Below, one piece after another: positions 1-64,000 of a stretch of DNA of 64,000 nucleotides. This DNA is from Xestospongia bergquistia (Eukaryota; Porifera; Demospongiae; Haplosclerida; Petrosiidae), in contig OZ014412.1 of assembly GCA_963965975.1 (NCBI GenBank), forward strand, positions 3,474,501-3,538,500, written 5' to 3'. The notes below the pieces were generated by a model that had not been told where the DNA came from, ran no database searches, and saw only the letters and a program-made list of their open reading frames with translations. A program made the translations under genes and the position numbers. Every line of letters starts with the position of its first letter. Positions within the stretch are counted from its first letter, which is position 1.

Positions 1-157
1 TGTGAAAATGTACTATTATGTGTTCACTAATACATTTTAAATAAATAGAGTCTGTGTATTGTTGCAATATAAAAGTATCTAAACATTTACATAATTGAGG
101 TGTTGTACAGTTTGAGATCACATATCAAATATTTTATTTTACATGTTGTTAATAATT

Positions 158-600
158 ATCATTACATCCTTATATACCTGCAGCTGTTATAGTATGCTGT
201 TTATTTGATATCATCTATATAACATGCATATAATAATGATATCAAATATACTAATGATTACCTACTTGTCAAACATTTACTTGTTCCTGTAGTAACTGTA
301 ACTGTGGAACGTGACAGTGACAAGTCATATAAAGAGATGGGTAAGTTGGTTCCAATCCAGTAATAGTGATATTAGTAGATGATATTGCCCAGTCATCTGA
401 TAATGTATCCTCCCCTTCAATATCATATACATACATATTATATATACCACTAGGTAGATCATACTACTACTACAAACTGGAGAACATATCAATGACATAT
501 TAGTAGAGGATGTTAATGAAGTAAGACAACCTTTAACAATAACTCCTCTTATAAGATGACAGCTGTAACATATTCTAATATTATGTAGCAAATCATATAT
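158..600 (-). pseudogene. Type C receptor relic (Cys-rich exon and linker exon)
   Basis: On the reverse strand 265-600 matches the Cys-rich membrane-proximal exon of the intact C1 gene (46017-46397), and 158-225 matches its small linker exon (45909-45959). About 17 bases present in C1 are missing near 460, which breaks the reading frame inside the CSPVCSS part. No TM or tail exon follows in this orientation. I infer a dead fragment left by rearrangement of the receptor cluster. Confidence 0.7.
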
Positions 601-699
601 TGTTATATTTAGTATCCAACTATTAACTCAACTGATAAAGGTAGTTGTTAAATTACTTATATTTACTAAAATCAAGGTAATAATTGATACATTAGTAAC

Positions 700-985
700 T
701 ATAGCGATAATACCGCCTGATACATGTAGTTATATAAGTAGTTATCTCTCCTTCTCCAGCTGAGTTATTACCTGTTACACTAACTGTATATGTACCAAAT
801 TGACTGGGACAGTACTGCCATGTTGTAGAAGATGTAGTGTTCTGTGTAACTAGTTCTTCTCCATAAGTAACATTGATGATATAACCAGGTATGGATACCA
901 GAGAGAAAGGAGGAGACCAAGAACAGTTTATATACTGACTTAGTATGTGACATATCAACTTTTTGTCAGCAGCTAGTTCATCTAA
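700..985 (-). pseudogene. Type A FN3 exon relic
   Basis: A reverse-strand FN3 exon with the family signature CSWSPPFSLVSIPGYI and the SAGEGE end is readable, preceded by a splice acceptor and the last bases of an Ig exon near 1010-1035. The 3' part departs from the family: VPEG and its donor are replaced by unrelated codons. It is sandwiched between a type B fragment upstream and a type C fragment downstream, so it is a rearranged piece, not part of a gene. Confidence 0.65.
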
Positions 986-1127
986 TAAGAGGAGATATAA
1001 TGACATATATCGGACAAGTTTGTCACCTTGTAATTGAATCTGAATAAAATATTAATTAGTTATTATTATGTTACACAACAGAATGAAATGATATTACTAT
1101 ATTACTTAACAGTTTAGGATTTATTAA

Positions 1128-2330
1128 TTAATGTATTATTATTAACTGAACTATCTGATATTTGTTACCTGTTTTAAACATTGTAGTATTACTTTCCATT
1201 ATTCTTGTCCCTGCTCCATTGATTGTAGTAATATTAGGTCTAAATTCTCCATTAGTTAGATCAATAGGACAATAAGTGTAGTTAGTAGTATAGATTACTT
1301 CTGATGACATAACATCTTCTCTTATACTTAATGTCACTTGATACCACACACTTAACTGTCCTAATATGAATGAAGGAGACCAGGAGAAGACAATAATCTA
1401 ACTGATATCCTCGAAGATTAAAGACTGTTCAGGAAGATCTGAGTTGAAATGAGTTGTTTAAAGTTCATTATACTAATTATACTAACCTTGAGCATAAGCA
1501 TAACTAAGGAAGTCAACATCTGTGTGTGTGTTAACACAAAGATCACCTCTGCATCCAACTCTAGTGCCATTTAAATAAATAATGTTGTTGAGACCTTTAT
1601 ACCACAATCAGGAATTCAAATTTATCAGGATGAATTTGTTTAATTTTTAAACAAATGAATTTAAGTGTTGAAAATATAGATCCACCACCAATATAGTTAA
1701 GTGTGAGTTAGGTTGGTAGCACATTCAAATGTCACATTATGATTGAGGTAGACATATTGTGTCTCTGGTACAATAGTGAATATACTGGCATCTATTAAAA
1801 GAAAACCAATCAGTCAAAAGTTGGCCCAACCAACCATGCAGTGTTATAGAAACATAGTAAACACATAGTAAAAAAATTACTAAACATAGTAATAGACCCT
1901 GTATATAGGATCAGATTCGTTTAATGACTAGACACTTACCAACATTAAATGTAAAAATGAAAAGCACAAAAAGCCTTGCTATACTATTCATAGTAATACA
2001 GTATATGGGATAATTAATTCTTACTTTATCATCTCAAATTGGTATATATGGCAACCCAGGAATATGAGACTATAGCTAACTTCAACTATGTGTGGCAGAA
2101 TCGATATTCTGAAGTGAGCATTGTTGTGTTAACACTGTCATCAGTTATACATCTCACACTAGTACCATTAGTAGTACTAGTTACAGTAAAGGTAGTTGAG
2201 ACCTTTATACCACCATTAGTTAGATTAATTTGTTTAACTGTTACTGCTACAGATCCACTATAAGAAAATGTGAGAGTATATCCAGTTAAGTTGGTAGCAC
2301 ACTCAAATGTCACATAATGATTGAGGTAGA
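1128..2330 (-). pseudogene. Type B receptor pseudogene (Ig, signal exon, second Ig, FN3)
   Basis: Reading the reverse strand, a type B Ig exon (about 2313-2100) runs directly into the type B 5' leader, then the split signal peptide (8-base exon 2032-2025 and exon 1983-1940). A second, decayed Ig exon (about 1790-1500) has an in-frame stop soon after its FECATNLT motif. A truncated FN3 exon (about 1390-1160) ends with the usual KTG donor. The Ig-to-leader junction near 2100 shows a recombination between two copies. It cannot encode a receptor, but it preserves the signal-peptide exon well. Confidence 0.75.
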
Positions 2331-2514
2331 CATATTGTGTCTCTGGTACAATAGTGAAGATATCTATTAAATAATGTCAGTATTGATATCATACTTACAT
2401 TGTACGTGCTGATAACACAAGATATTATATAAGATATTAATATAATACTAAATTATACTTTTTAAAAACACAAGGTATAATATAAAGACTGTTCTTTTAA
2501 TATTAAATTTTTTC

Positions 2515-2720
2515 ATCACACCATATGCAGCACATGTTTTCATCTCTAGTTCAGTAGTAGGATGGTAATTAGTAATATTCTCATATTGAGGTATACCAGT
2601 CATCACTTGATGTTGTACAGTATCTAGTAGTGACTTATATAAGAGAGTATGTATATAAAATGTATATAGTTAAGTGTGCCATGCACATACCAGTATTAGA
2701 CCAACACACCCACAAACTAC
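2515..2720 (-). pseudogene. Type C tail and TM relic
   Basis: The reverse strand from 2640 to 2515 resembles the last exon of C1 (polar tail with a PQYEN-like motif). The stretch around 2720-2680 resembles the start of the C1 TM exon but has lost the hydrophobic reading frame. A very similar relic sits at 13435-13620 in the second type B unit, so the relic was already present when the unit duplicated. Confidence 0.5.
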
Positions 2721-3029
2721 CTGAAAAAATTCTTAAGTAATGCAATATAAATAAATATGACAGTGATAATATAATTGTTGACTCAATATATGAAGCAATT
2801 TCATTAAATAAAAAGGGCCAATAGTAGACCAAAGGCAGTTATTTATCTATATAATATTTATTGGGTCAGTGTATGCCCAATAGTTCCCGATGTTATTTTT
2901 TGGACTAGACATATTCAGAAGGCATTTGCTATGTTGATCTTAGCCATCAAGGTTCCAAGTCCAAGTCTATGCACTGTAGCTCTAGCATTATCAACTGTAC
3001 AAATGTTAGTGTGTTTTGGTTAGTATCAA

Positions 3030-5700
3030 TAAAATCATTAGTGTTCTGTTTTTTTTTTTGCGGTTGGGAGGTACAGATAACTTACCAACTCTCATCATTT
3101 TTAGGAACCACAGAACAGCAGAGGTTAGGGAAAGGAGGTGATAAGAGTTTTCCAGCTATTTGTCCTTTGTTTGATATTTTATTCACATGGAATGTAAATA
3201 CAGAGATTGAATTGGGTGTTACATGTCGTCACATGTATATATGACCTGATTTGGAAAAAGAGACCACTTCTGTCAGAAAATTTGTCACCTGATTTGTAAA
3301 AAAACACTGTTAAAACAATCAAAAAACAGTTTTGCATACATATAAAATAGTTATGCATATTTAGCAACAGTATGCATACAAAACTGTTTTTTGAGAACTA
3401 CATAAACAGTCAATCCCATAGAACATTTATTACATTATTAATCATAGCTCTGTATGATGTTTACTTTATTATCAAATAATCAATTACATACATGCAACCT
3501 ATATAACAATGTATTGGTTAAATCAACCAATCAATTTTTATGGTAATACATGTACACAGATATATGTACATAGTATAATTTATTTGCTCAAGCTCCTAGC
3601 ATATTGCTCCATGCTAAAGCTCCTAGATTGACTTATATTCATGTATGGAGACAAAATATAGTTGTAGTATTAGCTATAGTATGAAATAAGTGTAAATTAT
3701 AGTCTAGATAACAGTCACTTCAATGCTACAATAACAGTGAAAGTGAAAATGATGTCTATCTTTAAATTGTCTAAACTATAGTTTGAAGATACTCATTGCC
3801 ACACCATTTAGTTAAATATAATGTCATAAAGTTACCCTTTGTATATATATTGCTGGCCTGTTCAGTAGATCTCATATCATAGTAGTTACATAAGGAGAGA
3901 CAAACATAGGTCTACTCTGTATTTAGATATGTCAACAGAACAAACAGAGTGTGATATTTTAAATTGATAGCATCAACCTGTACTTGTTGACAGCAACACC
4001 TATACTTTATATAATTATACAAAAGTATTGTGATTGATGATTACAAGTTTGCTAATATAGAAATTTTGTTAGAATGTCTTAACATTAATATAGCTGTAAT
4101 TATGCTATGCATCTATGTATGCATATAATGCTATCAATTCAGGAAAGTGTCATGACATATGATAGATAACATATTAACTTTGGTTATGTACATGTACATG
4201 TACTGAAGTCATGCATCATACAAGATTAGTGTACATATACAAAGTATAAGGTTTTGGATATTACAGTTTAATTGTATGAAGGAAAGATAAGTTAGAAATA
4301 AGTGACACTAAAAGATGAAAACATTGAAACAAGTATAAGTATCATGAGAATATATGCTATGGATTAACCTTTAAAGAATAATATCATCAAAGGTTATGTC
4401 TATCTGTGGAGGTTGTGTAAATATATTTTAGCTTATTGCCATTCACTACTACCCTAATTCATTGTAATTATGTGTAATATTATACTTGGCATAGTGATGT
4501 ATAAAATGTCTATATAATATCAATGTGCATAAACTCACCCCTAAACCTCATATCATATCATAGATCTAATTTAATTGTATACTATAGTCTAGTGTAGAGA
4601 AAAGGTAGTATGAATGAAAAACAGACTAGCAATACTCAATCAACTCAATTCATAGTTGCTATAGTAACAGCTATTAGTATATTCTATAAAAAAGAGTCTT
4701 CATGGTTATTCAGAAAGGATTCTGAAAGCAATGGTATTAATCCTTTGTCAAAATTTTGTAGGAAAATTTAGTCTAAATATAGTAATGCAAATTCTAAGAG
4801 CTCTATAGTTACTTGACACTTTAATCAGATGTATGAGAGATGTCACAATTCTTTCTCCTTCTCAACATTTTTCTATTTATATCAATATAAAGACAGCTGA
4901 TTGAAAATCATCAATATTATTGCCAAAAAGTTTCTGAATTTTAGACTACTACTAGCTATTTATAGCAGAAACATAAACGGCTGTTTACTAACTAATTATA
5001 TGTACACATGAGATTTAGCACTAGTTCCATATACTTATGTAAATAGTAATATTGCACTTGGGATAACAATTTGTGACAAAGACAAACAACACAAACTATT
5101 GTTAAAATAAACAATAAACACATAATTTACAGCACATGTCTTCATTCATCTCTTGTTCACTATTGGGTTGTTTATTCAAGTTAATAGTTGTACAATTAAC
5201 AATATTAACATTAAAAAATTATATAATTATTGTTGTCATAATATATAACTATAATTATCTTTAGTGTTAGTATAATTATAATTATATGTGCATCAAAATA
5301 TTACCTTATTAAAACATTGCAATATAACATATCAGTATTTTTCTAGTATTTAGCAATGAATAACTATGTACGTTCCTATTTAAGTGATTGTTGACACTGA
5401 TCCATCATAAAATTTTGTCTTGGCAACTGAATTATCCAAACCAGGTAGACAAGTTAATCATAACACAAATTTTTCATGTATCAAAGGTAATCTTTGTAAT
5501 AAATCATACTGCACATGTATACCCAGCTAATTCCTATATAAGATTCAATTACTGTGTGTGTGTTATAGATGACAAGAGCACACACAAAAGAGCAAGTAAG
5601 TTTAATTTATACTAAATTCTTGATACAAAAGAAGTAAGCACTGGCTAATTCATATAGACTATAATAAACTCAGAATTTAGACTGTAGCCAGTAGACTAAT
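3030..5700. other. Intergenic, no gene seen
   Basis: No reading frame with family similarity or convincing splice structure is visible. It holds an imperfect hairpin (3320-3393) and a stretch at about 4312-4500 that recurs in diverged form at about 29015-29180. The downstream edge merges into the promoter region shared by B1 and B2. Confidence 0.5.
3320..3393. repeat. Imperfect inverted repeat, 23-base arms
   Basis: Bases 3320-3342 and 3371-3393 are reverse complements apart from a small mismatch, with a 28-base AT-rich loop. It could be a small fold-back element or a cruciform-prone site. No target-site duplication is evident. Confidence 0.6.
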
Positions 5701-5915
5701 TGTTAAAGTTTGTTGATGTCTATTGTACATTGTGTTAGTTAGTCCCTTCTACAATTTATATCAGCTCCAAATCTCTCTGCTCTATATAAGCTCAGTGATT
5801 TATATTTAATTAAGTTGTTTTCACACATTCAACAAAACCTCAGTCCATTACTCTAAATATCACAATAGACTAAACGCTTTACTAATGTGATTATAATATA
5901 AACCATTTCATTTAA

Positions 5916-5953
5916 ATTAAAAATGTATTGAATGTATTCAATACATTTTTAAT
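5916..5953. repeat. Near-perfect palindrome in the B1 upstream region
   Basis: Arms of 18 bases flank a 2-base centre (GT). A copy with one mismatch lies at the equivalent place upstream of B2 (14479-14510). Both are about 330-370 bases before the predicted start codon. Conservation in both promoters suggests either common descent or a dimeric-factor binding site. Confidence 0.6.
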
Positions 5954-6070
5954 GTAGATACATTTATTTTGCATGTGTTACAGGGAATTTACTTTATCTG
6001 AAGCTGGTTGATATGTACAAAAATTTAATTTAAATAGAAATATGTATCCCATCGTTGTAGTCGACTGACA

Positions 6071-6078
6071 TATATAAG
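6071..6078 (+). promoter_or_regulatory. TATA box of B1
   Basis: TATATAAG stands in a block of roughly 100 bases that is nearly the same upstream of B2, where the box is TATATAAA at 14634-14641. It lies about 195 bases before the predicted ATG, which leaves room for a 5' leader of about 165 bases. Transcription start is inferred, not observed. Confidence 0.45.
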
Positions 6079-6272
6079 AGGAAAAGACCTACTAATCGTA
6101 TTGATCAGCGCTAGCCACAACCCAAGTACGTAGTCTATAATATTTATGATGGATACGCCTCTTCCTTGAAGGGAAGGTACCAAAAAAACTTAGTTGAAGA
6201 TCAATTCTGTTACACATAGTTGAAGTTAGCTATAGCCTCATATTCCTGGGTTGCCATATATACCAATTTGAG

Positions 6273-9200
6273 ATGATAAAGTAAGAATTAATTATCCCGT
6301 ATACTGTATTCCTATATATTGTCTTTATGAAATAGTACAGCAAGCTTAAGGCTATTTGTGCTTTTCATTTTTACGTTTAATGTTGGTAAGTGTCTAGTCA
6401 TTAACCAAATCTGATCCTATATATAGGGTCTATTACTATGTTTTCATGACTATAACACTGCATGGTTGGTTAGGCCAACTTTTGACTGATTGTTTTTTTT
6501 TTAATAGTTGGCAGTATCTTCACTATTGTACCAGAGACACAATATGTCTACCGCAATCATAATGTAACATTTGAATGTGCTACTAATTTAAATGGATATA
6601 CTCTAACATTTTCTTATGGTGGATCTATAGCTGCAACAGTTAAACAAATTAATCTACGTGATGGTGGTATAAAGGTCTCAACTACCTTTACTGTAACTAG
6701 TACTAACAATGGTACTAGTATGAGATGTATAGCTGATGACAGTGTTAACACACTAATGTTCACCTCATTAGCCTATGTTTATGTTGAAGGTTAGTATAAT
6801 TATTATGTCAAATGTTATAACAATAATCTTTATAGGTCCTCCAGAAGCTGTCTCTAATCTCCAAGGATATCAGTTAGATCATTGTTGTATTGTGTTCTCC
6901 TGGTCTCCTCCATTCACATTAGGACAGTTAAGTGTGTGGTATCAAGTGACATTAAGTGTAGGAGAAGAAGTGATGTCATCAGAAGTAATCTATACTACTA
7001 ACTACACTTATTGTCCTATTGACCTAACTAATGGAGAATATAGACTTAATATTACTACAATCAATGGAGCAGGAACTGGAATGTGGAACAGTAACACTAC
7101 ATTATATAAAACAGGTATAATAATTGTTTTGTATCACAAATTATATACCCAGTAGTCTTAAAACTAGTAATGTTATTTGCTATGTATACAAGTGTGTGTC
7201 CATTTCTCATCATTTGATTTATTATTGTATTTGTGTTTTCAATAACAATTAAATATTACAGTAACCAATGAATTTATTAAGCTTATTATTAGTGCTGTGT
7301 CAATGGATGTAACTGATAATTGAGTTATGTTCTGAGTTAGCAGTGACTTTTGCTGTTTCACTGCAGATAATTATCTAGGTTTCAATACTATTTAAGTTGT
7401 TATTGCAATAATATTGTTGTTGTTATTACAAGTTAGCAAATATCAGATTCAATTATCTATACTTAAATCAATACAGTAAATTACTTAACAATTCTTAATT
7501 GATTTATATACTAATTCATAATTGTGTTCCTTTTCATAGATCAGATACTCAATACCTCCTATATCAATCACATGACTTATCGATTAAACAAAGACTGGAC
7601 TTTCCATTTTAAAATACCAGTAAGTGATCATATGATCTGTCAATATATCACATGACTTACTCTTATAGTCCACTCAACTCTGTACTCAACCTATTATCAA
7701 TATAAAAATGATGAGTTGTAATTTAAAGAACTCTTCTTATTGTTATAACAGTACTAATGTTACTATTATCACTGACTCTAGTGGAAGTAAGATCATTGTC
7801 TCAAATATAGATCTCCCTCTTAGAGAGAAGTTTACTACATGTACATTCTTGGAATATGAGAGTGAACAGATATTTCAAACTACTTCAGTAATTACCAGTA
7901 AGTATATTGTATGTGTTACATTATGTCATTACTGTCTTTGATAACAGGTAGTCATGATCTACAACAGTTAATTATAACTTATACATCAAATGATATATTA
8001 TGTCTTCAGTTTATCTTTGTTAATGGAAGTACAATAAATGAAATACATCTACATCTACAGTGTGATAATAGACTTCATCTTGTTGATAATGAAGATCTCT
8101 TTCGCAACAATCAACTTATCTTTACCAAATGTTTCAGTGATATACCTGCTAATAATTGGACATTATATGTATGTGATGGAACATTACCTAATGGGAGTGA
8201 TATGTGTTCTAATCCAGCTGTTACATCAACTAATATTAGTATCACTGGCAGAGTACCTATAGAACTTTCATCTACTATGATGCCTACTAGTACCTCTGTC
8301 AGTATTACGGTGTCTAGTAGTGTGGAAAGTAAGTATAGATACATAATATAATGATTATTGTATCTACACTATTACTGTTATTTTAGTTATTGTGAGTACA
8401 TTTACTACTACTGAACAAAAACTTACAACAGAGCAAGCCATAGGAATTGCTGTAGGAGTTGTAGTTATTATGACAATACTTATTACAGCTGTTATTGGTA
8501 TGTTAACAATATCTTATTGCTTTGTGTTAAAAAAGAAAAGTAAGCTAACAGATATAGTAGTTGATAATATAAATAACATTTCAGAAGAAAATACCACAAT
8601 TGTTCACAGAGATCGGATCAACAGCACAACACCTCTATATAATGATTCCACTAATTCTAAAAATTCAGGAGATAATTATGAAATGAATACTAATAAGGTA
8701 CTTGATTATAATAGTTAATATGTTATGATTTCTGTTCAGGATATACAAGAGAGACCTAAAACACCAACAACAGGACAAGATGTTACTCAACAGGTATATC
8801 ATAGTTAAATTTATAGTAATTATTATTGTGACTATATAGTCATCTCATTATGCTGATATCAAAACAACAAATGGAGCTAAAGCACCTGTTAAAGTACAAT
8901 CTGAGGTTAAATATTCTGAAGTTGACTTTGAATCCAGTAAAAAAACCTAACAAATTGTCCATTAATTATGTTATCTTTTCAGTGAAAATTAAATATCCCA
9001 CTCAAAGAGAACTCAAAGAGTTGGTCACATTAAAAGTGGCACATAAATGGTTTCCTATTGGTATTGGACTTGGTATGAGTGGAGAACAACTGGAAGAAAT
9101 ACGAGAAAATTCTGGTGATGTTCCTGACCGTTGCCTTCGTAACTTGTTCTATGAATGGGAACAGAATCCTCATGAAGACAAACCATTTACTTGGAGTACT

Positions 9201-9278
9201 CTCCTTAAAGTACTGAGATCTGTTAAAGTTGGAGAGAAATCTCTTGCAAATGAACTGCAAGAAAGTTCTTTGATGTGA
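6273..9278 (+). CDS. B1: Ig-FN3 single-pass receptor with ITIM pair and Death domain
   Basis: Predicted 688 aa in 11 exons: 6273-6280, 6336-6385, 6508-6789, 6836-7114, 7540-7619, 7669-7897, 7948-8328, 8387-8697, 8740-8793, 8840-8936, 8983-9278. Signal peptide 1-19; Ig about 20-113 (Cys in FEC and MRC); FN3 114-206 (FSWSPP, NGAGTG); a region with LNKDWTFHFKI at about 207-233; Cys-rich membrane-proximal region 234-436 rich in N-glycosylation sites; TM about 454-485 followed by KKK. The tail has SHYADI (Y562) and VKYSEV (Y583), both matching [ILVS]xYxx[ILV], then a Death domain (about 600-685) with LGMSGEQLEEI and the FTWSTLL helix. The ATG is chosen because the 8-base first exon joins in frame to a hydrophobic leader; the nearer ATG at 6327 meets TAG at once. 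B2 has an intron inside the TM region that B1 lacks. Known: ITIMs recruit SH2 phosphatases and Death domains recruit adaptors. A cell-surface immune or recognition receptor is inferred. Confidence 0.8.
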
Positions 9279-11900
9279 TAAATATTTTTTTACAAGAAAG
9301 TGATAAAGTAAGCCACTATTGACAACAACATTAAAACAAATTTTAATCTAATTTATGTATGGTGTTTGATATCTTGTTGGTAGTGAGGAAGTATTTAAAG
9401 ACATACAAAGTAAGTGTATAATGCATGTATCCTTAATTAATTTTGCATATCTTGAGAAGTACAACTGTATTTTTTTCTATATATTTTGTCATTTTATTCA
9501 CTTAAGCCTTAATATTTAATGTTTTTCACCAGTACTATTACAAACAAAGTAATAATAAAAGTTAATGGTTATCAATGTCTACTTTATCTAGTTAGATATA
9601 GATAAAAGAATGAGTAATTGTCATTATTACTGAGTCCACTAAACCAATTTTAAGTGATCTTGTTCATATATAGAACTGCTATGTAGAGGTGGAGCTGTAA
9701 GAAATAATAGTCTTGAGGTATTGGTTTAGTATCCATGTGACTTATGTACTGCTACCATACAAGCTAACAGTAATCTTACAAGACCAAATAATAGAATACT
9801 ACAAGAAAATATAATTGATGTAACCATGCATGTTTCAGTAAGTCAGAATGTCTGACTACCATAACCAATTGTGTCTATTATAGTGAATAGTTTGTACCTT
9901 TTATGATTTAAAACAAGCATATGACTAAAGACTTTTGTCCACTTGTTGCTTGTGCAATAATCATATTATACACTATTCTGCACATAGAAGCAGTTGACAT
10001 CTTAAAATGATATTGTTTATAATTTGATAAGAGGATGGTATATCATGATTATGTGTATGTGCTATGTATACAATATCTACAAATTAGGACTAGTGAGTGA
10101 TATCTCTTGGCAAACAAAGTAATGTAATCAAGAACCTTATATAATAATGGAAGAAAGAGTTATATCCAAACACAACATCACTATGAATATATATTTCTTG
10201 AAACTCTAGTATACACTAATCAAAGGCATATTTATATTTCTTATATTTTCATGATAGATCATGAGTAACTTACATAGTAACTTTAGATAACTTTGATGTC
10301 ACTAGAGACACACAAATACACATTCATAAAAGATTCCTTTACCCAAGGGATTTCAAACTCAAATATCCCAAAAGTAGATTTGCCTGATTGTAGATATAAT
10401 AGGTAAACCTACATTAATTACAATGTAGGTGTATGTGGAATTGGATACAATTATATCTAAACACATATAAGGTTTATAATACAGTGTGGTATGATAACAA
10501 TATGATATACTGAGCATATGGAATCAGTTTGTGTTTGTATTAGCGTGTAAACATGTTCATGTTTTTGTTTACTTAACTACACAAAAGGTAAGGGCATGAC
10601 ATAACACACATAACTGTTATGGTATGTAATGTATAATTAATTACTATGGTATGCCGTATATATGCTGTGTAAAGTCTTGTTGGAGTAAACAAGTTAACAA
10701 CTACAGTACATAAAATAATACTCATTCTACCTAGAGACAAATTAGTCTGGCTAAAACTCCAAATGATGTGTCATTATAGATGTTGCTTCTTCAAAAGGTT
10801 CAGTAGCTTATTGAAGATCATTTAGCTTTGTTAGATCAAATTAATAGCTGTTATAACAGCTATTAATTTGATCTAACAAAGCTAACAAAAATTATATTAG
10901 ATCAGGATGGACTGTTTGAGCAGCTGTGAGCATGAAGAAAGTACATACATAAGCAACTTACTAGCTCTTAAAAAATGATGATGTGGAACATACAAAATCT
11001 AATACCCAGACTCCTATTCAATACTGAAAAGGCCCTTCCTTACTGTACAAGTGAATACAATGATGTGCATACATGGATATATAAATATAGATGAGACTGA
11101 TAGTCTACAGTGTATTGAGGTTGTAAATGAATGTGACTGATGTGGACTTCTTTCCTTAATTCAGAGAGTCCTCTACACCAGAAACGTTTTCCCAGGCTTT
11201 GTATATACATTTTAATTGCGCATGAAATACAAATACATACACAGTATACAGTGCCAATATTTCCTGATATAATTAAAGTCTAACAGTCAAACCCATATAC
11301 CCAACCCATCTCTAGGTAAGTTCAAAGGTTATTAGCAACTGCAACTCTTATGTACCTGTACCTTTCTGTGAGAAAGTGTATTATATATTATAGTCATAAG
11401 TCAAAGTCTCTTAAGTAATATTGTTACTGTTATGATTGAAAGAATTGTTGGCTATCTATTTTGTATTAAATTGATTTTCTTGACTAAAGAAGTGCATTGC
11501 TGCATAATAATATTAATATTACATCATTCCTATTAATAAATTTATTATTTTTTATAAAGGGTCTGTGATTAAATTGTCCTAGTGTTGTGGCAGAAACAGT
11601 TGGCATTTAAGTTATTACTAAATGGCAGTATCTATTTTGAACATATTTTGTAGTAAGACCTTCAGTTACATGCTAATTTAATAAATTGTATATTTTATTT
11701 AACAACGTCTCTTATTAGATCTATTGAAAAATCTGCTCAATGGAAGCATTAATCAAAAACCCCAAAGTAGACACGAGAAACAGAATTAGAAAACAAGCTA
11801 CTTGTGACTACACGGCAGCTTAAGGCAGTCTCATGTGTTAATTCCTGCTGGTCATCAATATGTCATTTTATTTTATTTAACATAATGTATTGGATTACCA
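9279..11900. other. Intergenic, no gene seen
   Basis: Nothing with receptor similarity or a believable multi-exon frame was found. A 64-base perfect palindrome lies at 10822-10885. A short stretch around 11705-11740 resembles 24800-24830, another trace of duplication. Confidence 0.5.
10822..10885. repeat. Perfect 64-base palindrome
   Basis: Two 32-base arms (10822-10853 and 10854-10885) are exact reverse complements with no spacer. This is far longer than expected by chance in AT-rich DNA and should form a cruciform or RNA hairpin. No coding or transposon context was recognised. Confidence 0.85.
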
Positions 11901-11924
11901 AATTATTATTTATGTGTTTCATCT

Positions 11925-12215
11925 CTATCTCCTCCTACTCTGTCTATACCAACAACATCCATATCATCAAACATAACTGTTACTACTTTATCATCTCTAT
12001 CACTTACTACACAATGTACAGGATGTGATAATAGTAAGTTATATTGTTATTGTCACAATTATAGTCTTTATTACTATTATTATTATAGTTGAAATTGTAC
12101 AAGGAGGTCCACGAGTAATAATAATAGGTATGTTTAATTTATATATATTGCTCTAATTATGAATTTCACTTTATAGGTGTTATTGCTGTAACTGTATTAC
12201 TCTGTGTCAGAGTTG
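11925..12215 (+). pseudogene. Short-tailed receptor relic (stalk and TM exons)
   Basis: The segment matches A1 from its Ser/Thr-rich stalk (ends at TGTACAGGATGTGATAATA, A1 33649-33667), through the small linker exon, to the first bases of the TM exon. Similarity stops after ACTGTATTACT. There is no ectodomain upstream. It sits just before reverse-strand type B exons, marking a rearrangement junction near 12215-12300. Confidence 0.7.
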
Positions 12216-12401
12216 GAATTTGACATTATAGCTGTTTTTATAATACGTTGTTATTTATAACTGTTCTAATAAAACTATGACACAAACGCAATGATAAATC
12301 AAATGATGAGAAATAGACACACACTTGTATACATAGCAAATAACATTAATAGTTTTAAGATTACTGGGTATATAATTTGTGCTACAAAATAATTATTATA
12401 C

Positions 12402-13008
12402 CTGTTTTATATAATGTAGTAATACTGTTCAATATTCCAGTCCCTGCTCCATTCATTGTAGTAATATTAAGTCTATATTCTCCATTAGTTAGATCAATAG
12501 GACAATAAGTGTAGTTAGTAATATAGATTACTTCTGATGATATCACTTCTTCTCCTATACTTAATGTCACTTGATACCACACACTTAACTGTCCTAATAT
12601 AAATGGAGGAGACCAGGAGAAGACAATATAACAATGATCTAACTGATATCCTTGTAAGTTAGAGACAGCTTCTGGAGGACCTATAAAGATTATTGTTATA
12701 ACATTTGACATAATAATTATACTAACCTTGAACATAAACATAGGCTAATGAAGTGAACATTGGTGTGTTAATGTTAACATTGCCATCAGCTATACATCTC
12801 ACACTAGTACCATTAGTAGTACTAGTTACAGTAAAGGTAGTTGAGACCTTTATACCACCATCAGGTAGATTAATTTGTTTAACTGTTACTGCTACAGATC
12901 CACTATAAGAAAATGTAAGACTATATCCAGTTAAGTTAGTAGCACACTCAAATGTCACATTATTATTGAGGTAGACATATTGTGTCTCTGGTACAATAGT
13001 GAAGATAT
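12402..13008 (-). pseudogene. B3: isolated type B Ig and FN3 exons
   Basis: Reverse-strand Ig exon 13008-12727 and FN3 exon 12680-12402 are open and keep acceptor and donor sites and phase (1/1). The Ig exon has a two-residue in-frame insertion relative to B2 near its ADGNVNIN segment. No membrane-proximal, TM or tail exon follows, and sequence changes to the A1-like relic near 12300. A weak possible leader (about 13113 down to 13036, starting MSNMSC) precedes it. I call it a gene fragment; a soluble two-domain product cannot be excluded. Confidence 0.65.
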
Positions 13009-13099
13009 CTATTAAATAATGTCAGTATTGATATCATACTTACATTGTACGTGCTGATAACACAAGATATAATATACCAGCGGTAAGTTAAAAGTAGGA

Positions 13100-13620
13100 C
13101 AAGACATATTAGACATATTATGAAGATACCTATAAGATAATGTCAGTATTAACATAATACTAATCTTGTATATACTGATAACACAAGGTATAACATACTA
13201 ACTGGAGATTAATAACACTGTTCTTTTAATATTATATCACACCATATGCAGCACATGTGTTCATATATTTCAAAAATGTCACATTATGATTGGCATATTG
13301 TGTCTCTGGTACAATAGTGAAGACACCTATAAAATAACGTCAGTATTAACATAATACTAATATTATACTAAAAAGACAAAGTTTTTATGTAAGCACTGTT
13401 CTTTTAATATTAAATTTTTATCACAGCATATGCAGCACAAGTGTTCATCTACTTCAGTAGTATGATAGTAATTAGTAATATTCTCATATTGAGGTATACC
13501 AGTCATCACTTGCAGTATCTAGTCGTGGCTTATATAAAGGAGTGGGTATTTAAAATGTAGTTGAATGTGCCATGCACATACCAGTATTAAAACCAAAATA
13601 CCCACAAACTACCTGGAAAA
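13100..13620 (-). pseudogene. Degenerate type B Ig starts and type C tail relic
   Basis: On the reverse strand there is a second beginning of a type B Ig exon (about 13320-13255, with the IVPETQY motif) that decays within 60 bases. A decayed type C tail and TM start lies at 13435-13620. The arrangement parallels 2340-2720 in the first type B unit, supporting duplication of the whole block. Confidence 0.5.
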
Positions 13621-14478
13621 TCCTTAAATAATGCAATATAAATATGTTAATAATAATATAATTATTAACTCAATGCAATATATGAAGCAATTTCATAAAT
13701 AAAAAGGGGACAATCATAGACCAAAGGGGAGACATTTATCTTTATAGTATTTATTGGACCAGTATATACCCAATAGGAGCCAACATTCAGAAGGCATTTG
13801 GTATGTCGATCTTACCCATCAAGTTTCCAAGTCCAAGTCTATGCAATACAGCTCTAGCATCATCAACTGTACAAATGTTAGTGTGTTTTGGTTAGAAATA
13901 TTAGAAATAACTGAGAAGTTAACTATGTTTATTGGTAGTGCAAATGTTAGTAGTTTCTATTAATGAAACAAGATTCTCCTTCTAAAGCTGGGTATGCATT
14001 AAGTGGTAGAAGAAACCGATTGGCAGTTAGTTAGTCTCTTCTACAATTTATACCAACCCCAAATCTCTTTGCTCTATGTAAGCTCAGTGATTTATATTTA
14101 ATTAAGTTGTTTTTACACATTCAATAACACCTAGCTCAGTCCATTATTCTAAATACCAAAATAGACTAAATGTTTACCAAAATACTAGTTTAATTATAAT
14201 ATATAGTGACTCCTGTTAATTGATCATGAAGTTACAAGCTTACAGATGTGTAAAAGTTTTAGAATCATTAACTTTCTTCTATTGACACATCTGGCCTTGC
14301 AAGTTTTAAATATCTGTCTAAAGGATTGTCTCGATGCATTTTTGTAATTCTGTATCAAAGTTTACATATTTTGGATTTGTGCATGGTTATATTTACAAGC
14401 CCATTTTCAATTAAGTTCAATACAATGATTGACAAGTTTTTGGATGCATTATAGCGAATTTACCATTTCATTTACATT

Positions 14479-14641
14479 AAAAATGTATTGGATGTATTCA
14501 ATACATTTTTCTTGTGTAGATACATTTATTTTGCATGCGTTATAGCGAATTTACTTTATCTGAAGCTGTACAAAAATTTAATTTAAATAGAAATATGTAT
14601 CCCATCGTTGTAGTCGACTGACATATATAAAAGGAAACAGA
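14479..14641 (+). promoter_or_regulatory. B2 upstream region with palindrome and TATA box
   Basis: The palindrome at 14479-14510 and TATATAAA at 14634-14641 match the B1 upstream block in order and approximate spacing. The TATA box lies about 212 bases before the predicted ATG at 14853. The shared block indicates that both genes inherited the same promoter. Confidence 0.45.
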
Positions 14642-14852
14642 CTTACTAATCGTATTTATCAGCGACAAGAACAACTTCAGTTATTAATATTTATGATGTA
14701 AACTATATTTTGCATGAATGGATACGCCCTTTTGCTTGAAGAGGCAGTACCGGTGAAAGAACAAGACTTTGTTGAAGATCGCTTCTGCCACACATAGTTG
14801 AAGTTAGCTATAGCCTCATATATTCCTGGGTTGCTATATAAATCAATTTGAG

Positions 14853-17405
14853 ATGATAAAGTAAGGATTAATTATCCCGTATACTGTATTCCTATATAAT
14901 TATTGTCTTTATAAAATAGTAGAGCAAGCTTAAGGCTATTTGTGCTTTTCATTTTTACGTTTAATGTTGGTAAGTGTCTAGTCATTAACCAAATCTGATC
15001 CTATATATAGGGTCTATTACTATGTTTTCATGACTATAACTGGGACAAACAAGGCAACTTTAACTGATTGGTTTTCTTTTAATAGCTGGCAGTATCTTCA
15101 CTATTGTACCAGAGACACAATATGTCTACCTCAATCATAATGTGACATTTGAGTGTGCTACTAACTTAACTGGATATACACTCACATTTTCTTATAGTGG
15201 ATCTATAGCAGTAACAGTTAAACAAGTTAATCTACCTGATGGTGGTATAAAGGTCTCAACTACCTTTACTGTAACTAGTACATTCAATGGTACTAGTGTG
15301 AGATGTATAGCTGATGACAGTGTTAACACACCAATGTTCACTTCATTAGCCTATGTTTATGTTCAAGGTATATATAATTATTATGTCAAATGTTATGACA
15401 ATAATCTTTATAGGTCCTCCAGAAGCTGTCTCTAACTTACAAGGATATCAGTTAGATCATTGTTGTATTGTCTTCTCCTGGTCTCCTCCATTCACATTAG
15501 GACAGTTAAGTGTGTGGTATCAAGTAACATTAAGTGTAGGAGAAGAAGTGATGTCGTCAGAAGTAATCTATACTACTAACTACACTTATTGTCCTATTGA
15601 TCTAACTAATGGAGAATATAGACTTAATATTACTACAATGAATGGAGCAGGGACTGGAATATTGAACAGTATTACTACATTATATAAAACAGGTATAATA
15701 ATTATTTTGTAGGACAAATTATATACCCAGTAATCTTAAAACTATTAATGTTATTTGCTATGTATACAAGTGTGTGCCCATTTCTCATCATTTGATTTAT
15801 TATTATATTTGTGTTTTCAATAACAATTAAATATTACAGTAACCAATGAATTTATTAAGCTTATTATTAGTGCTCTTTCCATGGACATAACTGATAATTG
15901 AATTATGTTCTGAGTTAGCAGTGACTTTTGCTGTTTCACTGCAGATAATTATCTAGGTTTCAATACTATTTAAGTTGTTATTGCAATAATATTGTTGTTG
16001 TTATTACAAGTTAGCAAATATCAGATTCAATTATCTATGCTTAAATCAATACAGTAAAATATTTAACAATTCTTCATCGGTTTACTAATTCACAATTTTG
16101 TTCCTTTTCATAGATCAGATACTCAATATCTTCTATAGCAATCATATGACTTATCGATTAAACAATGACTGGACTTTTCACTTTAAAATATCAGTAGGTG
16201 ATCATATGATCTATTAATATATCATATAACTTACTCTTATAGTCCATTCAAGTCTGTACTCAACCTATTATAAATACAACAGTGATGAGTTGTAATTTAA
16301 AGAACTCTTCTTATTGTTATAACAGTACTAATGTTACTATTATCACTGACACTAATGGATATAAGACTATAATATCAGTAATTGATCTTCCTACTAGAGA
16401 GAAGTTCAATACATTTCTATACTTACAATATAAGAGTGGACAGATATTTCAAACTACTCCAGTAGTTACCAGTAAGTATATTGTATGTGTTACATATCTC
16501 ATTACTATCTTTGATAACAGGTAGTCATGATCTACAACAGCTAATTATAACTAATACATCAAATGATATATTATGTCTTCAGTTTATCTTTGTTAATGGA
16601 AGTACAATAGATGAAGTACATCTACATCTACAATGTGATCATAGACTTCATCTTGTTGATAATGAAGATCTCTTTCGTAACAATCAACTCACCTTTACTC
16701 AATGTTTCAGTGATATACCTGCTAATAATTGGACATTATATGCATGTGATGGAGCATTATCTCAAGGCAGCAAGACATGTTCTAATCCAGCTGTTATATT
16801 AACTAATATTATTATCACTGGAAATGTTTCTAATTTATCTACTCTGATAAATAGTAGTATCTCTGACCTGAACAGTGTAATGCCTACTACCTCAATAGGT
16901 AGGTCAATGGTAATGGATTATAACTTAGAAGTTTATTGCTGTGTTGTCTTCCTCTCATGTTCTAGACATCATAAGTACTACTATTCCCTCTAGAAGTAAT
17001 GGACTTAACATAGGAATGATAATAGGTCTTGTTGTTGTAATACCTGTAACAATTGTCATTGGTAAGTATCTCTAATAACTATAGTCATTTTTATTATGTT
17101 AACATTTATTAACAGTAGTTACAATATTGATATTTATATGTTTTATTGTGTTAAAGAAATCAAACAAGAACAGTAAGTCAAGACACATACATAATGTACT
17201 TGTTAGTAAACATCACTTCAGTATCCTGCTTTCCAATTTGTGAAATTGCAGCATCTTCATGTATTAATGAAGACTCAAGAAAAATCCACTTAGAAATGAT
17301 TAATCAAAATGAAATTAGAATGACATCATATGCAATTGATGGTTGTTCAACTATTGTCGAGGTTAGTAGACTTATGATTATATGTATTATAGTCTATGAT
17401 TGTAT

Positions 17406-17449
<44 letters not shown>

Positions 17450-17812
17450 TTATAATGGTCTATGATTATATTATTTGTATGCTTATGTTTTAGGGATCAC
17501 AGGCGAATCCTGTAAATCACAATGTGACACCGACTGAAGAACAAGATAACAATCATAAGGTATAGTTAGGTTCACAATGTGTTTATGATATTAGTCTTTG
17601 GGTTACAGGAATTTCCAATAACTATCAATGAGACACCAACTATTGATAATCATGAGGTATGTTTATATTTGTTACATTATCAAATATCACTCATATATTT
17701 ATAGACTCCATCATCAGTACCACTTTATGTTGATGTTAAAGAAGTAAACAATAGACCTAAAGTGCCTCCTAATGTACAAGCTGATGTCACATATTCTGAA
17801 CTTGCATTCTAA
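14853..17812 (+). CDS. B2: Ig-FN3 receptor with ITIM tail, Death domain lost
   Basis: Predicted 606 aa in 13 exons: 14853-14860, 14920-14969, 15086-15367, 15414-15692, 16114-16193, 16243-16471, 16521-16898, 16966-17061, 17116-17172, 17222-17361, 17494-17559, 17609-17656, 17705-17812. The ectodomain order equals B1: signal peptide, Ig, FN3, Cys-rich region, N-glycosylation sites. The TM helix is split between exons 8 and 9 and ends in VLKKS. The tail is longer and less charged than B1's and ends with PLYVDV and a strict ITIM, VTYSEL. The GAA that continues B1's exon is TAA here (17810-17812), so translation stops two codons after the ITIM. Alternative acceptors at 17221 and about 17254 would both keep frame. 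If expressed, it is an ITIM receptor without a death output; nonsense-mediated loss of function is the alternative. Confidence 0.65.
17406..17446. repeat. (TA)n microsatellite in a B2 intron
   Basis: About 40 bases of alternating TA lie inside the intron between B2 exons 10 and 11. It probably explains this intron's larger size compared with neighbours. Confidence 0.85.
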
Positions 17813-17899
17813 TCCAGTAAGGTTTTTATTTATTTTAATAATTTTATTCGTTAAATTTTAAACTCAAGACAATATTGTCTGTCAGAAGGAACAAAGATT

Positions 17900-17955
17900 A
17901 CATATAGTTGGAGAGGAAATCTTGACTGTAAAATCAGTTATTGATGTGACAAACA
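17900..17955 (+). pseudogene. Death-domain 3' remnant downstream of B2
   Basis: AGTTGGAGAGGAAATCT near 17909 and ATTGATGTGACAAACATTTC near 17940 match the final codons, stop and 3' flank of B1 (9229-9295). The bulk of the Death-domain exon between the B2 stop and this point is gone. B2 therefore descends from a Death-domain gene by deletion as well as by the nonsense change. Confidence 0.6.
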
Positions 17956-19540
17956 TTTCTTTTTAATTCAATTTGTCATTTACATTAGTTGTAAACCTTA
18001 ACGTATATGTATTGATTTATTTGTCTAATCTTTATAATAGCAATATTTAACAACTACATTTTGTTATTGGCCCTATCCTGTACTACTGACTCATCTTGAA
18101 CTACACTATACAGACAAGAGATCTGTAATATAGTAAGAACCATTTAAAGTAACAATGTTGTCTTTGGTGTATTTGTATTCATGTGACAAAAAACCTACAA
18201 GACATACATCAGCATAACATATGTTCACAACACATAGTCTTATGTCTGACTATTGTTACAATGTTCTGTTTGTATGGCTGCTTGGTACAGTTTGACTTTT
18301 AAAGTACAATCATATGATTAGAAATGATGTTCTCTGCTTTGCATGAGAAGTATTCAATGATGAAGTGAGATATTCAATATCCTAAAAGGGTACTGAGAGA
18401 GGATGTTTACACACACGTGTCATGTTTGTTATATATTATTGTGCCAATGATGTAATGCATATTGGGTTATAGTCCCTTTTGGATAAGATAACAGCACATC
18501 AGGAAACCTCAGATGATAACTGATATCCCAAGAACTAAGTCATTCTGTAAAATGCAGAGATAAGATATTATGTTGTCATAATAATGTTAATAAAAATATT
18601 ATATAGCTTATGGAAAATAAATAGCAAGTTTATCTTGTTAGATTACTATAGTACATCTCCCTATTCATAATATTTCCTTTGACTGTATCCACAAGAGGGA
18701 TTAATAAGAGTAATCTGAGAGTATGATGTTCCATAATGTTTGTTGTTCACTAGAAACACACAAAATACACACAAATACATTGTATTAAAAATATCTGGTT
18801 CACTGGACTATGGTCCATTGATAATTGCTTTGATATCAATATCAAATATTAATGAATGGACTTGCACTGAACAATATGAAGGAAGAAGACATATGTCAAA
18901 GTGTCTGTACAAGATGTAATGTGGTACTAGTATATCTGAACAGCTGGTACCAAACTAGTGTATAATACATGTAGTAATATTATCACTACAATAACATGGA
19001 AAATCAATATGTACAAGTATGCTGAGGTGTTGGCTTGTTTTATTACATGCAAGGAAGGGAGTTATGTGTTTATCTTTACTTATACGGTGTAACCAGTTAA
19101 TTTGACACTGTAACATACAATGTCTTATTTATGTAGCACTAATTTTTGTGACATCCTTGATGTCATAAACACTACTTGATTCAAGTAAACAACATCTATG
19201 TGAATTGAATTTTAACAAATTTTGGAATATACAGGTCTGGATCTCACTCCTGGCCAGTCAAATTGATCTATTCACTCTAAGCTAGATATTGAAATAAGTA
19301 AGTACTAGTTGAGTTGCAACTTGCAATGATACATCCTGTTTCTTTATGATACAATAACGCTATGATATATAATTATAATGCTACATTATTAGGCTAAAAA
19401 GGCTATGGTATTGTACCTATCTCCAGAGGGAAGGGATTCAAGGAAGAGCGGACTTATGTGACAGTAGTGACACGTGCATGTCAGCTAGGAAGAGAGATTA
19501 TTAATATTAATTATTTAACCATCATAGTTATCTATTAAAA
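17956..19540. other. Intergenic, no gene seen
   Basis: No exon with splice sites or family similarity recognised. The right edge passes into a segment duplicated at 30095-31020. Confidence 0.5.
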
Positions 19541-20470
19541 GTTTATTAACTATATTATGTGTTAATCACTACCTCTAATCAGATTTGTTGTGGTTTACTT
19601 ATTAGAGTATAATGATCAACTTTATGATTAGAATTACTAATGATTTACAATGTCTTAGTTTCCAATTATGTTTTTGAAATCTTAGCCTTTGAATTAATCA
19701 GCCATATTCAATGAAGGTGACATGCATACAGTTAGGTGATGACACTGGTGAGAATGATGCAACACGATCAACAGGCACAAAGTGTGCAGTTATTATAATC
19801 CACTTGTCATATACTGTTTTCAGGAAAGGACTTTGCAATTAAGAGACAAAATTCAAATTTAATAGACTAGATCATATCTTTGATAAAAATGAGAAGACAT
19901 TTGTTTGTGGCAGTCCAGAAGTATTGTGTAAATCTTTGTGACATAAATGTATACATCAAAAAGTAACTCATAAAATATTGGTCACTTTAATTGATTTATT
20001 TTAAGTTATCAATAATGAAATAGTGGAGCCATAGAACTTTCTAAATCATATATTACTTGTACCACTGATGTTAATAAAGTATGAAGTAATTGAAAAGTAT
20101 AGATACATAATGTAATAAATATCATGTATTTATCATTTAGTTAATTATGAGCACATCTGTTATTGTTAAACAGAACAAACTTATAACAGGCCTGTTGTGA
20201 AAATTATTCCCATAGAAATTCCTCTTTCCAATTACTTTTGATATGGATTTAAATAATTTATACATTTCTGTGAAATACCTTATATCATCAGTATCACTTG
20301 TTATGTCTTTATATCGAGACATCAATCCATATTGATAGTCATAAATTGGTACACTTAATTATATAATATATGATATCAATCTATGGGTATACAGGAGATT
20401 CTTACAGTTACATAGTAATAAAGACATCATGTCAAATACAAAAAGATATTTATAAGGTATAGTTATAATT
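19540..20470. repeat. Segmental duplicate of 30095-31020, with decayed type B exon traces
   Basis: Long stretches recur in the same order and orientation at 30095-31020 with scattered differences. Inside, around 20085-20200, the forward strand resembles the B1 intron 7/exon 8 boundary (GAGCACATCTG, ACAGAACAAACTTATAACAG), suggesting an old type B receptor remnant. Short reverse-strand frames in both copies are by-products of this similarity. Confidence 0.55.
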
Positions 20471-20837
20471 ATTTTATTGATATGTTATGACTTGTGACTA
20501 CTAATAAATAATAACAAACTATTAGTATATGGTGATAACAATATTGAAGAAATAATAATCGGACATAAATCACTTCTTAAAATACATTCTAATATCGAAG
20601 TTAACATCTCATTTGTTAGATATATATTTAGTATTATCAAATTATTGTATCTTTTAGTTTCACATGTAACAACTCTTATGTTACTAATATTGTATATATT
20701 ATGATAACCTATTTATTAATGTAATGTTTAAAAAGATCAATTATTAAAATAATATAGAAAAATCATATAACAATCATTATAATGATTGTTATATTGTAAA
20801 TACAATTTGTTTTAATTCCTACAACATAACTGTTTCG

Positions 20838-21372
20838 ATATCATCAATGCTTAACCAGATCAACTATAGTGATGTCACTCCATTACTAATGGTTCTATTG
20901 CTCCTCCTACTCTCCAATCTACAGTACAATATACTACAGTAGTACATGAGTCATCAAAAATTGAAGCTTTTAATAAATGGACCATCTAATGAGGAATATG
21001 CAAGACTTAATCATAATGTACATGCTAGTATCCAACTTTATGATCATACTCAACATCCTCATTCTCATACTTCAACACCTATTCCACCTACATATTCTAC
21101 ACTACCCACTAATGGTAACATGACAAGTTATATATCATCACATGACAGTCAGTACTCTACTTTGTCTAATAAAACAAGTGTTAAATTAACTATTAAGAAG
21201 GCAACAGGTCAGTAAATTTTACTATATAGTAGATAATATATTATATCTATTATATTAGAGTTAACTCATAAAGATCTAGTTACTTACCACATGTAACTAC
21301 AAAACTACAAGATATAGGTACTGCCCTAGTACTAACTCCATCTGAACTAGATGACATTAAAGAGAATCATCA
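20838..21372 (+). pseudogene. Type A ITIM tail and partial Death domain
   Basis: Matches A2 exon 10 (20838-21207) and the first part of the Death-domain exon (about 21257-21372). The splice acceptor TTTAG of A2 is TTTCG here, a C is lost in the CCATTACCTAATGG region causing a frameshift, and about 7 bases are missing near TATGTTGCTCCA. Y motifs INYSDV and SQYSTL remain visible. No ectodomain precedes it. Confidence 0.8.
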
Positions 21373-21409
21373 ATATATCATATTATATGTATAAATTATA
21401 ACGCCTACC

Positions 21410-21486
21410 TTCTTTATTGTACATTCATAGGACTATCTTTGAGAATATAGGTATATTCATATATCCTATGAATGTACAATAAAGAA
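21410..21486. repeat. Perfect 23-base inverted repeat with 31-base loop
   Basis: Arms 21410-21432 and 21464-21486 are exact reverse complements. It lies within the 612-base stretch separating two copies of the same Death-domain segment, so it may be part of an inserted element. Confidence 0.85.
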
Positions 21487-21984
21487 AACAAGCATTATAA
21501 TTTGAGCCAGGTAAAATTGAAACTTTGAGAATTTGATCTGGATAAGATTACAAACCCTATCATGAATACAAATCAAAGGTACATTAAATCTTATCTCGTA
21601 TGTGGACAATTGTATTGTTTTTTTAGATTATCAACAATTGTGTTATTAATACTTGTTTTCAGTGTCTCACCTGTCGGAGATTCTAGTTAGTGGTCAATTG
21701 TTATATAATTAGTTAAAAGAGAAAAACCATCAATGCTATATAAGCAAGAGTAATATTGTGTTGTGTGTTCAGACTAGTAAAGTCTTTAATTGTTTGTTCT
21801 AACTGTTGACATACATCATGACAATTAATATTTATCACAAATGCTCCAAACTCTCTAATTCCTAAAACAATCCAATTATTACAATTATAATATTGTTTTC
21901 ATTATGTACAATCAAGAATGAAGAACAAGAGTGTAATATTGGTAAGTTTTATTAATATAATATATATTTTGTTATTATTGTGTG

Positions 21985-22201
21985 TTCTCATGTAACTACA
22001 AAACTACGAGAGATAGGTACTGCCCTAGTACTAACTCCATCTGAACTAGATGACATTGAAGAGAATCATCAAGGTATCACTGGTGTATTCCAACTCTGGT
22101 ACGAGACTAAGGAACATCCTTATACTTGGGACACATTGTTAATGATATTGAAGTCTCCAGCTGTGAACGAAGCTGACCTTGCTAATCAATTAGAGGTTTG
22201 A
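21985..22201 (+). pseudogene. Type A Death domain, 5' truncated
   Basis: An open Death-domain segment starts at the HVTTKLREIG region and runs through LWYETKEHPYTWDTLL to a TGA at 22199-22201. The first helix (ELTHKDLVTYVAP in A3) and the splice acceptor are missing. The frame is intact, so it is either a recent fragment or a cryptic terminal exon. No upstream exon close by can supply it. Confidence 0.7.
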
Positions 22202-24985
22202 GCTCTGAATAAAGTGCAACTGTATGGCACTCATTGTTAATGATATTGTCCATTTAATTCAGTCATCTTCCTCTGTATCATGCGTGCAATGGTATGTGTG
22301 TGTTCTGTGAGAGAGAGAAAACAGTGACTTAATATCTAGCCTTGCTAACCAATGATTTAACTCTATATGTACATATTTCAAATAATGTTACTGTTTGTTA
22401 TCATTGGTTATATTAAGGTACAAGCTATCTAATGTTTATAGCTATCATTATATTATGTATGCATTAATTTTATAAGTTTAGTAAACCTAATATCATAACA
22501 GATATTTAATCCAAAACTACAACTATCATTACCATTACTGCTAGTTTTAGTGGTTGACACTGTAACTAAATGTAGCTACATTTTTCTAATACTGATTAGT
22601 AGAAGTGAATAACAAGTTACCTGTTTCTTTGAGGTTACTATGAGTATATTCCCTATCAACAGTTTATCTAGTATGTCAATGAGAGGAAACTATGTGAAAC
22701 ACAGATAAATGGGTGGGACTACATTACTACAAGCAAACATTCCCACTAATATGTCCAAATGTAGTAGTCATGTTCAATACTCCTAGATAGACAATAAGCA
22801 TCCTCAAAGAAAGGATGATCAGAGAGGATGCTTACACATGCTATGCTAATTGATATTCTGCCAATACTACAAGAGATAGTGAGTCATGTACTGACTCTGT
22901 ATAGAACAGCCACATATTATTATTGCCAATTTGAATACATTATATTACACTATATGAAGATAAGAAATGTGTTATTCTTCTTATAATGTTATGTTAAAAT
23001 GGATATAGTAAATATAATGTTGATCATTTGAAAGTGAATAACAGGTTAGCTTTTCTTTTGATGTTACTATGGGTACATTCCCAAGTAATAGTTTATCTAA
23101 TATTTCATTTATGTGGGAATTATGTATCACACTGATACTATCAGTTCACTTCACATAAGCATTGATGGACACCCAGAAGGCACACGCATATACCAGTATT
23201 CAAAGTCTGAAACAAGTATTCATTACATGAATATAATCAATGATCAATGTGTCAAATAAACACACCTGCATTTGAATAAGGAAGAAATAATGACAAATGC
23301 CAGGTGCTACTATATATACAGGTTCACTGATGCTTTTATTGTTTATCTCATTCAAAATATAAGCAGCTGCCATTGTACTAGAATAATCAATACTGGTGAT
23401 GTTAGTGGTATAGCATGTAATATGTCAACTGTATATTGTTTTCACTGGCACATAAGTATGTTGGCTGTTTGTGTTATTTGTGTATTTAATTACATATAAG
23501 GAAGGGAATACGCAACACCACCACCAAGTGTAGCTAATATGGTATTAGATCTATATGTGTACTATATGTAATATTGAATAATTTGTGTTGAAATAATTTA
23601 CTATGACATCCTGGTTAATGGATCACTGCATTAAGTTATGATGGGTGCAGAGTAATAAATTTAATATTAGCTATTTCTGTGTTGTATTATAGCCACACCC
23701 TTCAGTGAAGTGGTTTGATTCTGAATAGTTTGTTTTAAACTGATTGATGGACATTTTCTCCATTTTTTCCTGTCAAATACATCATAGTTTATAGAAGCAC
23801 TCACACACATGTATTGTATGAATTCTATAGTAACAACCCTAGCCTAGTCTAGTATCTTATTTTGTCTAAAAATAAACATAGTTTTCATAATTCTAATAAA
23901 TAGCTCATGTTAACAGTCAATTTCATGATACATTAGTAATCAAAACAGTATATTGTTTACTATCACTTTGCATCAAATAATTAGCTACATACATTCAACA
24001 TGTATAACCATATATTAATTGATTAAATCATCTAATCAGTGTTATTGGAGCAATGGTATATTTTACTTAACACTAGCTGTCCTTATAAGTTGTTAGACTT
24101 GTTTATTAGAATACTACATTATATAGTCAAGTAAGATATATTGTTGTCAGATAATATTGTAATCCACATTTCTCTAGAGATTAGTTGAATTGAATTAAGA
24201 TGATTGTCTATTGAATAATGAAATTGCCATTATAATTGGAATTACAAAAATGATTTGATGAGTGTAACCAAATTAATTAATACACTTCAGCTATAATCAA
24301 CCCAAATGTGCAAGCAGTCAGATAGTATGAGTATTGATCATGAGATAGAGTGATGACTCATCAGTTGTTATCAACATTGTCTGTTGTAATACATTATACA
24401 ATGTTTTTCCAGGTGTCAGTAGTTTTAACAGCTTGTTATCATGTTAACTGATCAAGTTTTATTATATTACAGTTTAAAAAATCTAATAATATCTATTAAA
24501 ATTATACTTAGATCCTAGTTATGGCTATCGACTCAATTAATGTTCACAACTCTATATTTTGTTTATTAGTTGTTTATTATTTTACTTATAATAATAGATA
24601 TCAGCTAAATCATTTCTTTTGTTTCTTTATGTAATATCCATTGAAATTATTACTAAATTAAGTCATAAAGAGCAGACCAGAGTCTGTGCTAAATGGTGAT
24701 TAAAATTAGTGTATTGTTAGAAAAATAGTTATCATTAATTTCATATTGTGACAGGTTATCCTGTACATTTAATAATAGAAACTGTAACAACATCACTATC
24801 CAATTTGATTTATTGAAAAATCTGCTCAGCAATTGTCCAAAGATGAGCTTACATATTTTAACAGGCAGAAATCTTTAAGGAAACAAAATAAGTCAGTGAC
24901 TGATTGTGGTTATTAAGTTCTGCTGGTTAAAAAATTATATCCTAGCTCCATCAACATATACTATTTTATATTATATTATTAGAAA
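22202..24985. other. Intergenic, no gene seen
   Basis: No receptor exons. About 100 bases at 22605-22700 recur, diverged, at 23032-23130. Otherwise AT-rich sequence without recognisable structure up to the minisatellite. Confidence 0.5.
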
Positions 24986-24989
24986 TGAT

Positions 24990-26093
24990 ATATACAGATA
25001 ATATTACTGATATATCTAATATACTACCAGTGGACATATACTGGTAATATTACTGATATATCTAATATACTACTAGTGGACATATACTACCAGTGAACAT
25101 ATACTGGTAATATTACTGATATATCTAATATACTACTAGTGGACATATACTACCAGTGAACATATACTGGTAATATTACTGATATATCTAATATACTACT
25201 AGTAGACATTTACTGGTAATATTACTAATATATCTAATATACTACCAGTGGACATATACTGGTAATATTAGTGATATATCTAATATACTACTAGTGGACA
25301 TTTACTGGTAATATTACTGATATATCTAATATACTACCAGTGGACATATACTGGTAATATTACTGATATATCTAATATACTACCAGTGGACATATACTGG
25401 TAATATTAGTGATATATCTAATATACTACCAGTGGACATATACTGGTAATATTACTGATATATCTAATATACTACCAGTGGACATATACTGTTAATATTA
25501 CTGATATATCTAATATACTACCATTGGACATATACTGGTAATATTACTGATATATCTAATATACTACTAGTGGACACATACTCATAATATTACTGATATA
25601 TCTAATATACCACCAGTGGACATATACTGTTAATATTACTGATATATCTAATATACTACCAGTGGACATATACTCTTAATATTACTGATATATCTAATAT
25701 ACTACCATTGGACATATACTGGTAATATTACTGATATATCTAATATACTACCAGTGGACATATACTGATAATATACTGATATATCTAATATACCACCAGT
25801 GGACATATACTGGTAATATTAGTGATATATCTAATATACTACCAGTGGACATATACTGTTAATATTACTGATATATCTAATATACCACCAGTGGACATAT
25901 ACTGGTAATATTAGTGATATATCTAATATACTACCAGTGGACATATACTGTTAATATTACTGATATATCTAATATACCACCAGTGGACATATACTGGTAA
26001 TATTAGTGATATATCTAATATACTACCAGTGGACATATACTCTTAATATTACTGATATACTACCAGTGGACATATACTCTTAATATTACTGAT
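24990..26093. repeat. 46-bp minisatellite, about 24 copies
   Basis: The period is 46 bases (a typical unit is 25330-25375) with point variants such as ACTGG/ACTGT/ACTCT and CCAGTGG/CTAGTGG. Units contain CCAGTGGACATATACTGG, whose ends are complementary. The period shares no factor of 3 and all frames contain stops, so it is non-coding. A three-unit relative lies at 59425-59555. Confidence 0.95.
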
Positions 26094-27500
26094 GTTTACA
26101 TGTTCTTTTTACAATAGTTACTAAAATTGCTTGATTGTTCTTTGGCATAATATATGAATGAATTCATATAATACATAAATATAGGACACACACTATCAAT
26201 TAGGTATGAGGAGGAGTACAGTTGTAGGAACATGTAACTTATACAAGTACGATTACTACTTTTGGGATGGCCATACTCACTAATATAGAATCACCTGTAA
26301 TTCTATTATATAAATTGTTTACATGATTTCTAGGAACTGGTACAGATCTAACAGGGAGTTATTTATTGTAACAACATATAGCTAGTTATCAATATAAATC
26401 TTGCCAAAGCCACACTCAAAGTATAAATAAAACCTGTCCCATTTGTTCATGACTTTTACCAATTACCAACTGTATGGAGATAAAAAATTAATTATTACAG
26501 TCAGCTAAAGGGGAATTCAATGATTATTCAATATTAAAATAGTCATTAATCTAAAATTTCAACCAATTTACTGATCAACATCTAATGGTATGTACATAAT
26601 TAAGTAATTCTATTAAACTATTTAGTTCAAAACCATGAGATAAATTTATCTAAGAAATAAAATATTGCCATGTATATCAAATATTACAAAAGTAATTAGT
26701 ATATTACTCTCCTCGTTACATAATAGAGTTCATAGTTATAATTATTATGTGATGTTGTTACAAATCATTTTTACAATATTAATATTACTGTTTGTACTAA
26801 ATGAGAACAATTATTGTACCTTGATCATTTAACAAATTTTTTCCCATCAAGCGGGCACCTATGAAGTTAGGAAGGGAGGTTTGTGTCATATAACCTTTTC
26901 TTTTCATTAAATTAAGTGTTATAACTTCATTAATAACAATATACATGTTTATTGATTTCATTTATGTGATCAAAATATTTCAAATACACATTAATTGTGT
27001 CGTATATAGGATAAAATAGAGCTCAGTTACTCAAAACATATAGGAGATAAACAAATGTCTGATCTAATAACTTAGTAATTAACTTAACCAATACAATATA
27101 CATAGTTCATATTCCTTTACCTGTTTTTATGCTATAAATATCTTGACTAGTTAAATAGATTGAACATCAGATTGTATGCTAATTAACTGATTGTGTAGGA
27201 TATGTCTTATAGGGGATCAATGAAATTGACTAGATGTTGGCTCTAAATAATAATGGTTGTTTATGTTACATAATGTAATACTATGTAATATTTGTATGAA
27301 CGACTAAATACATTAGTATAGGAGAAGATGTTCATAAATATAATGACTACATTTGATATAACTATACAATGACAACATGGGATAAATCATAGTGAGATAA
27401 TCAAACTACTTGCAATGTATGTTCCATTTACAGACACATATTTCGTTTGAAAGTAAAAGTATAAAAACAAACAAAATATAATAATCAGACACTAATAACT
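26094..27500. other. Intergenic, no gene seen
   Basis: No coding exon, RNA gene or transposon end recognised. Confidence 0.5.
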
Positions 27501-27504
27501 GTTG

Positions 27505-28420
27505 TGCTCTCCAGTATGTAGTAGTACAGTAATTGGATGTACATATGATCTACTTACTGGTATATATAATATGTATGTATATGATATTGAAGAGGAGGGT
27601 ATATTATCAGATGACTGGGCAATATCATCTACTAATATCACTATTACTAGATTGGAACCAACTTACTCATCTCTTGAAGTGACTCGTCTTGTATCATATT
27701 ATTCTTCCATGATTACAGTTATTATAAGAATGTGTGACTATTTGACCAGTATGTAATCATTAGTACATTTTTTATCATTTTTATATTCTCTATGTACATT
27801 ATAAAAATGATACACAAGTAAATAACAGTCTTGCAATATGAGCTAATGATAATAACTTCATACAATATGCTACTAAAATATAAAATATATATTCAATAGA
27901 CTAGTAATGTGTATCTATCACTAGTAATATCCTTATTTATAATGTAAAAAGGATGATATACTGTAGTGTGGATTGGTGTGTATATTTAGGAATTGGTACC
28001 CAACTTTATGATTGTAATCAATATCCTTATTCTCATATTTCAACACCTATTCCACATATGTATTCTACACTACCTACTAATGGTGACATGACAAGTCATA
28101 TATCATCACCTGACAGTCAGTACTCTACTTTGTCTAATAAAACAAGTGATAAATTAACTATTAAGAAGACAGCTTGTCAGTAAACTTTACTATATAGTAG
28201 ATATTATATTATACTTATTATATTAGAGTTAACTCATAAAGATCTAGTTACTTATGTTGCTCCACATGTAACTACAAAACTACTAGAGATAGGTACTGGC
28301 CTAGTACTAACTCCACCTGAACTAGATGACATTGAAGAAAACCATTAAGGTATCACTGGTGTGTTCGAACATTGGAACAAGACTAAGAGAAATCCATATA
28401 CTTGAGCTGGGACACATTGC
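27505..28420 (+). pseudogene. Chimeric relic: type C Cys-rich exon, type A tail, Death domain
   Basis: 27505-27750 is a forward, 5'-truncated type C Cys-rich exon (CSPVCSSTVIGC). 27990-28177 is the 3' half of a type A ITIM tail (SQYSTL kept). 28230-28420 is a Death-domain exon with a stop at the NHQ position (CATTAAGG) and loss of the TRP-containing LWYE helix. TM exons are absent. Fusion of C and A pieces in one orientation shows the rearrangement history. Confidence 0.75.
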
Positions 28421-28495
28421 TAATGATATTGACCATTTAATTCAGTCATCTTAATGACTTAGCTCTGTATCATGTATGCAATGGTGTGTGTGTAA

Positions 28496-28527
<32 letters not shown>

Positions 28528-29640
28528 AGAGAAAGAGATGAAAAAGAGAAAGAACAAAGACTTATTATCTGATCTTGCTAACCATTGATTTAACTTTATA
28601 TGTACATATTTCAAATACAGTTAATGTTTGTTGTCATTACACTGTTGGTTATATTGATGTACAAGTTATATTACACAAACTTGAACTTAATAACTAAAGT
28701 GCAAAAACACTATGCTATGTCAGTATTAATATCATACTACATGACTATATTTGTGTCTGTGATATTATACTATAGTGTGTACTATATATAACACACATTA
28801 CCAATAATAATATAATATTATTTATATCTGAAAATGGACCATTTGATGATGAAAATGTCAAATTCAATTGTAACACCTAAGTTTATGTATTTACATAACA
28901 TCCTCATTCTCATACTTCAACACCTATTCCACCTATGTATTCTACACTACCTACTAATGGAAACGTGACAAGTTATATATAATACTTGACTACTCATGTG
29001 TGTAATATAAGCATATGAAAACATTGAAACAAATTATAAATATTGTGAGAACATATGCGTTAGAGTGGAACAACATTGAAAGAGTAACAGAATCAACAGT
29101 GATGTCTGTCTGTGGAGGTTGTGTAAACATATTTTAGCTTACTTTTCATTTAACTTACACGTAACATTATACTTGGCTTCAGTAGTGCTTACAATCACTA
29201 AACAGTTACCATCATCATAGTTATCGTGTAATAGCAGGTTATATATCAAACCTTGGTACAATGATTACTCTTGGAAATGCTATGATTGACACTACATATA
29301 GCTGTCAATAAAAGTAATGAATAAGAAATACTCAGCCAATTATTTGCAATTATGAATTGACTTCATAAAAAATTGAAACTGCTTTTGATCAATAACAATA
29401 TTCATATATTTTGGGTACTATAAAAGGATAGTATTATATAATTTGTGGGCCACTCTAAAAGACATAATTTATTATCAAGCAGTAATTGATACTACAGTAT
29501 GAGAATGATAAAATGCTCACTAATCCATTCTAAGTCAATATCATGAAATACAGGTAAGCATCTGTGATTAGGGTCTGATCACATACAGTTTGATTGCAGT
29601 TCACCAGCTGATAAATAGTACATGAGTAAACTCTACCAAC
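28421..29640. other. Intergenic with a small type A tail scrap
   Basis: A (GT)n/(GA)n simple tract lies near 28490-28530. Bases 28905-28985 match the PIPPMYSTLPTNG part of the type A tail and then end. 29015-29180 resembles 4312-4500. Nothing else recognised. Confidence 0.5.
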
Positions 29641-29757
29641 ATCTGTTAATCCACTAACAGATACTGTCCCTCATCATGTTATATCTCAATGTGAGAATGT
29701 TGATATGATCACTAATACACTACCTACTACTGAACTAGAAATGAACACATATCAATA
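29640..29757 (+). pseudogene. Type C tail exon relic, forward orientation
   Basis: The forward strand matches the last exon of C1/C2 from CCACTAACAGATACTGTCCC to the GAACTAGAAATGAACACAT region. The tyrosine of the PQYEN motif is changed (CAATGTGAG reads QCE). No TM exon is adjacent. Confidence 0.65.
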
Positions 29758-30094
29758 GTTTGTGAATGATACATATCATCTCATATAAGTATGTATAATG
29801 TACAAACATATAATATTCACAGAACATAATTAGTCACATCATATAATTTAAAAGAGCTCTTGTTAACGGTTTGTAATTCAATACAAGAACTGACTGTTTA
29901 AGACTTGGAAAATTGACTTGTCTGTGGTAAGTTATGATATTGAAACTGAAAATCGCAAGAGCATTGGATATCACTATACTGTATAGTTTACTATAACTTG
30001 TTGTGTTATTCGTTTATTATTTTTATTATTATTATTATTGTTATTATTATTGATATCATTAATATATCATAGATAGCTATCATTTTAACTATTA

Positions 30095-31020
30095 AAGTTT
30101 ATTAACTATAATATGTATTAATGACTACTTCTAAACAAACTTGTTGTGGTTTACTTATTAGACTATAATGATCAATTTTATGATTATAATTAGCAATGAT
30201 TTATAATATCTTAGTTCCAGTTATCCTTTTTGAAATCTTAGCCTTAGAATTAGTTAGCCATATATTCAATGAAGGTGATATGCATACAGTTAGGTGATAA
30301 CAGTAGTGACTTTGGTGAGAATGATGATGTAATACCATCAACAAAGTGTGGAATTATTATAATCCACTTGTCATATACTGAAAAGGAGTTTGCAATTAAG
30401 TGACAAAATTTAAATTTAATAAGCTAGATTATATCTTTGATAAAACACGAGAAGACATTTGTTTGTGGTAGTCCAGAAGAATTACTGTGTAAACCTTTGT
30501 GACATAAATGTATACATCAAGAAGTGGCTTATTGAAGATTGTTCACTTTAATTGGTTTATTTTAATAATAATGAAATAGTGAAGTCATAGAATGTTTTAG
30601 ATCATAATCAACTTGTACCACTGATATTAATAAAGTTTTGAGTAATTGAAAAGTATAGACACATAATGTAATAAATATCATGTATATTTGATTTAGTTAA
30701 TTATTATGATCACATCTGTTTTTATTAAACAGAACAAATTTACAACAGGCCTGTTGTGAAAATTATTTTCATAGAAATTCCTCTTTATAATTACTATTAA
30801 TAAGGATTTAAATAATATATACATTACTGTGAAATGCATCATATCATCACTGTCACTTGTTATGTCTTTTTGTTGAGACACATCAATCGATATTGATAGT
30901 CATTAATTGGTACTATTAATTATATAATATATGATAACAATCTCTGGGTATACAGGATATTCTTACAGTTGTTACATAGTAACAAGACACCATGTCAAAT
31001 ACTTCACGAGGTACGCTTAT
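30095..31020. repeat. Segmental duplicate of 19540-20470
   Basis: Same order and orientation as the first copy, with scattered substitutions and small indels. It carries the same faint type B exon trace near 30650-30760. Right of it, the sequence turns into unrelated AT-rich DNA. Confidence 0.55.
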
Positions 31021-31195
31021 AATTATGTTATGATATAATGTGACTACTTATAAATAGTAACAGATAACTATCTATGATGATATTGATGAAGTAATAATCA
31101 GACGAAAACCTGTTCATAGAGAATACAATCTGACTTCAAAGTTGACTACATTCAAAATGCATATAAAGGCATAGTTTATAAATACATACAAACAT

Positions 31196-31203
<8 letters not shown>

Positions 31204-31258
<55 letters not shown>
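31204..31258. repeat. (AT)n microsatellite
   Basis: About 54 bases of uninterrupted AT dinucleotide repeat. Flanks include ACATACATAC and TGTAATGTTTGTAT, themselves complementary, so the whole can form a long hairpin. Confidence 0.9.
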
Positions 31259-31261
<3 letters not shown>

Positions 31262-31968
31262 ATGTTTGTATTTATATGTTGCTGTATTGGTTGATCTAAC
31301 CAATCCATAGTCATATATGTTGCATTTATATAATACTGCAGGATGAGATGCCACAAAGTAGTAAAAATCACATTATTGTCATTACTAAGATATACTGATT
31401 AACAGCTGTGTAGTACTAATAAATTGTCTAATTAATGAAGATTGTGTTTAACATCTTATTAGTTAGATGAAATAACTTTCATAAATGTTGGGTCTATGTG
31501 AGGGATGTCACTATGTCACTTGTTATGACAATCATCTGAGTGCTGACACTACTGTCATTACGGAATTTACATTAGAACAGCACTTATATGTCATCACTGT
31601 GTGTGGATTCCAAGAAATTACGGTTCCAAGAAAAATCACCACAACTAAGATTAGATAAACCACTATAGATATATATAACTTCATTTCTAAGAAATTATGA
31701 ATTTCATTATTGGTATGTCTATATGTCCACTAAAAGGTGTGAGTACAATATTAGTGGGTAATTCTGAGAAATCATTGACGTGTATGTAACCATCCAGTAT
31801 GCAAAAGTCTTCAGACGCTACGAATATCGAAGTATATCAAAATAGATAATAAAATATATCTTCTTACAAAAGGAAGTAGTATACCTCTCTATGTTCGTAA
31901 TCCTCCCTTCAAAGTAAAATTGTCTTATTGTTATTATTCTTTAGCTAGGTTGTCTGAAAATTTTGAAA

Positions 31969-33489
31969 ATGCAAATATTGTCTTCATATTCTTTCTTCAT
32001 TGTAATTCTATTATGCTCTACTATTTTTGGTATGGCCACTTTGTAAATTAAATATATAACCTAATTATTTTCTAATTCACATATTGTTAATAGCTTTGTA
32101 TAGTATATGATATTTATATGTGTAAAGTAGTATGTCCATTGACTCTTAAATAATAAACAGATGTGAAAGTATTTCTTAGTATGTTACTTGGAACATTCTT
32201 TGTTGTGTAGCCATTCAGTTCTCATTCATTCCATCTCCTAACATTGGAGTCTATCAACGAGCACATTATCAATGTTCAGTGGATCATACTGGTGTGACTG
32301 TTAGTTGGCTTGTTAATGGAACAGCTTCAAGTCACATCAAGATCATCAAACTTGGTATTGTTACAAGTGGAGGATCACAAGAATCTAATCTTAGCATACC
32401 TGGATATCCTCAATATAACAATACAGTAATAAAGTGTCTGGCTGCAGGATTTGTTAATGGCTGTCTTTATAACAACTTCAGTGAATCTACTCTGATAATA
32501 CAAGGTAACACACTCTCCAATATATGTCATTATATCTCCTCTCATTAGGCCAACTAGCTGCTGTCAACAACTTGATATGTCATGTACAAAGTCAGCATAT
32601 AAACTGTTCCTGGTCTCCTCCTTTCTCTCTGGTATCCATACCTGGTTATATCATCAATGTTACTTATGGAGGAGAACTAGTTACACAGAACACTACATCT
32701 TCTACAACATGGCAGTACTGTCCCAGTCAATTTGGTACATATACAATTAGTGTAGCTGGTAATAACTCAGCTGGAGAAGGAGAGGTAAGTACTACATCAG
32801 TTAAAGTACCAGAAGGTAAGTCATGAAATTATTTAAAATGATTATAAATAACATGTATTCATAGACTCAATTACTAACTGTAATGTGACTCCTAAAAGGT
32901 TATCCAATGATACTTACTTGGTTGATTTTATTATCCAGGTATGAGGATTTTTCTGAAGTACATTTTTATAATATCAATTTTGTTTAGACTGTATATACTT
33001 TATTACCATCATCAATATCTATTAAGTTAACCACAACAACATCATTCACTGTTCATGGAAAGGTTGATGTAGTTGGAAATAATTTAGTTGGAAAAATTAA
33101 TATTGGCAAAACTGGGAGACAAAAGTGGACTGTCAATTTAATTTTAAACTATGATTGTAGATCTCTCATGAATAAATCATCATCTAAAACAATTTGTGAG
33201 TTCATTATTTTGTCATTTATCATATAATAATGATTTCTCACTAGCTACATTTAATGTACAAAATGGCAGTTTAGCAGTCATCAACTCTACTACTGGAGAA
33301 GTTTGTTTTACTTGTTATTTTCTTGAGGGTAGTCAATCACAAGGATGTTATATTGAATATAACTCACTTATAACAGACTACTACAGTGGTAATATTACCA
33401 TACTGAGAACATCAGTAGATACTAGTACTGCTACTGCTAGTAAATATGTGACAGGAATATATACCAGTAACTATAATGTGACATTTTAG
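31969..33489 (+). CDS. A1: short-tailed Ig-FN3 receptor truncated by a nonsense codon
   Basis: Predicted 382 aa before the stop: exons 31969-32029, 32211-32504, 32549-32815, 32865-32938, 32988-33195, 33245-33489. Signal peptide 1-20 (MQILSSYSFFIVILL start); Ig about 21-118 with QCSVDHTG and IKCLAAG; FN3 119-207; beta-rich region 208-301; then the Cys-rich domain with CFTCYF and GCYIEY. The codon that reads TAT in A2, A3 and A5 (VTFYD) is TAG at 33487-33489. The conserved Cys of SKCVTG is Tyr here. All downstream exons still match A5 in frame apart from the stop. Either it is a young pseudogene, or it makes a secreted ectodomain. Sequence alone cannot decide. Confidence 0.65.
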
Positions 33490-33984
33490 TATATGGATTA
33501 TAACAATGTACCATATACTACTGACTATGCTGTAAAACTGACTAGTCAACCTGTAATTGGTCTATCCCCTCCTACTCAGTCTACTCAATCCTCCATATCA
33601 TCAAACGTAACTGTTACTACCTTATCATCTCTATCACTTACTACACCATGTACAGGATGTGATAATAGTAAGTCATATTGTTATTGTCACAATTATAGTC
33701 TTTATTACTATTATTATTATAGTTGAAATTGTACAAGGAGGTCCACTGGTGATAATAATAGGTATGTTTAATTTATACCCAGTACTCTTATTATTAATTT
33801 TTTATAGTTGTTATTACCATAACTGTATTATTGATTATTATTATCATGTTATTAATTATTGGTATAGTAGTTCTATACAGAGTCAAGATAAGAAATTGTA
33901 AGTTTATAAATTGATAATAATGACTATTAGTCTCAATATTACATAATTTTAGGTGAATATATATATACTATCACCAGACATTAA
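33490..33984 (+). pseudogene. A1 exons downstream of the nonsense codon
   Basis: Continuation of exon 6 to 33667 (Ser/Thr-rich stalk), linker exon 33723-33761, TM exon 33808-33897 (strongly hydrophobic, then YRVKIRN) and a last exon from 33953 whose frame ends at TAA 33982-33984. Splice sites and phases are intact. The tail differs from the 54060-54130 homologue by a TA insertion, which changes its reading frame. Confidence 0.65.
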
Positions 33985-34413
33985 TATTAACACAGAACAA
34001 AAGCTTCAAGACATCAATAAATGGAACACAAGATTATAATATCATGTACAATGTGGAAGGATACAATGACTGTTCAGTCTCATATAACAAACAACCATAG
34101 TGTATATAAATACTGAAGTAATACATTTGATGATGGAATATTGTGTTCAGTGAAGGTGATTATTGTTAAGAAAATATCTATGATTTATGCTAGATATCTT
34201 TTAGTCATGTTTCAGAGTTAGAATTTGACATTATTCCTGTTGTTATAATATAATATTATTTATAATTGTTAACATAAAAGGTTAATTATTATTATTACAC
34301 AAAACCAACGAATTTAATTGGACATGTGACTACTATCATGACATTAATAACATTCATATGTTTACACTTTATAAAAATATCAAATACAAATACAGAGTTA
34401 TTATAGATTAATG

Positions 34414-35600
34414 TCATAACACACCATATGCAGCACATGTGTTCATCTCTAGTTCAGTAGTAGGTAGTGTATTAGTGATCATATCAACATTCTCATATTG
34501 AGGTATAACTTGATGAGGGACAGTATCTGTTAATAGATTAACAGGAGATGGTACAGTACCTACAATGGATAAATAATACCATTTATAAACTATTCCCACT
34601 GTTAGTATTACCTAGTCTCAGTGACTTAGTTCTTCTTATCCAACATATCACTATATGTACTATTACAGTACATACCAGTATTAGAACTGACACACCCACT
34701 AGACTACATGTATTAATAATGCAGCTGTATATAACTATTATATTATACCAATACACAATTATTATTTTAACTTGTATATTAATTGACATAAAGTCATGAG
34801 TTCTAGTTTCTGTACATTTGATGTAACAATGTGACCAGAGTAATAATAATTATTGTCATTGAAAATAGCATTGTTCCCTTCAAATATATCAGTAGCTATT
34901 ACAAATCCTTCATTAACTTATCTATTATCTATATAACACACATAGAGATATAATAATGATAACAAAAGTGCTAACGATTACTTACTAGTCACTTCTTCCT
35001 GTAGTAAATGTAACTATGGAAACAGAACATGAGTTAAGAGATGTAGAAATTGGTTTAAATCCAGTAATAATGATATTAGTAGATGATATTGAGGACTCAT
35101 TTGATAATGTATCCTCCTCTTCAATATCATATACATACATATTATATATACCACTAGGTAGATCATATGTACATCCAATTACTGTACTACTACATACTGA
35201 AGAACACATCAATGATATGTTACTACTGTAGGTAGTGGAGGTTAATGAAATAAGACAACCTTTAACAATAGTTCCTCTTATAAAATGACAGCTGTAACAT
35301 ATTCTACCAATATTACTTAGGTCATTATATAGGGAAGCTTCAGTAATATCGTATGTACCTAATGAATGAACAATAAAACATAATACAAACATTGTTTATT
35401 GTGTTAGTATTATAACATCTTACTGAGTTTGAGTTGATTTGTTATATCAACAGCTAGTCCACTTGAGTAAAACAACCTTATTGTTGTCTTCCATTCTTTG
35501 TTCTCAGTTAAATTCAGATTTATCAAAGCAGTTATTATATTTCCATCTGTTATTATTCTATTATTATCAACAATAACTGATATAGTAGTGTTGGGATTTG
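34414..35600 (-). pseudogene. C2: type C receptor pseudogene lacking its first four exons
   Basis: Reverse strand: partial exon 5 (about 35600-35405), Cys-rich exon 6 (from about 35357 down to 34990), degraded linker exon (about 34925-34870, donor GT lost), TM exon (about 34700-34606, the TATAG acceptor before GTAGTC is gone) and the tail exon with PQYENV and AAYGVL ending in TGA at 34416-34414. Exons 1-4 of C1 are deleted: exon 5 runs straight into the A2 upstream region. Its position, head to head with A2, equals that of C1 and A3. Confidence 0.8.
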
Positions 35601-35780
35601 TTTATCATTGGACATGATAAACATTGCCGATAGTTCCTCATGAAGAAATAAGATTGTGACTATTTATTCAGCTATTCTGCTTCTTTAAGTTGGGTTACTT
35701 TTTGAAAAAGTTGGCTAGTAAGTCAAAGTGGTAAATATCTTTATAATAAGTTATAATAAAGTTTTTTTTAGTTTTGCAAA

Positions 35781-35840
35781 ATGTTCATGTTGTCAAGATT
35801 GTCTATTGTGGTATTCTTATGTTCTACTATATCAAGTATG

Positions 35841-35904
<64 letters not shown>

Positions 35905-38900
35905 CCTAAAAAATATATTTTTTAATTGCAAGATAGTGTAATTAATTACTAACAAGAAATATCAAAAAATACTATATAATTGTTAACAATAGATATAATG
36001 GACCATATATCTAGCAATTTATGTAAAAATTTGTTTGCTAACATTTGATATGTAAGAAATTGTTCATCAATTAATTTTTTATTAAGTAATGTCTATTGGC
36101 TATGTAATGGCTATTTCTTTTCTTATTATATAGCTGTTCAGTTCATATTTACTCCATCTCCTAACATTGAAGTCTATCAACTAGCACATTACCAATGTTC
36201 AGTGGATCGTCCTGGTGTGAATATTACTTGGTATGTTAATGGAACAGGTTCTACTAACAAGGAGATTATTCAACTTGATATCATCACAAGTGGAGCAGCA
36301 TCTGCTGCTTCTAATCTTACAATACCTGGATATCCTCAATATAACAATACAGTAGTGAGATGTGATGCATTTGGATCAGTGATTGGTTATACCAACTTTA
36401 GTGAATCTACTCTGAGAATACAAGGTAACATACTCTCTAATATATGTCATTATATCTCCTCTCATTAGGTGAACTAGCTGCTGTCAACAACTTGATATGT
36501 CATATACAAAGTCAGTATATAAACTGTTCCTGGTCTCCTCCCTTCTCTCTGGCATCCATACCTGGTTATATCATCAATGTTACTTATAGAGGAGAACTAG
36601 TTACACAGAACACTACATCTTCTACAACATGGCAGTACAACTATTGTCTCAGTCAATTTGGTACCTATACAATTAGTGTAGCAGGTAATAACTCAGCTGG
36701 AGAAGGAAAAATAAGTACTACATCAGTTAAAGTACCAGAAGGTAAGTAAAGTAGTTACTTTTAAAATGATTATCAATGATATGTATTCATAGACTTGATT
36801 ATTAACTATAATGTGACTCTTGATAAGTACATTAGAAGTATTAACTTTTGGTAAACAATACAGTTATTTTAAACTTACTAAAATATTTATTAACAATAGA
36901 TAACATTACTGAATTTAATGTGACTCTTAAAAGATTATCAAATAGTACTTACCTGATCAGTTATATCATTAAGGTATGATAACTTTTTATTAATTGTTAT
37001 TATTATATTCAATATTCTTTTAGACTATGTATTCTATACAGCCATCATTAATATTAATCAAATTAATTAGTAATACTGAAACAATTGTATCCATGTCTAA
37101 TGTAATTGATGATATTGTTGGAAATACTTTAATGGGAAACGTAAATATTAAAATAACAAGAAGGCAAAAATGGAAAATGACTTTGATGTTGAAATATGAC
37201 TGCTCATCTTTAACAGCTAATTCACCAACTAAAATAATTTGTAAGTTTATTTAATTATATATTATTTCTATTAATAATTTTCATTAGCTACATTTGATAT
37301 TCAAAGAGGTTATGTAGCATTCATGAACTCAACAACTGGAGAAGTTTGTTTTACTTGTTATTTTCTTGAGGGTAGTCAATCACAAGGATGTTATATTGAA
37401 TATAACTCACTTATAACAGACTACTACAGTGGTAATATTACCATAATGAGAACATCAGTAGATACCAGTACTGCTAGTAAATGTGTAACAGGAATATATA
37501 CCAGTAACTATAATTTGACATTTTATGACATTGATCAAAGTAATGAAGTGTATTTAAATGAGTACGCTGTAAATCTAGCTGATATAACTATTAGTGGCTT
37601 GCCTGGTCTGACTTCCTCCACATCCTTCACAAGTGAAACTATGTCATTATTGACATCATCGTTTCCATCACCAACTGTTATGTCAAGAAGTAAGTCACTA
37701 TTATTAATATCACATTCAGTAAATTTCTCTCAATAGCAAATAGCTCCTTACAACTTAAAATTGGTATGTTGATCTGTTATGTATGTATGTACAATGTTTC
37801 TATCATTTAATTGTAGTTGCTGCAGTGATCCCAGCTATCATTATTATCGTGATTATTACATTTGTACTATTGTTAACTTTAATTAAATACAAACATCTAA
37901 AAGAGACTTCAATTAGTAAAAGTAAGTTCAAAGATATAGTTATAAATAAATACATATACAGAAATTTTATCAGATAAAAAGGGATCATGTGATATTGAGC
38001 TTGAGGCTAATGAAGTAAGTTCTATATTATCACTATTATATATAGTCTTCTTTATATATTTGTTATCATCAGATTATTGTATTGTTTAGTTTCACATGTA
38101 ACAGCTATTGTGTTATTGATATTGTATTATTGTGATAATGTATTAATGTAATGTATAAAAAGATCAATTAGTAAAGTGTTATGTAAAATTATATAACAAC
38201 ATTATAATAATGATTGTTAAATTATAAAGACAACTTTTTATAACATAACTGTTTAGATATCATCAACTCAGTCTCTTAACCAGATCAACTATACTGATGT
38301 GACTCCATTACCTAATGGTCCTATTGCTCCTCCTACTCTCCATTCTACAGTACCGTATAGTACAGTAGTACACAAGACATCAGAAATTGGAGCTCTGCAT
38401 TCAATAAATGGACCATCTAATGAGGAACATACCAGACTTAATCATAATGTACATGGTAGTATAGAACTTTATGACCATACTCAACATCCTTCAAAATCAA
38501 CATCACATGTAACAGCTATTGTGTTACTAATATTATATTATTATGATAGCCTATTTATTAATGTAATGTTTATAAAGATCAATTATTAAAGTAATATGGA
38601 ATATTATATAACAATCATTATAACGATTGTTATATTATAAAGACAGTTTGTTTTAGTTCCTATATCATAACTTTTTAGATATCATCAACTCTTAGTCAGA
38701 TCAACTAACAGAGTAGTGTTTATTAAAAGTCTCAGTATTTCATAATATATTAATAATTATGTAATGAAATGACCGTAGATTGGTTAAATCAATCAATCTA
38801 CAATTTTTAATTTTTACAGTGATATAAGTAATTGATTAGTGTGGTAATTAATTATATCTATAAATACTGAATGTTTTTTATTTCTGTTACACATCTAGAT

Positions 38901-39585
38901 ATTAACAACTATTCAATCTAACCAGATCAACTATACTGATGTGACTCCATTACCTAATGGCCCTATTGCTCCTCCTATTCTCCAATCTACAGTACCATAT
39001 AGTACAGTAGTACATGAGACACCAATATCAGAAGCTCTGCATTCAAAAAATGGACCATCTAATGAGGAACATACCAGGCATAATAATCATATTGTACATG
39101 GTAGTATAGAACGTCATGATCATACTCAACATCCTTATTCTCATACTTCAACACCTATTCCACCTATGCATTCTACACTACCTACTAATGGTAACATGAC
39201 AAGTTATATATCATCACTTGACAGTCAGTACTCTACTTTGTGTAATAAAACAAGTGATAAATTAATTATTAAGAAGACAACAGGTCAGTAAACTTTACTA
39301 TATAGTAGATATTATATTATATTTATTATATTAGAGTTAACTCATAATGATCTAGTTACTTATGTTGCTCCACATGTAACTACAAAACTACAAGAGATAG
39401 GTACTGCCCTAGCACTAACTCCATCTGAACTTGATGACATTGAACAGAATCATCAAGGTATGACTGGTGTGTTCCAACTCTGGTATGAGACTAAGAGACG
39501 TCCATATACCTGGGACACATTGTTAATGATATTGAGATCACCAGCTGTAAATGAAGCTGAACTTGCTGACCAGCTAACTCAGTAA
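35781..39585 (+). CDS. A2: Ig-FN3 receptor with three ITIM-like motifs and Death domain
   Basis: Predicted 710 aa in 11 exons: 35781-35835, 36134-36424, 36469-36741, 36900-36973, 37024-37240, 37288-37689, 37737-37763, 37817-37921, 37962-38014, 38899-39283, 39335-39585. Signal peptide 1-18; Ig about 19-115 (QCSV, VRCDA); FN3 116-206; beta-rich 207-303; Cys-rich domain 304-400 (CFTCYF, GCYIEY, SKCVTG); Ser/Thr stalk; TM about 447-470. The tail has INYTDV (Y511), VPYSTV (Y533) and SQYSTL (Y610), all fitting the ITIM consensus, then a Death domain 628-710 (LTPSELDDIE, LWYE, YTWDTLL). One decayed exon (36793-36850) and one duplicated tail exon (38257-38500) are skipped in this model. A start codon 20 bases after a TTTTAG acceptor suggests a 5' leader intron. 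An inhibitory/death-signalling surface receptor is inferred from motifs. Confidence 0.8.
35846..35902. repeat. (AT)n microsatellite in A2 intron 1
   Basis: Roughly 57 bases of AT repeat lie just after the signal-peptide exon of A2, inside the first coding intron. Confidence 0.9.
36793..36850 (+). other. Decayed duplicate of A2 exon 4
   Basis: Begins after a proper acceptor and reads like exon 4 (NVTL motif), but its only donor (gtaaac at 36851) leaves the frame out of phase with the next exon, and reading on meets TAA. The same decayed exon is present in A4 near 55746, so the decay predates the A2/A4 split. Confidence 0.6.
38257..38500 (+). other. Duplicate A2 tail exon lacking a donor (possible alternative last exon)
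   Basis: After a good acceptor (TTTAG, 38256) it codes INYTDV and VPYSTV and continues in frame to about 38490. There the sequence turns into a copy of the preceding intron, so no 3' splice partner exists. It would read on to TAA near 38589. A third acceptor-plus-30-base scrap is at about 38678-38706. Use of this exon would give a tail with ITIMs but no Death domain. It may equally be skipped. Confidence 0.6.
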
Positions 39586-41640
39586 CTATAGTGATATATG
39601 TGTGTATGTGTTTGTTCCATTCATTTTTTAAGTATTAATACATTGATAATGAAATTTTCACAGTTTCTTTTTCGTGTTAATTTAACTTATTATCATGATT
39701 TGACATCAATAATAATTAATGTGTCTATAGTATATAATGTTAGTTCATAAGAAAAATAATATCAATTAATTATATATAGATTAACATTAGTTGGTGAGAA
39801 AATATAAATTTAATATCACTTTGACATAATTGTTTAGTGTAGTCTAATGTAGTACAAAAGATATCTAATATATATTGGATAATTCACCCTCAGAAATGAA
39901 TACAAAGGTCATGTCTATACAACAGATAAGCTGTTAATATTTGATAATATTAAATTATTTCAATGTACCTTGTTATTATAATTTAAGATAAATAGTTAAT
40001 TTTTAGATTTAGACAAATGTTTCTGTGTGCTTGTTAAATGAATGTCAAAATATCAAAAAATTAAAGGATATAATATTATAGTTTATATCAAGTCTGGACA
40101 TATTGGTATTCTGATTAGAGAGGTATCCATAGTTTACACTATCCACGTAAACAGGTTTTACTGTGACACCATCACATGACCTCAGTCACATACTGAAACT
40201 TAATTGTAAACTATTGTCAAGTTTGTATTAACAAATATAAGGTATTAACAAATATAAGGTATTAACAAATATAAGAGTTACAGACACTAAGCAACTCTAC
40301 ATGTATAAATATATTGAAATTAAATCAACTGAAAACATTTACATGTTATGATATCCATTATACTGTCATAAGGTTGATAAATAATATTAGACTGGAGAAT
40401 TGATTTATGTTTTCCTAATAATATATTTCTACTGTCAGTTAAATGAACTATCTAAAATAATGGAAAATAGGAAAGTTTTGATATTGACTTTGGTCACACA
40501 TAACTATAAGTGATATCACCATACTAACATACCAATGTATCAGTGTATCAGTTTACCAATACATTATTATATTAATGTACCGATATATCAATGTACCAAT
40601 ATACTAATGTACTAATGTACCAATATATCAATACACCAATATATTAATATACCAATTTACTAATGTATCAATATTTAACATACTAATATACCAATGTATC
40701 AATATTTAACATACTAATATACCAATGTAAAAGTTGTTTAGTCTATACCATATACACAATACAGGAAGAAGTTATAGCTTTAATTGTCCAGACAAGAATG
40801 TCAAAATTATCACAACATGTCCATGCACATATAAGTGTTGATTAGTATTTGTCTCACCTCATATATGTAATTACAGGTATTAGGTTATGCTTCTAGAACA
40901 GTTGGTTCAGTATTACACCAGACATTACCACACTATACACCAGATGATCACCATTGTGGTGATACAATGGTGATCATCTGGTGGATAAAGGTGATACTGT
41001 CCCCAATAGAGAGAGGTCAGAAACTGGTTGGTAACTAGATAAACCAGTTTAGAAACTCCTGTATATACTACATTAAATGTATATACCCAATATAATGATT
41101 GATTTGTAATGGTTTGAACCATTCAAACCACCTCTAACTTCTGTATATACTACACTAAATGTATATACTCAATACAAATGATTGAGTGCATCATAAAACT
41201 CTTTAGCTTTTAATGTAAACCTTTTTTATTCCCCGTACATGTACTTTCCAAGGGATAATTACATTGTATGGTATTAAATAATTCATCCAGGAAAAAAGTG
41301 AAGAGCATGAAGAAGAAAGTGATAAAGACAAAGAAAGTGAAGGCACCATTGTAAGCACTAAATCTACACTAACATATTTGTAAATCTTCATTGTTCAATT
41401 GTAGAAAAGTAAAGGTAGAAAGCAGAAGTGGGAGGTCGCAAGTAAAGGTACCAAACAGAAGAGGATAGAACCTCAAGTAATAACCACATAAAATGTTGTA
41501 ATAACCACACTAAATGTGAATACTCAATATATATAATTAATTTTAAGTAGTTCAAAGTAGTCAAACTACTGTTGTAATAACCACAATAAATGTACATAAT
41601 CAACAAATAAGTCTGTCTGATAGCATTTACTACAATAGCA
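39586..41640. other. Intergenic with small repeats
   Basis: No gene seen. Contains three copies of a 17-base unit (40225-40275), a degenerate array of short units resembling TAATATACCAATGTA (40500-40735), a 19-base inverted repeat (40938-40983), and several copies of a block with CACTAAATGTATATACTCAA near 41050-41180 and 41480-41600. Related blocks recur at 42830-43200, so they flank the reverse gene at 41783 on both sides. Confidence 0.6.
40938..40983. repeat. Perfect 19-base inverted repeat, 8-base loop
   Basis: Arms 40938-40956 and 40965-40983 are exact reverse complements. The relatively GC-rich stem (CACCAGATGATCACCATTG) stands out from its surroundings. No transposon ends were recognised. 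Confidence 0.85.
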
Positions 41641-41659
41641 TACTGAGTCTATCAAACAA

Positions 41660-41830
41660 ATCAATTGTTTTAACAGAGAATAAATGGTTAATAAATCATC
41701 AATTGGAGAGTAGAGTCCTACAAAATCAATTTTTTTAACAGAGAATAAATGGTTAATAAATCCTCAATTGGAGAGTAGAGTCCTACAAAATCAATTTTTT
41801 TAACAAGGAATAAATGGTCAATAAATCATC
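41660..41830. repeat. 65-bp tandem repeat at the 3' end of the reverse gene
   Basis: About two and a half units with a 65-base period. The last codons and stop (41783) of the reverse-strand gene fall inside the final unit, so the array appears to have grown from the gene's own 3' end. Confidence 0.75.
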
Positions 41831-42624
41831 ACTACTTGAAGAGTCAATGTTGAGATTCACTGTCGATGTCACTTCAATCTTGTCAAGACGTTTTTTTGCT
41901 ATGCCAAAACTCCAAACAATTCCATTAGTTAAAACGAATGGTAGCATATCCAATCTTTGATGGTTGAGGTAAATTTGTACTTCTCTTAGAACTTGAGCAG
42001 TTTCTTCACTTTGAATTGTTAGACTGGTATATATAGTAGATCTTTTTGCTTCAATCAGTAGACAATTCTCTACTATCAAGCAGTCTTTGAAAACTGGGTG
42101 ACCTTCAATGGTTGGTTGAATTCGTATTTTATATTTGCCTCGGTCAGCTTCGTTAACAGTGCCAAACATTGCAATTAAAATCGTCAGTACTCGACAAATT
42201 GCACCTCCTTGTGTTAAGTTACTCACTACATCATTGACCAATTTTAACCTTGACTGTAACTTTTGTATCTCCTCAGAGGTATTAGTAGGTAAATTTTGTA
42301 ACATAGCATTGCTGCTTGGAGGCACATCACCATATAAAACATATTCACGTCATCCCACGTCATATTTGATGGTGATAGAAGTCTTTTCTTTAACTCAATT
42401 ACACTCATTAGATTATCAGCCCATCCAAACAAGCCTACTCCTTCACAAATTATTTCTCTATGTAACACACTGTAGTTTATAAAATCGGCTGGAACACAAG
42501 CTTTGGTTAGTTTTACAATGGCATCATCTTTTAGCTTATCTTCAATTTCAGGAATACAACCCAAAATATCATTCCATAAAAAGTCAACTTTTCGTTCTTC
42601 AGAAGAAGTACTTACAGAAGACAT
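41783..42624 (-). CDS. Unrelated intronless gene with one frameshift; PD-(D/E)XK-like region
   Basis: Two reverse-strand frames join into one gene of about 280 codons if a single base is missing near 42345: an N-terminal frame from ATG 42624 (MSSVSTSSEERKVDFLW start) and a C-terminal frame ending at TAA 41783. The second half contains a hydrophobic strand with IEAKRS and a later LPFVLTNGIVWSFG segment. This resembles the E-x-K core strands of PD-(D/E)XK restriction-like folds, but I cannot name a family. There are no introns or receptor motifs and less AT-biased codons than neighbours, with flanking repeats on both sides. Possible origin: a captured or mobile-element gene, or a retrocopy. The frameshift could be real decay or an assembly error. 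An upstream ATG at 42720 is possible, but the NRF1-like site lies between the two. Confidence 0.5.
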
Positions 42625-42665
42625 AATAACTACACACTTGGATTTCACAGCGGAGGATAGCCTAT

Positions 42666-42677
42666 TGCGCATGCGCA
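42666..42677. promoter_or_regulatory. Perfect NRF1-type palindrome
   Basis: TGCGCATGCGCA, the NRF1 consensus palindrome, lies about 42 bases upstream of the chosen ATG of the reverse gene. CpG-containing 12-mers like this are very unlikely by chance in such AT-rich sequence. It supports a TATA-less promoter here and the start at 42624. Confidence 0.6.
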
Positions 42678-42940
42678 TACAGATTAAGTTATCCAACACT
42701 TCATTAAATGTAAATTTCATTACTACTGAATGATATTAATGATTTGATTTATGTTTAAATTAATAAAATTAATATTATACTGTAATAATTGAACAAGCAC
42801 AATACTTAATATGTATAATTAATTTTAATCAGTTTGAACTGTTGTAATAACCACAATAAAACTACATAATCAAGATGAATGATTAATTTTAACAAGTTCG
42901 AAGAAGTCAAACTGCTTTGAACTGTGGTAATAACCACACT

Positions 42941-43110
42941 AAATGTATATACTTCTGTATATACATTTGATTTGTAATGTACATACCAGACGAACATCCT
43001 AGAACTACTATATATATATTACATTAAATGTATATACTTCTGTATATACATTTGATTTGTAATGTACATACCAGACGAACATCCTAGAACTACTATATTA
43101 TATATTACAT
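42941..43110. repeat. 85-bp tandem duplication
   Basis: Two adjacent copies with an 85-base period, containing ACTTCTGTATATACATTTGA and CAGACGAACATCCTAGAAC. They belong to the same repeat group that flanks the reverse gene at 41040-41600. Confidence 0.8.
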
Positions 43111-43200
43111 TAAATGTATATACTCAATACATATCATTGATTTGTAAGGGTTCAAACCAGTCGAACTGTCTCAAACTTCTGTAAAAAAACACATTAAATG

Positions 43201-43925
43201 TACATATTATATATACCACTAGGTATATCATATGTACATCCAATTACTGTACTACTACATACTGGAGAACACATCAACAATGTGTGTACATACAATGCAT
43301 GTAAAGTAGTTGTCATGCCACACCCCCATTAACCCAAACATTGGTCAAGTTATGACCTGACCTGCCTGATTATTTGCTCTGGCCCTGAATGGTTTGTTTA
43401 TGTCTATGGATTAAATTGTTTTTATAGATTTGTGGCTAACCAATATTCATAATGGTGCAATTTCTTTAAAGAAGACCTCCCAAGTTTTAAACAAATTAAT
43501 ATAAACAAACATTTAACACCTAATATTATGTGTTATTTGTAAATCAAAGTATTTTTAAGTCAGTAATACATTGTATAATGAGATCACTAACATAACATCT
43601 TATTTGTGTGATTACTATAGTTACTACATATAACATTTAATATAACATACTGCATTTTATCAATGTGATAGTTTGCAGAGAAACAACATGTTTATCTCAT
43701 AATAGATCTAACTAATGACCAATATTTATATATTATTGACTGATATACAGTAATCTTATTATTATTAGTTTTAGGATTGTCTCACAATTAATGTCCAAAT
43801 CAAGATAGCATTGAAGAGAACTATGAGGATATCAGTGGTGTGTTCCAACTCTGACACATTATTAATGATATTAAGGTCATCAGATATAAATGAACCCAAA
43901 CTTACTCAGTACAGTATACTTAATA
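43201..43925. pseudogene. Scraps of type C Cys-rich exon (-) and Death domain (+)
   Basis: 43201-43282 matches the middle of the C1 Cys-rich exon on the reverse strand. 43798-43925 matches the type A Death domain on the forward strand but lacks the WYETKRRPYTW segment by a 33-base deletion and has lost its stop context. Both are isolated. Confidence 0.65.
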
Positions 43926-43929
43926 CTTT

Positions 43930-45454
43930 ATTTTATGTGTGGTAGTATGTGTATTATTTATATGTCACACTTTATATTATATATAATTATATCATATTAT
44001 CAGTTTTAAATGGAAACAGTTAGTACTATGTTAAAAAGGAAACAGTTCTATTATACATATATTACCATGTATGATAATATAGCATTAGTGCAGGAAGAAG
44101 CACACCCCCTCCTTCATTTCCCCCTTGCATTAACTATAAAATCACATGGTCTACTAGTACCCTTCTAGTAATGGCCTGACCAATTAAAACTTGCTTACTC
44201 CAGGCCTAAATATAGTAGACAATTTGAACAGTTAACAGATACTCTCCCTCATCAAATCATAACTTGATGAGGGAGAGTATCTGTTAATAGGAGATGATAC
44301 AGTACTTACAATGTAATAACATATACTCAATATCCCTCCCTCATTTTTGTAATAATCATGTCCTTGTTCTTCTGAGTTAGATATATAATATATATAAGTC
44401 TTTTGAACTAGTTGGTTATGTAACTAGTTCATGGTCACTTAGTTGGTTTACATGACTAAAATACATTGAACAACAAATGTTGTTTTAATTATTAATTACT
44501 ATGGAATTGACAGTTAATTAGAGAACATGTACTACATATAGTATAATATGATGTTGACTAATAACAGCATGTGTGTGGGTGTTTATATATATAGTATTGA
44601 GTATGATTTTACTGATGACTTTATTATATAATTCCAAATAGAATGACAATAATGAACCACTTTGATTTCATAACCTCTATACTATATACCACATTATTAG
44701 TTATGTTAACATTCTCAAGTTTATTGATATCCTCAAAACTGAATACCACGAACTGGTAAAAACTGTTATAATAAAAGTAGTTGTTTTAACAATATCATGT
44801 ACAGTTTAGTTGTATACTTCCTTACAAAATACATTGAAGTGTAACCAATATATTGTTATAAAGGTTGTATGTACATAATGATATATTAAATGTAACAAAT
44901 TAAATATCATGTACAGTATTCATTACTATTGTAATAAATGTACTATGGAATTGACTAATCATATAGTTCGCTAATTGTTAGAACTATAATGTTAAGATTT
45001 TGGACCAGGACTGTTACAATAAAATTGATATATTAATCAACTAATCAATTTTACAGTGATATGCCTACATACAGAGTATCAGGACAAACAACCAGTATAT
45101 TAGTTGTGGTAGTAGAGTAGGAATGTCTTGTATATAAAGATTTCTTTTTTAAGGGAAAGTTGGTTACTGTACTACCCTGGTATGTCAATTGATCAATGAG
45201 TCTTATATACCAGCTGTATAATATATACGTGGCTAGCATGAATAATAATTATTTCTTTTGTACAAATAGGTTACTGTTTAAAATTAATTCATTGCTACCT
45301 TAATTATTATAGTACATTATTAACTGTTTTATTAAAGTTAATTATTAAATAGTTATTAAACAAAACTCAATGACTTTAATCTGACATTTGCTACTATCAT
45401 GATATGTTTATATACTTTAGGAAAATTCTAATATTAGTACAGTATTGTTATTGA
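43930..45454. other. Intergenic with fold-back type C tail scrap
   Basis: No gene. 44232-44287 is a 24-base inverted repeat built from the type C tail sequence, and the reverse-strand type C tail similarity continues to about 44320. Confidence 0.55.
44232..44287. repeat. Perfect 24-base inverted repeat made of type C tail DNA
   Basis: Arms 44232-44255 and 44264-44287 are exact reverse complements, loop 8 bases. Both arms equal the ACAGATACTGTCCCTCATCAA part of the type C last exon with a shared change (CTCTCC), so one arm was copied from the other. Confidence 0.85.
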
Positions 45455-47563
45455 TTAATATTTTATCACACCATATGCAGCACATGTGTTCATCTCTAGT
45501 TCAGTAGTAGGTAGTGTATTAGTGATTATATCAACATTCTCATATTGAGGTATATCTTGATGAAGGACAGTATCTGTTAGTGGATTAACAGGAGATGTTA
45601 CAGTACCTACAATGAATAATATCATTTACAGACTATTCACACTCTTAGTATTACCTTGTCTCATTGACTTAGTTCTTCTTATCCAACATATCACTATATA
45701 TACTAGTACAGTACATATTAGTATTAGAACTGACACACCCACTAGACTACCTATATTGATAATATAACAAGTAATACAGTTATATTATGACCATAAGTAA
45801 TTATTATTTTAATTTGTGTCTTTTTATATTTATTGACAGAAACTCATGAGATCTAGTTTATGTATATTGACTAGCAAGATTAATTATTAATGAAAATAAT
45901 ATCATTACCTCCTAATATACCAGCAGTTATTGTGAACTTTTCATTAAATTGTGCATCATCTATATAACATATATAGAAATATAATAATGATAACAAATGT
46001 ACTAATGATTACTTACTAGTCAAACAGTCACATGTTCCTGTAGTAACTGTAACCATGGAAACAGAACATGATTCAAAAGATATAGAAGTTGTTTCTATTG
46101 CAGTAATAGTGATATTAGTAGATGATATTGCCCAGTTATCTGATAATGTATCCTCCTCTTCAATATCATATACATACATATTATATATACCACTAGGTAG
46201 ATCATATGTACATCCAATTACTGTACTACTACATACTGGAGAACACATCAATGATATGTTACTACTGTAGGTAGAGGAAGTTAATGAAATAAGACAACCT
46301 TTAACAATAGCTCCTCTTATAAAACGACAACTGTAACATGTTCTACCAATATTACTTAGGTCATTATATAGAGTTGCTTCACTAACATCATATGTACCTA
46401 ATGAATGAACAATGAAACATAATACAAACATTGTTTATTGTGTTAGTATCATAACATCTTACTTAGTTTGAGTTGATCAGTTATATTAACAACTAGTCCA
46501 CTTGAGTAAAACAACCTTATTGTTGTCTTCCATTGTTTGTTCTCAGTTAAATTCAGATTTATCAAAACAGTTATTATATCTCCATCTGTTATTATTCTAT
46601 TATTATCAACTGATATAGTAATGTTAGAGTTTGTTGAAAACTGAAGTTCCAAGAAACTAATACATTCTAGAAAGAGCTATAAAATAATTGAAATATTGTC
46701 TATATACAAATTGTCTTACCACATTATATATTGTTATTTTTAAAGACCAATCACTTATTGATCTAGTGAGAGTTGTTGTCAAATTATACATACCTACAGA
46801 AAATTAATGATATTTCTTACATGTTTTTAATGTACTTAATAATGTCAGTATTTGACTTGCTACCTCTGGTACCAGTGTAGTACTTGTCTCTCCTTCTCCA
46901 GCTGAATTATTACCAGCTACACTAATTGTATAGTTACCAAATTGACTGGGACAATACTGCCATGTTGTAGAAGATGTAGTGTTCTGTGTAACTAGTTCTC
47001 CTCCATAAGTAACATTGATGATATAACCAGGTATGGATACCAGAGAGAAGGGAGGAGACCAAGAACAGTTAATATACTGACTTTGTATATGACATATCAA
47101 GTTTTTGACAGCAGATAGTTCACCTAATGAGAGGAGATATAATAACATATATCAGAGAGTGTGTTACCTTGTATTCTTAGAGTAGCATTATCAAAGTTAT
47201 TATAAAGATTGCCATCAACAAACCCTGAAGCAAGACATATTATTTCTGTATTGTTATATTGAGGATATCCAGGTATAGTCAGATTAGACTGTTGTGGTCC
47301 TGTTCCAATTGTAACAATACCAAGTTGTGTAATATTGTCATTATCAGAAGTTGTTCCATTAACAAGCCAACTAATAGTCACACCAGTATGATTCACTGAA
47401 CATTGGTAATGTGCTAGTTGATAGACTTCAATGTTAGGAGATGGTGTAAATATGAACTGAACAGCTACAACAAATACTGTCAAATAGTCTAATACTACTT
47501 GTTATATTACTTACCTTCGCATGAATATAATTGTATCCACAGCAGTACTATTAAAGTGAACAT
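45455..47563 (-). CDS. C1: short-tailed Ig-FN3 receptor with YENV tail, divergent partner of A3
   Basis: Predicted 538 aa in nine exons (reverse): 47563-47515, 47464-47168, 47123-46821, 46793-46720, 46676-46463, 46397-46017, 45959-45909, 45750-45655, 45606-45455. Signal peptide 1-16; Ig about 17-115; FN3 116-200; exon 3 then extends past the usual donor to a GTAAGA at 46820, adding about 15 residues while restoring phase. Beta-rich region 217-312; Cys-rich domain 313-439 (CYSC, KGC, CSPVC, IGC); TM about 459-480, then CWIRRTKS. The 50-residue tail has PQYENV (Y510; pYxN fits Grb2-type SH2 ligands) and AAYGVI (Y533). There is no Death domain. The Ig exon is almost the same as in A3. By analogy with paired immune receptors it may be the non-inhibitory partner; this is inference. 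Confidence 0.8.
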
Positions 47564-47841
47564 CTTCTTGTGAATAGTGTATTAATTAAAGCTATAGTTG
47601 AATAAACATTGCTATTGATTGAGAATAACTGTAAGTTCAATATAGGACCCCATGACCGGTCATTATGTTAATAATTCTTGGAAATGATAAACATTATAAC
47701 TGAAATATTAAATGAAATTGTAACTATAAATTCAGATATTTTATTTCTTTAAATAGAATATCTCTTTGAAAAGTACACTAGTTAGCCAAAATGGTAAATA
47801 ACTTTACAAAATTATTATGATTTTTTTTAGGTTTTAAAAAA
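47564..47841. promoter_or_regulatory. Shared divergent promoter interval of C1 and A3
   Basis: Only 278 bases separate the two start codons, so both promoters must overlap or use distant leaders. No clear TATA box. Parts (AAATGATAAACATT, and GGTAAATA before a TTTTTTTTAG tract) recur upstream of A2. The last element looks like a short intron in the 5' leader ending just before the A3 ATG. Confidence 0.5.
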
Positions 47842-50676
47842 ATGTTCATCCTGTCAGTATTGTCTGTTGTAGTAATCTTTTGTTCCAGTATTTCAGGTAT
47901 GATCTAATTTTCACTGTAAGAATATAATACAATAACTACTATTAAATATCATATCGTTATTTGTTCACAAAAATATAACTTTCATTTTTTGAAGCTAATG
48001 ATTTAAAAGAATGAATACTGTTCATCAGTTTATTATGTAAGTCTTTCTCTGCTGTGTAGCTGTTCAGTTCATATTTACTCGATCTCCTAACATTGATGTC
48101 CATCAACTAGCACATTACCAATGTTCAGTGAATCATACTGGTGTGACTATTAGTTGGCTTGTTAATGGAACAACTTCTGATAATGACAATATTACACAAC
48201 TTGGTATTGTTACAATTGGAACAGGACCACAACAGTCTAATCTGACTATACCTGGATATCCTCAATATAACAATACAGAAATAATATGTCTTGCTTCAGG
48301 ATTTGTTGATGGCAATCTTTATAATAACTTTGATAATTCTACTCTGAGAATACAAGGTAACACACTCTCTGATATATGTCATTATATCTCCTCTCATTAG
48401 GTGAACTAGCTGCTGTCAACAATTTAACATGTCATGTACAAAGTCAGTATATAAACTGTTCTTGGTCTCCACCCTTCTCTCTAGTATCCATACCTGGTTA
48501 TATCATCAATGTTACTTATGGAGGAGAACTAGTTACACAGAACACTACATCTTCTACAACATGGCAGTATTGTCCCAGTCAATTTGGTAACTATACAATT
48601 AGTGTATCTGGTAATAACTCAGCTGGAGAAGGAGAAATAAGTAATACATCAGTTGTAGTACCAGAAGGTAAGTGATGTAGTTATTATATTTTGTCAACTA
48701 CTTGATACTAATAGATATAATTACTAACTATGATGTGACTCTTAAAAGATTATTAAATGGCTCATACTTGGTCAATTATATTGTGGAGGTATGATAACTT
48801 CTCTTATATAAATATCATATACTTTTATATATACTTTATTTAGACTGTGTATTCACTACAGCCATCATTAGTATTTATCAATATAACTAATAGTACTGGA
48901 ACTTTATTTACTGTTGATGGAAGTGTACATGATTTTGTTGAAAATAATTTAATTGGAGATATAAGTATTGACATGACTGGTAGACAAAAATGGAGTAGTG
49001 TTTTGACTTTAAAATACAATTGTAGATCTCTTAATTCATCAGTTAAACTATTTTGTAAGTTTGTTTAAATCATATTAATTGTATTAATATTTTTATTAGC
49101 TATATTTGATGTACAAAATGGCAGTTTAACAGAGGAGTCTGGACAGGTTTGTTTTACTTGTTATTTTCTTGAGGGTAGTCAATCACAAGGATGTTATATT
49201 GAATATAACTCACTTATAACAGACTACTACAGTGGTAATATTACCATAGTGAGAACATCAGTAGATACCAGTACTGCTAGTAAATGTGTGACAGGAATAT
49301 ATACCAGTAACTATAATGTGACATTTTATGATATGGATTATAACAATGTACCATATACTACTGAGTATGCTGTAAAACTAACTAATCAAACTGTTAGTTG
49401 CTTCCATATTGCAATTCAAACTTCCTCCCCATCACATCCATCTTTTACAACTCAAAGTGTGTCATCATCATTTTCATCACCAACTAATAGTGAGTCACTA
49501 CTTTATTGTCACAATTACATATATTTTCTACAGCAGCAACTAGTTTCCTACCACTTAAAATTGGTATGTAGATCTATTTATGTAGAGACATTTTTATTTC
49601 ATTTAAAAATAGTTGCTGCTATGATTTTAGTACTAGCAGCTGTTATTGGTGTGATTATTATATTTATAATATGTTTGATATTGATTATATTCAAACACAT
49701 AAAAAAGACCCAAAATGGAAGAAGACAACAAGGTAGTTTCAAGACAATAGTTACAAAATGAACATATTTCAACATCACATATACAGAAAATATATATAAT
49801 GAAATGGGACCACAAGACATTGAACTCGAGGTTAATGAGGATGTAAGTTTTATATTATCATAATTATTATACAGAAGTTTCTGATTTAAATATAGTATTA
49901 CCATATTAATTACATTTTGACATATAGCAGATTTATAGTCCAAATGTTGAGTAAGATTAGTAATTGTAAATATCACATGTTATTTTTCAATTTAGATATT
50001 AACAACTCAACCTAACCAGAATAACTATACTGATATGACTACATTACCTAATGGTCCTATTGCTCCACCTACTTTCCTTTCTACAGTACCATATACTACA
50101 GTAGTGCCTAAGACATCAAAAATTGGAGCTTTGTATTTAGTAAATAGACCATCTAATGAGGAATATTCTAGACTTAATCATAATGTACATGCTAGTACCC
50201 AAATTTATGATCATACTCAACATCCTCATTCTCATATCTCAACACCTATTCCACCTATGTATTCTACACTACCTACTAATGGTAACATGACAAGTTATAT
50301 ATCATCACCTGACAGTCAGTACTCTACTTTGTCTAATAAAACAAGTGATAAATTAGCTATTAAGAAGACATCAGGTCAGTAAACATTACTATATAGTAGA
50401 TATTATATTATATTTATTATATTAGAGTTAACTCATAAAGATCTAGTTACTTATGTTGCTCCACATGTAACTACAAAACTACAAGAGATAGGTACTGCCC
50501 TAGCACTAACTCCACTTGAACTAGATGACATTGAACAGAATCATCAAGGTATCACTGGTGTGTTCCAACTCTGGTATGAGACTAAGAGATGTCCATATAC
50601 CTGGGACACATTGTTAATGATATTGAAATCACCAGCTGTAAATGAAGGTGAACTTGCTGATCAACTAACTCAGTGA
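47842..50676 (+). CDS. A3: Ig-FN3 receptor with ITIMs, YxxM motifs and Death domain
   Basis: Predicted 709 aa in 11 exons: 47842-47896, 48060-48356, 48401-48667, 48715-48788, 48844-49054, 49100-49489, 49534-49563, 49613-49732, 49787-49842, 49996-50374, 50426-50676. Signal peptide 1-18; Ig about 19-117 (QCSVNHTG, IICLASG); FN3 118-206; beta-rich 207-301; Cys-rich domain 302-400; stalk; TM about 442-468 then KHIKKTQNGRRQQ. Tail tyrosines: NIYNEM (Y485) and NNYTDM (Y511), both YxxM as in PI3K p85 ligands; VPYTTV (Y533) and SQYSTL (Y609), ITIM consensus; EEYSRL and PMYSTL, looser YxxL. Death domain 627-709 with LTPLELDDIE, VFQLWYE, YTWDTLLMIL. Exon 7 has a tandem CAGCAG acceptor that could drop one residue. 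AATAAA is about 100 bases after the stop. It is transcribed away from C1. Confidence 0.85.
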
Positions 50677-52438
50677 CTCTAGTGATACATGTGTGTGTTG
50701 GTTATGTGTTAGTGTATATTCTATTAGATTTAATATAGAAATTATCACTATTTTGGTTCATTTGAATTATAATAATAAAATTTTTGGCGACACTCGAAAA
50801 TTAAGATTGATCAAAGTAAACGATATAATGTTTTTAATATATAAATCTTATAATATAGACTACAATAGTATATGATACAGTAGAGGATTATATAGATAGT
50901 ATAATTATATATGACAATTGCCACAAATCATATTAGCAAAAAAATCACTGACAATGGTATATAATAGTAATGTAATATAATATAATATTATATAATATAG
51001 ATATGACATTGTAATAATAAATGTGTTATTGATCTATTCCTTTGTTTATATAACACTGTAAGTTCTAAGAATTTAATGTTATAACATCTAATTGTATATG
51101 AAGAGATATATACAATATGCTGGAATATAGTAATAATCATATTAATATGTCATTATAATATTATATATCTAATTTATTGACAAACAACCATTCAATATGG
51201 TTCTCCATTACAAATACAACTTCAGTAACATATGATCAATTGTTATTAACATATCTAGTTCCCAAACACAACCTGTTGTATATGAACAATAGTTGATTGT
51301 TATGACATTATTAGTATCAAAAGATAGAGGATATATTGAATTCATGGAAACTTATTATTTTAATTTAATATCAATAATAAAAAAAGTGTATGTCTATAGT
51401 GTATAATAGTAGTATATGAGAATCAAATAGACAGTAGTACTGCCCATATATAATAATATTATTTAGTTATATTATAGATAAGCACTAGTTGATGACAAAA
51501 TACAACTTTAATATCACTTTGATATATCAGTTATTTGTTTACTGTAGTGTAATGATAATGTCTTATATATAATGATCACTAATAGATTTAGGAGTTCATT
51601 TTATTATAATAATTATATTATTATATTCTCTTAAAACTAATTAATATATTAATATACCAATGTACCGATATATTAATGCACCAATATACTAATGTACCAA
51701 TGTACTAGCGTGTCAGTGTATCAATATACTAATGTACCAATGAACTAATATACCAAAGTACTACTGTCCTAATGTACAAAATGTATTAATGCACCAATAT
51801 ACTTTTGTACCAATGTACCAATATACATTGGTACATTGATACCAATGTACATTTATACAATAATATACAATAATACTAATATACCAATATCTAATAATAA
51901 TTAATCGTCTCCTGTCAGCTTTTAAAAATAAAGTGATTTATGATTTGAAAGAAGAGAACTATAGGCTATGACAGATTAGTTGTAATGAATTCTTTCCTTC
52001 TAGACAGTCCATCTTGACCACATATAGATGTGATTAGATTTTGTTTAATAGTATACCATTAATTTTAGTAATAATAGTATACCATAAATTTTATAGACTA
52101 CATGGTCTATATAATCTATAACTATACAAAGTATGGACATTGAGTTGTTGTCATATTTTGTACTTTGAGATTTATTCTAACAGCTTGTAGTTTACATTTT
52201 TTGTCATCATACTAGTTCTTGAATTCTTGATTTTGTGAACATGTCACTATATTGTTAAGACAAGTCAATATTAATTAAGTTATCTCTATCTCTGTCAGTT
52301 AGAACAACTCTCTTACTGTGATATTCTACTTTCAGTACTCATTTATAATAATTGTATGTGTATTTGATCATTCTGACGTCAATATCAACACAGTAACCTC
52401 TATGATGTTAACAATAAATGAATGATTGTGTTTCATAC

Positions 52439-52475
<37 letters not shown>

Positions 52476-52930
52476 GTGAATGTTGATATATGAGCAATGA
52501 ACACCATAATATATCAAACATTAAATTAACAATCTAGTCATTATTATATAAATAGATTTATTGTCTATGATATTACAATCAATATTTCAATTAAATTTAT
52601 TTATGATGTCATTAAGCTACTGTTTATCACAACAATCATATTGATAATATTTATATTGCTTTAGGAAATAATACAGAAATAATAAAGACAGATATTAACA
52701 CACTGATTGATATTCATTTAAACATTTTATATATTAAGTTTATGTTATTGCATAAAATAGTTTAGCAGAGTTATTAGAGTATGTACTAAAATGAACAATA
52801 ATTGAATCCATAATCCATTTGTTTATGTTACCTAGCAACAAATATTTCAATAATATTCAATAGTAATTACATTAAGCAATAGCTAGGTATGTATAATGTA
52901 GTAAATTCTGAGAAAAAGGATGAGTAGTCA
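50677..52930. other. Intergenic; 51570-52930 is duplicated downstream of A4
   Basis: No gene. 51640-51900 is a degenerate array of short ATACCAATGTA-like units with a small fold-back (TGTACCAATGTACCAATATACATTGGTACA). 52440-52473 is a (TA)n tract that marks the empty site of the transposon found in the second copy. From 51570 on, the sequence recurs at 57060-58935. Confidence 0.65.
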
Positions 52931-52971
52931 GTAATTTTGTCATTTATCATGTAATAATGTTTTCTCATTAG

Positions 52972-54132
52972 CTACATTTAATGTTCAAAATGGTAGTGTA
53001 ACAGTCATCAACTCTACCATTGGTAAAGTTTGTTTTACATGTCATTTTCTTGAGGGTAGTCAATCACAAGGATGTTATATTGAATATAACTCACTTATAA
53101 CAGACTACTACAGTGGTAATATTACCATAGTGAGAACATCAGTAAATACCAGTACTGCTAGTAAATGTGTGACAAGAATATATACCAGTAACTATAATGT
53201 GACATTTTATGATATGGATTATAACAATGTACCATATACTACTGAGTATGCTGTAAAACTGACTAATCAACCTGTAATTACTCTACCCCTTATTACTATG
53301 TCTATACCAGCCACGATATCATCAAATGTAATTGTTAATACCTTGACACCTCCATCACCTGGACCATCTTATGGAATCAGTGACAGCAGTAAGTTATCAT
53401 ATTATTATTACAATTGATAATACAGTCTATATTACTAATATTATTATAGTGGAAAGTGTTCAAAGTGGTCTACATATAATAATTCCAGGTATATATGTTA
53501 ATTCGGTATTTTGTAGTTGTGTTGTTATTATGGCTTTCTCATATCAGCAGATACCAATACTGCTAGTAAATGTGTGACAAGAATATATACCAGTAACTAT
53601 AATTCAACACTTAATGATATAGATGATAACAATAATATTTACATGAATGAATATGCTGCTAAGATAAATCCTCAACCTGTAATTGGTCCATCCCCTCCTA
53701 CTCTGTCTTTATCAACTTCCATATCATCAAATGTAACTACTACTACCTTGTCATCTTCATCACATATATTACCACCATTTACAGGATATTATTATAGTAA
53801 GCTGTCATATTATTATTACAATTATAGTCTGTATTAATACTATTATAGTGGAAAATGTCCAAGGTGATCCACTGGAGATAATAATTGGTATGTTTAACTT
53901 ATATATAGTGCTCTAATTGTGAACTTTATTTTATAGTTGTTATTGCTGTAACTGTATTTTTGATTATTATTGTTAGTTATTGGTATAATTCTATGTAGAG
54001 TCAAGATAAGAAAATTTAAGTCTTAAAAGTAATAATAATAACTGCAAGTTTCAATGTCACATGCTTCTAGGTAAATATATGCTATCACCAGACATTGATA
54101 TTGATATAAACACAGAACAAAAAGTTACATAA
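52972..54132 (+). pseudogene. Short-tailed receptor pseudogene: two fused 3' halves
   Basis: Begins at a Cys-rich exon (52972-53390, CFTCHF, GCYIEY) with acceptor and donor, then a linker exon (about 53449-53488) as in A5. The TM exon is replaced from about 53548 by the middle of a second Cys-rich exon (SKCVTRIYTSNYN), followed by its stalk, linker (53848-53887) and a TM exon (from 53937) that loses frame after VIAVTVFLIII. The final exon (KYMLSPDID, TAA near 54130) is recognisable. No Ig or FN3 exons precede it. It arose from unequal exchange between two short-tailed genes. Confidence 0.75.
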
Positions 54133-54420
54133 ATACTGAAGTAATACATTCAATGTTGGAGTATTTGATAATCTAAGAGAATCATTGTCAAGAAAATATC
54201 TATAATTTATGCTAGATGTCTTTTAGTCCTGTTTCAGAGTTGGAATTTGACATTATTCAAGTTGTTATAATATATTGTTATTTAGAAAAGTTAACAATTA
54301 TAATCATCACACAAAGCCAATGAATTAAATAGGACATGTGACTACTATCATGACATTAATAACATTCATACACTTACACTTTATAAAAAATGCCCAATAC
54401 CAGTACAAAACAGTTATTGA

Positions 54421-55205
54421 TCAATGTTCAATCACACCATATGCAGTACATGTGTTCATCTCTAGTTCAGTAGTAGGTAGTGTATTAGTGATCATATCAA
54501 CAGTCTCATATTGAGGTAGACCTTGATGTAGGACAGTATCTGTTAGTGGATTAACAGGAGATGGTATAGTACCTACAATGGATAATACCATTTACTAACT
54601 ATACCCACTGTTAGTATTACCTTGTCTCATTGACTTAGTTCTTCTTATCCAACATATCACTATATGTACTAGTATAGTACATACTAGTATTAGAACTGAC
54701 ACACAAACATGACTACCTATATTAATAATACAGCTGTATATAACTATTATATTATAACAATACTCAGTTATTATTTTAACTTTTATATTTATTGACAGAA
54801 ACTCATGAGATCTAGTTTCTGTTTGATGTAACAATGCGACTAGCTAGACTAATTATTAATAAAAATAATTGTATCATTATCTCTGAATATACCAGCAGCT
54901 GTTAGAAATCCTTTATTGATTTGTGTATCATCTATATAACATACATACGGATATAATAATGATAACAAATGTATTAATGTAGTCATAATGATTAGTTACT
55001 AGTCAAATGTTCCTGTAGTGACTACAACCATAGAAACAGGAAATGTTTTGTGAGATAGGTAGGTTGGTTATAATCCAATAATAGTGATATTATATCCTCC
55101 TCTTCAATATCATATACATACATATTATATATACCACTAGGTAGATCATATGTATATCCAATTACTCTACTACTACGTACTGGAGAACATAGTACTGTAG
55201 GTAGA
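54421..55205 (-). pseudogene. C3: type C receptor pseudogene, 3' half only
   Basis: Tail exon (about 54572-54421, PQYETV in place of PQYENV, AAYGVI-like TAYGVI, TGA) and TM exon (about 54716-54622) are intact with splice sites. The linker exon has lost its donor. The Cys-rich exon (55205-55020) has a deletion of about 30 bases and is cut at 55205. At that point forward A4 Ig sequence begins, so exons 1-5 and the divergent promoter are deleted. Confidence 0.8.
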
Positions 55206-55249
55206 GGAAATTATTATTAGTAAACTAGATTGTTACAAGTGAATCACCT

Positions 55250-56984
55250 ACCTCCAGTCTTACCTGCTATACCTGGATATCCTCAATATAACAATACAGT
55301 TGTGAGAGGTGTTGCATTTGGAAATGTGGATAACAGTCTCTACAATAACAATAATGAGTCTACTCTGAGAATACAAGGTAACATACTCTCTGATATATGC
55401 CATTATATCTCCTCTCATTAGGTGAACTAGCTGCTGTCAATAACTTGATATGTCAAGTACAAAGTCAGTATATAAACTGTTCCTGGTCTCCTCCCTTTTC
55501 TCTGGTATCCATACCTGGTTATATCATCAATGTTACTTATGAAGGAGAACTAGTTACACAGAACACTACATCTTCCACAACATGGCAGTACAACTATTGT
55601 CTCAGTCAATTTGGTACATATACAATTAGTGTAGCTGGTAATAACTCAGCTGGAGAAGGAGAGATAAGTACTACATCAGTTGTAGTACTAGAAGGTAAGT
55701 AAAGTAGTTACTTTTAAAATGATTATCAATGACATGTATTCATAGACTTGATTATTAACTATAATGTGACTCTTGATAAGTACATTAGAAGTATTAACTT
55801 TTGGTAAACAATACAATTATTTTAAACTTACTAAAATATTTATTAACAATAGATAACATTACTGAATTTAATGTGACTCTTAAAAGATTATCAAATGGTA
55901 CTTACCTGATCAGTTATATTATTGAGGTATGATAACTTTTTATTAATAGTTATTATTATATTTAATATTCTATTTAGACTATGTATTCTATACAGCCATT
56001 ATTAATATCAATCAATTTAATCAATAATAATGGAACAATTGTATTCACATCTAATGTAATTGATGATGTTGTTGGAAATACTTTAATGAGAAGCGTAAAT
56101 ATTATAATAACAAGAAGGCAAAAATGGAAAATGACTTTGATGTTGAAATATAACTGCTCATCTTTAACAGTTAATTCACCAACTAAAATAATTTGTAAGT
56201 CTGTTTAATTATATATTATTCCTATTAGTAATTTTCATTAGCTACATTTGATATTCAAAGAGGTTATGTAGTAGTCATGAACCCAACAACTGGAGAAGTT
56301 TGTTTTACTTGTTATTTTCTTAAGGGTAGTCAATCACAAGGATGTTATATTGAATATAACTCACTTATAACAGACTACTACAGTGGTAATATTACCATAG
56401 AGAGAACATCAGTAGATACCAGTACTGCTAGTAAATGTGTGACAGGAATATATACCAGTAACTATAATGTGACATTTTATGATATGGATTATAACAATGT
56501 AAAATATACTACTGAGTATGCTGTAAAACTGACTAATCAAACTGTTAGTTGCTTACCCATTCCAATTCAAACTTCCTCCACATCACATCCATCTTTTACA
56601 AATCAAAGTATGTCATCATCATCACCAACTAATAGTGAGTCACTACTTTATTGTCACAATTATTAATATTTTCTACAGCAGCAAATAGTTTCCTACTACT
56701 TAAAATTGGTATGTACATTTATGTAGAGAAATTTTTATTTTCATTTTAAAATAGTGACTGCTATGATTTTAGTACTAGCAGCTGTTATAAGTGTGATTAT
56801 TATATCAATAACATTTTTGTTATTGATTATATTCAAACACATAAAAAAGACCCAAAATGGAAGAAGACAACAAGGTAGTTTCAAGACAATAGTTATAAAA
56901 TGAACATATTTCAACATCACATATACAGAAAATATATATAATGAAATGGGACCACAAGACATTGAACTCGAGGTTAATGAGGAT
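55250..56984 (+). pseudogene. A4: type A receptor pseudogene, lacks leader and signalling tail
   Basis: Partial Ig exon (from about 55255 to 55379, its second Cys replaced: VVRGVA), then good exons 55422-55694 (FN3), 55853-55926, 55978-56194, 56242-56634 (Cys-rich), 56679-56708, 56755-56874 (TM), 56929-56984 (NIYNEM). All keep splice sites and frame. The start and signal peptide are deleted with C3's 5' half, and the ITIM and Death exons are absent because sequence jumps at about 57045 to what lies 1.7 kb further on in the A3 locus. Exons 2-5 are closest to A2 (shared QYNYCLSQ insertion and decayed exon 4 copy), exons 7-9 to A3. Confidence 0.8.
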
Positions 56985-57059
56985 GTAAGTTCTATATTAT
57001 CATAATTATTATACAGAAGTTTCTAATTTAAATATAGTATTACCATATATAATATATAT

Positions 57060-58433
57060 AATGATCACTAATAGATTAGGAGTTCATTTTATTATAATAA
57101 TTATATTATTATATTCTCTTAAAACTAATTAATATATTAATATACCAATGTACCAATATATTAATGCACCAATATACTAATGTACCAATGTACTAGCGTG
57201 TCAGTGTATCAATATACTAATGTACCAATGTACCAATGGACTAATATACCAAAGTACTACTGTCCTAATGTACAAAATGTATTAATGCACCAATTTACTT
57301 TTGTACCAATGTACCAATATACATTGGTACATTGATACCAATGTACATTTATACAATAATATACAATAATACTAATATACCAATATCTAATAATAATTAA
57401 TCGTCTCCTGTCAGTTTTTAAAAATAAAGTGATTTATGATTTGAAAGAGGAGAACTATAGGCTATGACAGATTAGTTGTAATGAATTCTTTCCTTCTAGA
57501 CAGTCCATCTTGACCACATATAGATGTGATTAGATTTTGTTTAATAGTATACCATAAATTTTATAGACTACATGGTCTATATAATCTATAACTATACAAA
57601 GTATGGACATTGAGTTGTTGTCATATTTTGTACTTTGAGATTTATTCTAACAGCTTGTAGTTTACATTTTTTGTCATCATACTAGTTCTTGAATTCTTGA
57701 TTTTGTGAACATGTCACTATATTGTTAAGACAAGTCAATATTAATTAAGTTATCTCTATCTCTGTCAGTTAGAACAACTCTCTTACTGTGATATTCCACT
57801 TTCAGTACTCATTTATAATAATTGTATGTGTATTTGATCATTCTGACGTCAATATCAACACAGTAACCTCTATGATGTTAACAATAAATGAATGATTGTG
57901 CTTCATACATTTATATATATATATCAGGCTTGGGGTCAAATACATGAGTATTTGTATTTAGCTGTATTTAAATACTTTTTTGGAGTATTTGTATTTGTAT
58001 TTGTATTTTGAAATTTTGAAACAGGAAGTATTTGTATTTGTATTCAAATACTTCGTGAATTCTTCAAATACTCCTTTTTAAATTGTTTGTTTCTTCTGCA
58101 AGATTATGTGTAAGATTGATTGACACCTATAAGTACCTACAAGTTATATACACTATGTGACTATCTGTGACAAAACATTTGAAGAACTTGTGTTTATTAG
58201 ATGCAGTCAATAATTTGTAATGATTAGTTAATTATATGTAAAATCAAATAATGGGGATGTTCTGGGATAGTACAAAGAAGTATTTCAAAAGTATTTAAAT
58301 ACTTTTCAAAGTATTTGTATTTGTATTTAAAATACATTCCTGTTAGAAGTATTTGTATTTGTATTTTGTATTTCATATTTTGAGAGTATTTGTATTTGTA
58401 TTTAAATACTATTCAATGTATTTGACCCCATCC

Positions 58434-58477
<44 letters not shown>

Positions 58478-58935
58478 GTGAATGTTGATATATGAGCAAT
58501 GAACACCATAATATATCAAACATTAAATTAACAATCTAGTCATTATTATATAAATAGATTTATTGTCTATGATATTACAATCAATATTTCAATTAAATTT
58601 ATTTATGATGTCATTAAGCTACTGTTTATCACAACAATCATATTGATAATATTTATATTGCTTTAGGAAATAATACAGAAATAATAAAGACAGATATTAA
58701 CACACTGATTGATATTCATTTAAACATTTTATATATTAAGTTTATGTTATTGCATAAAATAGTTTAGCAGAGTTATTAGAGTATGTACTAAAATGAACAA
58801 TAATTGAATCCATAATCCATTTAATTATGTTGCCTAGCAACAAATATTTCAATAATATTCAATAATAATTACATTAAGCAATAGCTAGGTATGTATAATG
58901 TAGCAAATTCTGAGAAAAAGGATGAGTAGTCAGTA
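57060..58935. repeat. Segmental duplicate of 51570-52930
   Basis: Nearly the same sequence as downstream of A3, including the ATACCAATGTA-like array (57130-57390). It is interrupted by the insertion at 57925-58436, and one TATACCATTAATTTTAGTAA unit present near 52050 is missing here. Non-coding. Confidence 0.85.
57925..58436. mobile_element. hAT-like MITE, 512 bp, inserted in a TA repeat
   Basis: Ends are CAGGCTTGGGGTCAAATACA and, inverted, CAGGGATGGGGTCAAATACA. Such CAGGG...GGGGTCAA terminal repeats are typical of non-autonomous hAT elements. The interior is built from GTATTTGTATTT motifs and has no reading frame. Flanks give ATATATAT on both sides, compatible with an 8-bp target duplication but uninformative inside a TA tract. 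The orthologous position at 52440-52473 is empty, so insertion followed the segmental duplication. Confidence 0.85.
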
Positions 58936-59084
58936 GTATTTGTTTATCATATAAAAATTATTCAAACATAAAAATCATTGGTTATGTTACTTAATGTGTG
59001 ATCTCAGAAATAATGGATTTTTGATATTACATATGCCTTTTTACCATTGACAATGTATACTTGAGTATAATGTACTGTTGTACT

Positions 59085-59310
59085 GCCATATTAATAATTT
59101 AGACACTCTAGTAGGTTGGTCAGTTCTAATACTGGTATGTATTGTACTAGTACATATAGTGATATGTTGGATAAGAAGAACTAAGTCACTGAGACAAGTT
59201 AATACTAACAGTATGAATAGTTTGTAAATGGTATTATCCATTGTAGGTACTGTATTGTCTCCTGTTAATCCACTAATAGATACTGTCCCTCATTAAGTTA
59301 TTCCTCAATA
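59085..59310 (+). pseudogene. Type C TM and tail relic, forward orientation
   Basis: Forward match to the C1 TM exon (CWIRRTKSLRQ region near 59160-59200) and to the first half of the tail exon (59245-59310). The tail ends before the PQYEN motif (CCTCAATATGCATG), and the donor after the TM exon is GTTAAT. Confidence 0.7.
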
Positions 59311-59424
59311 TGCATGTACAATAAATTGCTTACAGAATTGAGTTACATTATAATCTTACTGTTTTATTAAAAGTTAATTATCAAATATTTATTGAACAAA
59401 AGCAATATATAGATATATATTACT

Positions 59425-59555
59425 AATATATATAATATACTACCAGTGGACATATACTAGTAATATTACTGATATATCTAATATAGTACTAGTGAATATA
59501 TACTGGTAATATACTGATATATCTAATATACTACCAGTGAACATATACTGATAAT
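59425..59555. repeat. Three-unit outlier of the 46-bp minisatellite
   Basis: Same unit as 24990-26093, about 33 kb away, with more variation. Its presence suggests transfer of repeat units between distant sites or an ancestral duplication. Confidence 0.85.
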
Positions 59556-59559
59556 ATCA

Positions 59560-60963
59560 CTAACATACCATTGATGTCATTGGTGCAATAATATAGTTTG
59601 CTTAGCTTAGCACCATAACTTTCCTTACATGTTAATAATTTTTTTTTATTTTTTTTCTTTCTTTTTAATATTTATATCTATTCACAACATAAAATAAATA
59701 TAATTGTTATATAAATTGATATAACAGTACCAATAAAAGTGATCTTGTGACAAATGAATGGTTGTACTTTGAGTTTGAGATTTTGTAAATCCATGTTGTA
59801 ATTTTATGTTGCTGCATGTTTATATAATAATAGTATTAATTACTACAATCCACTTCTATAATAATTATTTATCTATGTATTTTTAGCAGTTGACAACTAC
59901 GCTAGCTGTTTTACATTGTCAGTAGTTGTTAGACATTTTTAGTGTGTAATGAAGAAGTGCATGTTTTTAATGATATTTATGAGCACTGTCATCAGTAAGC
60001 TATGAATTATGTTTTAAATGTCTATGCCTGCATGACAAGTAAACTTGTTTTTCAGAAATATCTAATAATCCTATGATAAACAATCAAACTAGCATTTTAT
60101 GATACATATTAATGAACATACTAAATTAACAACATCCTGGTATTTAATAGACTTTTTAAAAGTGTTGTTGTGTTGTTATACACCAGTAAAATGCACTGTC
60201 AGCACAGTTGGAATTCTAGGAACTATAGTTATAAACAAATAGTGTATGCAAATTCTAGAAGTGTCTATAATAACATTTCCAAGAAATATATCAAAAGTTA
60301 AAACATGTGAGTGAACATAATTTTAATTATGAGAAATTTTTGTAAAGACAAAAAGCAAATTCTTGGGACACTATATATGAATAATATACATATCTAAATA
60401 TATAATAACTACTTCCTCTTACAAAGGAATTAATACTACAATGATGATGTGTCCTTTATATGTTTGTATTCTTTGTAGATAGATGGATGGACAGCTGAAC
60501 AGACAAATACACAGGGAAACATAATGATTATATAATGAACTAAATTAGATTTGTTATAGTAATAATGGAATATGACATGATTTAAAATATGAACTGTTTG
60601 GATTTTATAATGTTATAATATAAAACAGGTATATTATACAAGTACTTATGATCACTACAAGTATAATCAGTTCCTATACTACACTGTATTAGTGGTCCAT
60701 AATGATATTCAGATATTCCAATAAGTAAATAATATAGAGACAGTGTTGTCAGACACAGTAGGGAGCTCGTCAAAAATTACGACTGATATCATCGCTCATT
60801 GCATCAGGTAATGTTAAAGTATGAATAATGTTAAAAAAAGTTGACAGCATATGAATAAAGTATACATATGCTGTAAAACTATGAACAGAACAGTGTGCAA
60901 AAATACCCAAGGATAGTAATTTCAAGTCTTCTTTAAAAGTAAATATCTTGTAGGTTGCTATTC

Positions 60964-60997
<34 letters not shown>

Positions 60998-61000
60998 CTC
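59560..61000. other. Intergenic upstream of A5
   Basis: No receptor exon. A stretch near 59948-60000 could start a small signal-like peptide (MKKCMFLMIFMSTVIS, then GTAAGC), similar in look to the family's first exons. No following Ig exon was found before A5's own first exon, so I do not call it a gene. Confidence 0.4.
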
Positions 61001-61039
61001 TTTTAATATTTCTTAGGTTGAATTAATTTTTCTTTTAAA

Positions 61040-63027
61040 ATGAAGCTTCTATCTTCACTCTACGTTGTATTACTTTTGTGTTCTCCTGTTTTTGGTACGA
61101 TCGGTAATTTATAAAGAAAAAAACACAGTTCTTTTATGATTACTTGTAGTTTACCATAGAATATATTGGATTATTATAAATATCAAATAATGAATTATGC
61201 ATAACAATACAAGCAATGTTAAGAGGTAGACTATTTCGTACGCGTTACTTATTTTTAATTGTATAGATGTGGAGTTCACATATACTCCATCTCCTAACAT
61301 TGGAGTCTATCAACTAGCACATTATCAATGTTCAGTAGATCATATTGGTGTGAGTATTACTTGGTATGTTAATGGAACAGCTTCAGATCATATCATAATC
61401 ATCAAACTTGGTGTTGTTAAAAGTGGAGGATCACAAGAATCTAATCTTACAATACCTGGATATCCTCAATATAACAATACAGAAGTGAAATGTCTTGCTT
61501 CAGGATTTGTTGATGGCATTTTTTATGGCAACTTTGATAATGCTACTCTGAGAATACAAGGTAACACATTCTCTGATATATGTCATCATATCTCCTCTCA
61601 TTAGGTCAACTAACTGCTGTCAACAACCTAACTTGCCATGTACAAAATCAGTATATAAATTGTTCCTGGTCTCCTCCTTTCTCTCTGGTATCCATACCTG
61701 ATTATATCCTCAAAGTTACTTGTGGAGAAGAATTAGTTACACAGAACACTACATCTTCTACAACATGGCAGTATTGTCCCAGTAAATTTGGTACATATAC
61801 AATTAGTGTAGCAGGTAATAACTCAGCTGGAGAAGGAGAGATAACTACTACATCAGTTGTAGTACCAGAAGGTAAGTAATGTAGTAAAGATAATTATCAA
61901 TGACATGTATACATAGACTCAATTACTAATTACTATGTGACTCTTAAAAGACTATCCAATGATACTTATTCCATTGATGTTATTGTCCAGGTATTAGAAC
62001 TTTTACTAAAGTACACTTTATATAATATCAATTTATTTAGACTATATATTCTCTATTACCAACATCAATATCTATTACTTTAACTGCAAGTAATGGAATT
62101 ATAATCATAGCTAATGGAAAAGCTGATATAATTGGAAATGAAATCTTTGGAAACATTAACATTGGGAAAACTGGGAGACAAAAATGGACTGTGAATTTAA
62201 TTTTAAACTATGATTGTAAATCTCTCACTAATAAGTCACCAGCTAAAACAATTTGTGAGTTTATAATTTTGTCATTTATCATATAATAATGTTTTCTCGT
62301 TAGCTACATTTAATGTTCAAAATGGTAGTGTAACAGTCACTAACTCTACTACTGGAGAAGTTTGTTTTACTTGTTATTTTCTTGAGGGTAGTCAATCACA
62401 AGGATGTTATATTGAATATAACTCACTTATAACAGACTACTACAGTGGTAATATTACCATAGTGAGAACATCAGTAGATACCAGTACTGCTAGTAAATGT
62501 GTGACAGGAATATATACCAGTAACTATAATGTGACATTTTATGATATTGATTATATGGAGGAGTATGCTGTTAAGATAACTCAACAATCTCTAATTGGTC
62601 TATCCCCTCCTCCTACTCTCTCAATACCAACCTCCATATCATCAAGTGTAACTACAACTACCTTATCATCTCCATCACCTACATTATGTCTTCAAAACTG
62701 TGACGACAGTAAGTTATCATATTATTATTACAACTGATAATATACTCTGTATTATTACTATTATAGTGGGAGGTGTTCAAGGTGATCTACATATAATAAT
62801 TCCAGGTATATATGTTAATGATATATTTGATGGTTGTGTTGTTATTGTGACTTTCTTTTACAGTTGTTGTTGTAGTAACTGTAGTAACTGTTATTATTGT
62901 TGTCATCATATTATTAGTATTTATGAGAAGAGTCTTACGAAAATGTAAGTTTGAAATTTCAATATTATGATGACTACAAGTTTCAATATCACATATAGGT
63001 ATTAATAACGAATATGAAAATGGATGA
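61040..63027 (+). CDS. A5: short-tailed Ig-FN3 receptor with YENG terminus
   Basis: Predicted 485 aa in nine exons: 61040-61094, 61267-61560, 61605-61871, 61917-61990, 62041-62254, 62304-62708, 62767-62805, 62864-62944, 62999-63027. Signal peptide 1-18; Ig about 19-116 (QCSVDHIG, VKCLASG); FN3 117-205; beta-rich 206-301; Cys-rich domain 302-400 (CFTCYF, GCYIEY, SKCVTG); Ser/Thr stalk ending LCLQNCDD; TM about 450-470, very Val/Ile-rich, then MRRVLRK. The cytoplasmic tail ends CINNEYENG: one tyrosine in a YEN context (Grb2-type pYxN). There is no ITIM or Death domain. A TTTCTTAG tract 25 bases before the ATG suggests a leader intron. It represents the intact form of the short-tailed class to which A1 and the 52972 pseudogene belong. 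Confidence 0.85.
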
Positions 63028-63560
63028 CTCTAAATTGTAATATTCTGTACATTCTAGGAGCTGTCTTAAATATTTAGCAACTATAAAAGCATATAATGTT
63101 TTATAAAGTATTATCTTGTCTTACTCTCTAATATGTCTATCAATTTTAAAAATTATATTTAAATTGAAAAAAATATCACATCAAATAATAGCTAACACAT
63201 ACAGGAACTAATGGAGGGAGGGAAAAAAGGGATTGTCAGTTATAGTTTATGTAGCTATAGTAATAAATTATATTAACTTCAGAGACATTTACTTTCTTAA
63301 TTGTATAATCTCACATGACAAATACATTACATACATATGTAGACTTTAATAACATATACTGGACACCCACAATGCTATGAATATAGAATTCAAACAAGAT
63401 ATGATACTATCAGCAAAAAAGAGATAGATATGACAGATCATGATTCTAAGAATTGCTACTGTGACTATCAAATGTAATAAGATAAATAACAGAATATATA
63501 ATCAATACCATATCACTAGTAAACTTTAAATATAAGTAACTGTGTATCAGCAACGAAGTT
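63028..63560. other. Intergenic downstream of A5
   Basis: No gene. AATAAA occurs near 63262. Otherwise featureless AT-rich DNA. Confidence 0.5.
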
Positions 63561-63564
63561 TTTA

Positions 63565-63830
63565 TCACTATATGTACTAGTACAGTACACACCAGAGTAT
63601 TAGAACTGATAGATCCATTAAAGTGTCTAAATTATTATTATGGCAGTATAACATATATATACTAATACAGTAGAACTGACACACCCACTAGACTATATAT
63701 GACCATTGACAATACATACTTGAGTATAATGTATTGTTGTACTGCCATAATAATAATTTAGACACTTTAATGGATCTATCAGTTCTAATACTGGTATGTA
63801 CTGTACTAGTACATATAGTGATATGTTGGA
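63565..63830. repeat. Long inverted repeat made from type C TM-exon DNA
   Basis: 63565-63655 is, with few mismatches, the reverse complement of 63740-63830. Both arms carry the type C TM exon start (GTTCTAATACTGGTATGTAC). The loop contains another short copy (GACACACCCACTAGACTA). Confidence 0.75.
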
Positions 63831-63975
63831 TAAAAAGAACTAAGTCACTGAGACAAGGTAATACTTACAGTAAGAATAGTTTGTCAATGGTATTATCCAT
63901 TGTAGGTACTGTACCATCTCCTGTTAATCCACTAACAGATATTGTCCCTCATCAAGTAATACCTCAATATGAGAA
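63765..63975 (+). pseudogene. Type C TM and tail relic at the window edge
   Basis: TM part (63775-63856, ICWIKRTKSLRQ) with its GTAATA donor, then the tail exon from about 63905 to the PQYEN motif near 63975, after which similarity ends (TACATCATAATG). No Cys-rich exon is upstream. Resembles the relic at 59085-59310. Confidence 0.7.
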
Positions 63976-64000
63976 TTACATCATAATGTTAGTGTTTTGT

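Follow-up and report, generated by a model that had tools for sequence, protein, structure and literature searches.

Clustered sponge genes with ITIM-consensus tyrosine motifs and a predicted C-terminal Death domain

We analysed a window, meaning the whole stretch of 64,000 nucleotides at C2:3474501-3538500, within a sponge genome of 146 Mb in 21 contigs. The window contains three GT-AG-spliced, phase-consistent gene models, designated A3, A2, and B1. A3 comprises 11 exons from the ATG at 47842 to the stop ending at 50676 and encodes 709 amino acids. A2 has 10 exons, counted from the Ig exon, and its intron phases follow one another as they do in A3; B1 has 9, likewise counted from the Ig exon. 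Their features, in window positions, are as follows.

47842..47896, plus strand: A3 exon 1, start codon and signal-peptide-like stretch, read from sequence
48060..48356, plus strand: A3 exon 2, Ig-like domain; Cys/Trp pattern read from sequence, no Pfam call
48401..48667, plus strand: A3 exon 3, FN3-like domain; Pfam fn3 E 0.0083, below cut-off
48715..48788, plus strand: A3 exon 4
48844..49054, plus strand: A3 exon 5
49100..49489, plus strand: A3 exon 6, putative membrane-proximal extracellular domain
49534..49563, plus strand: A3 exon 7
49613..49732, plus strand: A3 exon 8, transmembrane segment, read from sequence without a predictor
49787..49842, plus strand: A3 exon 9, membrane-proximal cytoplasmic part with NIYNEM
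49996..50374, plus strand: A3 exon 10, tyrosine-motif tail exon
50020..50037, plus strand: A3 NNYTDM, degenerate first motif of the tandem
50086..50103, plus strand: A3 VPYTTV, second ITIM of the tandem
50314..50331, plus strand: A3 SQYSTL, C-terminal ITIM
50426..50676, plus strand: A3 exon 11, predicted Death domain and stop
36134..39585, plus strand: A2 gene, Ig exon to stop, 10 exons
38899-39283: A2 tail exon
38926..38943, plus strand: A2 INYTDV, first ITIM
38992..39009, plus strand: A2 VPYSTV, second ITIM
39223..39240, plus strand: A2 SQYSTL, C-terminal ITIM
39335..39585, plus strand: A2 exon for the predicted Death domain
6508..9278, plus strand: B1 gene, Ig exon to stop, 9 exons
8840..8936, plus strand: B1 tandem-ITIM exon; SHYADI 8843-8860, VKYSEV 8906-8923, tyrosines 21 apart
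8983..9278, plus strand: B1 exon for the predicted Death domain; Pfam Death 15.9 bits, below cut-off

The 3' end of B1 agrees with those of A3 and A2, the tail exon being entered in phase 0 and the Death exon in phase 1. Indirect evidence, read from the gene models, suggests that the ectodomain, tail, and Death exons are spliced together in all three genes. The first-pass annotation had described three independent gene models; each architecture does combine ITIM-consensus motifs with a predicted Death fold, but A3, A2, and B1 are paralogues. Head to head with A3, on the minus strand (window 45458-47501), lies a neighbour whose Ig exon is 96% identical to that of A3. Its downstream frames contain a TM-like stretch and QYENV, which we take to be a Grb2-like YxN site, and no Death exon was found among the frames read there. 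A short tandem-like repeat, with units such as 'caatatactaatgtac', is located at window ~51640-51860.

For the annotated Ig-FN3 ectodomain, Pfam placed an FN3-like match in A3 below its cut-off and made no Ig call; an Ig-type Cys/Trp pattern is present, but the Ig fold was not confirmed. The model of the Ig-like domain reached a pLDDT of 63.2, and the 50 Foldseek matches listed for it included Siglec-10, VCAM-1, CD22, and ICAM-2 together with non-Ig beta sandwiches, none at E < 0.001. At E <= 1, Pfam detected neither TSP1, ZU5, nor TNFR repeats in A3.

For the C-terminal exon of A3, the structure check set beforehand yielded a predicted six-helix Death fold; in the comparison made with this model, absence of a family from the results excludes none. 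The profile check was less clear, as whole A3 gave no Death call and the Pfam Death scores shown, that of B1 included, were all below cut-off, whereas the fold was seen in the predicted model. Across 26 Death members, Pfam also named three minor families, each in 1-3 members. When the PDB was searched by sequence profile, four of the 8 matches were FADD chains, and no E value fell below 0.49. On the basis of the model, the cytoplasmic tail is predicted to end in a Death domain. In four Death domains from outside the cluster (L081-L084), inspection by eye revealed no tandem ITIM exon lying in frame ahead of the Death domain (0/4). An overlapping frame at L081, with SVYLSV and LPYIHL close together, was taken for non-coding.

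Behind a transmembrane segment read from the sequence, A3, A2, and B1 all carry cytoplasmic motifs of the ITIM consensus used here, [ILVS]xYxx[ILV]. VPYTTV and SQYSTL were correctly assigned to A3, but its own first tandem motif, NNYTDM, is degenerate. To judge conservation within subfamily A, we aligned 17 of 30 tails, 13 having been dropped because of stops or shortness. Strict ITIMs occurred at the first site in 12 of 17 tails, at the second in 15, and at SQYSTL in 15, with the tyrosine itself kept in 15, 17, and 17, respectively. At six other tyrosine columns, strict ITIMs were found in none (n=17; QQYQSS, a seventh, lies outside that count), and tail tyrosines outside the ITIM consensus were also well kept. 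Within A, the ITIM core positions were not significantly more conserved than the other columns (P 0.27). The two ITIMs in the A3 tail alone gave P 0.058 against chance, the tail exon as a whole showed a dN/dS of 0.80 (17 sequences), and its 3' half is very similar between copies. In A2, four tyrosines of the A consensus are replaced by histidine (ALHSKN, EEHTRH, ERHDHT, and PMHSTL) and the three ITIM tyrosines are kept. NIYNEM and NNYTDM of A3 (window 49787-50037) form two YxxM-type sites ~26 residues apart, presumably fitting the PI3K-binding pattern. Because these two sites could bind PI3K, the output of A3 may differ from that of its paralogues.

Subfamily B was examined with B1 and six further genes (L075-L080). 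As annotated, SHYADI and VKYSEV of B1 lie 21 residues apart in the tandem exon, and each of the six others has two tyrosine hexamers upstream of the Death exon with a spacing of 22. A separation of 20-25 residues is common where a tandem ITIM engages the two SH2 domains of an SHP phosphatase. The strict consensus is matched by the second hexamer in 7/7 genes and by the first in 4/7, the other three having P at -2; two of these three, shuffled alone, gave chance-level ITIM counts (P 0.25 and 0.19). SQYSTL was not seen in the B tail exons read. Five of five further B loci tested (six fetched; the boundary of L078 is ambiguous) have an AG/GT-bounded tandem exon that continues in phase 1, like the A genes, into an open Death exon. 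The Death frame of L080 is short.

The Death domains of A and B are only 29-33% identical, and the motif is conserved between these diverged subfamilies, in contrast to the non-significant result inside A. In post hoc tests on four of ten listed sequences (A2, L076, L075, and B1; chosen by us and hand-aligned with one gap), 10 of 28 columns were class-invariant, including 5/6 ITIM core positions (P 0.013). Without the varying first -2 position, all five core positions were class-invariant (P 0.0026), and the comparison of hexamers with spacer gave P 0.039. Across these four representatives, the +3 positions and the second -2 position were class-invariant. L075 and L080 are not independent, because they are identical over the same 28 residues.

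A genome-wide search with the A3 tail exon returned 67 matches, counting the query; every one falls within C2:2.866-4.375 Mb. The A3 Death exon gave 141 matches with 150 of 515 candidates scored; the best 80 all lie inside this receptor region (C2:2.87-4.37 Mb, ~1.5 Mb), and weaker ones from the same scoring are also found on other contigs. With the B1 Death exon we obtained 99 genome matches, the best 12 all on C2. The concentration of tail- and Death-exon matches in one region bears out the annotated clustered and expanded family. Among 30 fetched tail loci, 11 pair an open tail match, in phase, with an intact Death exon, which is a minimum for this set because some donors may escape the donor pattern; 19 failed the intactness test owing to stops, a missing Death exon, a shortened match, or an unrecognised donor. 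Matches at C2:4.07-4.10 and 4.135-4.16 Mb repeat at an offset of ~65.4 kb, which would fit either a recent segmental duplication or a stretch duplicated in the assembly. A first look at the whole genome gave 983 Death-domain candidates; 150 were scored and 150/150 matched, a very large Death repertoire.

Between paralogues of this single genome, no exon-by-exon diversifying selection was seen (dN/dS 0.27-0.65; tail 0.80). The values were 0.63 for the Ig exon (7 sequences), 0.38 for FN3 (11), 0.59 for the exon-5 part (13), and 0.52 for the exon-6 domain (19). Death exons gave 0.47 in A (24 sequences) and 0.27 in B (6).

Candidate signalling partners are also encoded in the genome. Searches returned 194 PTP and 81 SH2 matches, and among those listed are ~9 SH2-SH2-PTP loci (L069-L073): C7:8.318 Mb, C3:0.916 Mb, six in C3:1.265-1.284 Mb, and a candidate at C6:0.200 Mb. 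One member of the six-gene array has an internal stop, and 7 of the ~9 loci are one long open frame. Pfam identified two SH2 domains and one PTP domain in 6/6 ORFs tested, with HCSAGIGRT in five and QCSNGIGRT in one. The best PDB match of L071 is SHP-2 (E 1.1e-196); among the best 120 of its 2419 protein matches, the top one stands at 99%, Amphimedon queenslandica, the best named one, at 77%, Ephydatia and Dysidea at 61%, and, mixed with these, arthropods at ~53-61%. These matches make a demosponge the most likely source of the genome. Humans have two SHP-type genes; an "expansion" of the SHP type rests on the C3 array. The SHP-type genes sit on other contigs than the receptor cluster and may serve other receptors. 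At C6:1.62-1.70 Mb (L074), an array of SH2 matches lies in frames of ~400-500 aa, one of which, when tested with Pfam, comprised an SH2 domain and a tyrosine kinase. The genome contains 99 caspase-family matches; three are located inside the receptor region (C2:4222258, 4235580, and 4266034).

Taken as a whole, we favour, with moderate confidence, the explanation that A3, A2, and B1 encode type I surface receptors of a sponge family that has expanded in tandem, and that these act as threshold receptors, a tandem ITIM docking SHP and a Death domain being united on one chain. The Ig/FN3-like ectodomain would bind some cell-surface or microbial ligand. Receptor clustering would then allow Src-type kinases to phosphorylate two ITIM tyrosines ~22 residues apart, and the paired phospho-ITIMs could engage the two SH2 domains of an SHP-type phosphatase together. 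At the C terminus, the Death domain would nucleate or join a Death-fold adaptor complex. Phosphatase docking and Death assembly on the same chain may set a threshold, with phosphatase restraint as the putative default; the sign of the output is likewise conjectural. This explanation draws on the phase-consistent models, the constant hexamer spacing in A and B, the A-B invariant core, and the predicted Death fold. The dN/dS of the Death exons, the ~9 SHP-type loci, the SH2-kinase ORF, and the caspase-family matches are further evidence. Against it we count the within-A test, the tail dN/dS, the NNYTDM of A3, P at -2 in the first B motif, the lack of SQYSTL in the B tail exons read, the sub-cut-off Pfam Death scores, the location of the SHP genes elsewhere, and the 19/30 loci that are not intact.

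It is possible, though we think rather unlikely, that the tyrosine motifs serve as YxxPhi sorting signals or as SH2 docking sites of mixed type instead of ITIMs, the tail setting trafficking or adaptor/PI3K binding and the Death domain being the sole immune output. Every ITIM found also fits YxxPhi, the two YxxM sites of A3 fit the PI3K pattern, and the non-ITIM tail tyrosines are well kept too; the constant spacing, the class invariance of the +3 and second -2 positions between A and B, and the several SHP-type genes in the genome speak against this.

The UNC5 netrin receptors invite an adhesion or guidance reading. They share with the A3 architecture one transmembrane segment, and UNC5C has Ig and Death domains; UNC5 also has ZU5 and TSP1, neither of which Pfam found in A3, and to our knowledge it is not a clustered family. 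According to PMC6080411, tyrosine-phosphorylated UNC5C recruits SHP2, described as possible negative feedback. A receptor working in this way, with SHP binding as feedback and without an immune or allorecognition role, would agree with the lack of exon-wide diversifying selection. We regard it as unlikely, as so many copies within 1.5 Mb, a large number of them broken, look more immune-like and as ZU5 and TSP1 are missing from the Pfam results for A3. Finally, it is improbable that the A tail is relaxed sequence kept alike by recent duplication or gene conversion, its ITIMs being by-products of a tyrosine-/serine-rich exon: the tail dN/dS, the within-A result, the similar 3' halves, and the P value for A3 alone would fit, but A2 lost four non-ITIM tyrosines yet retains three ITIMs, and conservation extends between A and B.

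Each half of the threshold receptor thus favoured has precedents. That ITIM and Death receptors are separate families in vertebrates is mostly true, with UNC5C-SHP2 as one exception. Fas and TRAIL-R have a Death domain behind a TNFR-type ectodomain, a repeat not found in A3. According to PMC10967194, TRAIL-R, a second exception, binds SHP-1 through its Death domain and has no ITIM. As described in PMC12065747, the Botryllus FcoR of the fuhc locus are clustered type I Ig receptors with long ITIM tails tied to allorecognition; unlike the sponge genes, they have V- and C2-type Ig plus sushi domains, hemITAMs, and some SH2 domains, and "death domain" occurs 0 times in that text. Hydractinia Alr, an IgSF complex of 41 members with ITIM/ITAM-type motifs, differs in its V-set and I-set Ig domains, and no Death domain is mentioned in the available text of PMC12065747 and PMC11999971. 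Both likenesses are by description only. Sponge Ig-TIR receptors and an Ig + CARD gene of Dysidea avara likewise link Ig to an intracellular signalling domain, but that domain is TIR or CARD; no Death-plus-ITIM tail is mentioned in the available text of PMC6208332 and PMC12909245, and "itim" occurs 0 times in either.

Among the titles and abstract starts listed from the open-licence literature, we found no report of ITIM and Death domain in a clustered receptor family, which fits the earlier claim that it is undescribed; the combination appears new. Searches in other species with the A3 protein (7996 candidates scored, none at E 0.001) and with B1 from the transmembrane segment to the end (1338 candidates, none at E 0.01) gave no homologue, which does not show absence because such a search can retrieve only proteins already predicted across their exons that have 5-residue words in common with the query.

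PMC12065747 links clustered Ig receptors with ITIMs to allorecognition in Botryllus and Hydractinia; it states that sponges, cnidarians, and ascidians do not share conserved candidate allorecognition proteins and that ITIM/ITAM signalling is where the systems of cnidarians and ascidians converge. An ambitious and, in our view, improbable extension sees in the 1.5 Mb region a histocompatibility-type complex of the sponge. Every receptor would then carry its own brake (tandem ITIM) and trigger (Death domain) and choose tolerance or cell death on contact, and the SHP-type phosphatases would have expanded alongside as dedicated readers. If the tandem-ITIM sponge receptor cluster holds, it is a candidate to bring Porifera into the ITIM/ITAM convergence in allorecognition, and the Death domain fused to it would connect recognition directly to cell death.
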